From positions 62,001 to 126,000 of the forward strand of contig JALCKY010000002.1 in NCBI GenBank assembly GCA_022647575.1: 64,000 nucleotides of DNA, written 5' to 3'. Under the pieces are notes generated by a model that saw nothing but the letters and a program-made list of their open reading frames with translations, had not been told where the DNA came from and searched no databases. Origin of the DNA: Lachnospiraceae bacterium (GTDB lineage Bacteria; Bacillota; Clostridia; Lachnospirales; Lachnospiraceae). This document shows, in pieces, positions 1 through 64,000 of the stretch (position 1 is its first letter; each line of letters begins with the position of its first letter). The position numbers and the translations under genes are program-made.

Positions 1-1274
1 TCAAGCGGCAGTATGAAGAAGATTTTTCCCTGCTGAACAACGACTACATGCGCGAGCGCATGGCGGATGTCCGCGATGTCGCCGACCGCCTCATTGTCTG
101 CCTGTCACAGGAAGAAGAAAAACTGACGCTTCCGGAAAATGCCGTTGTCGTGGCAGACGATCTGACGCCCAGCCGCGTCGCGGCCTTTGACCGGAAAAAG
201 ATACTCGCCGTCGTCCTCCGCAGGGGCTCTGTCATTTCCCATGCAGTGATCCTGGCAAAAGCCATGCATCTGCCGACGGTCATCCAGGCTGAGCTTCCGG
301 AAGGATGCTCCGGAAAAAGATGCATTGTCGACGGTTCCGGCGGCACGGTCCTCGTCAGTCCCGATGAAGAGACCATTGAAAAATACCGGAAGCTCCGGGC
401 ATCCGAGCAGGAATACGGTGAGCAGCTGATCCGGATGAAAACTCTGGAGACCGTCACAAAATCCGGAAAGAAGATTCCCCTGTATGCCAACGTCGGCAGT
501 GCCGGCGATTTCATGGAAGCTGATGAAAACGGTGCCGAAGGCATCGGTCTTTACCGGACGGAATTTTTCTATCTGAACCGCAGTACGCTTCCGACAGAAG
601 ACACCCAGTTCAACTACTACCGTGCATCGGCCGAAATGGAAGACGGAAAGGAAATCATCATCCGTACCTTCGACATCGGTTCCGATAAGAAGTTTGAACA
701 GTCGGTTCTGTTCCGGGATACCGACCCTGCACGGCACGGAATTCTTTTCTGCTTTGATCATCCCGGCCTCTTCCGGACACAGCTCCGGGCCATCTGCCGT
801 GCCTCCCGGTACGGAGATGTCCGCGTCATGTTTCCGATGATCCGGTCTGCGGAAGAATTCTTCCGGGCAAAAGAGTTCGTTTCCGACGTGCAGAAGGAAC
901 TGGCAGACAGGAAAACGGAATACCGCAGCGACATGCCGCTCGGCATCATGATTGAAACCAGGGAAGCCATTGCCTCTCTTGATCAGCTTGCTTCCGTCTG
1001 CGACTTTTTCAGCATCGGTTCCAATGACCTGACCCGCGCGGAAGAGGCAGCCCATCCGGATCTGGATGCCGCCGCCATCCGGGAGATCCTTTTACAGGAC
1101 ATCGAGGCTTCCGTGAACGCCGGCCATCGTCACGGCATCCGCGTCTGCATCTGCGGAGAAATGGGTTCGGATCCGTATCTGACCGGAACCTTCGTGAAAA
1201 TGGGCATCGACATGCTCTCCATGTCCCCGGCGGAAATCCTTCCGATACGGAAAATCATCCGGGGCATGGAATGA
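1..1274 (+). CDS. PTS enzyme I-like PEP-utilising protein, 5' end outside window
   Basis: The reading frame is already open at base 3, so the N-terminal part lies upstream. The visible part has the swivelling phosphohistidine domain (motif GSVISHAVILAKAM, His codon at 240-242) and then the PEP-binding barrel: GIGLYRTEFFY, RTFDIGSDKK, FRTQLRAICRAS, FFSIGSNDLT and the Cys motif CICGEMGSDP. In true enzyme I these bind PEP and pass phosphate to HPr. It is divergent: the usual GWR(A/S)IR segment reads DPARHGILFCF, losing an arginine that contacts PEP, and the stretch after GSNDLT is shortened. The C-terminal dimer tail is also short. It could be a specialised enzyme I paralogue or another PEP-dependent phosphotransfer protein. 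The stop overlaps the next gene's start (ATGA). Confidence 0.8.
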   Translation, partial: KRQYEEDFSLLNNDYMRERMADVRDVADRLIVCLSQEEEKLTLPENAVVVADDLTPSRVAAFDRKKILAVVLRRGSVISHAVILAKAMHLPTVIQAELPEGCSGKRCIVDGSGGTVLVSPDEETIEKYRKLRASEQEYGEQLIRMKTLETVTKSGKKIPLYANVGSAGDFMEADENGAEGIGLYRTEFFYLNRSTLPTEDTQFNYYRASAEMEDGKEIIIRTFDIGSDKKFEQSVLFRDTDPARHGILFCFDHPGLFRTQLRAICRASRYGDVRVMFPMIRSAEEFFRAKEFVSDVQKELADRKTEYRSDMPLGIMIETREAIASLDQLASVCDFFSIGSNDLTRAEEAAHPDLDAAAIREILLQDIEASVNAGHRHGIRVCICGEMGSDPYLTGTFVKMGIDMLSMSPAEILPIRKIIRGME

Positions 1275-2203
1275 AAACAGGAACCACGGGGACGGGGGTG
1301 GTGGTTCCTCCGTCAGGAAGCGAACGCCGCGGCATCGCCGCCGTACTGGCTGCAGGTGTTTCCTGGGGCCTCCTGGGCATTTTCGTCAAATACGGTTCCG
1401 CTGCCGGCCTCACTTCCCTCCAGATCGGCTTCCTCCGGGTTTCCTTTGCCGGGATCATGATGTTCCTCTATCTTCTTGCTGCCGACCGCAGCCTTTTCCG
1501 CATCCGGCTGAAGGACATCTGGATGTTCATCGGGACCGGCGTCATTTCCCTCACGCTCTTTTCGCTCTGCTACTTCACGGTTACACGTCTGAGCGAAGTG
1601 TCGATTGCCGTCACGCTGCTTTACACTTCTCCCATTTTTGTGATGCTGATGTCCGCCGTTTTCTTCCATGAAAAAATCACGGGCAGAAAAATCCTGGCGC
1701 TGCTCATGACCTTTACCGGGTGCATTTTCGTGGCCGGCATCTTCGGAGGAGGAGCCGTGCTGACGCCTCTCATCCTCTGCCTCGGACTTGCCTCCGGTTT
1801 TTTCTACGGCCTCTACTCCATTTTCGGAAAATTCGCCGTTGGGAAATATACCTCGCAGACGATTACCTTTTATACGTTTCTTTTTTCCGCCCTGGCCTTC
1901 CTGCCGTTCTCCGATCCGGCGGATCTTGCCGCAAAGCTGAATCCGGTGCTGATCCTGGTCATGCTCCTCATGGCTTTCGTCAGCACCTTCCTGCCGTACG
2001 TTTTCTATACCTACGGGCTGTCCTGCATGGACTCCGGAAAAGCAGCCATCTATGTGACCGTCGAGCCGATGGTCGGCACGCTGACCGGAATCCTCCTCTT
2101 TCACGAAGAACACGGTCCCCTGAAAATTCTCGGCATCGCCCTGATTCTGGGCGCTTCCGTTCTGCTTTCCCTGCAGCCTCCGCGCAGCTATCCCTCTGCG
2201 TAG
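1271..2203 (+). CDS. EamA/DMT-family membrane transporter
   Basis: A 310-residue hydrophobic protein with about ten predicted membrane segments in two five-helix halves, as in the drug/metabolite transporter superfamily. Each half has the usual features: SWGLLGIFVKYG near residue 31 in the first, and GLASGFFYGLYSIFGKF opening the second. The family exports amino acids, metabolites or drugs across the cytoplasmic membrane; the substrate cannot be read here. The start ATG overlaps the upstream stop, so the two genes are probably co-transcribed. Its last 16 bases overlap the 3' end of pheA on the other strand. Confidence 0.85.
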   Translation: MKTGTTGTGVVVPPSGSERRGIAAVLAAGVSWGLLGIFVKYGSAAGLTSLQIGFLRVSFAGIMMFLYLLAADRSLFRIRLKDIWMFIGTGVISLTLFSLCYFTVTRLSEVSIAVTLLYTSPIFVMLMSAVFFHEKITGRKILALLMTFTGCIFVAGIFGGGAVLTPLILCLGLASGFFYGLYSIFGKFAVGKYTSQTITFYTFLFSALAFLPFSDPADLAAKLNPVLILVMLLMAFVSTFLPYVFYTYGLSCMDSGKAAIYVTVEPMVGTLTGILLFHEEHGPLKILGIALILGASVLLSLQPPRSYPSA

Positions 2204-3051
2204 TTTCCCAGATACACAAAGTCCGGGCAGCTTTCCGAAAGCGCATGCAGCATTTCCCGCACCTTCGGATCAGTGACCGAAGCTTCTATATCAATGTAGA
2301 AAAGGAATTCGAAATCACGTCCGACAATCGGCGAACTTTCCAGCCGGATCATATTGATCCCCAGTTCCGCAAATTTTCCCAGCACCTCATAAAGAGCCCC
2401 GGGTCTGTGCTGCACCGACAGGATCAGGGATATCCGGTTTGCTCCCGGATACACCGCCTTGTCCCTGGCAATGCAGATAAACCTCGTATAGTTGTTGTCT
2501 GAATCCTGCACCTTTTCATGCAGGGACTTCAGGCCGTAAATCTGCGCACATTCCGGCGAGGCGATCGCGGCCGCATGCTTTCCCTCCGATTCGGAAACTT
2601 TCCGCGCCGCGACCGCCGTGTTGAGGCACGGCATGACCTGGACGGAATCCCCGAGTTTTTTCAGGAAGCCTGAGCACTGGCCGAGAGCCTGCTCATGTGA
2701 ATAGATCTCCGTAATGTCCTTCAGCTCCGCACCCGGCTTCGCCAGAAGCTCATGACTGATCAGCAGGCGTTCGCTGCGCACGATGCTGACCTCTCCCTTT
2801 TTCAGCCGCTCGTACACGGCCTTGACCGAACCGTAGGAATTATTTTCAATCGGCAGCACGCCGAATCCGCACATCCCGTTCCGGACGGCATCGAAAACCG
2901 CATCGAATGTTTTAAAGAACAGGATCTGTCCCTCCGGAAACAGCTTCTTTGCCGCCAGCTGGGAATAGGCGCCTTCCACACCCTGGCAGGCAATCATTCC
3001 GCCTTTCGGAAATGTTTCCGTCTTTTCCCTGATTCCGTAATCCTCAGCCAT
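2188..3051 (-). CDS. pheA: Prephenate dehydratase
   Basis: About 287 residues, a stand-alone prephenate dehydratase without a fused chorismate mutase, as usual in Bacillota. It converts prephenate to phenylpyruvate in phenylalanine synthesis. The catalytic domain starts with GVEGAYSQLAA and carries VLPIENNSYGSV and the DNNYTRF signature. A C-terminal ACT domain (RPGALYEVLGKFAELGINM) is the expected site of phenylalanine feedback. The chosen ATG at 3051 lies inside the end of aroF, with GGAGG six bases upstream, so translation is probably coupled. It is controlled with aroF by the leader-peptide attenuator at 4118-4257. Confidence 0.93.
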   Translation of the reverse strand: MAEDYGIREKTETFPKGGMIACQGVEGAYSQLAAKKLFPEGQILFFKTFDAVFDAVRNGMCGFGVLPIENNSYGSVKAVYERLKKGEVSIVRSERLLISHELLAKPGAELKDITEIYSHEQALGQCSGFLKKLGDSVQVMPCLNTAVAARKVSESEGKHAAAIASPECAQIYGLKSLHEKVQDSDNNYTRFICIARDKAVYPGANRISLILSVQHRPGALYEVLGKFAELGINMIRLESSPIVGRDFEFLFYIDIEASVTDPKVREMLHALSESCPDFVYLGNYAEG

Positions 3052-4066
3052 CCTTCTCCTCCGTCTCATCCATGACCGACTTGATTCTTCTCAGCTTCTT
3101 CGCCAATGCGTCAAATGCATCCGGCGTGATCGACTGCGGGCCGTCGCTCTTGGCATGCGCCGGATCATTGTGCACTTCAATCATCAGGCCGTCTGCTCCG
3201 GCGCCTACCGCCGCGCAGGCCAGGGAGGATACCAGGGCTGATTTCCCGGAAGCGTGGCTGGGATCGATCAGGATTGGAAGATGGGTCAGCTGGCGCAGCA
3301 TCGGCACTGCCGTGATATCCAGCGTATTCCGCGTAGAGGGTTCGAACGTGCGGATGCCTCTTTCACAGAGGATAACCTTGTTATTTCCCCCTGCCATGAT
3401 GTATTCCGCACTCATCAGCAGATCCTCATACGTCGCTGAAAGTCCTCTCTTCAGAAGAACCGGCTTGTCAATCGTGCCGAGCAGTCTCAGCAGTGTATAA
3501 TTCTGCATGTTGCGGGCACCGACCTGAATGATATCGACATCCCGGAAAAGCGGCAGCTGGGAACGGTCCATGATTTCCGTGACGATCGGCAGGCCGGTCG
3601 CTTCCTTTGCCTCAAGAAGAAGCTTGATGCCGTCGACTGCAAGACCCTGGAATGCATACGGTGAAGACCTGGGCTTGAAGGCGCCTCCCCTGAGGACAGT
3701 GGCGCCGGAAGCCTTGACGGCTTTGGCAATGCCGATGATCTGCTCTTTCGATTCCACCGAGCAGGGGCCCGCGATCAGCGTGAGGTTTCCGCCTCCGATC
3801 TGCGTATCCCCGACTTTGACGACGGTGTCCATCGGATGGAATTTCCGGTTCGCATTCTTGTATGGTTCCTGGACCCTCTTGACATCTTCCACGATATCCA
3901 GTGCGGAAATCAGATCCATGTCGACGGCGGAGGTATCTCCGACCAGTCCCAGGATCGTCTGGTTTTCTCCGACGGTCGGATGGACCTGGAGATTCATTTC
4001 TTCCAGCCAGCGGATGAGTCCGTCCAGCTGTGTCGGGTCAGGATTTTTCTTCAGAATGACGATCAT
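3044..4066 (-). CDS. aroF: 3-deoxy-7-phosphoheptulonate (DAHP) synthase
   Basis: 340 residues; condenses PEP and erythrose-4-phosphate, the first step of the shikimate pathway. Residues 1-70 form a small ferredoxin-like regulatory domain, followed by the type I-beta barrel with LIAGPCSVESKEQI, GGAFKPRSSPYAFQG, GARNMQNYTLL, LLKRGLSATYEDLL and the metal-site region DPSHASGKSALV. The ATG at 4066 has AAGGAGG in good position. Its 3' end overlaps pheA. Transcription must pass an intrinsic terminator about 50 bases upstream of the start, part of a phenylalanine-codon attenuator, so aroF-pheA expression should follow Phe-tRNA charging. Confidence 0.94.
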   Translation of the reverse strand: MIVILKKNPDPTQLDGLIRWLEEMNLQVHPTVGENQTILGLVGDTSAVDMDLISALDIVEDVKRVQEPYKNANRKFHPMDTVVKVGDTQIGGGNLTLIAGPCSVESKEQIIGIAKAVKASGATVLRGGAFKPRSSPYAFQGLAVDGIKLLLEAKEATGLPIVTEIMDRSQLPLFRDVDIIQVGARNMQNYTLLRLLGTIDKPVLLKRGLSATYEDLLMSAEYIMAGGNNKVILCERGIRTFEPSTRNTLDITAVPMLRQLTHLPILIDPSHASGKSALVSSLACAAVGAGADGLMIEVHNDPAHAKSDGPQSITPDAFDALAKKLRRIKSVMDETEEKDG

Positions 4067-4117
4067 GCTTGTTCCTCCTTGATGTTTGGTGCCGGTGTCC
4101 GCTGCGGCAAATAAAAA

Positions 4118-4138
4118 ACGCAGCCGGATCGGCTGCGT
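4118..4138 (-). terminator. Attenuator terminator before aroF
   Basis: On the minus strand ACGCAGCCG, a three-base loop and CGGCTGCGT form a nine-pair GC-rich hairpin followed by TTTTTTATTT. It stands between a Phe-rich leader peptide and aroF, not at a gene end. The 5' arm can instead pair with GGATTGGC at 4179-4186 (eight pairs, one G-U), which would prevent the terminator from forming. Confidence 0.85.
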
Positions 4139-4185
4139 CGGTTTTCCTTTTCAGAAACAGGTTTATGCTTCCCTTTGCGCCAATC

Positions 4186-4257
4186 CTAACTGACCTTACC
4201 CTGAAAGGTAAAGTTAAAAAAGGCGAAAAAGAAATTAGCGGAATGAATTCCAGTCAT
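4186..4257 (-). CDS. Phenylalanine-rich leader peptide (attenuator)
   Basis: A 23-codon reading frame with ribosome site CGGAG five bases before its ATG. Seven of its codons are Phe, in the run NFFFAFFNFTF. It ends just before the segment GGATTGGC (4179-4186). Bases GCTAAT (4234-4239), directly before the Phe run, can pair with ATTGGC of that segment, and the segment can alternatively pair with the terminator's 5' arm. This is the 1:2, 2:3, 3:4 arrangement of enterobacterial pheA-type attenuators. A ribosome stalled at Phe codons should cover segment 1, allow 2:3 pairing and let transcription into aroF-pheA. No homologue was checked. Confidence 0.8.
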   Translation of the reverse strand: MTGIHSANFFFAFFNFTFQGKVS

Positions 4258-4287
4258 AAATCTCCGTTTCAAAAAAATATTAGGTAT

Positions 4288-4316
4288 AAAGTAGCACAAT
4301 TCCCCGGACCTGTCAA
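4288..4316 (-). promoter_or_regulatory. Probable promoter of the leader-aroF-pheA operon
   Basis: A perfect -35 TTGACA (4311-4316) lies 17 bases from TACTTT (4288-4293), which is preceded by the extended -10 element TG-C. Transcription would begin near 4281, about 24 bases before the leader-peptide ATG. The -10 itself matches consensus only moderately. Confidence 0.6.
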
Positions 4317-4360
4317 TAAAAGGATGGAGCCTGACGGAGGATTCCGGCTGAAAAACCCGG

Positions 4361-4389
4361 TGGACAAGCACGGTCCGAAGGAATATGAT
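4361..4389 (+). promoter_or_regulatory. Probable promoter of sdaAB-sdaAA
   Basis: TGGACA (4361-4366), a 17-base spacer and TATGAT (4384-4389). The usual start distance puts the 5' end of the RNA at about 4395-4397, on the ATG of the first mini-ORF, so the message could be leaderless. Confidence 0.6.
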
Positions 4390-4394
4390 AACTT

Positions 4395-4489
4395 ATGAAT
4401 CATTCCCGAAGGGCATTCTCGTGAATTCCCGAAAGACATTCTTATGAATTCCCGAAAGGCACTCTCATGAATTTCCGAAAGGCACTCTC
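4395..4489 (+). repeat. Four tandem overlapping mini-ORFs leading into sdaAB
   Basis: Four near-identical units, one of 26 bp and three of 23 bp, fill the sdaAB leader. Each is a tiny reading frame of 8 or 9 codons whose TGA overlaps the next start as ATGA or GTGA: 4395-4424, 4421-4447 (GTG start), 4444-4470 and 4467-4493. The last overlaps the sdaAB ATG at 4490. The peptides are MNHSRRAFS, VNSRKTFL, MNSRKALS and MNFRKALS. Each unit also carries a GAAAGG-like ribosome site about seven bases before the next start, so ribosomes could pass from one frame to the next and into sdaAB. Confidence 0.75.
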
Positions 4490-5149
4490 ATGAACGTTTT
4501 TGATATCGTCGGACCCGTCATGATCGGTCCGAGCAGTTCCCATACAGCAGGAGCGGACCGGATCGGCCTGATTGCCCGGGAACTCCTTTCTTCCGAACCG
4601 GTAAAGGCGGATATCCTTCTTTCCGGTTCCTTTGCACGCACCTATAAAGGGCACGGTACAGACAAGGCGCTGATTGCCGGCATCATGGGCTTTCGGCCCG
4701 ACGACATCCGGATCCGGAATGCTCCGGAAATTGCTGCCGAATCCGGTCTGGAGGTTAAGGTCCATACCGGCCAGATTCCCGATACGCATCCCAATACCGC
4801 CAGGATCGAACTGACAGATGCCAAAGGACATCAGGTCTCTGTCGTCGGAAACAGCATCGGCGGCGGCAATATCCGCATCTCCAGCGTCAATGGCATGCGC
4901 GTGGTCATTACCGGACACCGCGCCACCCTCGTCGTCCTTCACCGTGACGTTCCCGGCATCATTGCCGCCGTCACCGTCGTCCTGACCGGTGCCGGAGTCA
5001 ATATCGCGGAATTTCATCTGGCCCGGCTCGAACCGGGCGGCGAAGCCGCAATGACCATCGGCATTGAGGGAAACGTCGATCCGGATCTGTGCAGGAACCT
5101 TTCTTCCCTTCCGCACATCCATGCCGCTACCATCATCGAACCTCTGTAG
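4490..5149 (+). CDS. sdaAB: L-serine dehydratase, iron-sulfur-dependent, beta subunit
   Basis: 219 residues; partner of SdaAA in the oxygen-sensitive [4Fe-4S] enzyme that deaminates L-serine to pyruvate and ammonia. The N-terminal domain starts MNVFDIVGPVMIGPSSSHTAGADRIG, the family signature (shown in part: GPSSSHTAGA). It also has GSFARTYKGHGTDKALI and a C-terminal ACT domain around residues 145-219 (DVPGIIAAVTVVLTGAGVNI). The start ATG overlaps the last mini-ORF's stop and has GAAAGG upstream. A 32-base gap separates it from sdaAA. Confidence 0.92.
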   Translation: MNVFDIVGPVMIGPSSSHTAGADRIGLIARELLSSEPVKADILLSGSFARTYKGHGTDKALIAGIMGFRPDDIRIRNAPEIAAESGLEVKVHTGQIPDTHPNTARIELTDAKGHQVSVVGNSIGGGNIRISSVNGMRVVITGHRATLVVLHRDVPGIIAAVTVVLTGAGVNIAEFHLARLEPGGEAAMTIGIEGNVDPDLCRNLSSLPHIHAATIIEPL

Positions 5150-5181
5150 GACGGAAGCCCCGGCACCAAAAAGGAGAAGAA

Positions 5182-6075
5182 ATGACAAAGCCTTTGTTCA
5201 AATATGAAAGCATTGCGGAACTGACGGACGAAGCCAATCGTTCCGGCAGGAAGATTTCGGATCTCGTTCTGGAAGATCAGTCTCTTTCGCCGGAACTGCA
5301 GAACGTTTCCGTTTATCAGAAAATGAAAGATTACTACCGGGATATGCAGAATTCTGTCAGGGAAGGCCGGCGCGCGGATCTGAAAAGCATCAGCGGCCTC
5401 ACCGGCGGAGAAGCTCATCGGATGGATGAGTCGATTCAGTCCGGCAGTACCCTGACAGGCTCCTTCCTGGCCGGTGCCATCTGCCGCGCCCTTGCGGTCT
5501 CAGGCCTCAATGCCGCCATGGGCCGCATCGTCGCCTCTCCGACTGCCGGCAGCTGCGGCATTCTTCCGGCTGCCGTCATCACGATGCAGGAAGAGAAAAA
5601 AATAAGTGAAGACGACTGCATCATGTCCCTGTTCACGGCTTCGGCCGTCGGCATGGTCATTTCAAAAAAGGCAACTCTGGCGGGAGCGGAAGGAGGCTGC
5701 CAGGCGGAATGCGGTTCCGCTTCTGCAATGGCTGCCGCAGCTGTCACGGAGCTTGCGGGCGGCACGCCGGACATGATTTCCAATGCCATCGCGATTTCGC
5801 TGAAATGCTGCCTCGGTCTTGTCTGCGACCCTGTTGCCGGACTGGTGGAAGTTCCCTGCATCAAACGGAATGCTTCCGGCGTAACGAATGCCTTCACTGC
5901 TGCGGAAATGGCCCTTGCAGGAATCACCAGTGCCATCCCCGCCGATGAAGTCATCGATGCCATGAAACAAATCGGAAATCTGCTGCCGGTCTCACTGAAG
6001 GAAACGGCGGGAGGCGGTCTTGCCGCCACCCCGACGGGACGAAGACTGCAGAAAGAAATTTTCGGGAAAGAATAA
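5182..6075 (+). CDS. sdaAA: L-serine dehydratase, iron-sulfur-dependent, alpha subunit
   Basis: 297 residues, the catalytic subunit. Conserved stretches include VASPTAGSCGILPAAV, ECGSASAMAAAAVTELAGG, CCLGLVCDPVAGLVEVPCIKR (quoted in part as CDPVAGLVEVPC) and GGGLAATPTGRRL. The cysteines in these motifs are the expected cluster ligands. The ATG at 5182 has AAGGAG eight bases upstream. With sdaAB it would feed serine carbon to pyruvate. Confidence 0.93.
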   Translation: MTKPLFKYESIAELTDEANRSGRKISDLVLEDQSLSPELQNVSVYQKMKDYYRDMQNSVREGRRADLKSISGLTGGEAHRMDESIQSGSTLTGSFLAGAICRALAVSGLNAAMGRIVASPTAGSCGILPAAVITMQEEKKISEDDCIMSLFTASAVGMVISKKATLAGAEGGCQAECGSASAMAAAAVTELAGGTPDMISNAIAISLKCCLGLVCDPVAGLVEVPCIKRNASGVTNAFTAAEMALAGITSAIPADEVIDAMKQIGNLLPVSLKETAGGGLAATPTGRRLQKEIFGKE

Positions 6076-6119
6076 TCAGGCTCTGAAATCCATTGGTTTC
6101 TCAAATATCTTTCTCCCGG

Positions 6120-6148
6120 TTGACTTCTGTGCCCATATAGTATATAAT
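6120..6148 (+). promoter_or_regulatory. Promoter before the DODA-type dioxygenase gene
   Basis: TTGACT (6120-6125), 17 bases, TATAAT (6143-6148), in an AT-rich gap after sdaAA. It is close to the housekeeping consensus. Confidence 0.7.
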
Positions 6149-6199
6149 TGTAATCACGTTACTATTATATATCTATTGTTTTATGAAAGGCGGCCCCTT

Positions 6200-6973
6200 A
6201 TGAAGAAAATGCCTGTCCTGTTCATCGGCCACGGAAGTCCGACCAATGCGGCAGAAGACAATCGTTTTACGGAATCCTGGAAAACAGCTGCACGGGAAAT
6301 TCCGAAGCCGAAAGCCATCCTCTCGATTTCCGCACACTGGGTTACCCGGGGACTCCGGATCAATGATTCTGAAAATCCCAGACAGATTTACGACATGTAC
6401 GGATTCCCGGAACGCTTCTATCAGATCCGCTACCCTGCCTGCGGAGATCCGGAACTTGCACACAGAGCTGCCGCTCTGACCGGAGCACTGCCGGATAACA
6501 GCTGGGGCATCGACCACGGAACCTGGGCTGTCCTTACACGGCTTTTTCCGGATGCCGATGTTCCTGTCGTCCAGCTGTCTGTGGACGGCACGCTCAATGC
6601 GGAAGAACAGCTGGAAGCCGGGAAAAAGCTGCAGCCTCTCCGGGAAGAAGGAGTCCTTATTTTCGGAAGCGGAAGCATCGTGCACAGCCTGGAGCATGTC
6701 GACTGGAACATGGACAGCGGCTACCCGTGGTGCCTGGATTTCGACCGCGAAGTCATGGAGAAAATCACTTCCGGAGATTACAAGGCAGCCGCAGACTTTC
6801 AGAGACTGAAAAGCTACACTCCGGCTGTTTTTTCAACGCCCGAGCACTATTACCCTCTGCTGACCGTGCTGGGGGCTGCCGGAGCAGATGACCGCGTCCG
6901 CGTTTTCGCTGAGGGATCGACGCTCGGTTCCATTTCCATGACAAGCTATCTCATCGGGCCGCAGTCTGCGTGA
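6200..6973 (+). CDS. DODA-type extradiol dioxygenase family protein (YgiD-like)
   Basis: 257 residues in the class III extradiol ring-cleavage family related to 4,5-DOPA dioxygenase. Metal-site motifs are present: FIGHGSPTNA near residue 8, SISAHWVTRG, WGIDHGTWAVL and the C-terminal EHYYPLL. Bacterial members open catechol-type rings such as DOPA or caffeate in vitro; the physiological substrate is usually unknown. An oxygen-using enzyme is odd in an apparent anaerobe, so the role may differ. The ATG at 6200 was chosen over longer in-frame starts because AAAGG lies just upstream and the promoter sits close. Confidence 0.85.
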   Translation: MKKMPVLFIGHGSPTNAAEDNRFTESWKTAAREIPKPKAILSISAHWVTRGLRINDSENPRQIYDMYGFPERFYQIRYPACGDPELAHRAAALTGALPDNSWGIDHGTWAVLTRLFPDADVPVVQLSVDGTLNAEEQLEAGKKLQPLREEGVLIFGSGSIVHSLEHVDWNMDSGYPWCLDFDREVMEKITSGDYKAAADFQRLKSYTPAVFSTPEHYYPLLTVLGAAGADDRVRVFAEGSTLGSISMTSYLIGPQSA

Positions 6974-7003
6974 ATATTGCTGATTAAATTTCAATTAAAA
7001 TCA

Positions 7004-7032
7004 TTGACGGCACTCCGCTTAGCCTGTATCCT
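7004..7032 (+). promoter_or_regulatory. Probable promoter of citrate synthase
   Basis: TTGACG (7004-7009), 17 bases, TATCCT (7027-7032), about 30 bases before the citrate synthase start. Confidence 0.55.
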
Positions 7033-7060
7033 GAACATAAAAAGAATAAGGAGGCCGTTT

Positions 7061-8398
7061 ATGGGATTCGAAAAAGAAATGCTGGATTACGCGAACCGCA
7101 AGACTCCGCTCTGCATCGAAAATGATACGATTTCCGGAGACCTCTTTAAAGAATACGGCGTCAACCGCGGACTGCGCGACGTCAACGGAAAAGGCGTGCT
7201 GACAGGCCTGACCAACATCTCGGAAATCATTTCCTTCAAGGATATCAACGGCGAAAAACATGTGCCCTGCGAGGGCGAGCTCTGGTACCGCGGCTACAAC
7301 GTCCGCAGTCTGGTCCAGGAATACGGATGGCAGGGCTTCGGCTTTGAGAAATGTGCCTATCTGCTTCTGTTCGGCGAGCTTCCCGACGATCAGTCCTCCC
7401 AGGAATTCATCGACGTGCTGGCGCGCAGCCGGAACCTGCCGACCAACTTCACGCGCGACGTCATCATGAAGGCCCCGACAAAGGATATCATGAATTCCAT
7501 GACGCGGAGCATCCTGACGCTGGCTTCCTATGATAAAAATGCTTCCCATACGGATATCCCGAACGTCATCCGCCAGTCCCTCATGCTGATTGCGACTTTC
7601 CCGATGCTGGCCGTGTACGGCTACCATGCCTACAACCATTACATCAATGACGACAGCATGTACATCCACCGTCCGGATCCCCAGAAATCTACGGCGGAAA
7701 ATATCCTGATGATGCTTCGCCCCGACAAAAAATACACCCCGACCGAAGCGGCTGTCCTGGATACGGCCCTGATCCTCCATATGGAACACGGCGGCGGAAA
7801 CAATTCCACCTTCACGACGCGTGTCGTCACCTCCTCGGGATCGGATACCTACGCGACAATCGCTGCCGCGATGTCCTCCCTGAAAGGACCGAAGCACGGC
7901 GGTGCCAACATCAAGGTCATGGAAATGATGCAGGACATCCGCAGCAACGTTTCCGACTGGAACGATGAGGACGAGATCCGCAGCTATCTTTCCCGCATCC
8001 TGGACGGCGAAGTCTTTGATAAAAAAGGTCTCCTCTACGGAATGGGCCATGCCGTCTATTCCCTGTCCGACCCCAGGGAAAGAATCTTCAAGCAGTTCGT
8101 CACCCGGCTTGCCGAAGAAAAACACGAAGAAAAGAAACTGGCACTCTACAATGCCATCGAGAAACTGGCACCGGAAGTCATTGCCGAGAAGAGGCATATC
8201 TACAAGGGCGTCAGTCCGAATGTCGATTTCTACAGCGGGTTCGTTTACAGCATGCTGGATATTCCGCCGGAGCTCTACACCCCGATTTTTGCCATTGCCC
8301 GTATCACCGGATGGAGTGCCCACCGGCTCGAAGAACTGATTGGTGCCGGCAAAATCATCCGTCCCGCTTACATGAGCGTCATGAAAGAAATCGAATAA
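7061..8398 (+). CDS. Citrate/2-methylcitrate synthase
   Basis: 445 residues. The citrate synthase fold is clear: ELWYRGYNVRSLVQEYGW near the N-terminus, the catalytic-His motif EHGGGNNSTFTTRVV, the second GPKHGGANIKVM, GMGHAVYSLSDPR and the Asp-containing NVDFYSGFVY. It condenses acetyl-CoA with oxaloacetate, or propionyl-CoA in methylcitrate synthases; the sequence does not settle which. The start at 7061 has AAGGAGG seven bases upstream. No other TCA-cycle gene is nearby, so it may serve glutamate synthesis. Confidence 0.9.
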   Translation: MGFEKEMLDYANRKTPLCIENDTISGDLFKEYGVNRGLRDVNGKGVLTGLTNISEIISFKDINGEKHVPCEGELWYRGYNVRSLVQEYGWQGFGFEKCAYLLLFGELPDDQSSQEFIDVLARSRNLPTNFTRDVIMKAPTKDIMNSMTRSILTLASYDKNASHTDIPNVIRQSLMLIATFPMLAVYGYHAYNHYINDDSMYIHRPDPQKSTAENILMMLRPDKKYTPTEAAVLDTALILHMEHGGGNNSTFTTRVVTSSGSDTYATIAAAMSSLKGPKHGGANIKVMEMMQDIRSNVSDWNDEDEIRSYLSRILDGEVFDKKGLLYGMGHAVYSLSDPRERIFKQFVTRLAEEKHEEKKLALYNAIEKLAPEVIAEKRHIYKGVSPNVDFYSGFVYSMLDIPPELYTPIFAIARITGWSAHRLEELIGAGKIIRPAYMSVMKEIE

Positions 8399-8417
8399 CG
8401 CAGTCCCTCAAAAAATA

Positions 8418-8452
8418 ACAGCAGGCCAATCGCAAAAGCGCTGGCCTGCTGT
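8418..8452. terminator. Bidirectional terminator between citrate synthase and corA
   Basis: ACAGCAGGCCA (8418-8428) pairs with TGGCCTGCTGT (8442-8452), followed by TTTTTC on the plus strand and preceded by an A-run that serves the minus strand. It separates two convergent genes. Confidence 0.85.
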
Positions 8453-8481
8453 TTTTCATCTGTATCAATTCCAGCCGGGGA

Positions 8482-9411
8482 TCAGTCGATGAAATGCTTC
8501 TTCTTGAAAAAGAGAATTTCCAGGACAATGATGATGATCGAAACGAGGAAAATAATCAGATACCCATAGCGGAAATTCAGTTCCGGCATATAGGCGAAAT
8601 TCATTCCGTACCAGCCCACCAGAAGGGTAAGCGGCAGGAAAATTGCAGTGATGACGGTAAGGGTTGCCATGTTGCTGTTCTGCCTGTTCTGTATCTCCGC
8701 CTGCTGCAGCTCATGAAGCTGCAGGCCGTATTCGCGGATCGTCGCCGTCAGGTCGTAGAGCCTTGCGCATCTTTCTCCGAGGAGCTGGAAACGGCTGCAT
8801 TCTTCGTCTGAGAACATGCCGTTTTCATTTTCCCGCATGACCTCAAACATGTCTTCCAGCTGCTGGTAGTAAGTGGACATCCGCAGGGCATCCCGCCGGA
8901 CAGTCTGGAACGCTTTCATGTTGTCCGTGATTTTCCCCTTGCTGCTGAAGATCGACTCTTCCAGGGAAATGAGGCAGTCCTCCAGAGACGTCAGGTAATC
9001 GACGTCGTCATACATGGCATGCATGAGGAACTCAATGAAAAAGCTTCCGACCGTATCGGTCTTGATGACTTTCATCTGCCGGATGCTGCCGATGACTTCA
9101 TCCAGGTTCGTGTCTTTCGTCACGAAGACCAGACGGTGCGGCTGAAGCAAATAAGTCAGGGAAATGAACCGGGAAGTGACATTCGGCTTGATGGGAATTT
9201 TCAGAGTGCCGATGATGCAGTCCTCAAACATCTCTGCTTTGCAGAAACGGATCGGGCTGAGATTGTGCTGCAGGGTTTCAACATGGGGGACCTTGGAAAG
9301 ATCTCTGTTCCGGATTTCTTCATTTGTGAGAACATCGATGTAGGCACCGGACTTCAGCGGAAGATCCGCATCCGTCAGCGGCTCCAGCTCTCCGCTGATC
9401 CTGTATTTCAA
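8482..9411 (-). CDS. corA: CorA-family divalent metal ion transporter
   Basis: 309 residues. A large cytoplasmic N-domain with long helices is followed by two C-terminal membrane segments with the pore signature YGMNF and MPEL between them. The family forms pentameric Mg2+ (or Co2+/Ni2+) channels. The start is placed at TTG 9411, which has GGGAGG eight bases upstream and gives the usual length. The reading frame extends further upstream only through the broken tRNA-Gly locus, which has no credible ribosome site. Confidence 0.9.
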   Translation of the reverse strand: MKYRISGELEPLTDADLPLKSGAYIDVLTNEEIRNRDLSKVPHVETLQHNLSPIRFCKAEMFEDCIIGTLKIPIKPNVTSRFISLTYLLQPHRLVFVTKDTNLDEVIGSIRQMKVIKTDTVGSFFIEFLMHAMYDDVDYLTSLEDCLISLEESIFSSKGKITDNMKAFQTVRRDALRMSTYYQQLEDMFEVMRENENGMFSDEECSRFQLLGERCARLYDLTATIREYGLQLHELQQAEIQNRQNSNMATLTVITAIFLPLTLLVGWYGMNFAYMPELNFRYGYLIIFLVSIIIIVLEILFFKKKHFID

Positions 9412-9484
9412 GGCTGTTCCTCCCTTTTCAATAAGAAAAGCCCCGGACCGCCTTCGAAACCAGGCAATTCGGGACCCTCCCTCC

Positions 9485-9520
9485 AGCGCGAGACGGGAAT
9501 CGGACCCGCGCCACTCGCGC
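9485..9520 (-). pseudogene. tRNA-Gly remnant lacking its middle
   Basis: The minus strand holds the first ten bases of a tRNA-Gly (GCGCGAGTGG) joined directly to its T-arm and 3' acceptor half (through CTCGCGC). The acceptor ends still pair perfectly, but the D-arm and anticodon arm are absent. Compared with the copy at 10028-10085, 36 bases are missing. Its promoter is also damaged: TTGACA (9553-9558) and TATATT (9537-9542) are only ten bases apart after a 7-bp deletion. Confidence 0.85.
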
Positions 9521-9598
9521 AAATCGTAACATTGATAATATACACTAAAACTTGTCAACACCATAAAACCTCTCTGTTTTTCCCAAAAATTTACTCTT
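9511..9598. repeat. Direct repeat, copy 1 (88 bp)
   Basis: Identical to 10076-10170 apart from a 7-bp gap (CCGGGCC missing after 9552). It covers the last bases of eutP, the tRNA promoter region and the first ten tRNA bases, so a piece of the eutP-tRNA junction has been copied next to corA. Confidence 0.92.
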
Positions 9599-9717
9599 GA
9601 ATTGTAATTGTAATCTCCATGTCCCCAAAGCCAGGTATGGCGCTGACCACCCGCCTGGACATTCGCCTGACAAATGGATTAACACTCTTGTGATGCCGGC
9701 AGTAAGGAATGCCGAAT

Positions 9718-10013
9718 ATGGCAAAATATCTCAGTCTATCAGAAAGAATAAGAATCGAGAAACTATTGGAATCCACCCGTTCCTTCAAGGCGAAACTGGA
9801 CCGGGGCAATACCTGATCACCCCGACATACCATCAGGCAGCAGACCCGGTCACGCTCTGCGCCAACCGTTTTTCCTGCGACATCCGATGCCTGTCCACCG
9901 ACAGGCACGCCTTCTGCAGGTTCTGTGGAAGGTGCCATCTGCACTGCCGTGATTATTTCAAGCTCGAATGCAGTCTCCTGAATCATCCGCCTTATGTCTG
10001 CAACGGCTGCAGC
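9718..10013 (+). pseudogene. Degraded IS30-family transposase N-terminal fragment
   Basis: From ATG 9718 the frame reads MAKYLSLSERIRIEKLLEST and stops at 9814. In a second frame, to about 10013, it continues with CANRFSC, CRFCGRCHLHC and HPPYVCNGC. This order, an opening helix-turn-helix followed by a Cys-rich zinc-like block, is recognisable from clostridial IS30-type transposases. Part of the helix-turn-helix, the whole DDE catalytic domain and both ends are absent. It is a dead fragment inside the disrupted tRNA-Gly locus. I recognise the family from motifs only. Confidence 0.7.
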
Positions 10014-10027
10014 GGACCCGCTCAGGC

Positions 10028-10085
10028 ATCGGACCCGCGACCCCCACCTTGGCAAGGTGGTGCTCCACCGCTGAGCCACTCGCGC
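10028..10085 (-). pseudogene. tRNA-Gly(GCC), 3' acceptor strand lost
   Basis: Fifty-eight bases of a good tRNA-Gly: acceptor GCGCGAG, D-arm GCTC/GAGC, anticodon arm CCACC-TTGCCAA-GGTGG (anticodon GCC) and most of the T-arm. After GGTCCGAT the sequence departs from tRNA, so CTCGCGC, needed to close the acceptor, is missing; it is found instead in the remnant at 9485-9520. It has an intact promoter. It should not give a functional tRNA unless the assembly is wrong here. Confidence 0.85.
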
Positions 10086-10170
10086 AAATCGTAACATTGA
10101 TAATATACACTAAAACTCCGGGCCTGTCAACACCATAAAACCTCTCTGTTTTTCCCAAAAATTTACTCTT
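10076..10170. repeat. Direct repeat, copy 2 (95 bp)
   Basis: Partner of 9511-9598, with seven extra bases (CCGGGCC) that give the tRNA promoter its normal spacing. This is likely the original copy, because it continues into eutP and into the longer tRNA piece. Confidence 0.92.
10102..10130 (-). promoter_or_regulatory. Promoter of the tRNA-Gly fragment
   Basis: TTGACA (10125-10130), 17 bases, TATATT (10102-10107), about 17 bases before the tRNA 5' end. It is nearly perfect consensus, as expected for a tRNA gene. Confidence 0.8.
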
Positions 10171-10603
10171 CTTCGCCCAGAAAATCAGTCAGATTCCTGA
10201 TGCCTTCCCCTGTCATGGCACTGACGCGGAAAACCTTTTCCGCACCTGCAAAACGCATCAGATCCTCGATGTCGTTAATCTTCCACTCTTCCGGATGCAT
10301 GTCTATCTTGGTAATGACGCCGATCATCGGTTTGTTGAACATGGAATTGATCCGCGGTGAAAAAGTCCATTCCGTATCGTCTCCGCTCTGCACCATCACG
10401 ACGAGGTCTGCCTCCACCGCCGTCACCACCAGCGCCTTGTAATACTGCTTGTGTTCCATGTATTCGCCCGGCGTATCGATGGCGCTCCCGCCGACGACTT
10501 CGACTGACTGCGTTTTTTTATACTCCAGCTCCTCTTTGAAAATGCGCTGGCACAGCGTCGTCTTCCCGCAGCCCGATTTTCCGATCAGCACGATCTTTTT
10601 CAT
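10163..10603 (-). CDS. eutP: Ethanolamine utilisation GTPase-like protein EutP
   Basis: 146 residues with a P-loop near the N-terminus ([15 protein letters not shown]) and GTPase-like elements DTPGEYMEH and TKIDMHPEE. EutP/PduV proteins are small P-loop NTPases of microcompartment operons; acetate kinase activity has been reported for EutP in Salmonella. It is the last gene of the eut cluster. Its ATG overlaps the eutS stop (ATGA). Its final codons are partly copied at 9591-9598. Confidence 0.9.
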
Positions 10604-10956
10604 GATTTCGTGATTTCCGTCGGCGTGAAATGAAGCACGTTGGAGAGGACGTCGATTACGCCTTTCAGCGACGCTTCCACCGAGGCGACTTCTCCGCAGA
10701 TGACCAGCGAACCCGAAAAGCGGTCCACGAAGACAATATCCACCTCGCCGGCCTTTGATGCGACATCCGCACCGATGATGGCCGCTTCGCTCGGCGTGAT
10801 CGTCATGATCCCGAGCGCTCCTCTTTTTTTGGAAATGACTCCCAGCTTCTTATACAGTTCTTCAACCGGGTTGGCGATCAGATGCGCCATGGTAATCTGC
10901 TTGCCCGGCACATACTCCTGTATAATTCTCTGTTTGTCTTTATTCTCTTCGGCCAT
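10600..10956 (-). CDS. eutS: Microcompartment shell protein EutS/PduU type
   Basis: 118 residues, a circularly permuted single BMC domain. The N-terminal segment ([21 protein letters not shown]) is typical of EutS/PduU hexamers, where it forms a small barrel over the pore; conserved [17 protein letters not shown] and [13 protein letters not shown] follow. It would be a minor shell tile. AAAGGA lies before the ATG, and its stop overlaps the eutP start. Confidence 0.9.
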
Positions 10957-10994
10957 ATCCTGTCCTTTTCCTGCAGTCAGAATGGTTCTGTTCC

Positions 10995-11543
10995 TTACAT
11001 CAGCGACTCAAAAATCTCTTTTCTGGGATTCGGGATCACGACGCTCTGTACGACAAAGCCTCTCTTTTCCGCTTCCTTGACTCCGGCATCCACGGATGCC
11101 CTCACGGCGGCTACTTCCCCCGTCAGATTGACGTAGGACTTGCCTCCGATGCCGAGTCCCAGGCGGACATCCATCAGCGTGACTTCCGCAGCCTTGGCCG
11201 CCGCATCTGCTGCATAGACCGCCGCCGTGATGCTGAAGAATTCCATAACGCCCACGGCATTGAAGCCGTCAACGGCTGTCGCGGTGTTGATGGCCGCGAT
11301 GACCTGCGGATCCACCCTCGGAATCACGACCGTATCCACAACCGTATCCTTCGCGATGCGCACGCCGGCTTCCAGAGAAGATTTTACCGCTGCCACGTCT
11401 CCGCAGAACAGGACGATATATTTGCCCGGGCAGATCGGCTTCGCAAAAAGGAGCCTCACCTCTGCTGCCTTGAGCAGCGCATCGGCCGCTTCCACGCCTT
11501 TTGCGATACTGGTTGTTTCCAGGAATCCAATCGTTTCAACCAT
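10995..11543 (-). CDS. pduT: Tandem-BMC shell protein PduT type, probable [4Fe-4S] pore
   Basis: 182 residues with two BMC domains in tandem (about 1-90 and 95-182), forming a trimeric pseudohexamer. Cys38 in [12 protein letters not shown] sits where PduT holds the ligand of a [4Fe-4S] cluster at the trimer axis. In propanediol compartments PduT is thought to move electrons or a cluster through the shell and to work with PduS. Here it sits three bases after pduS, supporting such a pairing in a eut cluster. Confidence 0.88.
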
Positions 11544-11546
11544 TTT

Positions 11547-12899
11547 TTATGCCTCCTCCGTAATCCGGATGCTTTCTTCTCCGACCGTCACCGTACCGTC
11601 CATTCCCGCATGCAGGTTGGAACCCAGCTTTCCTTCCGGACAGACGGCGATCAGATCGCCGCATTTTACCCGGTCGCCGCTGCGGACAATCGGCTGCGAA
11701 GGAGCGCCGGCTCCCTGATGAAGGGAAAGCTCCGTGCTCTTCGGTTCGTAGCTGACAAGAGCGTCCGTCCCGCAGGCATTCATCATGTCCATCACGCCCG
11801 CCCTCTGGGCAGCCCGCTGCGTCGGAATCTTTCTTCCTTCTCTTTCCGGACTGATGCCTTCCGGTTCGGTGCCTTTCGGATAGCGGATGCCGGCCTTGGC
11901 CAGTTCCCTTTTGAACATGGCGTTGACGCGGCGCGGCTGCAGTCCCATCGGGCAGGCAATCATTTCGCAGATTCCGCATTCGCAGCACAGGGCTGCCCTC
12001 TGAATATCGGGATCCTGCAGAAGATCCTCCGTTTCCATGCACAGTCCGAGTTTCCGCATGATCTTATGGGGTTCCAGCGGATGTCCCAGAAGATGGCGCG
12101 GGCACAGTTCCGTACAGAAACTGCACTGGATGCAGGCAGATCTGGCCCTGTTCTTCATGTGCTCGATGCTGACTTTTTCGGAATAGGCAATCGGTCCGTC
12201 GCCGGGAAGCAGAAGGATCCCGGATGTGGTCTTGGTCACGCAGGCCTTTTCCGCCTGCTCGGCCGTCAGGCGTCTTCCCATCATCGGACCGCCGTTGATG
12301 ACGATGGTATCCTGTTCGGATGCTCCGCCTGCCTGTGCGATGCAGTCGGCAAAAGAAGTTCCTATCGGAACGCACATGACCGTGGGCTTCCGTACCAGCC
12401 CCGAGACGGTCAGGAACTTATGCGTAAAGGGTTTTCCGTCCAGCGCATCGGCAATGCATTTCATGGTGGCGGCATTGTCGACGATGCATCCGACATCCAG
12501 AGGAATACCCGCCGGCGGCACGACTTTTCCCGTCACTTCCGCGACGATGACCTGTTCATCTCCCGCCGGATAAAAACTCTGCATTTTCTTCAGACGGATC
12601 TCCGGATCGGCTGCGGCAATCGCTGCCTCCAGGGATGCGGCTTCCTGCTCGTAGGATTTCTTCAGCACGATCGTGCAGGGAATCCCCCCGAGCGCCTTCC
12701 GGACTTCCGAAGCTGCCCTGACGATATCCTCTGCATGGTGAATCATCAGGTAGCGGTCCGTGCGCAGCATCGGCTCGCACTCCGCTCCGTTGATGATCAG
12801 CTGCCCTGCCTTTCCTGCCAGCTTGACATGCGTCGGGAAGCCGGCGCCTCCGCAGCCGATGATTCCTGCCTTAAAAACCATATCCGTCAATGTACTCAT
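11547..12899 (-). CDS. pduS: PduS/RnfC-like cobalamin reductase flavoprotein
   Basis: 450 residues. The N-terminus has the RnfC-type NADH/FMN-binding glycine motif (GIIGCGGAGFPTHVK) and NGAECEPML. Two [4Fe-4S] motifs follow in the middle: CIQCSFCTELCP and CCECGICEMIACPMG. The C-terminus carries a small beta-rich, biotinyl-like domain (VRSGDRVKCGDLIAVCPEG). PduS reduces cob(III)alamin before adenosylation and may carry electrons across the shell with PduT. In this cluster it would feed EutT and reactivate EutBC. Clostridial eut operons often carry such a gene; classical enterobacterial ones do not. Confidence 0.88.
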   Translation of the reverse strand: MSTLTDMVFKAGIIGCGGAGFPTHVKLAGKAGQLIINGAECEPMLRTDRYLMIHHAEDIVRAASEVRKALGGIPCTIVLKKSYEQEAASLEAAIAAADPEIRLKKMQSFYPAGDEQVIVAEVTGKVVPPAGIPLDVGCIVDNAATMKCIADALDGKPFTHKFLTVSGLVRKPTVMCVPIGTSFADCIAQAGGASEQDTIVINGGPMMGRRLTAEQAEKACVTKTTSGILLLPGDGPIAYSEKVSIEHMKNRARSACIQCSFCTELCPRHLLGHPLEPHKIMRKLGLCMETEDLLQDPDIQRAALCCECGICEMIACPMGLQPRRVNAMFKRELAKAGIRYPKGTEPEGISPEREGRKIPTQRAAQRAGVMDMMNACGTDALVSYEPKSTELSLHQGAGAPSQPIVRSGDRVKCGDLIAVCPEGKLGSNLHAGMDGTVTVGEESIRITEEA

Positions 12900-12957
12900 A
12901 CGTTCGCCGTCCCTTTATCCGTTTTACGAAATGATCCGCTCCGCCTTCAGCCGGCAG

Positions 12958-13269
12958 CTATTCTTTCCTGCCCGCCTTTGCGGCCTCGCTCTTTTCCGCC
13001 TTTTCACGGTCGACTTCCACGGTATCGATGATACCGACGATCGCGCTGTCCACCGCCCGGTCATCCGCACCGACTGCGCGTCGGGCCGTACTCCCGGTGA
13101 CCACGAGGACCTGCTCTCCGATTCCTGCGCCGATCTGATCCGACGCTACGAAGACGGCGCCGTGCTTTTCATTTGTTTCCGTTTCCTGGACGATCATCAG
13201 CTTGAGTCCCTCAAGGGAATCTTCCTTTTTCGTCGCCCAGATATGACCGATGACTTTGCATATCAGCAT
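12958..13269 (-). CDS. eutN: Microcompartment vertex protein EutN/CcmL
   Basis: 103 residues, starting MLICKVIGHIWATKK, with VQETE, AVFVASDQIGAGIGEQVLVVTGS and the terminal VDSAIVGIIDTVEV, the standard EutN/CcmL pentamer fold that caps the vertices of the shell. The charged tail (DREKAEKSEAAKAGRKE) is extra. GGGAGG lies seven bases before the ATG. Confidence 0.92.
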   Translation of the reverse strand: MLICKVIGHIWATKKEDSLEGLKLMIVQETETNEKHGAVFVASDQIGAGIGEQVLVVTGSTARRAVGADDRAVDSAIVGIIDTVEVDREKAEKSEAAKAGRKE

Positions 13270-13284
13270 GTTAGCTGCCTCCCT

Positions 13285-13929
13285 TTACAGGAACTGTACC
13301 TTTCTGCCGGCATGCAGGAAAATGTCCTTGGCCGTCGGCGTCAGAATCGTTCCTTTCTCGAACACCAGACACTCGTCGTCTTTTGTCGAAACGATCGAGC
13401 GTGCCTTTGCCTCATTGATGAGGCCGCAGGTAAACTGATCCGCTGCCAGAACTGCGTCCTGCGCGGCTGCCGGTGCGGCAACCTGACCGCTCATCAGGAT
13501 GACCCCGTAATTCTGCAGGGAATGGACATAGCCTTCCAGCAGATGGTAGAATCCCATTTTTGCCGTGTTCTTGAAACGGCGGTGCTCAATGGCACTGTCC
13601 ATCAAATAAACGGGAATGCCCCTGAGCAGTGCGTTCACGACGGCGCAGGAAGCCGGATGGGCGCTGCGTCCCAGTGCCATTTCCACCAGCTCATCCGTTT
13701 TCAGTTCCGTAATATAGACGGCTTTATAATTCACCGAATCCTCGGGGCCGCCGTACTGGGAAATGCCGACAGGAGCATAAAGTCCGCTGAGCCTGTCCGG
13801 CAGACGGTCGATGTCTCCGATGACAAGAATGCTCGGAAGACCGGGAATGCCTGCCGCGCCCGCTTTCTGCTTCCCCATTTCCCTCATGACCTCGCGGGTG
13901 ATCAATTCAACGATCTCGTCTCTGTTCAT
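13285..13929 (-). CDS. Ethanolamine-utilisation protein of unknown function, with targeting-like N-helix
   Basis: 214 residues, resembling an uncharacterised protein found in Gram-positive eut clusters. The start at 13929 is chosen because the protein then opens with the amphipathic helix MNRDEIVELITREVMREMG, which looks like a microcompartment encapsulation peptide. After a short linker comes a Rossmann-like domain (ILVIGDIDRLPDRL, SCAVVNALLRGIPVYLMD, GVILMSGQVAAP). I know no assigned enzymatic role. It lies between pduL and eutN, with about 15-20 bases on either side. Confidence 0.75.
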   Translation of the reverse strand: MNRDEIVELITREVMREMGKQKAGAAGIPGLPSILVIGDIDRLPDRLSGLYAPVGISQYGGPEDSVNYKAVYITELKTDELVEMALGRSAHPASCAVVNALLRGIPVYLMDSAIEHRRFKNTAKMGFYHLLEGYVHSLQNYGVILMSGQVAAPAAAQDAVLAADQFTCGLINEAKARSIVSTKDDECLVFEKGTILTPTAKDIFLHAGRKVQFL

Positions 13930-13948
13930 TGTTTCTGCCCTTCTTTCT

Positions 13949-14617
13949 CTATGGGATAATCTCGATCGTGCTGTCCGAATCATAGGCACAGGCATTGGCT
14001 TCATCGAAGTCGATGTGCATAGCCGGCCGGAATTTGTCACTGACACGGATCGATACATCCTCAAGGCATACCGGACGCTTGGAATGAATCCTCACCTTCA
14101 CGTTCTGCCCGTTTACAAGTCCTTTTGCCGAAGCGGTTTTCGGATCCAGATGGATATGCGCTTTCGCCGCAATGACGCAGCCTTTCTCTTTCAGCACGCC
14201 GCAGGGACCGATCAGAATGACATCTCCGGCACCGCTGTGGTCGCCGGAAAGATTGACCGGTGCATTGATTCCGAGCGTCCTGCAGTCCGTGAGGGAAAGC
14301 TCCACCTGCACGGCATCGCGGAGCGGCCCGAGGACAGAAACCTTGTCCATCGTTCCCTTCATCGTAACCAGTTTCACCTTTTCTTCCGACAGGAACTGTC
14401 CCGGCTGTGAAAGCTCCCTCTTGAAAGTAAGAGAGGCTCCCGGTCCGAAAAGGACCTCCAGGGCTTCCTGCGTCAGATGCACGTGTCTTGCCGAAACCTC
14501 AAGAATGACATCCGCATTTCCGCCGGATGCGGAATTCCTTCCCGGCGCCGGATTTCCTCCTGATGCATATTTCTGCAGCACGGAGCTGACAATTTCCTTG
14601 ATTTCCGCTTCGTTCAT
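13949..14617 (-). CDS. pduL: Phosphate acyltransferase PduL (EutD role)
   Basis: 222 residues. PduL-type phosphotransacylase converts acetyl-CoA and phosphate to acetyl-phosphate, recycling CoA in the compartment. An N-terminal amphipathic helix (MNEAEIKEIVSSVLQKYASG) followed by a Gly/Pro linker looks like an encapsulation peptide. Two zinc-binding halves follow, with VSARHVHLTQEAL, CVIAAKAHIHLDPKTA and the C-terminal AMHIDFDEANAC. The start ATG at 14617 is seven bases from the GGAGG that ends eutT; an ATG at 14623 overlaps the eutT stop but lies too close to that site. Confidence 0.9.
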   Translation of the reverse strand: MNEAEIKEIVSSVLQKYASGGNPAPGRNSASGGNADVILEVSARHVHLTQEALEVLFGPGASLTFKRELSQPGQFLSEEKVKLVTMKGTMDKVSVLGPLRDAVQVELSLTDCRTLGINAPVNLSGDHSGAGDVILIGPCGVLKEKGCVIAAKAHIHLDPKTASAKGLVNGQNVKVRIHSKRPVCLEDVSIRVSDKFRPAMHIDFDEANACAYDSDSTIEIIP

Positions 14618-14619
14618 TT

Positions 14620-15363
14620 TCATTCCTCCAGACCGGCCGTCAGCTTCAGTACCAGAATATAGAATCCGCTCGACAGCCTGTTGAGCGCCTGAATGATATC
14701 CGGACGTTCCGTGTTTCCGTTCCTGCTGAAAGCTTTCATGGCATACAGCTCGCATTCCCTGGCCTGCGTACGGAGACAGTTGAGCCTTGCGCCCACTTCT
14801 CCCATGGAGGCTCCGGGCACGACATGCGATACCCCGAAGCTTTCCCTCACGTGATGCGTGGCATAGCGCAGCTGCGCCGCCCCCATTCCGAAGAGGGCAA
14901 GTTCACCGAGCGGCTCTTCCTTCACTTCCGCTGCCAGGATTTTCCGGACATACACCAGCGTCTCTTCCAGTTCCCCGTACAGTTTCTCATATCCTTTTTC
15001 CCGCGCGAGGATCTGCACGCAGATGATTTCCGCTTCCAGGCAGTCCAGTTTTCCGCGGAAGGCGATTCTCGGATCATTCTTGCTGACCAGCAGATTGCCC
15101 CGCAGATGTGTCATGTCCTCCGGCTTTTCCGCCATGCCTTTCCCGGTAGCGGCATCAATATAGGTATTTCCGCCTCTGTCCCGGATCGGAACGACCGTCA
15201 TCTCTCCGCACGTGCCATTTGCATCCCGGACCAGGGCAATGCCGTGATCCGACAGATACTCCGCGGCCAGCGGAACGATAAACGTATCGCTGCTGACATG
15301 GTATTCTTTACAGTCTGAAGGCAGATGCAGCCCCCGCAGATAATTCTCTGTAAGAATGTTCAA
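14620..15363 (-). CDS. eutT: EutT-type cobalamin adenosyltransferase
   Basis: 247 residues. EutT transfers the adenosyl group of ATP to cob(I)alamin to make the cofactor of EutBC. Features include LRGNLLVSKNDPRIAFRGKLD, a helical core, and the C-terminal LRYATHHVRESF and GEVGARLNCLRTQAREC. The HX11CCXXC metal motif of the Salmonella enzyme is not evident, so this is probably the metal-independent variant. The start is TTG 15363, seven bases after GGAGGT. Confidence 0.85.
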   Translation of the reverse strand: MNILTENYLRGLHLPSDCKEYHVSSDTFIVPLAAEYLSDHGIALVRDANGTCGEMTVVPIRDRGGNTYIDAATGKGMAEKPEDMTHLRGNLLVSKNDPRIAFRGKLDCLEAEIICVQILAREKGYEKLYGELEETLVYVRKILAAEVKEEPLGELALFGMGAAQLRYATHHVRESFGVSHVVPGASMGEVGARLNCLRTQARECELYAMKAFSRNGNTERPDIIQALNRLSSGFYILVLKLTAGLEE

Positions 15364-15404
15364 GAGGACACCTCCTCACCCGTCTTTTTTCATGCTTGCT
15401 TTTA

Positions 15405-15722
15405 TCAGTCTTTTTTCATGCTTGCTTTTGCTTCGCCGGCCTTCAGTACCGGAAGGATGTATTCCACAGACGGATCCGGACGCGGGATGACATGGACGCT
15501 GACCAGTTCGCCGATCTTTGCGGCTGCCGCTGCTCCTGCATCCGTTGCTGCCTTCACGGCTCCCGTATCGCCCCGGACCATGACGGAAACGAGTCCGCCG
15601 CCGACGTGCACCTTGCCGATGAGCTCTACATTTGCTGCCTTGACCATGGCATCTGCTGCTTCAATCGAAGCGACAACGCCCTTTGTTTCAATCATTCCCA
15701 GTGCTCTGATTGAGTTTTCCAT
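15405..15722 (-). CDS. eutM: Microcompartment shell hexamer EutM, copy 1
   Basis: 105 residues, a single BMC domain opening [20 protein letters not shown], with the pore region [16 protein letters not shown]. It is the main flat shell tile. Its first 93 residues are identical to copy 2 (15749-16045); only the tail differs ([12 protein letters not shown]). The tail's coding bases are partly repeated after the stop, at about 15381-15404. First of three consecutive eutM genes counted from the eutT side. Confidence 0.93.
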
Positions 15723-15748
15723 TTTTTGATCCTTCTTTCCTATCAGGC

Positions 15749-16045
15749 TTATTTATCGGATTTTGTCAGTACCGGCAGGATGTATTCCACGGATGGATCC
15801 GGGCGCGGAATGACATGGACGCTGACCAGTTCGCCGATCTTCGCGGCTGCCGCTGCTCCTGCATCCGTTGCTGCCTTTACGGCTCCCGTATCGCCCCGGA
15901 CCATGACGGAAACAAGTCCGCCGCCGACGTGTACCTTGCCGATGAGTTCTACGTTTGCTGCCTTGACCATGGCATCTGCTGCCTCAATCGATGCGACAAC
16001 ACCCTTTGTTTCGATCATTCCCAATGCCCTGATTGAATTTTCCAT
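15749..16045 (-). CDS. eutM: Microcompartment shell hexamer EutM, copy 2
   Basis: 98 residues. It matches copy 1 exactly over residues 1-93 and ends TKSDK. Near-identity in neighbouring genes points to recent duplication or gene conversion. Only about 26 bases separate it from copy 1 and 14 from copy 3, each with its own purine-rich ribosome site. Confidence 0.93.
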
Positions 16046-16059
16046 TTTCTTTTCCTCCT

Positions 16060-16356
16060 TTATCTGTCTGACTCATTGAGTGACGGTAAAATATGTTCCA
16101 CATAGCCATCCGGGCGCGGGATGACATGGACGCTGATCAGTTCGCCGATCTTTGCGGCTGCCGCTGCGCCTGCATCCGTCGCCGCCTTCACGGCTCCCGT
16201 ATCGCCCCGGACCATAACGGAAACGAGTCCGCCGCCGACATGCACTTTGCCGATCAGCTCCACGTTTGCCGCCTTGACCATGGCATCAGCCGCCTCGATT
16301 GCGGCGACCACGCCCTTTGTTTCGATCATTCCCAATGCTCTGATTGATTCAGCCAT
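16060..16356 (-). CDS. eutM: Microcompartment shell hexamer EutM, copy 3
   Basis: 98 residues from the ATG at 16356, which has AGGAG seven bases upstream; a longer start at 16380 lacks a site. It differs from copies 1 and 2 at few positions: MAES for MENS, VVAA for VVAS, LISVH for LVSVH, and a changed tail ([15 protein letters not shown]). It is therefore the oldest branch of the triplication or one with a slightly different edge. Confidence 0.93.
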
Positions 16357-16415
16357 CTTCAGGCTCCTTTCCTGTCCCATCGGACCTTCGCATTATTTTC
16401 CGGTACGTTCATTTT

Positions 16416-17918
16416 CTATATTCCCAACCGAGCGATGACCGCTTTCGTAATCGCATCGATATCGTCTTTGGTAAACGCTGCCGCAGGATTCTCCCCCGCG
16501 GAAGAACAGCATCCCTGCGTACCCGTGCTTCCCGGCTGCGGGCTCATGGCCCGGATGTCTTCCAGTTCGCGGAGTCCCCATGCGCACCGCCGGATGTTGA
16601 TCAGGTTGAGGCAGGTGATGTTGTCGGATGTCGCGCTTCCTCCGACTGCCCCGCATCCGAGGGTCAGGGCCGGAGCCAGTCCGGTCGCCGCTCCGACGCC
16701 GCCGAGGGAGGCCGGGACATTGACAAGGACACGCGAGACCGGTTTCTTCAGTGCGAACTCCCGGATCATTTCCATGTTCTGGGAATGGATCGTCATCGTG
16801 TGGCCGGCTCCTTCATTGTGCAGAAGCTCGATGCACCGGCTGCAGCAGTCTTCCCAGGTTTCCTCGACATAGAAGGCGAGGATCGGGCAGAGCTTTTCCC
16901 GCGCATACGGGTTCTTCTGGCTGACCTCCGTCTGTCTGGCAACGAGGACGGTCGCGTCCGAAGGAACCGTGATTCCGGCAAACTGCGCTATGGCCTGCGC
17001 GCTTCTTCCGACGATTTTCGGATTCATCGTGCCGTTCGCCCTCAGCATGAAGCCGGAAAGTTTTTTCGCATCATCCTGCGGAAGGAAATAAGCCTTTCTC
17101 TTCTTCAGCTCCTCGACGACCCTGTCTTCGATGCAGCGTTCCGTGACAATGGACTGCTCCGATGCGCAGATGGTGCCGTTGTCAAAGGTCTTGCTGTCGA
17201 TGATCCGCTTCACGGCAAGAGGAATGTCCGCGCTCTTGTCGATGAAGGCAGGTCCGTTGCCCGGGCCGACGCCGATGGCCGGATTTCCGGAGGAATAGGC
17301 GGCATGCACCATCGCCGATCCGCCGGTCGCCAGGATCACGCCGATATCCGGTGATTTCAGAAGCGTATCCGTCGCCTGCGGAGTCAGGATGTCCAGCGTA
17401 TTGATCGTCCCGTCGGGCGCACCCGCTCTCTCCGCAGCTGCCTTGATGATCCGGATGGTTTCCAGGATGCAGTTCTTCGCGCCCGGATGCGGACTGAAGA
17501 TAATCGTATTTCCGGACTTGACGGAAATAATCGATTTATACATCGCAGTCGATGTCGGATTCGTCGACGGCACCAGCGCCACCACGATCCCCATCGGGAC
17601 GCCGACCTCCAGGATCTTCTTCTCTTTGTCTTCGCGGAGGATTCCTGCTGTTTTGATATTCTTGCAGTAATCCCAGGTCATCGCGCTGCCGAGAAGGTTC
17701 TTGATGGTCTTGTCCTGCCATTTTCCGAAACCGGTCTCCTCACTTGCCATTTTCGCAAGCCGCTCTGCATTTGCCGCACAGTCCTTGGCGATCTCCGCCG
17801 CGATGCGGTCCAGCTGTTCCTGCGTATACGTCGACAGGATTTCCTCAGCCTTCTTTGCTTTCTGGATCAGGTCCCTTGCCTGCTGAATAGACTCCAGATC
17901 TTTATCCAATGACAACAT
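16416..17918 (-). CDS. eutE: CoA-acylating acetaldehyde dehydrogenase EutE/PduP
   Basis: About 500 residues. It oxidises acetaldehyde with NAD+ and CoA to acetyl-CoA inside the compartment. Family motifs are VGVPMGIVVALVPSTNPTST, FSPHPGAKNC, ATGGSAMVHAAYSSG, GVGPGNGPAFID and the catalytic-Cys region DNGTICASEQS. After the dehydrogenase, a Gly/Ser/Pro linker leads to a C-terminal amphipathic helix (FTKDDIDAITKAVIARLGI), a likely encapsulation peptide. The ATG at 17918 directly follows AAAGGAG, too close for that site, so TTG 17909 is an equally good start. Confidence 0.93.
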   Translation of the reverse strand: MLSLDKDLESIQQARDLIQKAKKAEEILSTYTQEQLDRIAAEIAKDCAANAERLAKMASEETGFGKWQDKTIKNLLGSAMTWDYCKNIKTAGILREDKEKKILEVGVPMGIVVALVPSTNPTSTAMYKSIISVKSGNTIIFSPHPGAKNCILETIRIIKAAAERAGAPDGTINTLDILTPQATDTLLKSPDIGVILATGGSAMVHAAYSSGNPAIGVGPGNGPAFIDKSADIPLAVKRIIDSKTFDNGTICASEQSIVTERCIEDRVVEELKKRKAYFLPQDDAKKLSGFMLRANGTMNPKIVGRSAQAIAQFAGITVPSDATVLVARQTEVSQKNPYAREKLCPILAFYVEETWEDCCSRCIELLHNEGAGHTMTIHSQNMEMIREFALKKPVSRVLVNVPASLGGVGAATGLAPALTLGCGAVGGSATSDNITCLNLINIRRCAWGLRELEDIRAMSPQPGSTGTQGCCSSAGENPAAAFTKDDIDAITKAVIARLGI

Positions 17919-17942
17919 CTCCTTTCCGAACTCCGTTTCTGT

Positions 17943-18596
17943 TTAGTAGGAAAGCGGATTCTGTGCAATGTCGCACACTTTGTCCGCGAATGCCTCGCAT
18001 GCCGCCCTGCACGCTGCCTGTTCTCCGACGAGAAGTCCTCCCGCGAAGTTGGTCTCCGTCGGCGGTCCGTAGAAAACTTTCATTTCCACCTCCGCCGCCT
18101 TGAGCGCCGCGTCCAGTCCATAAGTTGCCTCCAGGGGAGGCGCTATCAGATAAGCCATTGCACATCCCGGTTCCACGCCCGCCTGCTTTGAAAGATAAAA
18201 TCCTGTCCGTGAAATGCACTGTGCAAAATAAATCACCGAATTGTCATCGCACGCGCTGTAGAATGCCGCGTCTTTGTCGATATATCTTCTTGCCGCTTCA
18301 ATGCCGCTCCGGACATCCTCCGGATCGGGACCTGCGAGAATGCCGATGAACTCTCCTGCGAGTCTGGTGCTGGCGTGAGGAGCCCCGGCATACATGCTCT
18401 TCGCATAGACAACCTGCACGCTGGCCTTCTTGGTCGCTTCGTCCAGTGCCGCATAGGAAACATCATCGCTGTCCGTCGTGAAAAGTCCCAGGCTGTTCAG
18501 CTCCTTCGGTACGCCGAGCTTTTCCATCAGCCCTTTGTCTGCATGAGGGATCATGCGCACGGCCAGTATATGAGTCGGTATTCGTTCGCCCTTCAT
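17943..18596 (-). CDS. eutL: Microcompartment shell protein EutL
   Basis: 217 residues, a tandem circularly permuted BMC protein forming trimers with a large gated pore. Typical segments: PTHILAVRMIPHADKGL, SDDVSYAALDEATKKA, RLAGEFIGILAGPDPEDV, GCAMAYLIAPPLEATYGLD and FYGPPTETNFAGGLL. It has AAAGGAG seven bases before the ATG. It follows eutC across a short spacer with a 17-bp tandem repeat. Confidence 0.93.
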   Translation of the reverse strand: MKGERIPTHILAVRMIPHADKGLMEKLGVPKELNSLGLFTTDSDDVSYAALDEATKKASVQVVYAKSMYAGAPHASTRLAGEFIGILAGPDPEDVRSGIEAARRYIDKDAAFYSACDDNSVIYFAQCISRTGFYLSKQAGVEPGCAMAYLIAPPLEATYGLDAALKAAEVEMKVFYGPPTETNFAGGLLVGEQAACRAACEAFADKVCDIAQNPLSY

Positions 18597-18645
18597 GCAG
18601 CTCTCCTTTCCGTCATTTTCCGCAGCTTTTTTTCTTCATTCCTGC

Positions 18646-18696
18646 CTGCTGTTTCAGCCCCTCTGCTGTTTCAGCCCTTCTGCTGTTTCAGCCCTT
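18646..18696. repeat. Three tandem 17-bp repeats at the eutC-eutL junction
   Basis: CTGCTGTTTCAGCCC(C/T)T occurs three times head to tail (18646-18662, 18663-18679, 18680-18696, plus strand); only the first unit differs, by one base. The third overlaps the last codons and stop of eutC. The unit length is not a multiple of three, so each copy shifts frame; only the first unit read from eutC contributes coding bases. Confidence 0.9.
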
Positions 18697-19620
18697 CTGC
18701 AGCTCCACGCCGCTGGCCTGCTGCCGGTAGATCTGCTCAATCACATCGCAGATATAGGCGCCGGCTTCCACCGGCGATATTCCGTTCCGGTGAATATTGG
18801 AGACGACCGTCCTCCGCGATTCCGGCATTCCCACCGTCGCTCTCCAGCAGATATAGGCGCTCATGCTTTCGGCCGTTGCAAGTCCCGGTCTTTCACCGAG
18901 CAGGACGCAGACGACTTTCGCGTCCAGAAGCTCGCTGATTTCGTCTTCCACGCCGACCCTTCCGTACCGCACGTAAAACGGCGTTCCCACGGAAAGTCCT
19001 TTTTCTTTGAGTCCGTCGGTCAGGATCGGCAGGATGTCCGACAGGTTTGCATCGACTGCCGCAGAGGAAAGCCCGTCGCTTGCATAGACCTGCACATCCG
19101 GATGCATTCTGCATTCCCGCCTGATTTTCTCGGATGCTTCATCATTCAGCTGTCTTCCCAGATCCGGCCTTGTCAGGAATTCCTGTTTATCCCGGCATTT
19201 CGTCTGGACGGTAAAGAGTCCCAGAGAATCAAGAACCGTCTGGTCCGCATCCTGGAAAACGGAATCGCGTGCTGCCGCATGGTCCGCGCGGAGCTTGAGG
19301 ATCGTCTGCGTGTGCAGTCTCGGTCCGCATTTCCCGACGCCGATGCGGGCGGTCGTACGGCTCATCATTCTTCTTAAAGAATCCGGATCCTTCGGATGGG
19401 CAATCAGGAATTCCGGCTTTCCGCTTTCTTCCGTCCGGCCGCTGCCCGTTCCTTCCGGAGAACCGGCATGGACCGGCCACGGAGCGGAAACCGCCGTATC
19501 GGGAGATCTGCCGCGGAGATTTGCCGCCGGCTTTCTCGGTGCGGTGTCTGCCGTACCTCCCGCTGCCCGGATTTTCTCGAGGACTTCCTCTATGATTTTT
19601 TCACGGAGCTGTTCATCCAT
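18688..19620 (-). CDS. eutC: Ethanolamine ammonia-lyase small subunit
   Basis: 310 residues. With EutB it forms the adenosylcobalamin enzyme that cleaves ethanolamine to acetaldehyde and ammonia. The N-terminus is an amphipathic helix (MDEQLREKIIEEVLEKIRAA), a candidate targeting peptide, followed by a Pro/Gly/Ser-rich linker to about residue 75. The conserved domain then starts with TTARIGVGKCGPR and includes VYASDGLSSAAVDANL, VCVLLGERPGL and GISPVEAGAYICDVI, parts of the B12-binding site. Four bases separate it from eutB. Confidence 0.95.
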   Translation of the reverse strand: MDEQLREKIIEEVLEKIRAAGGTADTAPRKPAANLRGRSPDTAVSAPWPVHAGSPEGTGSGRTEESGKPEFLIAHPKDPDSLRRMMSRTTARIGVGKCGPRLHTQTILKLRADHAAARDSVFQDADQTVLDSLGLFTVQTKCRDKQEFLTRPDLGRQLNDEASEKIRRECRMHPDVQVYASDGLSSAAVDANLSDILPILTDGLKEKGLSVGTPFYVRYGRVGVEDEISELLDAKVVCVLLGERPGLATAESMSAYICWRATVGMPESRRTVVSNIHRNGISPVEAGAYICDVIEQIYRQQASGVELQKG

Positions 19621-19624
19621 CGTC

Positions 19625-20995
19625 TTACCTCTCCATCGTGAAGATGGTGGGATCGCCGGCGAGATCCGTCAGACGCCCGTTTTCCATGATTCCGTATTTC
19701 TCCAGCCATGCCTCGAATTCCCGGATCGGCCGCTTCTCCAGGACTTCCCTCACGGCATTGACATCGTGATAGGAATTCGTCTGGTAGTTCAGCATGATGT
19801 CATCGCTTGCCGGCACGCCCAGAATATAATTGACACCGGCCTCTCCCAGCATCATGGCCAGGTTCTCGATATCGTTCTGGTCAGCCATCATATGGTTGGT
19901 GTAGCAGCAGTCGCAGCCCATCGGGATTCCGGAAAGCTTGCCCATGAAATGATCCTCCAGTCCTGCCCGGATGACCTGGCGGCTGTCGTAAAGGTATTCC
20001 GGTCCGATGAATCCGACGACCGTATTGACCATGAACGGTGCAAACTTTCTCGCATAGGCGTAGCACCTTGCTTCCATCGTCACCTGATCCGCTCCGAAAT
20101 TGGCATCGGAGGAAAGCTCGCTGCCTTCGCCGGTCTCGAAATACATGACGTTCGGGCCGGCCTGCGGGTTCATTTCCCTGAGAAGGTTCTGCGCCTCGAG
20201 AATGATGTCCGTCGTAAAGCCGAAAGCCTTGTTTCCCTTCTCGCTTCCGGCGATCGACTGGAAGGCGATGTCCGCCGGCGCGCCGCTCTTGATTGCTTCC
20301 ACCTGGGTCGTGATATGGCCCAGCACGCAGATCTGCGTCGGGATGGAGAAGCGGTGCTTGACTTCATCGAAGCGGCGCAGGATTTCCGCCAGGCTCGATA
20401 CGGTATCGTTGACCGGGTTGAGACCGATCAGCGCATCCCCGCATCCATAGCTGAGGCCTTCAAACAAAGAAGCCGTGATTCCTTCCACATTGTCTGTCGT
20501 ATGATTCGGCTGCAGCCTGGTCGCCAGAGTTCCCCGAAGGCCGATCGTCGTATTGCAGGAAGCCGGAACCGAAATCTTCGACGCCCCGTATACCAGATCC
20601 AGATTCGTCATCAGCTTGGCGGCGGCGGCAACCATTTCCGCTGTCAGGGCTTTGCCCGTGCTGCGGATCATTTCCTCGGTCGTATGATAGTCAAGAATCC
20701 ATTCTCGCAGGTCCGACACGGTCCAGCCCTTGATCTCGCTGTAGCGCGCTTCGTCCAGTCCGTCCTGATTGATGCGCGTCACTTCATCTTCCTCGTACGG
20801 CACGGCAGGATTTTCCCGCAGCTCGCGGAGCGTCATCCCGGCCAGGACTTCTTTCGCCGCGATGCGTTCGATGTCGCTTCCCGCAGCAACGCCGGCCAGC
20901 ACGTCTCCGCTCTTCAGCTCGTTTGCCTTGGCCAGCACTTCCTTCACGGTATCGAATTCAAATGTCTTCGTGCCTAAGATCACTCTGTATCCCAT
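19625..20995 (-). CDS. eutB: Ethanolamine ammonia-lyase large subunit
   Basis: 456 residues, the catalytic barrel subunit. Conserved stretches include LRGTLATRLQPNHTTDN, DALIGLNPVNDTVSSL, VLGHITTQVEAI, QSIAGSEKGNKAFGF, FETGEGSELSSDANFGADQ and MGCDCCYTNHMMADQ, all characteristic of EutB. It acts in the microcompartment lumen with EutC and is reactivated by EutA, encoded 11 bases upstream. Confidence 0.97.
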   Translation of the reverse strand: MGYRVILGTKTFEFDTVKEVLAKANELKSGDVLAGVAAGSDIERIAAKEVLAGMTLRELRENPAVPYEEDEVTRINQDGLDEARYSEIKGWTVSDLREWILDYHTTEEMIRSTGKALTAEMVAAAAKLMTNLDLVYGASKISVPASCNTTIGLRGTLATRLQPNHTTDNVEGITASLFEGLSYGCGDALIGLNPVNDTVSSLAEILRRFDEVKHRFSIPTQICVLGHITTQVEAIKSGAPADIAFQSIAGSEKGNKAFGFTTDIILEAQNLLREMNPQAGPNVMYFETGEGSELSSDANFGADQVTMEARCYAYARKFAPFMVNTVVGFIGPEYLYDSRQVIRAGLEDHFMGKLSGIPMGCDCCYTNHMMADQNDIENLAMMLGEAGVNYILGVPASDDIMLNYQTNSYHDVNAVREVLEKRPIREFEAWLEKYGIMENGRLTDLAGDPTIFTMER

Positions 20996-21006
20996 GTACG
21001 TGTCCT

Positions 21007-22428
21007 CTATCCGAAAATCAATGTCTTGATCACGACAGGAACCACGATGCCGTTCATGATCGGCGATCCGATGTCCACATAATCATCCTGCTCGACATGA
21101 AGGGAATCGATGCAGATGACATCGCGCTCTTTCATGAAAAGCCGGATCGTCTGTCCCAGAGCCTTGGCATAATCCGCTTCGAGGCAGATGATCAGGGGCT
21201 TGTCTTCCGGAAGGATTCCTGCCGCTTCCGACACAGCCTTTGCCGCGCTCTTGAGTTCCTGATAGCCCATATGGATCATCCCGGGGACGAGAAGCATGAG
21301 CCGGTCGGTGTCCATCTGATTCATGAACCAGCGGATTCTCTCTTCCAGGGCTTTTCCGTCTCCTGCCAGGCAGCTTTTCCATTCATCGGAAATCTCCAGA
21401 ACCGGCAGGTTCTTCTGCGGAAAAAGTTCTTTCCTGCTGTAATAAATCGTGCTTCCGGAGACCGAAGTCATATAGCTTCCTGCTCCGACCACGGTGGCGC
21501 GGATGGTCTCTGCCGGCTTCATTTCCTTGTAGTACCCGTATTCCGGGCAGCTGCGGATGGCTCTTCCGAGAAGGACGCCGATGTCGCCGTATGCCCTCTC
21601 GTCGTCCTGCGGACTGTAAATGCAGTCTGCCACTCCTCCGGAGAAGAATACCGTTTTCGGCGCTCCGGCGCGATAGACGCTGCTCCCGGGCGTTTGGACC
21701 TTTTCCAGCAGCGGGCTGGTCCTTCCGCCGATCAGTTCCCACAGCAGTTCTGCCATCCGGCGGCAGAGCTTCTCAAGGTCTTTTTCTTCCGCCTTTTCAC
21801 CTTCGCGGATGGGCAGGCCCATATCGGCAATGACCGCCGCGGCGCCTTCGCTGATATGCGTGACCGTGCCTCTGCCGTCAAAGCGGATATTTCTTCCTCC
21901 GATATCCACGCATCCCTTGGATACGGCTTTTCCGTCGCGGAACTCAACGATATTCGAGGTTCCGCCCCCGATGTCCAGATTGACGACCGGTACATTTTCA
22001 TCCAGGGAATGCTGCCACGCCCCGCTGCCTTTTCCGGCAATGATCGCCTCCAGGTCCGGCCCTGCAGTCGACACGACAAATTCTCCTGCGAAAGAACTGA
22101 GCTTGTCCAGAACGACGGCGGCATTTTCCTTGCGCGCCGCTTCGCCCGTGATGATGACGGCTCCGGTCTGCGTATCCGACGCACGGTATCCCGCTTTTTC
22201 AAATTCGCCTTCCACGATCTTCCGTACGCCTTCCCCGTCTATCAGGGAACGGCTGATCAGCGGAGTCTCATAGATCCTGCTTTTATAGACGACGTCTTTC
22301 TGAACGATGGTGACCCGGGGCACCTGGAAATAGCCCGCGGTATTGTCCATGGCAATGCTGCTGAAGACCGCCTGGGTGGTGGATGTCCCGATATCGATTC
22401 CCACGCTGAGTATCTTTTCAATCGCCAC
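21007..22428 (-). CDS. eutA: Ethanolamine ammonia-lyase reactivase
   Basis: 473 residues, an ASKHA-fold ATPase: first phosphate motif SVGIDIGTSTTQAVF and a second LDIGGGTSNIVEF. EutA removes damaged cobalamin from EutBC so that fresh adenosylcobalamin can enter. The start is GTG 22428. The gene is preceded by an intrinsic terminator with ANTAR-like features, so entry into the structural genes should depend on EutV. First structural gene after eutVW. Confidence 0.94.
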   Translation of the reverse strand: MAIEKILSVGIDIGTSTTQAVFSSIAMDNTAGYFQVPRVTIVQKDVVYKSRIYETPLISRSLIDGEGVRKIVEGEFEKAGYRASDTQTGAVIITGEAARKENAAVVLDKLSSFAGEFVVSTAGPDLEAIIAGKGSGAWQHSLDENVPVVNLDIGGGTSNIVEFRDGKAVSKGCVDIGGRNIRFDGRGTVTHISEGAAAVIADMGLPIREGEKAEEKDLEKLCRRMAELLWELIGGRTSPLLEKVQTPGSSVYRAGAPKTVFFSGGVADCIYSPQDDERAYGDIGVLLGRAIRSCPEYGYYKEMKPAETIRATVVGAGSYMTSVSGSTIYYSRKELFPQKNLPVLEISDEWKSCLAGDGKALEERIRWFMNQMDTDRLMLLVPGMIHMGYQELKSAAKAVSEAAGILPEDKPLIICLEADYAKALGQTIRLFMKERDVICIDSLHVEQDDYVDIGSPIMNGIVVPVVIKTLIFG

Positions 22429-22471
22429 GAACTGCGCCGCCTTTCGGAAAAACTTTCAGAAAATAAATAAA

Positions 22472-22507
22472 GGCCTAAACAGACATGCCTGTATGTCTGT
22501 TTAAGCC
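22472..22507 (-). terminator. Regulated terminator in the eutA leader, hexaloop apex
   Basis: On the minus strand a 15-pair stem (GGCTTAAACAGACAT with its complement, one G-U) closes on the six-base loop ACAGGC and is followed by TTTATTTATTTT. It lies between eutW and eutA. The loop has A at position 1 and G at position 4, as in ANTAR target loops. Two smaller hexaloop hairpins lie upstream, at 22531-22542 (CAC-AATAGG-GTG) and 22503-22516 (AAGC-AAAAGG-GCTT); the second overlaps the terminator's 5' arm and would exclude it. This is the geometry of a EutV-controlled antiterminator, though those two loops lack G4. Confidence 0.7.
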
Positions 22508-22549
22508 CTTTTGCTTTTTTTTTCGAACTGCACCCTATTGTGTATTTAA

Positions 22550-22578
22550 ATCATATCACAGGAAAAAAAGAAAGACAA
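22550..22578 (-). promoter_or_regulatory. Probable promoter of the eutA leader
   Basis: TTGTCT (22573-22578), 17 bases, TATGAT (22550-22555). Transcription would start near 22543, at the foot of the first hexaloop hairpin, so the short leader would be almost wholly regulatory RNA. Confidence 0.55.
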
Positions 22579-22590
22579 GCCCTTTTGATG

Positions 22591-23673
22591 TTATGTCATC
22601 CTGAAGCTGACGGATGCCTTTGTTCCGTCTTTTCCGGAGACAATGGCGAACTTTCCGTGGAGCTTTTCCTCCGCTGTCATGCGGACAATATCGAATCCCA
22701 GGCTGCCCGGCCTGCCCTTTGACACATCGAAGCCGGTGCCGCTGTCTTCCACGGTCAGCATGGAATAAAGACTTCCCCTGCTGACGGCAACCGTGATGGT
22801 TCCTTTTTCCCCGCATTCAAAGGCGTGCATCGCCGCGTTGCTGATCAGCTCATTGGCAATCACCGCCAGGGAAGTTCCCATGTCCTGCGTCACCAGGAGA
22901 TCATCCCCCCGGATCTTCATCTCGATCTTCTTTCCTTCGCAGGAAATGATCTGGACGTTGCGGCAGACATAATTCAGGAGCTCCATCAGATGCACTTTCT
23001 CATCTTCCCCGGTCCTCATCAGGGTTTCCTGGATGGCCGCAATGCTGAGCACTCTCTGGGAGCTCTCGTGCAGGGCACTCCTGACATCCTCATTCTTCGA
23101 ACTTCTCGCCTGAAGATTGATCATCGAAGCAATCATCTGAAGGTCATTCTTGATCCGGTGATGGGATTCGCGGATGGCAAGGTCGCGCATGGGGCTTTTC
23201 TGAAAAGCCGTGCCGCCGTTCAGTTCGGCCGCCTTCTGTTCGGATAGCTCGCGGTATTTCTGTTCCCGCAGAAGAGATTCGGAAATGTCTTTTTCCCGGA
23301 TCAGCACCCCGATGATGCGCCCTTCCTCCGTCTTGACCGGCACGACATCCTGGCGGACTTTTCTGCCTTCCTGGGTTACGGCCTTCAGGTCCCTGCAGGG
23401 CATGCCGCTCTCCAGCGTCTTATAGACCGCCGGCTCCATTTCCTTCAGCACTGTTTTTCCGATGACGTCCTGGCTGTAAAGAGTCGTTCCGAACTGCGGC
23501 CTGGCCTGAGCCGCGACCATCACAGTCCGTCCCGTCCGGTCATAGCAGTCCAGAAAGACATCGTTTCCGGTCAGTTCCGCAATCAGCGGAAGCTGCGCTT
23601 CCAGCTCTGCAAAGCGAAGGACCTCGTCCTGATCCAGCATCGAGTCCGTTTCATAAACGCTTTGCTGCTTCAT
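22591..23673 (-). CDS. eutW: EutW-type sensor histidine kinase
   Basis: 360 residues without membrane segments, so a cytoplasmic sensor. The N-terminal half (1-140) has a PAS-like ligand region (DCYDRTGRTVMVAAQ, DVIGKTVLKEME). A HisKA_2-type phosphoacceptor helix follows, RESHHRIKNDLQMIASMIN (His171/172), then the ATPase domain with NELISNAAMHAF and DSGTGFD. EutW responds to ethanolamine and phosphorylates EutV. Its ATG overlaps the eutV stop. Confidence 0.92.
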   Translation of the reverse strand: MKQQSVYETDSMLDQDEVLRFAELEAQLPLIAELTGNDVFLDCYDRTGRTVMVAAQARPQFGTTLYSQDVIGKTVLKEMEPAVYKTLESGMPCRDLKAVTQEGRKVRQDVVPVKTEEGRIIGVLIREKDISESLLREQKYRELSEQKAAELNGGTAFQKSPMRDLAIRESHHRIKNDLQMIASMINLQARSSKNEDVRSALHESSQRVLSIAAIQETLMRTGEDEKVHLMELLNYVCRNVQIISCEGKKIEMKIRGDDLLVTQDMGTSLAVIANELISNAAMHAFECGEKGTITVAVSRGSLYSMLTVEDSGTGFDVSKGRPGSLGFDIVRMTAEEKLHGKFAIVSGKDGTKASVSFRMT

Positions 23674-24392
23674 TTCGGCTCCTCTCTGCAGAGTTCTTTC
23701 GCCGCATCCTCACGGCTCTTTCCGTGTTCCCTCGCATACTGCACGATAATATCGAACGCTTCTTTCTCGCCGATCTGACGGCTGTCCATCAGCCGCTGCT
23801 TGCACTTTTTGACCCAGGCCTTTTCATCCGCCTGCCGGACAATCGTCCGGGCGATTTCGCCGATCGTGCAGCGCTTGTTCATTGCCATCTGCTGCAGCTG
23901 GCGGTAGGCTTCCGTTTCCGAAATCTTCTGGTCTTTCGCCAGAATGGAATTGGCACGTCCGATCTCCCTGGTCTCTTTGAGCTTCTTCTCGACGTCCTCT
24001 TTCTCCTGCCGGCTCTTCTTCAGCCGCCGGCTCTGGGCCAGCGCCACCTCGATCGTCGGCACCAGAAGCCTCTGCTCAACGGGCTTTACCAGATAGCCGG
24101 ACACACCGACATCATTTGCCCGTTCAATCAGATCCAGATCCGAGAAGGCGGTAATCAGCACGATGCACTCCGCCAGGTTCTCTTCATTGATTGCTGCAGC
24201 TGCATCCAGCCCGTCAAATACGGGCATGCGCACATCCATCAGGACAATATCCGGATGCAGGGTGCGGCAGAGCGCGATGGCATCAAAGCCGTCGCCCGCC
24301 TGTCCGACCACGGAAAAACCCGCTTCCGTGAGCATCTGCGAAATATCCAGTCTTGTAATCGGTTCATCATCTACGACAATGGCGGTTCTCAT
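23670..24392 (-). CDS. eutV: EutV response regulator with two tandem ANTAR-like RNA-binding modules
   Basis: 240 residues from ATG 24392, chosen because GGAGG lies five bases upstream. Residues 1-120 are a receiver domain with phosphoacceptor Asp53 (LMDVRMP) and Lys103 (VKPVEQ). A coiled-coil linker (122-140) leads to an ANTAR module (about 141-186: RANSILAKDQKISETEAY). A second stretch with the same spacing follows (about 192-236: KCKQRLMDSRQIGEKEAF, then YAREHGKSREDAAKEL). ANTAR regulators bind paired hexaloop hairpins and block terminators; the expected target is before eutA. The EutV proteins I know carry one ANTAR domain. Confidence 0.92.
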   Translation of the reverse strand: MRTAIVVDDEPITRLDISQMLTEAGFSVVGQAGDGFDAIALCRTLHPDIVLMDVRMPVFDGLDAAAAINEENLAECIVLITAFSDLDLIERANDVGVSGYLVKPVEQRLLVPTIEVALAQSRRLKKSRQEKEDVEKKLKETREIGRANSILAKDQKISETEAYRQLQQMAMNKRCTIGEIARTIVRQADEKAWVKKCKQRLMDSRQIGEKEAFDIIVQYAREHGKSREDAAKELCREEPK

Positions 24393-24438
24393 GACTGCCT
24401 CCGTTTCCATCTGTCTTTCCACTGATTCCGTCATGATG

Positions 24439-24468
24439 ATTATAGCGCGTCTGTACGGAACAAGGCAA
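24439..24468 (-). promoter_or_regulatory. Probable eutVW promoter
   Basis: TTGCCT (24463-24468), 18 bases, TATAAT (24439-24444). The -10 is perfect and the -35 weak, suggesting modest or activated expression of the regulators. Confidence 0.5.
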
Positions 24469-24489
24469 GTTCTCCCGGCACGGTCTTCC

Positions 24490-24521
24490 GCGGAGACGTT
24501 CTCCGCAGAAGGATCCTGCGG
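24490..24521. promoter_or_regulatory. Two overlapping inverted repeats between divergent eutV and mgtC promoters
   Basis: GCGGAGA-CGT-TCTCCGC (24490-24506) is a perfect dyad with seven-base arms, and CCGCAG-AAGGATC-CTGCGG (24503-24521) shares bases with its right arm. They lie upstream of both divergent promoters and so could be operators; no regulator is implied by the sequence. Confidence 0.4.
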
Positions 24522-24536
24522 CAGATTTCTATGATA

Positions 24537-24565
24537 TTGACAGTCTCGGCAAATCGTGTTAACTT
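24537..24565 (+). promoter_or_regulatory. Probable promoter of the mgtC pair
   Basis: TTGACA (24537-24542), 17 bases, TAACTT (24560-24565) preceded by TG one base upstream as an extended -10. Confidence 0.55.
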
Positions 24566-24621
24566 GTTGTAAAGCAATTAAATGTAAATTCATTTGACTA
24601 ATTGGGAAGGAGGCCGTTTTC

Positions 24622-25356
24622 GTGATTCCTGCTCTGAATTATCTTCGCGAAATGAATACCGCCTCCGTCATTCTCCGTCTTATTCTTGCGGTCGTCATTG
24701 CCGGTACTCTCGGCATCGAACGGGAGCAGAAGCTGAAACCGGCCGGATTCCGTACGTATTCATTCGTTTGTCTGGGTGCAGCCCTGACGATTATCCTGAG
24801 CCAGTACGAATTCACGATGATCAGCACCTCCTGGGCGCAGCTTGCGGCGGAAATCGGAATCCGCACCGACGTCTCACGTTTCGGCGCGCAGGTCATCAAC
24901 GGCATCGGCTTTCTCGGCGCCGGCACCGTCATCGTCACCGGCCGTCAGGAAGTCAAGGGACTGACGACAGCGGCAGGCCTGTGGGCTTCCGCCTGCATCG
25001 GCCTGGCGATCGGCGCAGGCTTCTACGAAGCGGTCGTCATCGGTTTTCTGCTGATTTTCCTTTCTATGCGCTTCCTGACAAAAATCGAATCGACGATCCT
25101 CCTGTATTCCAGGAACATGAATCTTTACGCCGAATTCACCACGGTCAACGATGTTGCCGATATCATCTCTCTTCTCAAGAAACACCAGATACAGATTTAC
25201 GATGTGGAAATCAGCCGCGGCAAGGGAAAAGACAAAGACCTTCTCATGGGTCCGAGCGCGGTATTCTATATCCAGCTTCCGAAGCAGCAGTCACACATTG
25301 ATGTCATCTCTGCGATCTCCGAACTGGAAAGCGTCAGCGATGTGGAAGAAATCTGA
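24622..25356 (+). CDS. MgtC/SapB-family membrane protein, paralogue 1
   Basis: 244 residues from GTG 24622 with GGAGG eight bases upstream. Four or five membrane helices carry MgtC motifs: GTLGIEREQKLKPAGFRTY, RFGAQVINGIGFLGAGTVI and VKGLTTAAGLWASACIGLA. A C-terminal cytoplasmic ACT-like domain follows (residues 165-244). MgtC proteins are associated with low-Mg2+ survival and with control of membrane ATPases; they are not proven Mg2+ transporters. Paralogue 2 follows after 14 bases. Confidence 0.9.
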   Translation: MIPALNYLREMNTASVILRLILAVVIAGTLGIEREQKLKPAGFRTYSFVCLGAALTIILSQYEFTMISTSWAQLAAEIGIRTDVSRFGAQVINGIGFLGAGTVIVTGRQEVKGLTTAAGLWASACIGLAIGAGFYEAVVIGFLLIFLSMRFLTKIESTILLYSRNMNLYAEFTTVNDVADIISLLKKHQIQIYDVEISRGKGKDKDLLMGPSAVFYIQLPKQQSHIDVISAISELESVSDVEEI

Positions 25357-25370
25357 AAGGAGGAACAGCC

Positions 25371-26069
25371 ATGCTTCCGATTTTTAACGGCTTCAGGGAT
25401 ATGACTCTGGCCTCGGTCTTCATGCGCATGATTGTTTCCTTTATCTGCGGCGCATCCATCGGACTGGAGCGGGAGTTCAAGCGCCGCCCTGCCGGTCTCC
25501 GCACGCACATCCTGATCTGCATCGGTTCGGCCGTCGCCGCCATGACCGGCCAGTATCTTTTCCTAGTCATGCATTATTTCACGGATATGGCAAGAATCGG
25601 CGCGCAGGTCGTCGCCGGCATCGGCTTCATCGGTGCAGGTACGATCATCGTGACCAAGCGCCGCCGTGTCAAGGGACTCACGACAGCAGCCGGACTCTGG
25701 ACCAACGCCATCATCGGTCTTTCCGCCGGTGCCGGCTTCTACGAGGGTGCCATCTACACCACGCTGATCATCCTGTTCCTCGAACAGTTCTTCTCAAAAT
25801 GGGAATACCGGATGCTCCGCAGCGCGCGTGAAATCAACCTCTACGTTGAATATGAACACCGCGAGACGCTGGAATCCATTCTTCAGAAGCTCCGTGAAAT
25901 GGAAGTCAAGATTTCCGACCTGGAAGTAACCCGTTCTTCAAAAGAAGGAGCAAAGCGCGGAAGCGCCTGCGCCGTGATTTCTCTGATGCTGAGCAAGAAT
26001 CATCCGTCCGACGAAGTCATGAACGCGGTTTCCGTACTGGAAGGAGTCCTGTTCGTCGAAGAGCTGTAG
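25371..26069 (+). CDS. MgtC/SapB-family membrane protein, paralogue 2
   Basis: 232 residues with the same plan as its neighbour: GASIGLEREFKRRPAGLRTH, RIGAQVVAGIGFIGAGTIIV, VKGLTTAAGLWTNAIIGLSAG and a C-terminal ACT-like domain. The two may form a hetero-oligomer or work under different conditions. AAAGGAGG lies upstream of the ATG. Confidence 0.9.
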   Translation: MLPIFNGFRDMTLASVFMRMIVSFICGASIGLEREFKRRPAGLRTHILICIGSAVAAMTGQYLFLVMHYFTDMARIGAQVVAGIGFIGAGTIIVTKRRRVKGLTTAAGLWTNAIIGLSAGAGFYEGAIYTTLIILFLEQFFSKWEYRMLRSAREINLYVEYEHRETLESILQKLREMEVKISDLEVTRSSKEGAKRGSACAVISLMLSKNHPSDEVMNAVSVLEGVLFVEEL

Positions 26070-26080
26070 ATCACAAATAA

Positions 26081-26114
26081 AACACCGGCTGCCCTTATCG
26101 GGACAGCCGGTGTT
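26081..26114. terminator. Bidirectional terminator after the mgtC pair
   Basis: AACACCGGCTGCCC pairs with the matching arm ending CAGCCGGTGTT, followed by TTTTTC, with AAATAAAA before it for the opposite strand. It lies between convergent mgtC and Ldh2-type genes. Confidence 0.85.
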
Positions 26115-26136
26115 TTTCATTGTTCCGTTATCGTGT

Positions 26137-27252
26137 TTATTTCTCAAACGGGAAGGTGTACGGCAGATGGTACATATCCCTGACCGTCATGAAGTCTTTC
26201 TGGACAGCCTCGCCCATCGGTACTCCCTTGTCCTTGCGGACCTGCCATACATCCCATTCCTTCTCGCCCGCCGTATAGATGCGGTCGTGGCCCGGTGCTT
26301 TCCTGGAAGCGCGGAGCGCGCGGACGATGTCGCCCGTCGTCTTCCTGAAGGTTTCAAGCCCCATGAAGGCTTCCGGATCGATGGCGATGAAGAAATGTCC
26401 CAGATGGTACGGGCGCTTGTTCCCGTCCTCATCCTTGTTCGTAAGGTCTTTCATGAACAGGCCGCCCGCCAGTGCTGCGGAAAGGATCTCCACGACTGCC
26501 GCATAGCCGTAGCCCTTGTAGCCTGCAAGATCCTCGCCGATGCCGCCCAGAGGCGCAAGGGCTGCCGTTCCTGCCGTCAGTGCCTTCAGGATGGCCGCGC
26601 TGTCCGTCATGGCTTCGCCGTCCTGGCTGATGACCGTGCCGGCCGGTGTCGACTTGCCGCTTCTTGCATAATATTCAATGCGTCCTCTCTGGACGATCGA
26701 AGTCGCGCAGTCCAGGCAGAACGGGAATTCCTCGTCCGTCGGGAAGGCGAAGGTCAGCGGGTTCGTGCCCATCATGTTGTCGACGCCGAAAGTCGGGGCG
26801 ATCGAAGCGCGGGCATTCGTGCCCGTGATGCCCAGAAGTCCTTCTTTCGATGCCATCGTTGCCCAGTAGCCGGCGATTCCGTAATGGGAGGAATTCGTCA
26901 CGGCCGCCATCGCCAGACCGTTCTTCTTTGCTTTCTCGATAACCGAAGTCATGGCCTTGTGGCTGGCAACCATGCCCATGCCGTCATGAGCGTCCGCGAC
27001 CAGCGTAGTCGGCGTCTCCTTCAGGACTTCATAGTTCGTGACCGGATTCAGGATCCCGGCATTGATGCGGTCGATATAGATCGGTTTGAAGCGGTTCGTT
27101 CCGTGGCTCTCAATGCCCCGGCGGTCGCTTTCCATCAGGACGTCCGCGCAGATCTTTGCATCCTCTTCCGGTACGCCTGCCGCCTTAAAAGCATCCACCA
27201 TGAAATTCCCGATCAGTTCCCATCCTACATATGGCCTTGTCTCTGTATCCAT
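26137..27252 (-). CDS. Ldh2-family (malate/lactate/ureidoglycolate-type) NAD(P)H oxidoreductase
   Basis: 371 residues of the Ldh2/MDH2 family, whose fold differs from classical lactate dehydrogenase. Motifs are ESDRRGIESHGTNRF near residue 42, SSHYGIAGYWATMA, NPLTFAFPTDEEFPFCLDCATS (in part NPLTFAFP) and GYKGYGYAAVVEIL. Members reduce 2-oxoacids such as oxaloacetate, sulfopyruvate, oxalureate or diketogulonate; the substrate here is open. It lies 37 bases after the phosphodiesterase gene and is probably in the importer operon. Confidence 0.88.
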   Translation of the reverse strand: MDTETRPYVGWELIGNFMVDAFKAAGVPEEDAKICADVLMESDRRGIESHGTNRFKPIYIDRINAGILNPVTNYEVLKETPTTLVADAHDGMGMVASHKAMTSVIEKAKKNGLAMAAVTNSSHYGIAGYWATMASKEGLLGITGTNARASIAPTFGVDNMMGTNPLTFAFPTDEEFPFCLDCATSIVQRGRIEYYARSGKSTPAGTVISQDGEAMTDSAAILKALTAGTAALAPLGGIGEDLAGYKGYGYAAVVEILSAALAGGLFMKDLTNKDEDGNKRPYHLGHFFIAIDPEAFMGLETFRKTTGDIVRALRASRKAPGHDRIYTAGEKEWDVWQVRKDKGVPMGEAVQKDFMTVRDMYHLPYTFPFEK

Positions 27253-27289
27253 TTTTCTCCTCCTTTATTTTTCAGGCTTATGTTTTCGT

Positions 27290-28015
27290 TTATCTGCCAT
27301 TCCGCATTGCAAGGAAACGGTCCGGATAATTTGTGATTCCGATTTCCAGCTGAAGGTCCAGCGCACGCTTCATGTCTTCCGGCGCATTGATCGTCCAGGA
27401 ATTGATTTCCACGCCGTTTTCCCGCAGATCCTTCATGCTTTCTTCATTGAGCGTATTGATGTAAGGATGCCAGCATTCGACGCCGTGTGCTTTGACATAG
27501 CTGCCGGGATCCAGGATCCAGCTTTCTTCCAGAAAACCGCATTTGACATCCGGTGCCAGTGCCTTGAAACGGCACACGGAAAAATGATTGAAAGAGCTGA
27601 TGATGATTCTCTTCCTCAGGTCAAAGCGGTCAATGAGATCCAGCGTCTTCTTTTCGATTCCGTCATATTCGAACACGCCTGTCTTCAGTTCGATGTTCGT
27701 GTCAAGTTTCGTGCCGGAAACCCATTCCAGGTATTCCTCCAGCGTGCAGGGATGGACGACGCCGTACTTTCCTCTTTTGACAATGTCGGCATCCAGCGCA
27801 AGAAACTCTTCTGTCTTCAGGTCCTTGATCAGATGGTCTTCCCCTGCAGTCCGCAGGGAATTCTCATCATGCATGATCACGACCGTGCCGTCTGCCGTCA
27901 GATGGACGTCCAGTTCAATGCCTTCCGCTCCGCATTCTTCCGCTTTCCGAAAAGCAAGCATCGTATTCTCCGGATATTCTCCGGAGAATCCGCGATGCGC
28001 AAATATTCTTGTCAT
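27290..28015 (-). CDS. Glycerophosphodiester phosphodiesterase
   Basis: 241 residues, a GDPD-family TIM barrel without a signal peptide: FAHRGFSGEYPENTMLAF at the N-terminus and GIELDVHLTADGTVVIMHDE with the metal and catalytic His residues. It hydrolyses glycerophosphodiesters such as glycerophosphoethanolamine to glycerol-3-phosphate and the alcohol. Linkage to an importer suggests the substrate enters the cell first. The ATG at 28015 is preferred to a GTG at 28024 that abuts the AAGGAG site. Confidence 0.92.
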   Translation of the reverse strand: MTRIFAHRGFSGEYPENTMLAFRKAEECGAEGIELDVHLTADGTVVIMHDENSLRTAGEDHLIKDLKTEEFLALDADIVKRGKYGVVHPCTLEEYLEWVSGTKLDTNIELKTGVFEYDGIEKKTLDLIDRFDLRKRIIISSFNHFSVCRFKALAPDVKCGFLEESWILDPGSYVKAHGVECWHPYINTLNEESMKDLRENGVEINSWTINAPEDMKRALDLQLEIGITNYPDRFLAMRNGR

Positions 28016-28036
28016 GAATTCCACGCTCCTTTGAAA

Positions 28037-29047
28037 TCAGTTCAGATGGATGACCAGCGGCTTGCTGATGGAAAGGCAGACTTCGTCTCCTTCGGCAAAT
28101 GCCATCTCGCTCTCAAACAGGACATCCGAGTTCACGCGGATCTCGCCGCACTGTGCGCTGAAGCGGATGATGTTTCCGTGGGAAATGTGTCCGCAAATCT
28201 TCCCCTTCAGATGGTAGCAGTTGCTGTCCGCTGACGGCTGCCTGCTCATCTCCACGATTTCAGGACGGATTGCCACATCCTTGCAGTCAATCTTCTCGCC
28301 GCAGGCCTTCCCGAATTCTTCCGCGCTGAAGATATTGTAATTGCCGATGAAAGTTGCCGCGAACTTGGTCGCCGGCTTCGAATAAAGATCCGTCGGGCTG
28401 CCGGACTGCTCCACGATTCCGTCATGCAGCAGATGGATCGTGTCGGAAATCACCATGGCTTCATCCTGATCATGCGTAACGAAAATCGTCGTGATGTTCA
28501 GCTTCTGCTGGATCCTGCGGATCTCAATCTGAAGATTGTGGCGCAGCAGGGCGTCGATGGCGGAAAGCGGCTCGTCCAGAAGCAGGACCTTCGGTTCCGT
28601 CACGATTGCCCTGGCAAGCGCAACACGCTGCTGCTGCCCGCCGGAAAGCTGCATCGGGAACTGATCGATCTTGTCGGACAGGCCGACGATTTCAAGGATG
28701 TCCTTGACCTTCGCGGTAATTTCCTCTTTCGGAACCTTCTTCATTTTCAGTCCGAAGGCGACGTTTGCCGCAACGCTCATGTTCGGGAAAAGGGAATACT
28801 GCTGGAAAACCATGCCGATTCCTCTCTCCCTTGCGCTGACATTCGTGATGTCCTGGCCGTCCAGGAACACCTGTCCGCTTGTCACCTGCTCAAGTCCCGC
28901 AAGGCAGCGCAGCAGCGTCGATTTGCCGCAGCCGGAAGGTCCCAGCAGCGTAACCAGCTGTCCCTTCTCAATGCCCAGGTTGATATTTTTCAGGACGTGA
29001 TTGTCCCCGAAGTTTTTATTCAGATCTTTAAACTCTATGTAGGCCAT
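28037..29047 (-). CDS. ABC importer ATP-binding subunit
   Basis: 336 residues. The ATPase domain has Walker A GPSGCGKSTLL, signature LSGGQQQRVALARA, Walker B VLLLDEP and the His switch FVTHDQDEAM. A C-terminal TOBE-like regulatory domain (about 240-336) places it with the PotA/FbpC/PhnT group of polyamine, iron and phosphonate importers. It starts three bases after the permease gene. Confidence 0.93.
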   Translation of the reverse strand: MAYIEFKDLNKNFGDNHVLKNINLGIEKGQLVTLLGPSGCGKSTLLRCLAGLEQVTSGQVFLDGQDITNVSARERGIGMVFQQYSLFPNMSVAANVAFGLKMKKVPKEEITAKVKDILEIVGLSDKIDQFPMQLSGGQQQRVALARAIVTEPKVLLLDEPLSAIDALLRHNLQIEIRRIQQKLNITTIFVTHDQDEAMVISDTIHLLHDGIVEQSGSPTDLYSKPATKFAATFIGNYNIFSAEEFGKACGEKIDCKDVAIRPEIVEMSRQPSADSNCYHLKGKICGHISHGNIIRFSAQCGEIRVNSDVLFESEMAFAEGDEVCLSISKPLVIHLN

Positions 29048-29050
29048 CAG

Positions 29051-29860
29051 TTACCTTCCTCCTTTTTGTGCCTGTTCGAATTTATTCTTGCTCTGGAAAT
29101 AAAGAACGAATGCCGTGATGATAAAGGTCATCATCATGATGACAACGAAGACTGCCGATGCTTCTGTACTGGAGCGCTTCATTGCCTGATACAGATACAT
29201 CTGTACGTTGGTGACGGCATTTCCTGACAGGTTGCGGATGATGACATAATCGCCGAACAGGATTCCGACCGCAAGAAGAGAAGAAACGACAATACCGGTA
29301 ATGATATTCGGGACGATGACCCGGAAGAAAGCATACAGCTTGCTGGATCCCAGCATCTCAGCCGCTTCCAGCAGCATCGGCATATTGACCGCATGCATGC
29401 TGTTGCGGATTCCCTGGTAAATGTAAGGCAGGATCACGATGCAGTAGGTTCCGATCAGCATGACCAGACGGTTGGAAAGAACCGTCGTGCCTCCCGCATA
29501 AAGAGCCAGGATGGATACGGAAAGAATGACGCCCTGGATCGTGTATGGAATCATGCAGAGGATCTGGAGATATTTCTCAAACTGCGGGAAATAAATCGTT
29601 ACGACAAAAAGGGCCAGCAGGACGATCAGGATCGTAATCAGGATTGGCACGACGCAGATCAGAAGCGTCTGGTAGATGGCCGTGAGGAATGCCTGGTTCG
29701 TAAAGATCGTCACGTAGCTGGAAAGCGTAAACCCTTCCGGAACCAGCCCCGTCCAGTCAGCGAAGAGCGAATAGATGATGGTCGCGGCCAGCGGGATCAG
29801 GAGCCAGATGATGATGATCGTCATGATGATATTAGCTGCAGTTCTGTTCGATTTATTCAT
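29051..29860 (-). CDS. ABC importer permease, PotC-like
   Basis: 269 residues with six membrane helices and the EAA loop region (MLLEAAEMLGSSKLYAFFRVIVPN, shown in part: EAAEMLGSSKLYAFFRVIVP). The start at 29860 has AGGTGAG six bases upstream; an upstream GTG at 29869 overlaps the previous stop but has no site. Pairs with the next gene as the heterodimeric channel. Confidence 0.9.
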   Translation of the reverse strand: MNKSNRTAANIIMTIIIIWLLIPLAATIIYSLFADWTGLVPEGFTLSSYVTIFTNQAFLTAIYQTLLICVVPILITILIVLLALFVVTIYFPQFEKYLQILCMIPYTIQGVILSVSILALYAGGTTVLSNRLVMLIGTYCIVILPYIYQGIRNSMHAVNMPMLLEAAEMLGSSKLYAFFRVIVPNIITGIVVSSLLAVGILFGDYVIIRNLSGNAVTNVQMYLYQAMKRSSTEASAVFVVIMMMTFIITAFVLYFQSKNKFEQAQKGGR

Positions 29861-29865
29861 TCTTC

Positions 29866-30750
29866 TCACCTCGCATTCCAGCGCGTCGTTTTCTTCACCA
29901 CATAGTTATTGATGAGGATGGCGATGCACATGAGGATCATCATGACGACGGAAAGAGCCGCGCCCAGATACGGCTTGGCTTTGATATCGCCTGTGAACAT
30001 CGAGGAAATGTTGATGGGAAGAAGACTGAAGTTGTTCATCAGCAGGGCATATGCCGTTGCATAGGCGCACAGGGCGTTTGCAAAGAGGACGCTGAGCGTG
30101 CCGAAGATGGACGGGATCAGCACGGGAATGCCGACCTTCAGCCAGAAGGTGCTGTTCCTGCCGCCGAGAAGCAGGTTCGCTTCCTGCCACTCTTTCCTGA
30201 TCCCGTTGAATGCCGGGATGAGCAGAAGCGTGGAAAGCGGAATCTGGAAGTAAATGTACATCAGAATCAGGCCCTTGCTGGTATAAAGATCAAATCCCTG
30301 CAGGAAGGAGATTCCGTAAGTATCGGCAAACTTCAGGATGACGCCCGACGACCCGAGAATGATCATATAGGCAAATGCCAGCGGGACGCCTGCGAAATTC
30401 GATGTCATATTTAAAACCGTCATGAAAGCATGGCGGAACTTTCCCCTGGAAGTGTAAGCCGCCCTGGCACCGAGAAAAGCAATCAGGATTCCGACCGCAC
30501 TGGAAACCAGCGTGATGGTCAGACTGTTCGTAATCGCTTTCTGATAGCTGAGCGTCGTGAAAATCTTTGCATAATTCTGAAGAGAATAGGAAATGACCTT
30601 GTTTTCCTTCAGCTTGAAACTGTCAATAATCAGCATGACCAGCGGCAGCAGTTCATACAGGAAGACAATCAGAAGGAACGGGAGAAGCACCAGAAGGTAG
30701 ATTCCCTTGTTCGGTCTTTTCTTTCCGGCTGCCGGAACAGTACTTTTCAA
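29866..30750 (-). CDS. ABC importer permease, PotB-like
   Basis: 294 residues, six membrane helices, with EAA-type loop EWQEANLLLGGRNSTFWLK. The start is TTG 30750, six bases from AGGTGAG. A stem-loop terminator separates it from the upstream lipoprotein gene. Confidence 0.9.
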   Translation of the reverse strand: MKSTVPAAGKKRPNKGIYLLVLLPFLLIVFLYELLPLVMLIIDSFKLKENKVISYSLQNYAKIFTTLSYQKAITNSLTITLVSSAVGILIAFLGARAAYTSRGKFRHAFMTVLNMTSNFAGVPLAFAYMIILGSSGVILKFADTYGISFLQGFDLYTSKGLILMYIYFQIPLSTLLLIPAFNGIRKEWQEANLLLGGRNSTFWLKVGIPVLIPSIFGTLSVLFANALCAYATAYALLMNNFSLLPINISSMFTGDIKAKPYLGAALSVVMMILMCIAILINNYVVKKTTRWNAR

Positions 30751-30773
30751 GTAGGCTCACCTCATTTCAAAAA

Positions 30774-30799
30774 TGGGGCGCACTGTTTGGCGCGCCCCA
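30774..30799 (-). terminator. Partial terminator between lipoprotein and permease genes
   Basis: TGGGGCGC pairs with GCGCCCCA around a ten-base loop, followed on the minus strand by ATTTTTG. Such intercistronic terminators often lower downstream expression so that the binding protein exceeds the membrane subunits. Confidence 0.7.
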
Positions 30800-30843
30800 C
30801 TCTCTTTTTTTACTTGCCGTGCATTGCCTGTATTTCAGATGGA

Positions 30844-32070
30844 TCAGCTGCCCATCAGCGGGATGATGTTCTCATTCCACCACTCGGAAACTTCGCTGCA
30901 GGCTGCCGTGTATTTCTCAACATCCTGAATAGCGACTGCGTTCTTGTACTGGTCTGAGCTGAAGGTTGCTGCCTGGACATCCGACGGAACCGTGAAGTCT
31001 GTACGGGTCGGGATTGCGCCTGCTTTTGCAAGATTCGTCTGGCCGTCATCTGAGAAGATGTACTCTCTTGCCAGAGCTGCTGCAAACGGGTTATCAGCAT
31101 TCTTGTTGATGACTGAAGCATAGCCGACACGGATTGCGCCGTCTGTCGGGATGCCGACTGTGAACTTGTAGTTCGGTGTCTGATCACGATAGGTCAGAAC
31201 GTTATAGGACCATGAAACGCCGCACTGGACTTCGCCGGCCTGGATTCTTTCAAGAAGAATATCGCCGCTGTCGATACGTCCCGCTTTTGCCATCTCGGTC
31301 CAGAAATCGTATGCCGGCTGCAGATTGTCAAGATCTCCGCCGAATGCATATGCCGTCGCGATAACGACGCCCTGTCCTGTTGCTCCGCCGACGACGTCGC
31401 CGATGGTCAGCTTATAGCTTCCCTTGCGGACATCTGCCCATGTAGCCGGTGCTGATTCGCCGTTGCTGACATCGTTGTTGAAAATGAAGGATGTGCATCC
31501 TGTGTAAGCGATCATCCATTTTCCGTCTTCGCCTTTAGCCCAGTCCGGAACGGAATCCCAGTAAGAAGTCTTATAGCCCTGAACCAGATCTTCATCGATT
31601 GCCTGTGATGTGAAGGCAAGTCCGACATCGCCGATGTCTCTCGTGGCATCATTCTGGAACATGGTCAGCTCTTCAGCAGAGCTCATATCTTCATCCGTAT
31701 GCTCAATGCCGTATTTGTCTTTCAGGCCTGTCCAGGAAAGTCCCCAGTTGGCCCAGCTGTCCGGCATACCGACGGATTCAACATGTCCTTCTTCTTTTGC
31801 CTTTGCCGTGATTTCATCCAGAGAATACGAGTTCAGGTCGCCCGAATCCGAAGTGGATGTGCTGGCAGCTTTGGATGCCGCTGTCGATGCTGCTGTGGAA
31901 GCTGCCGTGGAGGCTGCTGTGGAAGCCGCCGTGGAAGCTGCTGTCGATGCTGCGGTGGAGGCCGCTTTACTTGCTGCGGTGGATGTCGTTGTAGAACTGC
32001 CGCATCCGCTCATGACCATTGCCGAGCAGAGAACCGCGGCTAAAACTGTAGCTACTGCTTTTCTGCGCAT
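30844..32070 (-). CDS. ABC importer substrate-binding lipoprotein with AAST-repeat linker
   Basis: 408 residues. A signal peptide ends at the lipobox VMSGC (Cys23). Then comes a linker (about residues 33-72) of ten four-residue units, AASK or AAST, before the binding domain. That domain resembles spermidine/iron/aminoethylphosphonate binding proteins (VGLAFTSQAI, GWMIAYTG-like KWMIAYTGCTSF, PATWADVRKG, YSINKNADNP-like SVINKNADNPFAA). The ligand is not evident. The linker repeat is kept at protein level with many synonymous base changes. Strong GGGAGG site; first gene of the operon. Confidence 0.88.
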   Translation of the reverse strand: MRRKAVATVLAAVLCSAMVMSGCGSSTTTSTAASKAASTAASTAASTAASTAASTAASTAASTAASKAASTSTSDSGDLNSYSLDEITAKAKEEGHVESVGMPDSWANWGLSWTGLKDKYGIEHTDEDMSSAEELTMFQNDATRDIGDVGLAFTSQAIDEDLVQGYKTSYWDSVPDWAKGEDGKWMIAYTGCTSFIFNNDVSNGESAPATWADVRKGSYKLTIGDVVGGATGQGVVIATAYAFGGDLDNLQPAYDFWTEMAKAGRIDSGDILLERIQAGEVQCGVSWSYNVLTYRDQTPNYKFTVGIPTDGAIRVGYASVINKNADNPFAAALAREYIFSDDGQTNLAKAGAIPTRTDFTVPSDVQAATFSSDQYKNAVAIQDVEKYTAACSEVSEWWNENIIPLMGS

Positions 32071-32129
32071 AACGTATTCCTCCCTTTATCCTTTTGTAAC
32101 TGCTGACTTCAGCAGCTGTTAACAAAAAT

Positions 32130-32158
32130 ATTATACTGTGACATTTCATAAAAGTAAA
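32130..32158 (-). promoter_or_regulatory. Probable promoter of the importer operon
   Basis: TTTACT (32153-32158), 17 bases, TATAAT (32130-32135). Immediately downstream, at about 32097-32121, is an inverted repeat around CTGCTGACTTCAGCAG, in operator position or forming a leader hairpin. Confidence 0.55.
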
Positions 32159-32223
32159 GTGATTTTACCTTATCCGGTTGTGAAATATTACCAATATTTA
32201 ACAAACGTTTTTTTCTGAGGTCA

Positions 32224-32252
32224 TTGCTTATTTCCGTCAATTCACTTAGAAT
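32224..32252 (+). promoter_or_regulatory. Probable promoter of the small membrane protein and lipase genes
   Basis: TTGCTT (32224-32229), 17 bases, TAGAAT (32247-32252), about 43 bases before the start codon. Confidence 0.5.
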
Positions 32253-32295
32253 AAAGAAAACATGCGGTTCGCGTGTCCGAAGGGAGAAACCGAAA

Positions 32296-32613
32296 ATGGA
32301 TTTAGGCATATTCGATTGGTTCATCATGGCGATTCTTGTCATCGTTATTTTTATGATTCTCATCGGAAAGGGACAGGAAGCTCTGCGCTTCTTCAACGGC
32401 CGCGGATGGGATGACAAGATCAAAGATAAAAATTATGACCCGAAGCGCGAAGAGAGGGCAACGCTTATTTTTTCCATCGTCCTGCTGGCCGCAGTGGCGG
32501 CAAGCCATTTCCTGGACAAGTACTGGACGTTTCTGCCGATTGTTACGATTGTGATCGCCATAGCGGCGGTCATCGGATATATGCTCTATATCAAGGGCGG
32601 AAAGAAGGATTAG
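32296..32613 (+). CDS. Small membrane protein of unknown function
   Basis: 105 residues from ATG 32296 (AAGGGAG upstream). One N-terminal helix (FDWFIMAILVIVIFMILIG), a charged cytoplasmic segment (RGWDDKIKDKNYDPKREER) and two C-terminal helices. I do not recognise the family. It precedes a lipase gene by four bases and is likely co-transcribed with it. Confidence 0.75.
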   Translation: MDLGIFDWFIMAILVIVIFMILIGKGQEALRFFNGRGWDDKIKDKNYDPKREERATLIFSIVLLAAVAASHFLDKYWTFLPIVTIVIAIAAVIGYMLYIKGGKKD

Positions 32614-32617
32614 CGCT

Positions 32618-33550
32618 ATGAAAGAAGATACCATTAAAGTCAAATCAAAAGTCGACGGGCTTGAGCTTGAAGTCTATACTGCCGAGCCGGACGGCGGGCC
32701 GACCCAGGGCATATTCCAGCTCGTTCACGGGATGGCGGAAATGAAAGAACGGTATCATGACTTCATCAAATACCTCACCGGGCTCGGCTTTGCCTGCATT
32801 ATCCACGATCACCGCGGACACGGACAGAGTGTCAAATCCAAGGATGACCTCGGCTATTTTTACGGCGGTGGCGGCGATGCCGTCGTCGAGGATACGCATC
32901 AGATCACGGAAGTCGCAAAGCTGCGCTGGCCGGGAATGCCGGTCGTGCTCTTCGGGCACAGCATGGGATCCCTCGTCGTGCGCTGCTATCTTCAGAAATA
33001 CGACGGCGAACTGGAAGGACTGATCGTCAGCGGGAGTCCGAGCAAGAATCCGGTTCTTGGCATGGGCAAGGCAATCGTCGGCGTACAGAAGGCTTTCCAC
33101 GGCGATCGCTATAAGAGCCCTCAGGTCAATAAAATGGCCTTCAGCGGATACCTGAAAAACATCGAAAACCCGCAGAGCGATTTTGCATGGCTTTCCGTAA
33201 ATCCGGACAACGTGGCCGCCTATGAAAAAAGCGAGTACTGCGGATTCCCGTTCACGCTGGACGGCTTCAAGGGACTCTTCGACCTGATGGGCACGACCTA
33301 CAGCAGCAAGGGATGGGGCGTCAAGAATCCGAAGCTTCCGATCCTGTTCATTTCCGGGAAAGAAGATCCGTGCATCGGAAGCGCACAGAATTTCAAATTT
33401 GCCGTCGACCACATGCGCTCTCTCGGCTATTCCAACATCCGCGGAAAAATGTACGACGGCATGCGTCATGAGATTCTGAACGAGACCAACCATCAGATAG
33501 TCTATGACGATATCTGCAAATGGATGAAACAGTCCGGCCTGATAAAATAG
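32618..33550 (+). CDS. Monoacylglycerol lipase-type alpha/beta hydrolase
   Basis: 310 residues, alpha/beta-hydrolase fold: oxyanion region LVHGMAEMKERYHDF, DHRGHGQS, nucleophile elbow FGHSMGSLVVRC, and the C-terminal acid and His in SGKEDPCIGSA and YDGMRHEILNE. These features match monoglyceride lipases and lysophospholipases. No signal peptide, so intracellular. Its product fatty acids and glycerol could come from host or self lipids. Confidence 0.88.
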   Translation: MKEDTIKVKSKVDGLELEVYTAEPDGGPTQGIFQLVHGMAEMKERYHDFIKYLTGLGFACIIHDHRGHGQSVKSKDDLGYFYGGGGDAVVEDTHQITEVAKLRWPGMPVVLFGHSMGSLVVRCYLQKYDGELEGLIVSGSPSKNPVLGMGKAIVGVQKAFHGDRYKSPQVNKMAFSGYLKNIENPQSDFAWLSVNPDNVAAYEKSEYCGFPFTLDGFKGLFDLMGTTYSSKGWGVKNPKLPILFISGKEDPCIGSAQNFKFAVDHMRSLGYSNIRGKMYDGMRHEILNETNHQIVYDDICKWMKQSGLIK

Positions 33551-33573
33551 CCCGACAGCATGCAGGGCTTTTG
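33549..33573 (+). terminator. Weak terminator after the lipase gene
   Basis: AGCCC (33549-33553) and GGGCT (33565-33569) form a short stem followed by TTTT broken by GG. It is close to the ilvE promoter; efficiency is doubtful. Confidence 0.4.
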
Positions 33574-33577
33574 GTAT

Positions 33578-33605
33578 TTGACATTCCGGCGCAGGAAACT
33601 ATAAT
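33578..33605 (+). promoter_or_regulatory. Strong promoter of the branched-chain aminotransferase gene
   Basis: Perfect hexamers TTGACA (33578-33583) and TATAAT (33600-33605), 16 bases apart. The leader of about 35 bases has no T-box or attenuator. No CodY box was identified by eye. Confidence 0.75.
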
Positions 33606-33645
33606 AACATATAAAATATTCTGAGGGTATCAGGAGGACAGTAAA

Positions 33646-34671
33646 ATGGTTGAGAAAAAAGATCTGGACTGGGGGAACCTGACATTTGCCTATCAAGTGA
33701 CCGACAAACGCTATGTTTCCAATTTCAAGAACGGTGCCTGGGATGACGGTGCGCTGATTGACGATGCGACGATTACGATCAGTGAATGCGCAGGCGTCCT
33801 TCAGTATTCGCAGTCCGTATTCGAAGGCCTTAAGGCTTATACGACGGCAGACGGACGGACGGTTACTTTCCGTCCGGACCTGAACGGATCCCGTCTGGAG
33901 GATTCCGCAAAGCGTCTGGAGATTCCGGTTTTCCCGAAGGAACGCTTCGTGGATGCGGTCGAGCAGGTCGTCCGGGCAAATGAAGCATGGGTCCCGCCTT
34001 ACGGCACCGGCGCTTCTCTTTACATCCGTCCTTACATCTTCGGCTCTTCACCCGTCATCGGCGTGAAGCCGGCTGAAGAATATCAGTTCCGCATGTTCAC
34101 GACTCCGGTCGGCCCGTACTTCAAGGGCGGTGCAAAGCCGATCACTCTGAAGATTTCCGATCTGGACCGTGCGGCACCTCGCGGCACAGGATGCATCAAG
34201 GCCGGACTGAACTATGCCATGAGCCTTCAGGCAATTGTCCAGGCCCATAAGGAAGGCTTTGACGAGAATCTGTATCCGGATTCAGCAACCCGTTCAAAGG
34301 TCGAGGAAACAGGCGGAGCGAACGTCATTTTCATCAAGGGAAATAAGTTCGTCACGGTTAAGTCCCCGTCGATTCTTCCGTCCATCACGCGCCGTTCGCT
34401 GGAGTACGTCGCAGAACATTATCTCGGAATGGAAGTCGAGGAACGCGAGATTCCGCTGGCCGAACTTCCTGAGTTCGAGGAAATGGGCCTCTGCGGAACA
34501 GCGGCAGTCATCTGCCCGGTCGGAAAGATTATCGACCACGGCAAAGAAATCGCTTTCCCGTCCGGCATGGAGAAGATGGGCCCGAAGGTCCAGAAGCTCT
34601 ACGACACGCTCGTCGGCATCCAGCTGGGAACCGTCGAAGCACCGGAAGGATGGATTTACGAAATCAAATAA
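33646..34671 (+). CDS. ilvE: Branched-chain amino acid aminotransferase
   Basis: 341 residues, fold-type IV PLP enzyme of the BCAT II group. Motifs: VLQYSQSVFEGLKAYTTADG, SLYIRPYIFGSSPVIGVKPA (in part LYIRPYIFG), the PLP-Lys region GCIKAGLNYAMSLQ and LCGTAAVICPVGKI. It interconverts Leu, Ile and Val with their 2-oxoacids. AGGAGG site before the ATG; single-gene unit closed by the hairpin at 34681-34704. Confidence 0.94.
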   Translation: MVEKKDLDWGNLTFAYQVTDKRYVSNFKNGAWDDGALIDDATITISECAGVLQYSQSVFEGLKAYTTADGRTVTFRPDLNGSRLEDSAKRLEIPVFPKERFVDAVEQVVRANEAWVPPYGTGASLYIRPYIFGSSPVIGVKPAEEYQFRMFTTPVGPYFKGGAKPITLKISDLDRAAPRGTGCIKAGLNYAMSLQAIVQAHKEGFDENLYPDSATRSKVEETGGANVIFIKGNKFVTVKSPSILPSITRRSLEYVAEHYLGMEVEEREIPLAELPEFEEMGLCGTAAVICPVGKIIDHGKEIAFPSGMEKMGPKVQKLYDTLVGIQLGTVEAPEGWIYEIK

Positions 34672-34680
34672 AGACCAAAG

Positions 34681-34704
34681 CAGCCCTGACCTGCGTCAGG
34701 GCTG
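34681..34704 (+). terminator. Terminator of the aminotransferase gene
   Basis: CAGCCCTGA and TCAGGGCTG form a nine-pair stem with a six-base loop, followed by TTTTAT. Confidence 0.85.
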
Positions 34705-34722
34705 TTTTATGCCTTAAAATCC

Positions 34723-34977
34723 TTACGGCGTCTCGTCGGTTCCTTTTGCATTGAAGACCGTTTCCAGTTCATGGATCACTTCCATGTCGTCGGCGGACAG
34801 TTTCAGGTTCGTCGCGATCTTCCGGCCGTCCGGAGTCGTCACCGTACAGTCGATGACCGTTCCTTCCCGGATCGTCTTCGGATAGACGGCCTGCGCCCAC
34901 GGAAGCAGCTTCGGATGATTCTTTGAAAAACGTTCCCAGAGACCTTTCAGTTTGAACAGATTGACAGGATTGAACAT
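34723..34977 (-). CDS. Conserved-looking small protein, unknown function
   Basis: 84 residues, soluble, opening MFNPVNLFKLKGLWERFSKN, with a beta-rich middle (GTVIDCTVTTPDGRKIATNLKL). No family recognised with certainty. It follows the DUF5131 gene by 14 bases and is probably in the same operon. Confidence 0.7.
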   Translation of the reverse strand: MFNPVNLFKLKGLWERFSKNHPKLLPWAQAVYPKTIREGTVIDCTVTTPDGRKIATNLKLSADDMEVIHELETVFNAKGTDETP

Positions 34978-34991
34978 CTTGATCGCCTTCT

Positions 34992-35720
34992 TCAGTTTTT
35001 ATAGTCCACGTGCGCCGCTGCCGCCTGTCTGGCCTGCTCGCTCCGCGGGATATTGTAGATCCTGTTTCCCTTTTTAAAATTGGCGCCCGTCTGCTTGAAA
35101 TGAAACGGCACCTCGTATTTCACGCACTCTTCCATCATGGTCAGCACCCAGGCAAAATCGCACAGCCGTGCCTCCGGTCCGGATTCGCCGCCGCAGATGA
35201 CATTTTCCAGCACGCCCGGATACTGCTCCAGGTATTTCTCGATATGGATCTCCTCCAGCATCGGCTCGCAGATGATCGATTTGTGCCGGATCGGCAGTTC
35301 CATATAAACCGGAAGACGTCTGTCGGCCATGGCCTGGTTCTCACAGGTGCAGCAGACAGAAACATTCTCATAGCCGCTTCCCCAGTCAGACGGCAGACTT
35401 TCGCGGAAACGCTCCGGTCTTTTCGTGACCATGAAAAAATCAAGGTCGGAACGGGTCCTGATCATTTCCCAGGCCTCTTTTCTCCACTCATCCGCATTCT
35501 TATGGAAGAAATCGGAAGTAAAGCAGGTATAGACGATGCCTTCGTCTGCCTGCAGCTTATAGCTGCCGTGCCGGTCTTTCCGGACCGGCAGATCGAAAGT
35601 TTTCGTTTTCGCCACGACCGACGAATCTTTTCCGAATTCCGCATCCCGGCGGTACACATAACAGTGGGCGCACCCGGGCGAGATCTTTGTACAGCCGTGC
35701 CAGGGATTCCATTCCGGCAT
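34992..35720 (-). CDS. DUF5131 (Gp37/Gp68-type) family protein
   Basis: 242 residues. Opens MPEWNPWHGCTKISPGCAHCYVYRR (in part GCTKISPGCAHCY), the Cys pattern of DUF5131, a family distantly like radical SAM enzymes; further motifs are DFFHKNADEWRKEAW, MVTKRPERF, PIRHKSIICEPMLE and VICGGESGPEARLCDFAW. The function is unknown; the family was first named in phages but is common in bacterial chromosomes. GGAGG lies before the ATG. Confidence 0.85.
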   Translation of the reverse strand: MPEWNPWHGCTKISPGCAHCYVYRRDAEFGKDSSVVAKTKTFDLPVRKDRHGSYKLQADEGIVYTCFTSDFFHKNADEWRKEAWEMIRTRSDLDFFMVTKRPERFRESLPSDWGSGYENVSVCCTCENQAMADRRLPVYMELPIRHKSIICEPMLEEIHIEKYLEQYPGVLENVICGGESGPEARLCDFAWVLTMMEECVKYEVPFHFKQTGANFKKGNRIYNIPRSEQARQAAAAHVDYKN

Positions 35721-35748
35721 GATTTCCTCCGCCGTTTTCCGTCTGTTT

Positions 35749-36462
35749 TTATTGGTTTTTATTCACGATTCTCGTCTCATATTTTCCGCTTTCCAGATTG
35801 ATGAAGCGCACGAAAAGAGAGACTTTATTTTCCTCATTCAGGCTGGACCACAAAAGGTCCGTAAACTCATCGATGGTTCCCGGAATCGAGACCGTCTTCG
35901 GCTCGCCTTCATAGCTCGGCAGCGGATCCCCATCCCCAAGATACGTACTGATGAAATGGCCGGTGCCCGGAAGCGCGGGCGTATAGGAATAGGTGAAGCG
36001 CCGGCAGCTGTCCGGGTTTCCTTCCGCGCTTTTGATAATCGAAAGCGCATAGTTGAAATTCACGCCTGTCAGATGGATAATGCCGGAAATGCGCGGCGTG
36101 TAGTTCGGTGCATCCGGTTCAAATTTCCGGAGGCGCAGGGACTGCTCGAACGTTTCCTGACGGTCCATCCCGACTGCGATCGTGTCCGTCTGATCTCCGT
36201 TCGTCACGATGGTCTTGTTTCCCAGGACACGCACCGGCGCATAGATAATCAGGCTCGGGTCTTCCATTTTCGACTCATCGAAGGCCTGCGTCCTGATTCC
36301 CTCGCCGTCCTCGACAAAAATTCGGTTCCTGGAATTGGCGCTTCGTCCCATAATGAAATAGGCTGCCGCCGCGCTTTCTCCGCCGGCGGATGCCCCCAGG
36401 ACGATGCCCCGTCCCGGATAGCTGTTGTTCCTCAGTTCCTCTGCCAGATCAATCCTGCTCAT
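35749..36462 (-). CDS. IMP cyclohydrolase-like protein (PurO fold)
   Basis: 237 residues from ATG 36462, which overlaps the end of the glucosidase gene and has AAAGGAAG upstream. Motifs NNSYPGRGIVLGAS, AAAAYFIMGRSANSRNRIF and NFNYALSIIKSAEG match the PurO/IMP-cyclohydrolase domain family. PurO, first known from archaea, closes the purine ring (FAICAR to IMP). In this setting, away from pur genes, the reaction is unproven. Confidence 0.82.
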   Translation of the reverse strand: MSRIDLAEELRNNSYPGRGIVLGASAGGESAAAAYFIMGRSANSRNRIFVEDGEGIRTQAFDESKMEDPSLIIYAPVRVLGNKTIVTNGDQTDTIAVGMDRQETFEQSLRLRKFEPDAPNYTPRISGIIHLTGVNFNYALSIIKSAEGNPDSCRRFTYSYTPALPGTGHFISTYLGDGDPLPSYEGEPKTVSIPGTIDEFTDLLWSSLNEENKVSLFVRFINLESGKYETRIVNKNQ

Positions 36463-38884
36463 GGTCTTCCTTTCCTTTTCCGGCAAGCTTCCGGAAACCT
36501 TTGATATAATGGCTGTTCATCATTTCCAGAAATGCTTCCAGTTTCCATCGCGGCAGGGTCTTGTGATCCATCTGTCCGAGGAAACGGAACGGCATGTCGT
36601 CCATCATGCTCTCCATCATCACCTGGGAGGCGGCATCGGCACCGAACTTTTTCATTGCCACATTTTTTCCGATGCCGAGGACTGCCTGTCCTAGTTTTCT
36701 TTCCTTCAGATCCATCAGCGTGGAATTCATCGTATAGGGCGTTCCCGGCTTCCGCGTCCGCCGCGTCAGTTTTCTGCCCAGCACCGCATAGAATTCCGGT
36801 ATGGAAATATCAAACGTCTTCTGATCCAGATCATAGTAGCACGGTGCGCTTTCCCGGTAATCCGGTTCTTCTCCCGGATCCCCCGCTGCCGTGATTTCCG
36901 TCTTCAGACGAATGTCCCTGCTGGAGGATCCGATGCGGATTTCGTAGGTTCCGCCTTCGATATACCATCCGCCCGTCCGCACGTTCCAGATGGAAAAATC
37001 CCGTGCACCAAACGAGAAGCGGACTTCTTTTTCTTCACCCGGCTCCAGGCGGATCTTCGCAAATCCCTTCAGTTCCTGCTCCGCCCGGAACAGCTGAGGA
37101 TCTTTCTTGGAAATGTAAGCCTGGACGACTTCCGCGCCTGCTGCATTTCCGGTATTCTTTACCCGGCAGGAGACTTCCGTGCAGCCGCTGCCGTCAAATG
37201 TCTCCCGGCTGATTTTCAGGTCCGTATATTCAAAGGACGTATAGGACAGTCCGTGTCCGAACGGGAAGGAAACCTCCGCCTTTGCCGTATCATAATACCG
37301 GTAGCCGACAAAAATGCTTTCCCTGTATTCCACAGACTTCGGATATCCCGGGAAATAGGCAAAGCTGGGATTGTCTTCCAGCTTCAGCGGCCAGGTCTCG
37401 GCCAGTTTTCCCGAAGGATTCACTTCCCCCAGGAGAACATCCGCGATGGCTTCCCCTCCTGCCTCGCCCGGCAGATAAGCCGCCAGGATGGAACGCGCCG
37501 ACGTCTTCCAGGATGTGTCGATGACCGACCCGCCCATCAGGATGACGGCCAGGTTCGGATTGACTTCGGAAACCTGACGGATCAGCTCCGTCATGCAGGA
37601 AGGCATGAAAAGATCTTCGCGGTCAAACCCCTCCGACTCATAGGCATCCGGAAGTCCCGCGAAAAGATAGACGATGTCCTTGCCCTTCGCCGCGGCGCAG
37701 GCTTCCCTGATCAGCGTCTCATCCGGTTCCTCACAGTTCAGGTCATATCCCGGCGCATAGTCGAAGCTGACCCCGTGACGGATCAGTTCATCATACGGGC
37801 AGTCAAGCAGATTCGGAACGATGTGGGAACTGCCGGCACCCTGGTATCTCATTTTCCTGGCCATGGCTCCGATGACAGCCGTCTTCTGCTGCGCCCGTCC
37901 CGGGAGCAGACCGCCTTCATTTTTCAGAAGGACGCACGATTCCGCCGCTGCCCGGCGCGCGATTTCATGATGCGCCTTTTTATCATAGACCAGCGGTTCT
38001 CTCTCCTGTGCTTTCAGGATCAGCTCCGCGATGCGAACCGCCGTTCTGTCAAGTTCCTCTTCGGAAAGCGAGCCGTTCTTCAGGGCCTTCAGGACATCCT
38101 CCGCATTTTCAGGGCCGCTGTACGGCATCTCCAGATCGCAGCCTGCCTTGACTCCGGCAGCCCGGTCGCTGACGGCGCCCCAGTCGGAAACCACGAGTCC
38201 CTTAAATCCGAATTCCTTCCGCAGGATATCCGTCAGGAGTTTCTTATTCTCGCTGTTGTAGACTCCCCACAGCCGGTTGTAGGATGCCATGACGGTCCAG
38301 GGCTGCGTCCGGCTCACGGCCTTTTCAAAAGCCGGCAGATAGATTTCCCTGAGTGCCCGGTCATCGACGACCGAATCCGTGACCAGCCGTCCCTTCTCCT
38401 GGCTGTTGCATGCGAAATGTTTCAGCGACGTGCCGACCTTCTGGCTCTGCACGCCGTCAATAAAGCCGCAGGCCATCTCTCCTGCCGCATACGGATCCTC
38501 ACTGAAATATTCAAAGTTCCGGCCTCCGAGCGGATTCCTCTTGATATTGACGCCCGGTCCCAGAAGGACGGAAATATTTTCCTGACGGCATTCCTCTCCG
38601 ATTGCCGTCCCGATGTCCTTCATCAGGGACGGATCAAAAGAGCACGCGGTCGTTGCGGAAGTCGGGAAGCAGGTCGCCGGAATGCTTTCATTTTCCCCGG
38701 TTTCGACGGCATGCGTCTTTCTCAGGCCGTTCGGTCCGTCGCTGACGCGGATTTCCGGCAGGCCTTTTTCCGGGTAGCTGACAAGATTCCAGAAATCCTT
38801 CCCTGAACAGAGTGCGGCTTTCTCTTCCGCAGTCAGTTTCCGGACGATTTCTTCCGCTCTCTCTTTCCGTTCTTCTGCATTCAT
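36449..38884 (-). CDS. Glycoside hydrolase family 3 beta-glucosidase
   Basis: 811 residues from ATG 38884 (AGGAG upstream; overlaps the preceding stop). The GH3 N-domain has VSDGPNGLRK, GPGVNIKRNPLGGRNFEYFS, SLKHFACNSQE and the nucleophile Asp in GLVVSDWGAVSDR. The C-domain has AESCVLLKNEGGLLPG and VILMGGSVIDTSW. A fibronectin-III-like domain follows (about 590-680), then an unusual 130-residue C-terminal extension. No signal peptide, so it likely acts on imported oligosaccharides. Confidence 0.92.
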   Translation of the reverse strand: MNAEERKERAEEIVRKLTAEEKAALCSGKDFWNLVSYPEKGLPEIRVSDGPNGLRKTHAVETGENESIPATCFPTSATTACSFDPSLMKDIGTAIGEECRQENISVLLGPGVNIKRNPLGGRNFEYFSEDPYAAGEMACGFIDGVQSQKVGTSLKHFACNSQEKGRLVTDSVVDDRALREIYLPAFEKAVSRTQPWTVMASYNRLWGVYNSENKKLLTDILRKEFGFKGLVVSDWGAVSDRAAGVKAGCDLEMPYSGPENAEDVLKALKNGSLSEEELDRTAVRIAELILKAQEREPLVYDKKAHHEIARRAAAESCVLLKNEGGLLPGRAQQKTAVIGAMARKMRYQGAGSSHIVPNLLDCPYDELIRHGVSFDYAPGYDLNCEEPDETLIREACAAAKGKDIVYLFAGLPDAYESEGFDREDLFMPSCMTELIRQVSEVNPNLAVILMGGSVIDTSWKTSARSILAAYLPGEAGGEAIADVLLGEVNPSGKLAETWPLKLEDNPSFAYFPGYPKSVEYRESIFVGYRYYDTAKAEVSFPFGHGLSYTSFEYTDLKISRETFDGSGCTEVSCRVKNTGNAAGAEVVQAYISKKDPQLFRAEQELKGFAKIRLEPGEEKEVRFSFGARDFSIWNVRTGGWYIEGGTYEIRIGSSSRDIRLKTEITAAGDPGEEPDYRESAPCYYDLDQKTFDISIPEFYAVLGRKLTRRTRKPGTPYTMNSTLMDLKERKLGQAVLGIGKNVAMKKFGADAASQVMMESMMDDMPFRFLGQMDHKTLPRWKLEAFLEMMNSHYIKGFRKLAGKGKEDHEQD

Positions 38885-39549
38885 GAGTCTTTCTCCTTTG
38901 CTTTCCATCTGCTGTCGATAAAATATGCCAGATACCCCACGGCGATATACACCGCGGCAATCAGAATCACATTCAGTACCACCCGCGGAAGACCGAGACG
39001 GTCCGCATCGAGGAACGGATACGGATATTTCGATCCCGTTTCAGATCCGAGGGAAGATCCGGTGCCGGCCGCCGCCGTTACGAACGCCAGATAAAAAACC
39101 GGCAGCGCCGTCCAGACCAGAGGCCAGAACTTCCCGATTCTTCCTTTCCGGTCGAACAGGAAATAATCCAGGACTGTCATGACCGGAACGACATCGTGCA
39201 GGAAAATCAGGGAAGCCTTGAAGCTCCCCGAGGAATTCGCAAAAAGATTCCCCAGAAGAATGGCTGCGACCAGTCCCGTCAGAAGAATCGCCATCGTGAC
39301 AATTCCCTTGAAGACCGGCAGCCAGGTTTCCGATTCCCCTGTCCTTCCCTTCGGAGTGCACAGAAGAAAAATCACATCGCCCGTAAAATAAATCAGCACG
39401 AACAGGTTGGACAGGTTCGTGAAATAGGCAAAGATTTCCGGGCGGAACTGACCCTCCGGGATTCCGCAGGTCAGCATCAGTCCTGCTGCCGTGCAGGCAA
39501 TGATGACGGTTTTATATAAAATTGAAAGTTTACGGCTGCGAATATGCAA
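38881..39549 (-). CDS. Pr6Pr-family membrane protein
   Basis: 222 residues from TTG 39549, which has GGAGG eight bases upstream (within the end of the preceding gene). Six helices with FAYFTNLSNLFVLIYF, FLHDVVPVMTVLDYFLF and YPYPFLD, the hallmarks of the Pr6Pr/YagU-like family. Function unknown. Its stop overlaps the glucosidase start (ATGA). Confidence 0.8.
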   Translation of the reverse strand: MHIRSRKLSILYKTVIIACTAAGLMLTCGIPEGQFRPEIFAYFTNLSNLFVLIYFTGDVIFLLCTPKGRTGESETWLPVFKGIVTMAILLTGLVAAILLGNLFANSSGSFKASLIFLHDVVPVMTVLDYFLFDRKGRIGKFWPLVWTALPVFYLAFVTAAAGTGSSLGSETGSKYPYPFLDADRLGLPRVVLNVILIAAVYIAVGYLAYFIDSRWKAKEKDS

Positions 39550-39550
39550 A

Positions 39551-40036
39551 TCAGCTGCCTCCGCCGAAGAACTTCGCCAGCGGCTGCAGGGTATCATTCA
39601 GGGCTGAAATGGCGGCATTCAGTGTCTTGGTATCGATATTGCTTACTGCCTGCTGCAGGGATTTGACCGCCGTATTCATGGAATCGACGTCGAATTCCGC
39701 GACCGCATCCTTCAGTTCTCCTACCGCCCCGTTCAGGCTGTCTACGTTCACGTTCTCAATCATCGGGATGATTTCCGTGTTGACCATGGAAAGTGATTTA
39801 TTGGCAAGCGTGATCGTCTTGATCAGGCCGGGTCCGATAATGATTCCGAAAACCAGAGCCGTGCAGAGAATCCCGGCAAGCATAATCGCATTGATGCGGC
39901 TTGCCAGAAGCTGCTTCTTCATGATTTTCAGAAGCTCGTCTGTCCTGTCGCCGGAGCCTGACTCCGCCGGTCCCACATTTCCCGGTGCCTGTTCCGTCAT
40001 TTCGCCTCTTGCCTGATCATATACCTCATTTTCCAT
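39551..40036 (-). CDS. Membrane-anchored coiled-coil protein, unknown function
   Basis: 161 residues from ATG 40036 (GAGAGGAG upstream). A charged N-terminal segment, one membrane helix (INAIMLAGILCTALVFGIII), then a long amphipathic region with ten-to-eleven-residue repeats (NVDSLNGAVGELKDAVAEFD, SMNTAVKSLQQAVSN, TLNAAISALNDTLQ). The layout resembles an extracytoplasmic coiled coil. No family recognised. Confidence 0.75.
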   Translation of the reverse strand: MENEVYDQARGEMTEQAPGNVGPAESGSGDRTDELLKIMKKQLLASRINAIMLAGILCTALVFGIIIGPGLIKTITLANKSLSMVNTEIIPMIENVNVDSLNGAVGELKDAVAEFDVDSMNTAVKSLQQAVSNIDTKTLNAAISALNDTLQPLAKFFGGGS

Positions 40037-40072
40037 GATCCCTCTCCTCTCGATTGGCACAAAATAAAAACA

Positions 40073-40096
40073 GCGGCACCATTCCCATGGTGCCGC
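40073..40096 (-). terminator. Terminator after yjbQ
   Basis: A perfect ten-pair stem GCGGCACCAT/ATGGTGCCGC with a four-base loop, followed on the minus strand by TGTTTTTATTTT. Confidence 0.88.
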
Positions 40097-40101
40097 CTTA
40101 T

Positions 40102-40506
40102 TTAACCCTCTATGATTTTTACATAATAATTCCTGTTCCTCGGTCCGTCAAATTCGCAGAAATAAATATCCTGCCAGATGCCGAGAACCAGCCGTCCGTC
40201 TTCCAGGATGATGTTCTGGGAAGCTCCCACAGCAGAGGATTTCATATGGGCATAGGAATTTCCTTCCTCATGAAGATACTCATTGTCATAGGTCGGAAAG
40301 ACTTTGGAATACCCATACAGGAAATCGTGCTGGACATCGGGATCCGTATTTTCGTTGATCGTGATCCCGGCCGTCGTATGCGGGCAGAAAACCGTGACCA
40401 GTCCGGAAATGATTCCGCTCTTGCGGACATCTTCGCGGATATCCTCCGTTATGGAAATCATTTTTTCCTTTTCGGATACAGCCAGCTGATGTTTGAACAG
40501 GTTCAT
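40102..40506 (-). CDS. YjbQ/UPF0047 family protein
   Basis: 134 residues from ATG 40506, just after the Crh-like gene's stop and with GGAGG upstream. Conserved HTTAGITINENTDPDVQHDF-type segment (shown in part: HTTAGITINEN), YDNEYLHEEGNSYAHMKSS and GRLVLGIWQDIYFCEFDGPR. UPF0047 proteins have reported thiamine-phosphate-synthase-like activity, but their physiological role is unsettled. Confidence 0.88.
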   Translation of the reverse strand: MNLFKHQLAVSEKEKMISITEDIREDVRKSGIISGLVTVFCPHTTAGITINENTDPDVQHDFLYGYSKVFPTYDNEYLHEEGNSYAHMKSSAVGASQNIILEDGRLVLGIWQDIYFCEFDGPRNRNYYVKIIEG

Positions 40507-40507
40507 T

Positions 40508-40744
40508 TCATTCCTCCGGAACGATAAATTCCTGGATATCGCTGAGCAGTTCGTCGCACTGCTCCGAATGAATGACGCAGGACAGAGGCTTGTCCAGGTC
40601 AAGGCTTAAAATTCCCATGATTGATTTTCCGTCAATGATATACCTGCCTGTCAGCAGATCGACATCAAACGGATACTTGGAAACCTTCGTCACGAACTTC
40701 TTCACGCCGTCGATATCGCTGAGCTTAATTGTCAGTTTCTTCAT
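40508..40744 (-). CDS. Crh-like HPr paralogue lacking the catalytic histidine
   Basis: 78 residues with an HPr fold. The phosphorylatable His of GLHARP is absent; the region reads DIDGVKKFVTK. The regulatory-serine motif is kept: DGKSIMGILSLDL (Ser41, matching HPr Ser46). This is the pattern of Crh, which is phosphorylated by HPr kinase and serves catabolite control rather than sugar uptake. A second paralogue lies at 57579-57815. Strong AAGGGGGTGAT site. Confidence 0.78.
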   Translation of the reverse strand: MKKLTIKLSDIDGVKKFVTKVSKYPFDVDLLTGRYIIDGKSIMGILSLDLDKPLSCVIHSEQCDELLSDIQEFIVPEE

Positions 40745-40770
40745 TTAAATCACCCCCTTCAGATTCATTT

Positions 40771-41273
40771 TCAGGATTCAAATACTTTTCTCGGAAGCCT
40801 TCGTTTGATGTCGGCGAAGACTTTCTCGTCATCCAGCTGGACATAGACTTTTTTCTTCTCTGCGCCCTCTGCAATCACGATGACATACGGTTTATTCTCC
40901 GGATCCAGCGCGGAATAATCATAGACCGTATAACCGTTCTGATAGCTGTCCAGCTCGTGCGAACCGAGCGGAGCAACGCACTCGACATTCGCAAAATCCA
41001 GGGTCATCAGTTTCTTCCGTTTCTGCTGGGAAAAGATCTCATCGATGTCGAGTTCTCCGTTTACATAGAGATACTCGTATTCCACGTGCATTCTCGGAAA
41101 TACGAAATAGCAGGCGACAGCAAAACCGAGAGCTGCCAGAAACACAAACGGACTGAAGAAAATGCCCGCCGCGCAGCTTGCTGCTACGATGGCAATCATC
41201 AGAACACGCGGATTGCCGCATCCTGCCCCCGGTCTTTTCTTTTTACCAGTATTTCAGAATATAAATCGCTCAT
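40771..41273 (-). pseudogene. DUF6106-like membrane protein gene with a -1 frameshift (TGATG junction)
   Basis: From ATG 41273 (GGAGG seven bases upstream) the frame reads MSDLYSEILVKRKDRGQDAA, then IRVF, and stops at 41199-41201. A second frame starts at ATG 41199, sharing the stop's A (TGATG), and gives 142 residues: membrane helices, then VEYEYLYVNGELDIDEIF and RLPRKVFES. Joined, the two match the DUF6106 layout I recall from Lachnospiraceae; one extra base near GTGTTC would restore the frame. Either a real or assembly frameshift, or coupled translation of two pieces. Confidence 0.75.
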
Positions 41274-41320
41274 TCGGCACCCTCCGGTTTCTGATGCATA
41301 GATAGATTTTAACACAAAAA

Positions 41321-41347
41321 AGGGACAGCGTCTATGACGCAGTCCCT
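41321..41347 (-). terminator. Terminator between the DUF6106-like and groEL genes
   Basis: AGGGAC/GTCCCT stem with inner GCGTC/GACGC pairing; on the minus strand a TTTTTT run follows. The groEL stop is at 41395, so this ends groESL transcription. Confidence 0.85.
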
Positions 41348-41394
41348 TTTTGAAAGCCAGTCAGACAAAAACATTTTTCTTCCGGAAAAGAAGA

Positions 41395-43047
<1,653 letters not shown>

Positions 43048-43050
43048 TTA

Positions 43051-43338
43051 TCATTCAACGACTGCCAGGATATCGGACTGTTTTACGATGATGTATTTCT
43101 CATCCTTGCCGATCTTGACTTCGGTGCCTGCATATTTTGAATAGATAACCTTCTGGCCCTTCTTGACTTCCATCTTTACTTCGTTTCCGTCAACCATGCC
43201 GCCCGGCCCTACTGCGATCACTTCCGCCTGCTGCGGTTTTTCCTGTGCTTTGTCCGGAAGGATGATTCCGGATTTCGTCGTCTCTTCTGCTTCAAGTTCT
43301 TTTAATACAACCCTGTCTCCCAATGGAACTAACTTCAT
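43051..43338 (-). CDS. groES: Co-chaperonin GroES
   Basis: 95 residues: [20 protein letters not shown], the mobile loop [16 protein letters not shown] and [14 protein letters not shown]. Caps GroEL. Preceded by a CIRCE operator and a consensus promoter. Confidence 0.98.
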
Positions 43339-43379
43339 TGAAAACTACCTCCTTGGTCAATGATGATCTTTCGAATTTG

Positions 43380-43406
43380 TTAGCACTCAAATAATAAGAG
43401 TGCTAA
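43380..43406. promoter_or_regulatory. CIRCE operator of groESL
   Basis: TTAGCACTC, nine bases, GAGTGCTAA, a perfect CIRCE inverted repeat just downstream of the groESL -10. HrcA binds it to repress the operon outside heat stress; hrcA is not in this window. Confidence 0.97.
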
Positions 43407-43418
43407 CATCTAGCAATT

Positions 43419-43447
43419 AATATACTCCCCGACGGATATGATGTCAA
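43419..43447 (-). promoter_or_regulatory. groESL promoter
   Basis: TTGACA (43442-43447), 17 bases, TATATT (43419-43424), immediately upstream of CIRCE. Confidence 0.85.
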
Positions 43448-43477
43448 GGCTTTTTGTTTAAAAATTTGCGCAAAAAA

Positions 43478-43506
43478 GCCGTCCGGGAAATGATTCCCCG
43501 CACGGC
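43478..43506 (-). terminator. Terminator after codY
   Basis: GCCGT-CCGGGAAA pairs with the matching arm (one bulge), followed on the minus strand by TTTTTTGCG. It ends codY before the groESL promoter. Confidence 0.8.
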
Positions 43507-43515
43507 CTGCCTGTC

Positions 43516-44301
43516 TTATTTCTTATTCCGTCTTTCCTTGATTTCATCCAGTTCGTCGAAGATGTAGTCGTTCAGGACTTTGATGTAGGTCCCTTTCATT
43601 CCGGAAGAGCGGGACTCGATCACCCCGGCGCTCTCGAATTTCCGCAGCGCATTGACGATGACGGAACGCGTAATGCCGACCCGGTCGGCGATCCTGCTGG
43701 CAACCAGGATGCCTTCCCTGCCCTGAAGCTCGTCGAAGATATGGATGATGGCTTCCAGCTCCGAATAGGACAGGGTGGAGAAGGCAGATTTCACGACCTG
43801 CACTTTCCGCTCATCTTCGGCATTCTCCTCATCCACGGACCGCATCATTTCCAGTCCGACGACAGTCGTGCCGTATTCGCTGACGATGATGTCGTCGATG
43901 TCGTACGGCTGCAGGGCCCGGTAGGAAAAAACCGTCCCCAGCCTCTCGCCGGCAATTTCAATCGGATTGATGACGGCCTTGTAATCCCTGGCATTCCTGC
44001 TTTCAAATCCCAGCGTCGAAAGATCGACATTTTCCTTAGTCGAAAGTACGCCCAGGAACCTCTCGTTCAGAAGCGGATCCACATAGCCGCCGATCTTGTC
44101 CGCGATCAGTTCCGTGATTTCTTCAACCCCTTCGCACATCCCCACTCCGAGGACTTTCCCCTTTTTGCTGATGACGAGGATATTCGAATCCAGCGTTTCG
44201 ACCATGACGCTGCAGATATCATTGAATACAACGTAGGAAGTGCTGGTGTTATGCAGAAGTTTATTGATTTTTCGTGTCTTGTCCAGAAGCTGTACGCTCA
44301 T
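43516..44301 (-). CDS. codY: GTP-sensing transcriptional regulator CodY
   Basis: 261 residues. N-terminal GAF domain (1-155) that binds branched-chain amino acids, and a C-terminal winged helix with ASRIADRVGITRSVIVNALRKFESAGVIESRSSG (in part RVGITRSVIVNALRK). CodY represses nitrogen and carbon scavenging genes when GTP and Ile/Leu/Val are plentiful; ilvE here is a plausible target. AAAGGGG site before the ATG. Confidence 0.96.
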   Translation of the reverse strand: MSVQLLDKTRKINKLLHNTSTSYVVFNDICSVMVETLDSNILVISKKGKVLGVGMCEGVEEITELIADKIGGYVDPLLNERFLGVLSTKENVDLSTLGFESRNARDYKAVINPIEIAGERLGTVFSYRALQPYDIDDIIVSEYGTTVVGLEMMRSVDEENAEDERKVQVVKSAFSTLSYSELEAIIHIFDELQGREGILVASRIADRVGITRSVIVNALRKFESAGVIESRSSGMKGTYIKVLNDYIFDELDEIKERRNKK

Positions 44302-44352
44302 GCTGTCCCCTTTCTGCCTGAAAATGGCCCGGTCTCAAATAATAGCATAAAA

Positions 44353-44381
44353 ATACCGTCAACGCAATCGGATGACGGCAT
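44353..44381 (-). terminator. Terminator after topA
   Basis: ATGCCGTCA and TGACGGTAT form the stem, followed by TTTTATG on the minus strand. Confidence 0.75.
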
Positions 44382-44416
44382 TTTTCACAATATTCCCTTA
44401 ATTTCCAGATTTTATT

Positions 44417-46495
44417 TTAATTTTCAGAATTTTTATTGGGTTCCCTGTAGCCGCATTTTTCATCGGAGCAGACGAGGCTGTTCCCTCTTTCCGTCATGTA
44501 GCTGCCGCATTTCGGGCATTTCTTTTCAGACGGCTTTGTCCAGGACATGAAGCTGCATTCCGGACTGTTCTCGCAGCCGTAATACCTTCTGCCCTTCCGG
44601 GTTCTCTTCAGGACGACTTCGCCGCCGCACAGCGGACATTTCACGCCGACCTTTTCGAAATAAGGCTTTGTGTTGCGGCACTCCGGAAAGCCCGGGCAGG
44701 CGAGGAATTTCCCGTGGGGGCCGTATTTGATGACCATGTGGCGGCCGCAGTTCTCGCAGATGACATCGGTCACCTCATCCTCGATCTTGACCTGTTCAAG
44801 ATCCTTGTCGGCTGCCTTGACCGCCTTGTCCAGATCCGGATAGAAATTGCGGATCAGCGTCTTCCAGTCAACCGTTCCTTCTGCGACGCCGTCCAGCAGC
44901 GCTTCCATGTTCGCCGTGAAGTTTTCATCAACGATTGTCGGAAACTGCTTTTTCATAATGCCGTCCACGACTTCGCCGAGTTCGGTAATATACAGGTTCT
45001 TCTGCTCTTTCGTCACGTAGCGGCGGGCCAGGATCGTGGAAATGATCGGCGCATAGGTACTCGGGCGTCCGATGCCGAGTTCCTCCAGGGCCTTCACGAG
45101 CGAAGCTTCCGTATAGTGTGCCGGCGGCTGCGTGAAATGCTGCTCGGGATCGAATTCCCGGAACGTTAATTTCGTATCCGCGGTAATCGAGTTCAGCATC
45201 ATGGATCCCGAAGCCTTTTCATCCTCATCCGAAGTGTAGACATTCATGAATCCTGCGGAGCGGATCTTCGATGCGGAAACCGTGAAATAATACTCACCGG
45301 CCTGAATACGCACGTTGACGGTATCATAAACGGCATTCGCCATGCGGCTGGCCGTAAATCTTTTCCAGATCAGCTGATAGAGACGGAACTGGTCATGCGT
45401 CAGCGATTCCTTCAGGCGGACCGGCGTCCGTTCGATGTCTGTCGGACGGATTGCCTCATGGGCATCCTGAACATTGATTTTTCCGGCGGGAGCTGCTGCG
45501 GAAGTTTTTCCGACGGCATCCTCCCCGTAGGCTTCGGCGATGTACTTCTTTGCTGCCGCATCGGCCTCATCCGCGATACGCGTGGAATCCGTACGGAGGT
45601 AGGTAATGACGCCGACCGTGCCGTTTCCCTTGATATCGATTCCTTCATAGAGCTGCTGCGCGATGCGCATGGTCTTGGAAGTCGAGAAATTCAGCGTCTT
45701 GGAAGCTTCCTGCTGCAGGGTCGAAGTCGTGAACGGAAGCGGAGCTTTCTTGATCCGCTCGGAAGACTTCGTATCTGCCACGCGGTAGGAGACTCCTTCG
45801 AGCTTCTTCAGGATTTCATCCAGTTCCTCTTTCGAGGAAATCGTTTCTTTTTTATCCCTGCCGTAGAAATGGGCAGTCAGCGGCTGCTTTTCGCCTTCCG
45901 CCGCCAGCTCTGCATCCAGGGTCCAGTATTCAGACGGAATGAATGCATTGATCTCATCTTCCCGGTCCGCAATGATACGGAGGGCGACCGACTGGACGCG
46001 TCCTGCCGAAAGGCCTCTCTTCACCTTTGCCCAGAGCACCGGGCTGATTTCATATCCGACCATGCGGTCCAGCACGCGTCTTGCCTGCTGGGCATCCACA
46101 AGGTTCATATCGATTTCCCTGGGATTCTTCAGGGCTTCCTTAACCGCATTTTTCGTGATCTCATTGAAAGAGATCCTCTTCATTTTCTTCTGATCCAGAT
46201 TCAGCGCCGCAGCCAGATGCCACGAAATCGCTTCTCCCTCACGGTCAGGGTCGGTTGCAAGATAAACATGATCCGCATTCTTTGCTTCCTTGCGGAGCTT
46301 GGCAAGAAGATCCCCCTTGCCGCGGATCGTGATATATTTCGGTTCAAAGTCATGTTCCGTGTCGATTCCCATCTGACTCTTGGGAAGATCGCGGACATGT
46401 CCCATGGATGCTTCCACATCATAATTCGGACCAAGAAATTTCTTGATCGTTTTTACCTTGGCAGGCGACTCAACTATAACCAGATTCTTCGTCAA
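44417..46495 (-). CDS. topA: DNA topoisomerase I
   Basis: 692 residues from TTG 46495 (GGGAGG seven bases upstream). Toprim domain with LVIVESPAKVKTIKKFLG and TDPDREGEAISWHLA, active-site Tyr in GVITYLRTDSTRI, and three C-terminal Cys4 zinc ribbons (CENCGRHM...CPGFPEC, CPLCGGE...CENSPEC, CPKCGSY...CSDEKC). Relaxes negative supercoils. Gene order with dprA and comM upstream and codY downstream is common in Bacillota. Confidence 0.97.
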   Translation of the reverse strand: MTKNLVIVESPAKVKTIKKFLGPNYDVEASMGHVRDLPKSQMGIDTEHDFEPKYITIRGKGDLLAKLRKEAKNADHVYLATDPDREGEAISWHLAAALNLDQKKMKRISFNEITKNAVKEALKNPREIDMNLVDAQQARRVLDRMVGYEISPVLWAKVKRGLSAGRVQSVALRIIADREDEINAFIPSEYWTLDAELAAEGEKQPLTAHFYGRDKKETISSKEELDEILKKLEGVSYRVADTKSSERIKKAPLPFTTSTLQQEASKTLNFSTSKTMRIAQQLYEGIDIKGNGTVGVITYLRTDSTRIADEADAAAKKYIAEAYGEDAVGKTSAAAPAGKINVQDAHEAIRPTDIERTPVRLKESLTHDQFRLYQLIWKRFTASRMANAVYDTVNVRIQAGEYYFTVSASKIRSAGFMNVYTSDEDEKASGSMMLNSITADTKLTFREFDPEQHFTQPPAHYTEASLVKALEELGIGRPSTYAPIISTILARRYVTKEQKNLYITELGEVVDGIMKKQFPTIVDENFTANMEALLDGVAEGTVDWKTLIRNFYPDLDKAVKAADKDLEQVKIEDEVTDVICENCGRHMVIKYGPHGKFLACPGFPECRNTKPYFEKVGVKCPLCGGEVVLKRTRKGRRYYGCENSPECSFMSWTKPSEKKCPKCGSYMTERGNSLVCSDEKCGYREPNKNSEN

Positions 46496-46611
46496 TTTAA
46501 GTCCTCCCTGATGCAAAAATACTGCAGAAAACCGGCCTCAAAAGTCCGACAGTAAATCACTATACGACAAAAGATTTCCTTTTGCAAGGATTTTCGGAGG
46601 CCGTTCCGGCA

Positions 46612-47616
46612 TCAGGTCCGGACATAAAGGTTCCTCGAACATTCGGCTGCAAGCCCGGAAATTTCCAGTTCAATCAGTGCCGAAGCCGTTTCTTCTATAT
46701 TAAACGGGAGGATTTTCAGCAGTTCCTCCATCGGGGCGGGATCGGAAGAAAGTGCCTCCCAGACCGTCCGCGCTGCTTCCGAAAGGCCCGGAGGAAGGCT
46801 TTTCACCGTCTTTCTCCGATGTCCCGTGGCACCGCCGTCCGTCATTCCGGCACGGTCGCCTTCGGCATCTCTTCCGGAATACCGGCCGCGGTTCCGGTAA
46901 TCCTCTTTTCCTCTTCTGCTCCCGTCATAAGCCGACCCATCCGTCAAATGAAGCTCGCTCAGAATCGCCTCCGGGCTGTACGCAATCCCCGCGCCCTGGG
47001 CAATCAGGTAATTGCATCCGTCCGAAAGAAGATCCCCCACCCGTCCGGGCAGCGCAAATACCGTCTTCCCCTGCTCGAGGGCGAAATCGGCCGTGATGAG
47101 GGAACCCGATTTCATTTTCGCCTCGATGACCAGGACGATGTCCGCCAGTGCGCTGATGATGCGGTTCCTCTGCGGAAAATGGCAGGAGAGAGGCGGCGTC
47201 CCCGGTTCCAGCTCCGAAAGGATGCCTCCGCTTTTCATGATCCGGTCATACAGGACCCGGTTGCCGGGCGGATAGCAGATGTCGACTCCGCAGCCGAGCA
47301 CGGCGTACGTCCTCCCTCCGGCATGCAGGGCTCCTTCCTGCGCATAGGAGTCCACGCCGACAGCCATGCCGCTGATGATCTGTACGCCGTAGGAAGCAAG
47401 CACCCTGCCGAATTCAAATGCCTGCATGTGCCCGTAATAATCGCACTGCCTCGCACCGACAATGGCCACCGACGGCCTGTCTTCCGGAAGTTTTCCGAGA
47501 CAGTAGAGACGCTTCGGCATCCCTTTATACGGGCGCAGGCGCTGCGGGTAATCCGGATCTTCCTCCGAAAAAATGCACATGCCGCTGACTGATTTTTTCT
47601 CTGTCCGGTCTTCCAT
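46612..47616 (-). CDS. dprA: DNA-processing protein DprA
   Basis: About 334 residues. Rossmann-like DNA-binding core with SVAIVGARQCDYYG, ISGMAVGVDSYAQEGALHAGG, LGCGVDICYPPGN and FPQRNRIISAL. A Gly/Arg-rich linker leads to a C-terminal winged-helix domain. Loads RecA on incoming single-stranded DNA during transformation. Its ATG shares a base with the comM stop (TGATG). Confidence 0.95.
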   Translation of the reverse strand: MEDRTEKKSVSGMCIFSEEDPDYPQRLRPYKGMPKRLYCLGKLPEDRPSVAIVGARQCDYYGHMQAFEFGRVLASYGVQIISGMAVGVDSYAQEGALHAGGRTYAVLGCGVDICYPPGNRVLYDRIMKSGGILSELEPGTPPLSCHFPQRNRIISALADIVLVIEAKMKSGSLITADFALEQGKTVFALPGRVGDLLSDGCNYLIAQGAGIAYSPEAILSELHLTDGSAYDGSRRGKEDYRNRGRYSGRDAEGDRAGMTDGGATGHRRKTVKSLPPGLSEAARTVWEALSSDPAPMEELLKILPFNIEETASALIELEISGLAAECSRNLYVRT

Positions 47617-49145
47617 CACTGCCTCCAGTATTTTCTGTCGATTGCCCGGTAAAAGATTGCTTCCGAGACATGCTTCCCGCAGATCTTTCCGGCACCGTCC
47701 AGATCCGCGACGGTGCGCGCCACTTTGACGATGCGGTGATAGCCGCGCGCGGACAGCTTCATTTTCCGGAAAGCTTTCTTCAGAAGTTCTTCCGCGTCTG
47801 CCGTCATTTCGCAGAACTCCGGTATCCTGTTGGCCGGAATCTCGGAATTGAAACGGATGGCGGATCCTTTGAAGCGTTCCCGCTCGATTTCATGCACCCG
47901 CTTCACCTCCTTCCGGATGGCCGCGGACGTCAGTTCCCGGCTGCCCGGAGAGGTCAGCTCTTCATAGGAAACAGCCGGGGCCTCGACGCACAGGTCGATG
48001 CGGTCAAGCAGCGGCTGTGAAATTTTATTCATATAGCGGCTGATGTCCGCAGGCAGGCAGGAGCACCGATTCATATCGGGGTAGTAGCCGCACGGACAGG
48101 GATTCATCGCTGCCAGAAGCAGAAAATTCGCCGGGAAGCGATAAGTCCCGGAAGAACGCGCAATCGTGATCTCGCGGTCTTCCAGCGGCTGCCGCAGGAT
48201 CTCCAGCGCGGTCCGCGAGAACTCCGGCATTTCATCGAGGAAGAGGATGCCGCGGTGGGCAAGGGTGATCTCGCCCGGCTTCGGAATCAGTCCGCCCCCG
48301 GCCAGCGCCTGCGGTGAAAGCGAATGATGCGGAGACCGGAAGGGCCGGGTTCCCATGATCGGACTGTCCGGCGGAAGCAGCCCGGCAATGCTGTAGATCT
48401 TCGTGATTTCCAGACTCTCATCCAGCGTCAGTTCCGGGAGGATTGTCGGGATCCGCCTGGCCAGCATGGTCTTCCCCGAACCGGGCGGACCGATCATCAG
48501 CAGGTTGTGGAAACCTGCCACCGCGATCATGGCTGCCCTCTTGACGGCTTCCTGGCCGTGGATATCGGAAAAGTCTTCTGTATAATCATTCAGCTTCGGA
48601 AGCGGGGCCGCCGCGGAAGGATGTTCGGGAATGACCCCGTCCCGGATCAGACGGATTGCCTCCGTGAGGTTCTGTACGCCGATCACGGAAATGCCCCCGA
48701 CCGCCCGTCCCTCGCTTTCATTTGCCAGAGGAACGATACACATCCTGCAGCCGTTCTCCCTCGCTTTCATGACGGTGACCAGAACACCGGTTACCGGATT
48801 GACTTCTCCGTTCAGGGAAAGCTCGCCCAGCATCATGATTCCCGGCAGGCGGTCCGGCGGAAGAATTCCGTCCGAGGAGAGGATTGCCATCGCAATCGGA
48901 AGGTCGAAGCGGGAGCCGTCCTTGCGGATGTCCGCCGGGGAAATGTTGATGGTGATCCGTTTCGGCGGCAGGGCAATGCCTTCATTTTTCAGGGCGGTGC
49001 GGACACGGTCCTGTGCCTCCTTGACCTGGGACGTCAGATACCCGACCATCGTAAAGGTGGGCAGTCCGTCGCTGACATCCGCTTCAACGTACACGGGAAC
49101 AGCCTCGACGCCGACAATGGCCGTCGAAAGAACACGGTTGAACAT
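47616..49145 (-). CDS. comM: YifB/ComM-family Mg-chelatase-like AAA+ ATPase
   Basis: 509 residues. N-terminal Lon-protease-like domain (FTMVGYLTSQVKEAQDRVR), then AAA+ core with Walker A IGPPGSGKTMLARRIPTILP, Walker B GILFLDEMPEF, and a Cys-containing insert CPCGYYPDMNRCSC. ComM is a branch-migration helicase that helps integrate transforming DNA. Upstream of dprA in one operon. Confidence 0.95.
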   Translation of the reverse strand: MFNRVLSTAIVGVEAVPVYVEADVSDGLPTFTMVGYLTSQVKEAQDRVRTALKNEGIALPPKRITINISPADIRKDGSRFDLPIAMAILSSDGILPPDRLPGIMMLGELSLNGEVNPVTGVLVTVMKARENGCRMCIVPLANESEGRAVGGISVIGVQNLTEAIRLIRDGVIPEHPSAAAPLPKLNDYTEDFSDIHGQEAVKRAAMIAVAGFHNLLMIGPPGSGKTMLARRIPTILPELTLDESLEITKIYSIAGLLPPDSPIMGTRPFRSPHHSLSPQALAGGGLIPKPGEITLAHRGILFLDEMPEFSRTALEILRQPLEDREITIARSSGTYRFPANFLLLAAMNPCPCGYYPDMNRCSCLPADISRYMNKISQPLLDRIDLCVEAPAVSYEELTSPGSRELTSAAIRKEVKRVHEIERERFKGSAIRFNSEIPANRIPEFCEMTADAEELLKKAFRKMKLSARGYHRIVKVARTVADLDGAGKICGKHVSEAIFYRAIDRKYWRQ

Positions 49146-49284
49146 GGCAGAACCTCTTTCATTTTTCAGTGGGATCGGGAAACAGCAGAATTGGAAATGA
49201 CCTGTTCTTTTATTATAGACGGAGAGCGGAATTTGAAAACAGATTCAGGGCAGAAAGGAAAAAGAATGACAGAAAAAGAAAAAA

Positions 49285-49322
49285 CACGCCTACTTTTCCG
49301 GACCTTCCGGGCAGCAGGCGTG
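49285..49322 (-). terminator. Terminator after the GG-leader peptide gene
   Basis: CACGCCT and AGGCGTG enclose an inner CCGG stem; on the minus strand a TTTTTT run follows. Confidence 0.7.
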
Positions 49323-49357
49323 ATGATATCCGCAGGTTTTATGAATACAGAAGCATC

Positions 49358-49672
49358 CTATTTTATTTTCAGGTAATTACTCCTGATCTCATTGATCAGC
49401 CAGCTCATGCCTTCTTTTCCGAACTTCGCAGCAACGGCACCGAAATCCATCATACCTCCGGAAACATTTTCCAGTTCCTCGTCATTGACCGGGCCGTTTT
49501 TCTTTTCGTGGTTCGCCGCATTTTTCAGGGTGGCCCCGATGTCTTCCATTTCCTCATCGGAGAGAACCAGCCCGTTCTGTGCAAACAGCTGCTGCATTTC
49601 CGGGAGTTCCCTGCAGGCATATAATTTTTCGACAAACTCTTTATCATTCATCAATTCATCAATTTTTTCCAT
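49358..49672 (-). CDS. Double-glycine leader peptide, possible bacteriocin or RiPP precursor
   Basis: 104 residues from ATG 49672. The first 73 form an acidic helical leader resembling Nif11/class II bacteriocin leaders (MEKIDELMNDKEFVEKLYAC at the start) and end in the processing motif EELENVSGG. The 31-residue remainder (MMDFGAVAAKFGKEGMSWLI onward, ending NYLKIK) is a small cationic amphipathic peptide. GG leaders are cut by C39-peptidase ABC exporters. No exporter, modification or immunity gene lies nearby. It has its own promoter and terminator. It could instead be an unprocessed small regulatory protein. Confidence 0.65.
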   Translation of the reverse strand: MEKIDELMNDKEFVEKLYACRELPEMQQLFAQNGLVLSDEEMEDIGATLKNAANHEKKNGPVNDEELENVSGGMMDFGAVAAKFGKEGMSWLINEIRSNYLKIK

Positions 49673-49718
49673 GACCGGCACCCCGTTTCTCTATGAGGTT
49701 TCTCTCAAGTATCTTCAT

Positions 49719-49748
49719 CTTATAAAACAATCTACAACAAAAGTGCAA
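49719..49748 (-). promoter_or_regulatory. Probable promoter of the GG-leader peptide gene
   Basis: TTGCAC (49743-49748), 18 bases, TATAAG (49719-49724), in a very AT-rich stretch unlike the surrounding sequence. Confidence 0.55.
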
Positions 49749-49755
49749 CAAAAAA

Positions 49756-49778
49756 GCGGCCTGTACAGGGCAGACCGC
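49756..49778 (-). terminator. Terminator after the Q-rich membrane protein gene
   Basis: GCGG-CTG/CAG-CCGC stem with one mismatch, followed on the minus strand by TTTTTTG. Confidence 0.7.
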
Positions 49779-49789
49779 CGAAATGACTT

Positions 49790-50599
49790 TTATTTTTTGG
49801 CCGCGCAGGCACAGCCGATGCAGGTAACTGCAGCGCTGCAGGCTCCGCAGGAAACCATCGCGATGCACCCGATGATCAGCCCTGCGAGCGATGTATAGAA
49901 TCCCGCTTTCTGAAGGCCGCCCGCATATCCTTTTTTCTTGGCATTTGCCGCCAGGACAAGACCGGCGATGCCCAGGGCAATCGGCAGTACCAGGAAGATG
50001 AAATTGAGCCAGGCAAAAATTCCCGACATCAGCGCAAAAATCAGGGCTCCGGCACCGACAATCGTTGCCGCCAGCGCCTCGTTGTATCCGTCGCCCGACT
50101 GCTGCCCGTTCGGCTGCGACTGGCCGTACTGCTGCGGCTGGCCGTACTGCTGTGACTGGTTGTACTGCTGTGACTGATTATTAAACTGCTGCGACTGGCT
50201 GAACTGCTGCGACTGGTTGAACTGCTGTGACTGGTCAAACTGCTGCGACCGGCCGGCCTGCTGTGACTGACCCTGCTGCCCTGCCTGACGGAACGTCTCA
50301 TCGCTCTGCTGCCGGTAATTCTGCTGGGCCTGATCGAACTGCTGCTGAGCCCGGTCAAAATTCTGCGCAGCATCAGAACCTGCGCTGCGGCTGTCCGCCT
50401 TAAGCTGTTCAGCCTCCGCTTTCCACTGCTCACGCATGGCTTCGGCTTTGGCCGCCGCTTCCTTCTGCGTCTTTTCAAATTCTTCCCTGGCAGGCGCCTG
50501 ACTTTCGGCAAAATCCTGCTGCGCCTTCGCTTCCGCAGCATCCTGGACTTTCTGCCAGTCTTCCTCTGAAGCTGCACCCTCAATCTTTTTTTCGTCCAT
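49790..50599 (-). CDS. Q-rich (prion-like) protein with C-terminal DUF4190-like membrane domain
   Basis: 269 residues in three parts. Residues 1-85 are a charged Ala/Glu/Lys helix. Residues 86-170 are over one third Gln, with units such as QSQQF, QSQQY and QPQQYGQ and almost no charge or branched residues. Residues 175-269 have two membrane helices around LVLAANAKKKG, as in DUF4190, and a Cys-rich end (CGACSAAVTCIGCACAAKK). I know no function for this arrangement. GGAGG before the ATG. Confidence 0.8.
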   Translation of the reverse strand: MDEKKIEGAASEEDWQKVQDAAEAKAQQDFAESQAPAREEFEKTQKEAAAKAEAMREQWKAEAEQLKADSRSAGSDAAQNFDRAQQQFDQAQQNYRQQSDETFRQAGQQGQSQQAGRSQQFDQSQQFNQSQQFSQSQQFNNQSQQYNQSQQYGQPQQYGQSQPNGQQSGDGYNEALAATIVGAGALIFALMSGIFAWLNFIFLVLPIALGIAGLVLAANAKKKGYAGGLQKAGFYTSLAGLIIGCIAMVSCGACSAAVTCIGCACAAKK

Positions 50600-50622
50600 T
50601 TTCAGTCCTCCGTGCTTTGGGA

Positions 50623-51888
50623 TTACGGTTTCATTTTACCGTCGGGCTCAGACCCTGTCAATTCCCGGATCCGCAGGATATCCGTCTCCTCCGGCGGCGC
50701 TTCGCACTCCAGTTCCAGATGAAGCTCCTGCTGCGGATGCGGGGCACTCTGCTGACGGATTCCCTCCGCGTCGAAAATCCCTCTGACGCAGGCCCTGACA
50801 TTCCGTCCGTCGGGTTTCATGATTTCAATTTCATCCCCGGCAGAGAATTTGTTTTTCTGGGAAATGACCCATCTCCCGGCCTCGTCCTCTCTTTCAAGGA
50901 TGCCGAGGTAAGTATATCCCTTCACATAGGTATTGCTGTCATAAATCTGCGCTTCCTCATTCGGTTTCCCATAGAAGAATCCGGTCGTGAACTGCCGGTA
51001 CGTACAGTCGGAAATCTGTTCCTGATACCATTTCAGGTTCTTCTCATACAGGGCGGGATCTTTTTCAAAATCCGCCATGGCTTTCCGGTAGGTACGCGCA
51101 GCGGTCGCCACATAAAGCGCATTCTTCATCCGTCCTTCGACCTTGAAGCTGTCGATTCCCGCGTCGTAAAGATCGGGCAGGTGATCCACCATGCACAGAT
51201 CTTTTGAATTGAAAATGAACGTTCCCCGCTCATTCTCCTCGATCGGAAGATATCCTCCCGGCCGCGTGCTTTCCGCAACCGCGTATTCCCAGCGGCAGGG
51301 GTGCGTGCACTCTCCGTGATTGGCATCCCGTCCCGTGAAGTAATTGCTGAGCAGGCATCTTCCCGAGTAGGAAATGCACATCGCTCCGTGAACGAACGTC
51401 TCGATTTCCGGTCCCTCCGGCAGGTGCTCGCGGATCTCACGGATTTCGGCAAGAGAAAGTTCGCGTGCCATCACGACCCGCTTGGCTCCGAGCTTTTTCC
51501 AGAAGAGACAGGTTTCATAATTGGTATTGTTGGCCTGCGTGCTGATATGCAGATCGATATCCGGACAGGTCTTGGCCGCAATCATGAACATGCCCGGATC
51601 CGCTACGAGGATCGCGTCCGGCTTCATTTCCTCAAGCTCCGCAAAATAGCGGCGTGCTCCTTTCAGATCATCGTTATGTGCAAAAATATTGGCCGTAACA
51701 TGTACACGCACGCCGCGTGCATGTGCATAGTCAATGGCCTCTTTCATTTCCTCTGCTGTGAAATTCGTCGCCTTGGCACGGAGGCCGTAGGCTTCTCCGC
51801 CGATATAAACCGCATCGGCTCCGTAACGCACCGCCACCTTCAGTACCTGAAGGGAATTTGCCGGAATCAGAAGTTCAGGATGTCTCAT
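50623..51888 (-). CDS. Peptidase U32-family protein (TrhP/YegQ-like)
   Basis: 421 residues. Opens MRHPELLIPANSLQVLKVAV, with GADAVYIGGEAYGLRAKATN and the U32 signature region ETFVHGAMCISYSGRCLLSN (Cys pattern continuing GECTHPCRW). A C-terminal beta-barrel follows. Related proteins bind an Fe-S cluster and take part in tRNA hydroxylation (TrhP) rather than proteolysis. ATG overlaps the O-methyltransferase stop. Confidence 0.92.
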   Translation of the reverse strand: MRHPELLIPANSLQVLKVAVRYGADAVYIGGEAYGLRAKATNFTAEEMKEAIDYAHARGVRVHVTANIFAHNDDLKGARRYFAELEEMKPDAILVADPGMFMIAAKTCPDIDLHISTQANNTNYETCLFWKKLGAKRVVMARELSLAEIREIREHLPEGPEIETFVHGAMCISYSGRCLLSNYFTGRDANHGECTHPCRWEYAVAESTRPGGYLPIEENERGTFIFNSKDLCMVDHLPDLYDAGIDSFKVEGRMKNALYVATAARTYRKAMADFEKDPALYEKNLKWYQEQISDCTYRQFTTGFFYGKPNEEAQIYDSNTYVKGYTYLGILEREDEAGRWVISQKNKFSAGDEIEIMKPDGRNVRACVRGIFDAEGIRQQSAPHPQQELHLELECEAPPEETDILRIRELTGSEPDGKMKP

Positions 51889-52593
51889 ATTTTCACGCTC
51901 AGCGCCAGTCCGTCTCCGATGGGCAGGACAGTCGTTTCCAGATGATCGTTATGGGTAATTTCTGTCAGGTATTCGCGCATTCTTTTATAGATCGTACGGT
52001 TCCGCCTTTCAACTGCATAATGCGATTCCAGGATGTCACCCTCCTGAAGTACGTTGTCGGAGAGCAGCACGCCTCCCTTCTTCAGAAGGGAGAGCACGGT
52101 CGGCAGCCATCTGATGTACTGCGCCTTTGCCGCATCCATGAAAATAAAATCATAGCTGCCGGGCAGCGTGCCGAGCAGGCTGTCCGCATCTCCCAAAAGG
52201 AGATGGATTCTTTGCTCCGCTCCTGCTTCCGCGAAGTTTCTTCTCGCTTCCGCCGAACGCCGGCTGTCTTTTTCAATCGTGGTAATCTGTGTTCCGGTAG
52301 GTGTATTCTCCGCCATCAGCAGTGCCGAGAAACCGACTGCACAGCCGATTTCCAGAATGTTTTTCGGCCTCTTCAGGGCGAGGACCGTACGCAGCACGGA
52401 CTGTGAGGCAGGGCGGATGACCGGTACTTCCGCCGCTTTGGCCTTCTGCTCCAGTGCCCGGAGAAAAACGGAATTCCCCCGGTCAAGGGAAGCAAGAAAT
52501 GTCTCCGTCCGTATTTTCGCATCGGCTGCAAACTTCTACCGCCGTCTCTGAGGGACTGCCGTTTTCCCGCTCCGCCGTCTCTTCCTTTTTCAT
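51885..52593 (-). pseudogene. SAM-dependent O-methyltransferase (class I, COMT-like), single-base frameshift near the N-terminus
   Basis: From 52397 down, a good methyltransferase domain: ILEIGCAVGFSALLMAE, TTIEKDSRRSAEARRNF, FIFMDAAKAQYIRWLPT. The start that fits the operon is ATG 52593, overlapping the upstream stop (ATGA) with GGAG eight bases away. That frame reads MKKEETAERENGSPSETAVE and ends at about 52488. The homologous N-terminal helix (TETFLASLDRGNSVF) lies in the +1 frame. The total length, 709 bases, is one more than a multiple of three. One extra base between 52488 and 52545 explains this; it may be decay or an assembly error. Confidence 0.8.
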
Positions 52594-52994
52594 GAAGCGC
52601 TCTCCGCACTGGATGTGTCGCCTGCAAGAACCGCCAGGATTTCCGTCGGCGTCATCGAAGTGTTCAGCGTATACGTGCCGCCCTTCAGTTCCCCGTGATA
52701 AGCGGACAGCCTCTCCTGCGCCACAAAAATATTGACGTCGGAAATGAGTCCGTTCTCGGCCAGAATGTTCCCGATGTTCCGTACCGAAGCTTCGTTCGGA
52801 ATCGTGACGGTCACATCCGTGCCGGGTGCCTCTGCCGCGGCCTTTTCATTAAAGATCGAGTAGCCGAACGTATAAGCCGTCCGGCCCATCCAGGCAATGG
52901 CCACGATGGCGAGCACGACCAGGAGAATCCGGATGATTCCCTTTGCGCCGAAAACGGCAGCCCTGTATCGCTGTTCACTGTCATGATCCGCCAT
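52590..52994 (-). CDS. Short MltG/YceG-like membrane protein without catalytic domain
   Basis: 134 residues: one membrane helix (IIRILLVVLAIVAIAWMG) and an extracytoplasmic LysM-like region typical of the MltG N-terminus (VTIPNEASVRNIGNILAENG, GTYTLNTSMTPTEILAVLAG). Full MltG has about 200 further residues with the lytic transglycosylase site, absent here. The stop is followed directly by another overlapping gene, so this looks like a genuine short form. Confidence 0.78.
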   Translation of the reverse strand: MADHDSEQRYRAAVFGAKGIIRILLVVLAIVAIAWMGRTAYTFGYSIFNEKAAAEAPGTDVTVTIPNEASVRNIGNILAENGLISDVNIFVAQERLSAYHGELKGGTYTLNTSMTPTEILAVLAGDTSSAESAS

Positions 52995-53334
52995 TGTCTT
53001 TTCCGGGCAGTCTTACGCCCGCCTCTTTCGTCAGCTGTCCGCAGATTTCCCGGAGCAGGACGCACAGATCCGTCTCCGCCCGGAGGTATTCCTGCGCCTC
53101 CGGAATTCTCTGGAGCATCTCATATTTCTTTTCCAGCATTTCCGAATCCGAAATCAGATCCTGTCCCGAAGCTCCGTGATAGACGCTGAAAGTATCCGAA
53201 CGCATTCTGTCAATTTTTTCCCGGAGTCCCGGAACCCGGAGCAGTGCTGTCTCGCACTGCTGATAACGTCTGTACTCTTCCGATTTCTTGATTTCGGAAA
53301 TCAGTTTTGCCGTACAGGATTCTATCCGGTTCAT
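52981..53334 (-). CDS. YlbF/YmcA-family protein
   Basis: 117 residues, all-helical, with LISEIKKSEEYRRYQQCE, VPGLREKIDRMR and ISDSEMLEKKYEML. In Bacillus the YlbF-YmcA-YaaT complex works with RNase Y; here the gene sits directly after RNase J (one base between stop and ATG), consistent with an RNA-processing role. Confidence 0.8.
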   Translation of the reverse strand: MNRIESCTAKLISEIKKSEEYRRYQQCETALLRVPGLREKIDRMRSDTFSVYHGASGQDLISDSEMLEKKYEMLQRIPEAQEYLRAETDLCVLLREICGQLTKEAGVRLPGKDNGGS

Positions 53335-53335
53335 C

Positions 53336-55006
53336 TTATGCTTCCATGATGATCGGCAGGATCATCGGACGTCTCTGGGTCCGTTTCCAGACAAAATCGC
53401 TCAGGGAATCCTTAATCTCCGATTTGATCTTGCTCCAGTCCGTGACATTCCGGTCAAGGCATTGCTGCACCGCATCTTCAACGACGCGGTTCGCCTCTTC
53501 CATCAGGTCTTCAGATTCGCGGACGTATACAAAGCCTCTGGATACGATATCCGGACCGGCAATCACATGATTGCTGTGTTCTTCCATAGTCATGACGACG
53601 ATAATGACGCCGTCTTCCGCCAGCTTCTGGCGGTCGCGGATGACGATGGAGCCGACATCCCCGACACCGAGTCCGTCAACCAGGATTCCTCCCGTCTGGA
53701 CCTTTCCGACGATTTTTGCCTTTTTCTCGGAAAGTTCGAGCACATCGCCCGAATGCAGGATGAGGATGTTCTTCTTCGGCATGCCGAGGGATTCTGCCAG
53801 TTCCGCCTGCGCCTGAAGATGGCGTCTCTCCCCGTGGACCGGGATGGCATATTTCGGCTGCACCAGCGCATAGATCAGCTTGATGTCTTCCTGGCAGGCA
53901 TGTCCGGAAACATGGGCGTCCTGGAAAATGACCTTGGCACCGATTTCAGAAAGTTCATTGATGACGTTGCTGACGGCTTTTTCATTTCCGGGGATCGGAT
54001 GCGAGGAGAAAATAATCACGTCTCCCGGCATGATCTTGACTTTCTTATGCAGATTCGCCGCCATCCTCGAAAGGGCTGCCATGGATTCGCCCTGCGAGCC
54101 GGTCGTGACCAGCACCACTTTTTCGGGCGGATAATTGTTCAGTTCGTCCATGGTGATCAGGGTCTTTGCCTTGTCATCGATGTAGCCGAGCTCCTCGGCA
54201 GTACCGATGACGTTGACCATCGAACGTCCTTCAAGACATACCTTTCGCTTGTATTTCGCTGCCGTATTGATAATCTGCTGAACGCGGTCGACGTTCGAGG
54301 CAAAGGTCGCGATGATCAGCCGGGCATGAGGATTCTCCGAAAAGATCCGGTCGAAGGTAGCTCCCACTGTTTTTTCGGACATCGTAAATCCCGGGCGCTC
54401 CGCGTTCGTTGAATCGCACATCAGAGCCAGGACGCCTTTCTTGCCCAGTTCGGCAAAACGCTGAAGATCGATGGCATCGCCGTAGACCGGCGTGTAATCG
54501 ACTTTGAAGTCTCCCGTATGGACCACGACTCCGGCCGGAGAATAAATCGCCAGTGCCGCCGCATCCTGAATGCTGTGGTTGGTCTTGATGAATTCAATAC
54601 GGAATTCTCCGAGATTGATCGACTGACCGAATTTCACGACTTTCCGCTTCACGGTCTTGAGCATGTTCCGCTCTTCCAGCTTCTTTTCGATGAGAGCCAT
54701 CGTCAGGCGCGTCGTATAGATCGGTACGTTGATTTCCTTGAAAACATAAGGAATCGCACCGATGTGGTCTTCATGTCCGTGTGTAATGACAAAACCTTTG
54801 ATCTTGCTGTAGTTGTCCTTGAGATAAGTGATGTCCGGGATTACAAAATCAACCCCGAGCATGTCGTCCTCGGGAAATGCAAGCCCGCAGTCGACGACCA
54901 CGATGCTGTTTCCATATTCAAACGCAGTCATATTCATTCCAATCTGCTCAAGGCCTCCGAGTGGAATGATTTTTAATTTCTTTGTGCTGTTGTCTGTTTC
55001 TTTCAA
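53336..55006 (-). CDS. rnj: Ribonuclease J
   Basis: 556 residues from TTG 55006 (GGAGG six bases upstream). Metallo-beta-lactamase core IPLGGLEQIGMNMTAFEYG (in part), HGHEDHIGAIPYV, SIQDAAALAIYSPAG and the beta-CASP elements STNAERPGF and VSGHACQEDIKL. A C-terminal dimerisation domain is present. 5' exonuclease and endonuclease of Bacillota mRNA decay. Confidence 0.96.
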   Translation of the reverse strand: MKETDNSTKKLKIIPLGGLEQIGMNMTAFEYGNSIVVVDCGLAFPEDDMLGVDFVIPDITYLKDNYSKIKGFVITHGHEDHIGAIPYVFKEINVPIYTTRLTMALIEKKLEERNMLKTVKRKVVKFGQSINLGEFRIEFIKTNHSIQDAAALAIYSPAGVVVHTGDFKVDYTPVYGDAIDLQRFAELGKKGVLALMCDSTNAERPGFTMSEKTVGATFDRIFSENPHARLIIATFASNVDRVQQIINTAAKYKRKVCLEGRSMVNVIGTAEELGYIDDKAKTLITMDELNNYPPEKVVLVTTGSQGESMAALSRMAANLHKKVKIMPGDVIIFSSHPIPGNEKAVSNVINELSEIGAKVIFQDAHVSGHACQEDIKLIYALVQPKYAIPVHGERRHLQAQAELAESLGMPKKNILILHSGDVLELSEKKAKIVGKVQTGGILVDGLGVGDVGSIVIRDRQKLAEDGVIIVVMTMEEHSNHVIAGPDIVSRGFVYVRESEDLMEEANRVVEDAVQQCLDRNVTDWSKIKSEIKDSLSDFVWKRTQRRPMILPIIMEA

Positions 55007-55024
55007 ATACTGCCTCCGTTCATT

Positions 55025-55291
55025 TTATAATTGAATTTCTGTATCTTCTTCTGCCGTTTCTTGGAATACCTTTAAGAGGGCTTTCAATTCATCGTCGTCC
55101 GTAACGATGACGTAGTTGGCCTCTTCACCGGCTTCTTCGGAAACGTCTTTTAATATCAGGGCATTGGCATCGTCCGCATCGGAATCCGTGACAAGCAAAT
55201 AATCCGTGCCGTAAACACGAGCCTGATCCTCGATAAAAAATTCTGTTTCAGTACCGTCTTCCGCGGTAAATTTAACTTTTTCCATTTTCAT
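55025..55291 (-). CDS. DUF1292 family protein
   Basis: 88 residues, acidic: VKFTAEDGTETEFFIEDQAR, YGTDYLLVTD, and ANYVIVTDDDELKALLKVFQE. DUF1292 follows ruvX in many Bacillota; function unknown. It overlaps the end of ruvX by 20 bases; ATG 55285 is an alternative start. Confidence 0.9.
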   Translation of the reverse strand: MKMEKVKFTAEDGTETEFFIEDQARVYGTDYLLVTDSDADDANALILKDVSEEAGEEANYVIVTDDDELKALLKVFQETAEEDTEIQL

Positions 55292-55703
55292 GCTCTCTCA
55301 TCCAGTCTTCCAGAATAATCTGGGCGGCGATCATGTCGACGTATTTCGCCCGGTCTTTCTGTTTCACTCCGGTCTCGTCCATGATTTCATCCGCCTCGAC
55401 CGTCGTCAGTCTTTCATCACAAAGAAAAACGGGAACCGAAAGCCGGCTCTCCAGCATTGCCTTGAATACGAGAGTCTTTTCGGCCCTGTCCCCGATTGAA
55501 TCATCCATATTAAGGGGATAGCCGAGGACGATTTTCTCTGCCCCCAGCTCCCTGACAAGCTCTTCGATCCTTCGAAGCGTTCCGCGGAGATGATTCTCCT
55601 CTTTGCGCCGGATAATCTCTACGCCCTGGGCTGTCAGCCCGAGCGGATCGCTTGCCGCGACGCCGACCGTCTTCGACCCATAGTCCAGACAGAGGATCCT
55701 CAC
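55272..55703 (-). CDS. ruvX: Holliday-junction resolvase-like/rRNA-processing nuclease RuvX (YqgF)
   Basis: 143 residues: RILCLDYGSKTVGVAASDPLG with the first catalytic Asp, KIVLGYPLNMDDSIG, and DERLTTVEADEIM. RNase H-like fold; processes the 5' end of 16S pre-rRNA. Three bases after ireB. Confidence 0.94.
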   Translation of the reverse strand: MRILCLDYGSKTVGVAASDPLGLTAQGVEIIRRKEENHLRGTLRRIEELVRELGAEKIVLGYPLNMDDSIGDRAEKTLVFKAMLESRLSVPVFLCDERLTTVEADEIMDETGVKQKDRAKYVDMIAAQIILEDWMREHENGKS

Positions 55704-55706
55704 GGC

Positions 55707-55979
55707 TTATTTATGTTCCCAGGACTTATTCCTGATGTATTCTTTCAGAAGTTCCTCCACCAGTTCGTCGCGTTCGACTTTCATGATCATGCTGCGGGCA
55801 CCCTTGAAACTGGTAATGTACGTCGGGTCGCCCGACATGATATAGCCGACGATCTGGTTGACCGGATTATATCCTTTTTCAGCCATCGCGTTGTATACGA
55901 TATCCAGGACCTCCTTGACGGAGACCTCCGGTTCTGATTTTACTCTGAAGTACTGTGTATTTCCCAAATCCTGTGCCAT
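55707..55979 (-). CDS. ireB: IreB/UPF0297 family regulatory phosphoprotein
   Basis: 90 residues: YFRVKSEPEVSVKEVLDIVY, AEKGYNPVNQIVGYIMSGDP, YITSFKGARSMI. In Enterococcus IreB is a Thr-phosphorylated target of the IreK kinase in cephalosporin resistance. The ireB-ruvX-DUF1292 order is a Bacillota hallmark. Confidence 0.93.
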   Translation of the reverse strand: MAQDLGNTQYFRVKSEPEVSVKEVLDIVYNAMAEKGYNPVNQIVGYIMSGDPTYITSFKGARSMIMKVERDELVEELLKEYIRNKSWEHK

Positions 55980-56069
55980 TCTATCACACCCTTATCTGCT
56001 AATAGTCCGGTCCCGTTCCGGGGCCTTTATGCTTATACACATTAATTGTAACCCCAACAGCGGGGAACT

Positions 56070-57443
56070 TCAACGTTTTTCTTCGGCATCCGCTTCGCAC
56101 AGCACATACCCTTCCTCCGTGACGGAGAGGATGCGGCACCGTACGATCGTATTCGAAAGATCCTTTTCCGAAGCCATGACCGCTGTGACATTTTCTTCGG
56201 TATGCCCTGTCCAGTAGGATATCCCCGCCATCTCCATCCGGTCCTCAAAAAGAACTTCCGCAGGAAATTCCGAAAGGGCCCGCGCATAGGCAAATCGGTT
56301 CTGGCGGTCGAGCGACATCAGCGCCTTGGACCTTGCCGTCTTCACGGCCTCCGTCACCTGGTCCGGCAATACATCGGCCGCGGTTCCCCTGCGTCTCGAA
56401 TACTTGAACACATGCGTCTTTGCGAAATGAATCTTTTCCGCGAAGCGGAGGGTTTCCGCAAATTCCTCTTCCGTCTCACCGGGGAAGCCTGCAATGATAT
56501 CGGTGGTGATGGCCGGCAGCGTAAAGTATCTCCTCAGAAGTACAACCGCTTTTTCATATTCCTCCGTCGTATAGCGGCGGTTCATCCGCTTCAGCGTCGC
56601 ATCGCACCCGCTCTGCAGCGACAGATGGAACTGCGGGCAGAGCAACGGAAATGCCGCCGCCTGCTGGACGAATTCCCTGGTCACGATTCCCGGTTCCAGC
56701 GAACCCAGGCGGATCCGGTGCACGTCTTTCATTTTCTGAAGGGCGCGGATCAGTTCCAGAAGATGCAGGTTGGTTTTCTCCTCGGAAGCTTCCGGCGTGC
56801 GGACATTGCGTCCGGGTTCATCGAAATCCAGTCCGTAGGAGCTGATATGGATTCCCGAAAGAACGATTTCCTTCACGCCGTTTTCCGCCAGAGCGGAAAC
56901 CTCTTCCAGGATATCCTCCGCCCGGCGGCTCCTGACGCGTCCGCGGACATACGGGATGGCACAGTAGGAACAGAACTGGTTGCAGCCGTCCTGGATTTTC
57001 ACGAACGCCCGCGTACGGTCATAAGTCCGCGTGACGGAAAGCCTTTCATAAGAATCTTCCGAGCTGATTTCCGGAACCGCTTCCTTTCCGCGTGCGGGAT
57101 CCTCTTCGTATTCCTTCAGGATCTTCAGGAGATTCTTTTTTTCATTGTTGCCGATGATGATATCGACCGCAGGATCTTCCAGAAGTTTCTCCTTAACTTC
57201 ATTGACATAGCAGCCGGCAGCAACGACAACGGCTGAGGGATTGGCCTGCTTTGCCTTATGGAGCATCTGCCTGGACTTCCGGTCCGCGGTGTTGGTAACG
57301 GTGCAGGTATTGACAACATACAGGTCCGCCGCTTCCGTAAAAGGCACGATTTCATAGCCGGCGGAAACCAGCATCTGCTCCATCGCCGCAGTTTCATATT
57401 CATTTACTTTACAGCCCAGATTGTGCAGGGCGGCTCTTTTCAT
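56070..57443 (-). CDS. mtaB: tRNA (N6-threonylcarbamoyladenosine(37)) methylthiotransferase MtaB
   Basis: 457 residues. UPF0004 domain (NLGCKVNEYETAAMEQML, VNTCTVTNTADRKSRQM, AAGCYVN) with three cluster cysteines, radical SAM motif CNQFCSYCAIPYVRGR, and a C-terminal TRAM domain. Adds the methylthio group to t6A37 in ANN-reading tRNAs. Confidence 0.95.
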   Translation of the reverse strand: MKRAALHNLGCKVNEYETAAMEQMLVSAGYEIVPFTEAADLYVVNTCTVTNTADRKSRQMLHKAKQANPSAVVVAAGCYVNEVKEKLLEDPAVDIIIGNNEKKNLLKILKEYEEDPARGKEAVPEISSEDSYERLSVTRTYDRTRAFVKIQDGCNQFCSYCAIPYVRGRVRSRRAEDILEEVSALAENGVKEIVLSGIHISSYGLDFDEPGRNVRTPEASEEKTNLHLLELIRALQKMKDVHRIRLGSLEPGIVTREFVQQAAAFPLLCPQFHLSLQSGCDATLKRMNRRYTTEEYEKAVVLLRRYFTLPAITTDIIAGFPGETEEEFAETLRFAEKIHFAKTHVFKYSRRRGTAADVLPDQVTEAVKTARSKALMSLDRQNRFAYARALSEFPAEVLFEDRMEMAGISYWTGHTEENVTAVMASEKDLSNTIVRCRILSVTEEGYVLCEADAEEKR

Positions 57444-57501
57444 TTTTACATCCTCTGACGGAAATGACGAATAATCCGCATTTTCTTTGGCATGTTTGCC
57501 C

Positions 57502-57530
57502 TTGACTTGACTTTTGATTCACGTTAATAT
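57502..57530 (+). promoter_or_regulatory. Probable promoter of the second Crh-like gene
   Basis: TTGACT (57502-57507), 17 bases, TAATAT (57525-57530). A second TTGACT starting at 57507 with TATGAA gives an alternative with 15-base spacing. Confidence 0.5.
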
Positions 57531-57578
57531 GAACGCAGAACCGAAAAGGCATATGCCGTTTATTAATGGGAGGTTATT

Positions 57579-57815
57579 ATGAAAACAATTAAAGTATCTC
57601 TGAATTCAATCGACAAGGTTAAGACATTCGTCAACGATATCAATCGTTTTGATTTTGATTTTGATCTTGTCTCCGGCCGTTATGTCATTGATGCCAAATC
57701 GATCATGGGCATCTTCAGCCTCGATCTTTCCAAGCCGATCGACCTGAATATCCATGCTGACGGCGACAAGCTGAACGAAGTTCTCTCCGTTCTGAGCCAG
57801 TACACGACGGAGTGA
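57579..57815 (+). CDS. Crh-like HPr paralogue lacking the catalytic histidine
   Basis: 78 residues, clearly paralogous to 40508-40744. The active-site region is SIDKVKTFVND, without His, while the regulatory Ser motif is DAKSIMGIFSLDL. Single gene with its own promoter, GGGAGG site and terminator, transcribed against its neighbours. Likely a regulatory partner of HPr kinase/CcpA or of another protein; no PTS phosphotransfer is possible by the usual route. Confidence 0.8.
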   Translation: MKTIKVSLNSIDKVKTFVNDINRFDFDFDLVSGRYVIDAKSIMGIFSLDLSKPIDLNIHADGDKLNEVLSVLSQYTTE

Positions 57816-57830
57816 TCCGACCGGAAATGA

Positions 57831-57856
57831 AGCCCTTCCGCTGAGGCGGAGGGGCT
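57831..57856 (+). terminator. Terminator of the second Crh-like gene
   Basis: AGCCCTTCCGC and GCGGAGGGGCT form an 11-pair stem (one G-U) with a four-base loop, followed by TTTTTATTTCC. Confidence 0.85.
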
Positions 57857-57874
57857 TTTTTATTTCCTTCCGTC

Positions 57875-59063
57875 TCAGTCGGCCTGCTTCACCTGAATCA
57901 CTTCCGCGGTCTCAATCGCCGTTTTCATCAGTTCATCGATCCGCTTGTTCAGATGCGTCTCCGAACGCTCGATGATCGTCAGGTTCGGTTTCGTCACCGG
58001 ATGCTTTGCCACGAAAATGGTGCAGCAGTCCTCAAACGGCAGAATCGACGTTTCATATGTTCCGATCTCTTTTGCCCGGAGCACAATCTCATTTTTGTCA
58101 AAACCGATGAGCGGCCGGTAGACCGGCATCGTGCAGACGGCATTGGTCGCCGAAAGGCTCTGCATCGTCTGGCTTGCGACCTGTCCGATGCTTTCCCCCG
58201 TGACGAGTCCCATATCCCCGTCCTCTTCGGCAAAATGCTGCGCAATCCGCATCATGTATCTTCTCATGATGATCGTCAGTTCTTCGTGCGGGCATTCATC
58301 ATAAATATACAGCTGGATGTCCGTAAAGTTCACGACGTGCAGGCGGATCGGTCCCGTATACTTCGAGATCTGTGCCGCCAGGTCGACGACCTTCTGCTTC
58401 GCTCTCTCCGATGTATAAGGCGGCGCATGGAAATACGTCGCATCGATCGTCACGCCCCTTTTGGCGATCATCCATCCTGCCACCGGAGAATCGATGCCTC
58501 CGGAAAGAAGCAGCATGGCGCTTCCGTTCGTGCCGACCGGCATCCCGCCCGGCCCCGGAATGACCCGGGAATAGATATAGGTCCTGTCGCGGATCTCGAC
58601 GTCAAAGAGGATCTCCGGCTCGTGGACATCGACTTTCATTTCCGGGAAATGATCCAGGATAGCTCCGCCGAGGTCTGCATCCATTTCCATCGAATGCCCC
58701 TCGAAATCCTTGTTGATCCGGCGCACCTTAACCTTGAACGTCGAATGGCAGTCCGGATATTCCTCCTCGATGTAGGAGATCATGTCCTGTCTCCAGCTGG
58801 GCATAATCCTTCGTCCCGTAAATGACGACCGGGCAGATGCCGACGATTCCGAAAACATGCTGAAGTGCCCCGACCGCCTCGTCGAAGTTCCAGTCTCCCT
58901 TGGCGTTCACATAAATGCGTCCGCGCTCATGCGTGACGGAAAATTCTCCGTTCACTTTTTCAAGCGCATAGCCGATCTGGCGGCACAGCGCATCTTCAAA
59001 GAGATGGCGGTTGTTTCCCTTGATGCCGATCTCTCCGTATTTGATCAGAAATGAATCGTACAT
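57875..59063 (-). pseudogene. thiI: tRNA 4-thiouridine/thiamine sulfurtransferase ThiI, single-base frameshift
   Basis: From ATG 59063: MYDSFLIKYGEIGIKGNNRH, the ThiI N-terminal ferredoxin-like domain, as far as YGTKDYAQL. The frame then becomes unrelated and ends at 58728. The continuation (RQDMISYIEEEYPDCHSTFK) is in the +1 frame: THUMP domain, then PP-loop LLSGGIDSPVAGWM and a C-terminus ending VIQVKQAD. The total of 1189 bases is one over a multiple of three, so one extra base near 58790-58815 splits the gene. No rhodanese domain, as in Bacillota. Sulfur would come from the desulfurase encoded upstream. Confidence 0.85.
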
Positions 59064-59080
59064 GACTCTCCTTTAATGTT

Positions 59081-59410
59081 TCAGTCCAGCAGCACCAGTG
59101 CCATATAAACCAGGTCTTCACTGCCCGCATTTTCCATGCTGTGTCCCTGGCCGCTGACGGTCAGCGTCACATCGCCGGCCTTCACGGTTCTCTTTTCGCC
59201 GTTGTCGTCGTAAATGCCTTCGCCGCTTAAGACGTAATAGCTTTCCGACTCGCCGTTATGGACATGCCAGCCGAAAGAAGTTCCCGGTTTCAGCGTGACT
59301 TTGGCATACACCCGGCATTTCGGATTCATCAGTTCCTTCGGAAGGATGCTGTCCATGATGACTTCGCCTTTTCCGTCGTACTTCTTCGTAATGTTTCGAA
59401 TCGTCTGCAT
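59081..59410 (-). CDS. Cupin-domain protein
   Basis: 109 residues from ATG 59410 (AAAGGAGAG upstream). Single cupin barrel with metal motif GWHVHNGESESYYVLSGEG and SGQGHSMENAG. Resembles small mannose-6-phosphate-isomerase-like cupins; substrate unknown. It lies between the desulfurase and thiI. Confidence 0.85.
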   Translation of the reverse strand: MQTIRNITKKYDGKGEVIMDSILPKELMNPKCRVYAKVTLKPGTSFGWHVHNGESESYYVLSGEGIYDDNGEKRTVKAGDVTLTVSGQGHSMENAGSEDLVYMALVLLD

Positions 59411-59462
59411 ATTCTCTCCTTTTCCGCGCCTGCTGCGGCGCATCCGTGTTTTTGATCCGTAA

Positions 59463-60620
59463 TCAGTGTGCCCGGTATCTTCTCAGAACCGGAAGCAGTT
59501 CCTTCAGGACTTCTATGGTTTCATCAATCTCACCGACCGTGTTTTCCTCGCAGAACGAAAAACGCACGCTCGATTCCGCTTCGGCCTTCGGAGCCCGGAT
59601 GGCGGTAAGCGTCGGGCTGGCTGACCGCTTGTGCGTCGAGCACGCCGACCCCGCTGATATATAGATTCCCTTATCTTCCAGGGAATGAAGCAGGACTTCC
59701 GATCCCACACCGGTAAAGGAAGCATTCACGATGTGCGGGGCGCCTTCTTTTCCAGGCAGTCCGTGGACGATGACTCCCGGCAGGGACTGAAGCTCCTCTC
59801 TCAGATGCTCCTTCAGCTCATAGAGGTGGGCGACCTTGGCGTCAAGATTCTCGTAGCAGATTTTAGCCGCAAGACCCATTCCGGCGATTCCCGGCACATT
59901 GTCCGTTCCGGAGCGCATTCCCGACTGCTGCCCTCCTCCGAAAATCAGCGGACGGATTTTCACCCGCTCGTCAAGATAGAGAAATCCGACACCCTTCGGT
60001 CCGTGGAACTTGTGGGCACTTGCGGAAAGCATGTCGATGTGCATCGTCTTCGGGTAAATCCGGTAATGTCCGAAGGCCTGCGTCGCATCGACATGGTAAA
60101 AGGCTGCCGGGCATCTGCTCCGGATCTTTTTTCCGATTTCCTCAACCGGCGTCAGCGCCCCGATCTCATTGTTGACGTACATCACGGAAACCAGGATCGT
60201 GTCCGGCGTCAGCGCGTTTTCAAAAGCTTCCATGTCGAAGTTTCCTTCGCTGTCCACCGGAATTTCCGTGATCCGGAATCCCTGCTCCTCCAGAAAATGA
60301 AGCGGCTCCGAGACAGCGGGATGCTCCATCGCCGAAGTGATGATATGCATCCCCGAATGGCGGTTCGCGGAAGCGGCTCCGATGAGTGCCCAGTTGTTGG
60401 ACTCGGTGCCGCCGGAAGTAAAATAGATTTCTTTCTCCGAAACCTTGAGAATCGATGCGAGAGTCTTCTGCGCATCCCGGATATATTTCTCCGCCTCAAC
60501 GCCCTTCTGATGCATGGAAGACGGATTTCCGTAATCCTCGGTCATCGTCTTCTCAACGATTTTCACGACTTCCGGATAGGGCTTCGTCGTTGCGGAATTA
60601 TCAAAATAAATTTCTTTCAT
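59463..60620 (-). CDS. Cysteine desulfurase (NifS/IscS family)
   Basis: 385 residues: IYFDNSATTKPYPEV, GGTESNNWALIG, HVDATQAFGHY, PLP-Lys in SASAHKFHGPKGVGFLY and active Cys in SAGSACSTHKRSASP. Supplies sulfane sulfur; proximity to thiI suggests tRNA thiolation or thiamine synthesis. Its ATG shares a base with the truA stop (TGATG). Confidence 0.94.
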   Translation of the reverse strand: MKEIYFDNSATTKPYPEVVKIVEKTMTEDYGNPSSMHQKGVEAEKYIRDAQKTLASILKVSEKEIYFTSGGTESNNWALIGAASANRHSGMHIITSAMEHPAVSEPLHFLEEQGFRITEIPVDSEGNFDMEAFENALTPDTILVSVMYVNNEIGALTPVEEIGKKIRSRCPAAFYHVDATQAFGHYRIYPKTMHIDMLSASAHKFHGPKGVGFLYLDERVKIRPLIFGGGQQSGMRSGTDNVPGIAGMGLAAKICYENLDAKVAHLYELKEHLREELQSLPGVIVHGLPGKEGAPHIVNASFTGVGSEVLLHSLEDKGIYISAGSACSTHKRSASPTLTAIRAPKAEAESSVRFSFCEENTVGEIDETIEVLKELLPVLRRYRAH

Positions 60621-61360
60621 CAGTTGTATTTCACTTTCATCAGGGTCAGTCCGCAGGCCGGGGCAGTCGGTCCCGCCATCGTGCGGTCGCGCGCCGCGAT
60701 CAGCGCATCCATGGAATTCGGGTCCCTCTTCCCTTCTCCGACTTCAATCAGCGTTCCGACAAGGATCCGGACCATATACTGCAGGAAGCCGTCCCCGATA
60801 AAAGACAGGTCGATTTCCTTATCATCTTCGGTAATGTGGATGGCGAAAATCGTGCGCACCGTCGACTTGCGCATGCGCGGATTTCCGCAGAAGCTCTTGA
60901 AATCGTGTTCGCCGCGCAGCTGAAGTGTTGCGACCTTCATCGCATCGACGTCGAGATGTCCCTTGTATTCATAGACATATTTCCGGTCGAAGACATGGCA
61001 GGACTTATCCTTGCTGATCCGGTAAAGATACGTTTTCTCCGAAGCATTGTAGCGGCTGTGGAATCTGGGAGCCGCCACCGCAACGGAAAGGACGCCGATG
61101 TCCTCCGGAAGATATTCATTGAGATAATCCCGGATCTCCTCCGGCGTTTTCGTCGTCTCCAGACGGAACTGTGCCACCTGTCCCTTCGCATGGACGCCCG
61201 CATCCGTCCGACCCGCCCCGTGCACGTCGACCGGTTCTCCGGTCATGCGCGCAAGGATGGATTCAATCCGGTTCTGTATCGTATTATCCGTGTCGCCCTG
61301 CTTCTGCCAGCCGTTGTAGCGTGTGCCGTCATATTGGACGAGCATGCGGTAATTCGTCAT
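60620..61360 (-). CDS. truA: tRNA pseudouridine(38-40) synthase TruA
   Basis: 246 residues: VQYDGTRYNGWQKQGD, catalytic Asp in GAGRTDAGVHAKGQVAQF, FHSRYNASEKTYLYRI and FCGNPRMRKSTVR. Modifies the tRNA anticodon stem. Confidence 0.95.
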   Translation of the reverse strand: MTNYRMLVQYDGTRYNGWQKQGDTDNTIQNRIESILARMTGEPVDVHGAGRTDAGVHAKGQVAQFRLETTKTPEEIRDYLNEYLPEDIGVLSVAVAAPRFHSRYNASEKTYLYRISKDKSCHVFDRKYVYEYKGHLDVDAMKVATLQLRGEHDFKSFCGNPRMRKSTVRTIFAIHITEDDKEIDLSFIGDGFLQYMVRILVGTLIEVGEGKRDPNSMDALIAARDRTMAGPTAPACGLTLMKVKYN

Positions 61361-61383
61361 TTCCTGCCTTCCCTTCGTCTCCC

Positions 61384-62118
61384 CTAAGAGAGCTGAAACA
61401 TCAGAACCGACAGCACCGTTATGGCAGCCGTCTCCGTCCTGAGAATTCTCCGTCCGAGCGTAATCGCCCTGGCGCCGTGTCTTACTGCTTCGTCGACTTC
61501 CTCTTCCTCAAAGCCCCCTTCGGGTCCGATGAAGACGCCGATGCTCTGCCCCTTCCGGATTTCCGACAGGAACTTTTTCGTATCGTCCATGTCCCTGGCC
61601 ATCTCATACGGAATCAGCAGCACATCCAGCTGACCGGCTTCCTTCAGGGCTTCGGCAAACCGGACCGGTTCCCTGACTTTCGGTATGCACGCCCTCTTGC
61701 TCTGCTTGGCCGCCGCTTCCGAAATTGCCTGCCACCTTGCCGTCCTCGAAGAAGCTTTCTTCTCATCCAGCTTCACGACGGTTCTTCTGGTGGAGACCGG
61801 GATGATTTCCTTCACGCCCAGTTCCACGGCCTTCTGGATGATGAGTTCCATCTTATCAGATTTCGGGAGTCCCTGAAAGAGATAAATCGGATTTGCCAGC
61901 TCCACTTCGCTTTCTTCCGAAAAAAGCACTTCGGCTTCGACTTCATCCGGGGAAATGGTGCGGATACGGCAGGTATGCACCATGCCGTTCTCATCCGCCG
62001 CTTCCAGATCCTCTCCGGGCCTCATCCGGAGGACATTCCGGATATGGTTGACGTCCTCGCCGCCGATCAGGAGACGGCCGTCTGCGATCTGTCCGGAATC
62101 AATGAAAAAACGGTTCAT
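61384..62118 (-). CDS. rsmE: 16S rRNA (uracil(1498)-N3)-methyltransferase RsmE
   Basis: 244 residues: N-terminal PUA-like domain (HIRNVLRMRPGEDLEAADENG, in part), then SPOUT domain with MELIIQKAVELGVKEIIPV, FIGPEGGFEEEEVD and TLGRRILRTETA, which forms the SAM knot. Adjacent to prmA as is usual in Bacillota. Confidence 0.95.
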   Translation of the reverse strand: MNRFFIDSGQIADGRLLIGGEDVNHIRNVLRMRPGEDLEAADENGMVHTCRIRTISPDEVEAEVLFSEESEVELANPIYLFQGLPKSDKMELIIQKAVELGVKEIIPVSTRRTVVKLDEKKASSRTARWQAISEAAAKQSKRACIPKVREPVRFAEALKEAGQLDVLLIPYEMARDMDDTKKFLSEIRKGQSIGVFIGPEGGFEEEEVDEAVRHGARAITLGRRILRTETAAITVLSVLMFQLS

Positions 62119-62190
62119 TTTCAGCCTTTCTTTACTGCACTGCCAGTGTAAGACTCCGAAGAATCGATGTCAAGAAACGTTCTGCGGACA

Positions 62191-63141
62191 TCACAGAAGC
62201 CTTGCCGTCATTCCGGACCAGTCGCCCATATGCTCGACGGAAAGGACTTCCATCCCGGCTTTCTCAAGCGCATCCGTCACCATCTTCTCGCGGTCGCTCA
62301 GGATTCCCGAAAGAATAAAGATTCCGCCTTTCTTCAGATGCTTCGGAACTTCCGGCGTGATCTTCACCAGTATTTCCGCAATGATATTGGCCGTCACGAC
62401 ATCGTATCCGTCCCCGGCTTCGCTCTGGGTCTTCGGATCATCGATGATGTTCCCGATCACGGTCTGAAAACGTTCTTCCGGAAGCTGATTCTTCACAAGG
62501 TTGTCATGGACAGCCGGAAGCACATTGATGTCGATGTCGGTTCCGAAGACGGAAGCCGCCCCGCATTTCAAGGCGATGATTCCGAGGATTCCCGAGCCGG
62601 TTCCGATGTCCAGCAGGCGGTCTCCTTTCCGGATGTTTTTCTTCAGGGCCCTGATTGCCAGCTGCGTCGTATCGTGCTTCCCGGTTCCGAACGCCGTTCC
62701 CGGATCGATGCGCAGGACCAGCGGGGCATCGGCAGAATCAGGCACTTTTTCCCAGGTCGGGACGATCAGGATATCATCCACCCGGAACTGATGGAAATAT
62801 TTCTTCCAATTGTTGACCCAGTCTTCATCCCGGGTCTCGGAAGTGCTGATGTCGCAGCTTCCGATGTCCGAATACTTTTTCAGATCCTCCAGGGCGCTGC
62901 GCACCCGGAGAAGGATTTCCTCCTGGTCCTGATCCGCATCGACGTAAAAGGCAAGTTCCGCAAGATGATCGTCGGCAGGCATGTCCGGAACCACATCCCC
63001 GAAAAGTCCCGCCTGCTCTTCTGCCGAAGGCGGCCGCTTGTCCGTGATTTCCACGGAATCGATGCCGAGATCATAGAGTGCGCCGCTGACCAGGTCTTCT
63101 GCTTCTTCTGTCGTGTGAACCGTATACTTCATCCATTTCAT
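62191..63141 (-). CDS. prmA: Ribosomal protein L11 methyltransferase PrmA
   Basis: 316 residues: N-terminal L11-binding domain, then VRVDDILIVPTWE-type FRVDDILIVPTW, DPGTAFGTGKHDTTQLAI, DIGTGSGILGIIALKCGA and VTANIIAEILVKI. Trimethylates L11. GGGAG site before the ATG. Confidence 0.95.
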   Translation of the reverse strand: MKWMKYTVHTTEEAEDLVSGALYDLGIDSVEITDKRPPSAEEQAGLFGDVVPDMPADDHLAELAFYVDADQDQEEILLRVRSALEDLKKYSDIGSCDISTSETRDEDWVNNWKKYFHQFRVDDILIVPTWEKVPDSADAPLVLRIDPGTAFGTGKHDTTQLAIRALKKNIRKGDRLLDIGTGSGILGIIALKCGAASVFGTDIDINVLPAVHDNLVKNQLPEERFQTVIGNIIDDPKTQSEAGDGYDVVTANIIAEILVKITPEVPKHLKKGGIFILSGILSDREKMVTDALEKAGMEVLSVEHMGDWSGMTARLL

Positions 63142-63153
63142 AGGCTTCTCCCG

Positions 63154-64000
63154 TTAAACAAAAACTGTGACGAACGTAATGGTCAGGACCGAAAGCACGG
63201 TCGTCAGGACCGTACCCTTCGTAATGGTCCTGACATCCAGTCCGTTTTTATTGGCAACCATCGACACGACATTTCCCACCGGTACGGACAGAACCACCGC
63301 ATAGCTTCCGAGGAGAACCGGGTCGTGAATAAAAAGCTTCAGAACAAGCAGGAAGCAGACCGGGAGAACCATCTGACGGATCACGATAAATGCCCAGACA
63401 TGGGGGTCGTTCACGACTTCCTTCATCTTCAGGTCGGCAAGGTTTGCCCCGATCGTAAAAATGGCAAGGGCCACGACGATTTCCCCGCCGTAAAGCGTCA
63501 CGCTCTGGAAATAGGCCGGCAGGCGGATATCAAAGAAAAAGAAAATGATGGTGACGATCGATGCGATGAATCCCGGATTCATCAGGTTCTTCAAAAGACC
63601 GCCGTTTTTCTCCCCGTCTTCCGGACGCAGGACAAAAGTTCCGTAAGAGAACATCAGGATATTGTAGACAAGAATGAAATCCACGACATACAGAACAGCC
63701 CCGGCCCCGTAGACAGCCTGCACAAGCGGCAGACCGACAAAGCCCAGGTTTCCGAAGACCGTCATCATGTTATAGACTTTGCGTTCGTGTTTCGGAGCCC
63801 TGACAAGGGCTCCCATGAAAAGGCCGATCACCATCAGCGCTCCGTAAGTCAGGATGCTGACGATAAACATTTCTATGATGGGACCCTTGTCAGAAACGAC
63901 ATCCGTGTTCAGGACCGATGACAGGATCTGACAGGGATTCCCGATATTGATGACAATCCACGACAGGTCCTTGACGCCGATGTCGTGGATATATCCTTTT
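63154..64000 (-). CDS. Auxin efflux carrier (AEC) family transporter, 5' end outside window
   Basis: The frame is open from the window's right edge (KGYIHDIGVKDLSWIVINIG onward), so the gene starts beyond 64000. About 282 residues are visible, with seven or eight membrane helices; motifs NPCQILSSVL, FGNLGFVGLPLVQAVYG and LGSYAVVLSVPVGNVVSMVA fit AEC permeases, some of which carry malate or other organic anions. Substrate unknown. Confidence 0.85.
   Translation of the reverse strand, partial: KGYIHDIGVKDLSWIVINIGNPCQILSSVLNTDVVSDKGPIIEMFIVSILTYGALMVIGLFMGALVRAPKHERKVYNMMTVFGNLGFVGLPLVQAVYGAGAVLYVVDFILVYNILMFSYGTFVLRPEDGEKNGGLLKNLMNPGFIASIVTIIFFFFDIRLPAYFQSVTLYGGEIVVALAIFTIGANLADLKMKEVVNDPHVWAFIVIRQMVLPVCFLLVLKLFIHDPVLLGSYAVVLSVPVGNVVSMVANKNGLDVRTITKGTVLTTVLSVLTITFVTVFV

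Follow-up and report, generated by a model that had tools for sequence, protein, structure and literature searches.

How is transcription of aroF and pheA adjusted to the supply of phenylalanine in a member of the Bacillota? In the usual account, attenuation by leader peptides belongs to the Proteobacteria, while the Bacillota entrust the same job to T-box RNAs, which sense uncharged tRNA. For the window, by which we mean the whole stretch of 64,000 nucleotides of Lachnospiraceae DNA analysed in this work, a preliminary description had proposed a Phe leader-peptide attenuator ahead of aroF-pheA. The sequence analysis supports this proposal: the Phe run is found in most relatives of the genus, the helices covary and the leader codons track the content of the operon. 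We regard it as highly probable that aroF-pheA is under the control of a ribosome-mediated transcription attenuator that senses the charging of tRNA-Phe, and the core of this reading, namely a Phe-codon leader with predicted ribosome-dependent antitermination ahead of aroF-pheA and no T-box, is supported by sequence comparison and folding models. The ORF, its Phe run, three covarying helices, the match between codons and operon and the dependence on ribosome position were all computed here.

The leader and the genes that it precedes

The features of the locus, all on the minus strand, are the following:
4316-4311, minus strand: -35 box TTGACA of the leader promoter, an exact match
4293-4288, minus strand: putative extended -10, TG-n-TACTTT, with a 17-nt spacer from TTGACA (read from the sequence)
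4265-4262, minus strand: Shine-Dalgarno-like GGAG of the leader ORF (read from the sequence)
4257-4186, minus strand: leader ORF MTGIHSANFFFAFFNFTFQGKVS, including the stop codon TAG; ATG at 4257, 23 sense codons
4233-4204, minus strand: regulatory codons, residues 9-18, FFFAFFNFTF, with seven Phe codons (two TTC, five TTT)
4213-4194, minus strand: hairpin P1 inside the ORF, CTTTACC (4213-4207) with GGTAAGG (4200-4194), conserved in the genus
4186-4179, minus strand: segment 2, the 5' strand of the antiterminator, GGATTGGC, sharing its first base with the end of the stop codon
4139-4117, minus strand: intrinsic terminator of 10 pairs, then TTTTATTT, from the terminator scan
4133-4126, minus strand: segment 3, GCCGATCC, the end of the terminator 5' arm, the loop and the first bases beyond; partner of segment 2
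4066-3044, minus strand: aroF, DAHP synthase, the first controlled gene (Pfam DAHP_synth_1 and DAHP_snth_FXD; NCBIfam NF006421 above cut-off)
3069-2188, minus strand: pheA, prephenate dehydratase with an ACT domain (Pfam PDT and ACT above cut-off)

The promoter and the 23-codon leader described earlier were confirmed by a direct check of the sequence, and a short ORF with a start codon and a putative ribosome-binding site lies between the promoter and aroF. TACTTT agrees with TATAAT at three of six positions and has a TG one base ahead, as in an extended -10; the promoter is absent from the list returned by a consensus promoter scan. Of 19 same-genus leaders, 16 have TTGACA within the 90 nt that precede their start. 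In 7 of these 19 the start codon picked by the scan has no Shine-Dalgarno-like motif, and for some of them (e.g. L094) an upstream in-frame ATG looks better. A run of codons for the end product stands ahead of aroF-pheA: seven Phe codons had been described as spanning eleven residues, and the count holds but the span is ten (residues 9-18). Seven Phe within a ten-residue window are unique to the aroF leader among the 748 short ATG ORF ends on both strands of the window. The aroF product is a DAHP synthase of the type that bears a ferredoxin-like domain according to Pfam and NCBIfam, and the start of pheA overlaps the 3' end of aroF. Between the leader promoter and the divergent gene for a serine dehydratase beta chain, and overlapping the start of that gene, lies a 23-bp tandem repeat (4402-4494; four copies, 88% matches).

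It might be argued that the locus carries a divergent T-box that Rfam has overlooked, in particular as T-boxes occur in the same genome, with three matches, and in 40 of the 41 genus genomes searched. This is extremely unlikely. No match to the T-box family RF00230 was found in the window at gathering scores or in 4040-4420 at permissive thresholds, in line with the earlier statement that no T-box is visible at aroF, nor, by coordinates, was any found at the 28 genus aroF loci, for which the nearest T-box on a shared contig is about 84 kb away; the T-boxes of the window's genome lie elsewhere. The ORF, the helices and the terminator take up most of the roughly 250 nt that separate the promoter from aroF. 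Two of the three genomic matches are above cut-off, one ahead of a 2-isopropylmalate synthase-like (leuA-like) gene and the other (L113, G000:C2:164919-165160) ahead of a gene for a TrpX-like substrate-binding protein that is itself below its family cut-off, while the third (L114, G000:C7:37331-37565) is just below cut-off and precedes a TrpB-like gene. Judging from these sequence matches, T-boxes and a leader peptide seem to work side by side in one cell, the former on the leuA-like and Trp-related genes and the latter on those for Phe. The genome has a second DAHP synthase gene (L002, G000:C1:42889-43881; 48% identical) with a tyrA-like gene next to it downstream; no Phe/Tyr-rich ORF was found in the 400 nt upstream of this second gene. 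In E. coli, pheS is preceded by a Phe leader; in the upstream stretch examined for pheS of the present genome none was found.

Helices of the leader and their covariation

In the mechanism that we propose, transcription would start about 25 nt ahead of the leader ATG, as judged from the -10, and a ribosome would trail the polymerase along the leader. With ample Phe-tRNA the ribosome would reach the stop codon and cover segment 2 (4186-4179), which would leave segment 3 free; the terminator would then form and transcription would stop ahead of aroF. With scarce Phe-tRNA the ribosome would stall in the Phe run at residues 9-18 and break the upstream pairing that hides segment 2, and segments 2 and 3 would pair before the 3' arm of the terminator exists, letting the polymerase enter aroF-pheA. 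That the leader is translated, that the ribosome stalls, that it is coupled to the polymerase and that the locus responds to phenylalanine are points that we infer.

A strong intrinsic terminator is present between the leader ORF and the first gene. The terminator and its T-run had been recognized before, but as nine pairs at 4118-4138, for which the scan gives 10 pairs at 4139-4117. The positions of segments 2 (4186-4179) and 3 (4133-4126) stand as first described; they are complementary over eight bases with one G-U pair, and this antiterminator covaries among relatives. The leader region folds at -58 kcal/mol against a shuffle mean of -41 kcal/mol (z -3.8), and none of 200 shuffles was as good. 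In the best fold of leader plus terminator, at -49.5 kcal/mol, P1 is part of a longer 1:2 pairing in which segment 2 is hidden. A shorter 1:2 pairing, of GCTAAT (4239-4234) with ATTGGC, had been suggested; it can form, but a fold forced to contain it reaches -40.9 kcal/mol, a penalty of 8.6 kcal/mol, and the two codons of GCTAAT fall in a poorly conserved stretch of the genus alignment, where conservation of the pairing is not seen. According to the folding model, it is superseded in the window's own leader by the conserved P1 and the longer 1:2 pairing.

When 18 same-genus leaders were aligned by sequence alone, compensatory changes were present in all three helices, namely P1, the 2:3 antiterminator and the terminator; the tested structures were written from members of this alignment, a bias in their favour. 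P1 is paired in 98.4% of cells and four of its seven pairs are invariant; one further pair changes on both sides from A-U to G-C in six sequences, by which the peptide shifts from Thr to Ala. Both the antiterminator, with 74.2% of cells paired, and the terminator, with 95.6%, show changes on both sides at 7 of their 10 pairs. Taken jointly, P1 and the antiterminator give a covariation score of 0.255, which none of 500 shuffles reached and which fell to 0.075 or less when the partner was slid by one to three columns, while two of the five measures (pairs with a both-sided change, and further pair types) were reached by 34 and 68 of the 500 shuffles. For the two weakest covariation measures of the terminator, 7 and 10 of 500 shuffles did as well. 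The leader thus possesses a mutually exclusive, covarying antiterminator; those of the window, L094 and L083, the three leaders inspected for this, share a single register. Since P1 does not preclude the antiterminator, it is not itself the textbook 1:2 competitor; we suspect that it serves as a pausing hairpin.

The peptide pattern FFFAFxGFTF, often followed by GK, is conserved within the genus, as might be the case if the small hydrophobic product of the ORF were itself functional and the terminator were an ordinary one. We consider this very improbable, as the C-termini of the same-genus leader peptides differ in both length and sequence and the Phe and Tyr content differs by operon. Moreover, the change from F-T-F to F-A-F is matched in the six sequences by the change in the other arm of P1, so that RNA pairing accounts for part of the peptide pattern.

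Relatives of the leader, ribosome position and codon content

The distribution of the leader was followed with AroF of the window as query, using 80 named-record loci, which are the best 80 of 582 confirmed matches and hence a sample picked by similarity, and same-genus and same-order loci taken as the best 30 matches of a genome search. A leader was called where a short upstream ORF has at least five Phe or Tyr in ten residues, with L091 let in at four. By this rule leaders were called at 78 of 111 loci (19 in the same genus, one in the same order and 58 in named records); two of the calls, L031 and L070, which have TTG starts, are spurious, which leaves leaders at 56 of these 80 named-record loci. 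A stricter rule, which asks for six or more Phe or Tyr in ten residues and an ATG start, still finds the ORF at 66 of the 110 loci with at least 200 nt upstream, where the rest of the same loci gives an expectation of 0.0026 per 400 nt. Typical runs are NFFFAFTGFTF in the window's genus and AAEYFYFNFAYFF and AAYFYFYF in other Clostridia; the records of two leaders (L014 and L022) are labelled Lentisphaerae, a label given here as recorded.

Within the genus, 19 of 28 aroF loci have a leader by the ORF scan and 20 of 28 after the genus model search described below, which added that of L084, more than 400 nt upstream of aroF. No leader was detected within 400 nt upstream at 8 of the 28 loci, and the leader is thus not universal. 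The prediction that homologues would keep the Phe run and the 2:3 pairing therefore holds for most of them, but not for these eight same-genus loci. The leader label has to change six times or more on the AroF tree, which suggests frequent gain and loss, though the starred branches force only two of these changes.

A terminator was found between the end of the leader and aroF for 75 of 78 leaders (74 of 76 without L031 and L070), against 11 of 780 gaps after mononucleotide shuffling; the scan found none at L104 and L050. When the strand that follows the last aromatic codon was paired with the terminator arm and loop of its own locus, the mean over 74 loci was -18.7 kcal/mol, against -14.0 kcal/mol with swapped partners, and none of 2000 permutations reached the own value; part of this gap may reflect the base composition of the genomes, which swapping leaves in place.

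A sequence model of the genus leader (R1; 158 positions, built from 18 leader sequences) gave 20 strong matches in 42 genus genomes, namely its 18 source sequences and two new ones (in G006 and G061), which lie ahead of aroF at distances of about 265 and 40 nt. There was also a weak match ahead of aroF in G063, and no match in G065, in which aroF is present. Across the order, R1 matched in 3 of 196 genomes, these being the window's own and two with weak matches that are not aroF leaders, in a search with stricter filters and 15 candidates scored per genome, by which weak matches may drop out; the sequence signature accordingly looks genus-bound. The wider group is united by its architecture of ORF, terminator and 2:3 pairing and not by a sequence signature. 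Two leaders, SNYYFGFIFSFARF at L104 (G030) and SNSFFGFTFDFARF at L138 (G063), are unlike those of the rest of the genus; AroF of L104 groups with those of Oscillospiraceae (82/81), which suggests exchange or mixed bins. Just past the aro operon of a Clostridia bin (L003:10282-10333), the Streptococcus sRNA family SpF59 of Rfam is matched above its cut-off.

The effect of the ribosome was modelled for 73 leaders, with L031, L070 and L048 left out. The modelled ribosome hides all RNA up to ten bases beyond the A-site codon and only RNA 3' of it is counted, and the readout is the share of segment 3 bases that are paired upstream before the 3' arm of the terminator is made. In the window's leader this antiterminator fraction reaches 0.66 when the ribosome stands over the Phe codons, as against 0.20 for codon 3 and 0.21 for the stop codon; the means of the 73 leaders are 0.62 at the start, 0.75 at the best aromatic codon and 0.30 at the stop. 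In the folding model alone, a stalled ribosome is thus predicted to free the antiterminator and a terminating one to block it. The fraction falls by more than 0.2 from aromatic codon to stop in 66 of 73 leaders and by 0.2 or less in the other 7, and none shows a rise of more than 0.2. A difference above 0.3 between aromatic codon and stop was obtained for 56 of the 73 real leaders and for 73 of 292 shuffled linkers; by this model, part of the difference is mere geometry. From start to aromatic codon, a rise of more than 0.2 is seen in only 20 of 73 leaders, and a textbook 1:2 protector is consequently not general, although the window's leader has one. In most relatives, unlike in the textbook case, an untranslated leader is therefore predicted to be read through, whereas that of the window is predicted to behave like the textbook. 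In the five leaders for which it was read out, the terminator stem is favoured at equilibrium at every ribosome position (probability 0.86-0.97 for the window's leader, 0.52-1.00 over all five), from which it follows that the decision for antitermination must be kinetic.

The codon content of the leaders was compared with that of the operons for 76 leaders, L031 and L070 being left out and the downstream neighbours being assigned by tblastn. The 20 leaders ahead of aroF-pheA have Phe and Tyr codons in a ratio of 118:10, and only 5 of the 20 have any Tyr in their best twelve residues, while the 39 leaders of operons with tyrA have a ratio of 151:146 and Tyr in all 39; for the 17 other leaders the ratio is 76:46. 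Trp is nearly absent, with three codons in all 76. The difference between pheA and tyrA leaders has a Mann-Whitney p of 7e-9 that is not corrected for kinship, and as 18 of the 20 pheA leaders come from one genus and the two outside it (L014 and L022) contain Tyr, kinship and operon content are not separated in this comparison. One same-genus exception, L104, points in the right direction for a match between codons and operon: downstream of its aroF come aroB and aroA, and its leader contains two Tyr. Two further aroF leaders (L038, KYYYVLY; L052, FAYYYALY) are mostly Tyr, and the next ORFs there match GNAT acetyltransferase domains, not aromatic pathway genes.

These data bear on the suggestion that the terminator and antiterminator are real but are switched by a protein or a small molecule, for example as an aromatic-amino-acid riboswitch or through an RNA-binding protein, with the Phe ORF incidental. 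Since the antiterminator folds in most leaders even with the ribosome at the start, another ligand could in principle decide, and, according to the accessible part of the report, an unidentified element upstream of aroFBC-tyrA in Enterococcus faecium has been proposed to be an aromatic riboswitch (PMC4448216). Such a switch would not account for leader codons that track the operon, Phe with aroF-pheA and Phe plus Tyr with tyrA, or for an antiterminator strand at or near the leader stop codon in the window's genus, and no Rfam family reaches its cut-off at the leader locus. We therefore judge it unlikely and retain sensing of tRNA-Phe charging by the ribosome as the preferred reading.

Leaders ahead of other genes were also found. 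Weak matches to the genus model lie ahead of a paaK-like gene in two genus genomes, G001 (MKRNLHLVNFFSFFFSFTGEDGKVNLLC; L137, G001:C110:17918-18071) and G010 (MTAHRNNFFGFTFGWWLRQHVS; L136, G010:C130:2328-2482). That of G001 shares its P1 arms with the aroF leaders, has a terminator, forms an antiterminator duplex of -18.8 kcal/mol and switches in the folding test; that of G010 has a terminator and 4 Phe/Tyr in 10 residues of its ORF, and no switch was seen in the folding test. The G001 gene encodes a relative of phenylacetate-CoA ligase, with TIGR02155 as its best NCBIfam match (509 bits against a cut-off of 646 bits). In both genomes the next gene encodes a pair of ACT domains, followed in G010 by a gene that is TrpB-like by eye. 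Neither genome has a match to the window's AroF or prephenate dehydratase, though with completeness at 89% and 93% the absence of these genes is not proven; chorismate synthase is present in both. Prephenate dehydratase is unmatched in 7 of 42 genus genomes, all seven of which have a paaK relative and two of which have the leader; no leader was found at any of the other 23 paaK-like loci examined. Six other paaK-like loci with a low-threshold ORF were set aside by eye, their ORFs being long or reading into the gene and having no Phe run, and none of the six matched the genus model. With a called Phe leader at two of the 30 loci fetched in the genus, and no folding switch in G010, paaK was rejected as a general target. 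For the loci that do carry one, we infer from sequence and folding that a Phe-sensing leader may govern phenylacetate-dependent synthesis of phenylalanine; if so, it would mark phenylacetate activation as the route of the G001 cell to phenylalanine. In a related Clostridial family (L139, G137:C2:116581-116763; L143), a short ORF rich in Ile (MSNLSFANVIINIINLIIDEAICVDNK...) and a hairpin resembling a terminator stand ahead of an ilvB-like TPP enzyme gene, which is followed by genes that resemble ilvN, ilvC and ilvD by eye. This arrangement is probably a branched-chain leader-peptide attenuator.

Comparison with known systems

Among the closest known systems is the Rfam family RF01859, Phe_leader, of enterobacterial pheA, which shares with the present leader a Phe-rich ORF, an alternative antiterminator, a terminator and an operon with prephenate dehydratase. 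The E. coli PheL peptide, which we take to contain FFFAFFFTF, is strikingly like FFFAFFNFTF here. The locus had been described as textbook enterobacterial: this is apt for the logic of attenuation but not for family membership, which we rejected, as the score to RF01859 is 33.5 bits against a cut-off of 55 bits, with about eight pairs of the model broken, and 17 same-genus loci gave no match at E up to 1. The order of the genes downstream, aroF-pheA, also differs from the enterobacterial case. A T-box (RF00230), unlike the aroF leader, has no leader peptide.

In the Bacillota and their relatives, several leader peptides have been described. According to the accessible part of the respective papers, His leader peptides precede hisS*/hisZ in bacilli, before which, ermC aside, none had been shown outside Proteobacteria and Actinobacteria (PMC2965389), and the Leu-rich attenuator peptide of ilv-leu in S. 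aureus has experimental support (PMC5794164); these follow the same principle, but with other amino acids and other genes. The candidate Leu/phe leader RF01743 is restricted to Lactococcus lactis in the table of its report, as far as that text is accessible (PMC2864571), and gave no match in the window. Another case is uORFC-13-1 of Acholeplasma, a uORF with Phe codons ahead of aroF and an adjacent intrinsic terminator, for which attenuation has been proposed and a further base-paired substructure is backed by comparison; in the accessible part of its description it is confined to Acholeplasma and unassigned environmental sequences, with 24 representatives and at least one Phe codon (PMC8632094). 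Compared by text alone, and within that part of the description, it differs from the leaders reported here in that neither Tyr codons nor any tie to the make-up of the operon is mentioned (PMC8632094).

We found no account of Phe or Phe/Tyr leaders ahead of aroF in Clostridia in the open-access literature. On balance we lean, if only by a little, towards the view that a large, so far undescribed group of attenuators with Phe and Phe/Tyr leaders rules aromatic amino acid synthesis in anaerobic Clostridia of the gut, with codons tuned to the operon and with the module re-used at a paaK-like gene. If this is correct, the specificity of such a leader could be read from its sequence, and the group would offer a natural series for the gain, loss and swap of sensing codons; a leader could also reveal the product of a pathway, such as that of the paaK-like gene in genomes without prephenate dehydratase. 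Since leader-peptide attenuation in the Bacillota is already in print, what would be new compared with the systems above is the group itself, its spread and the match between its codons and its operons, and not the principle.
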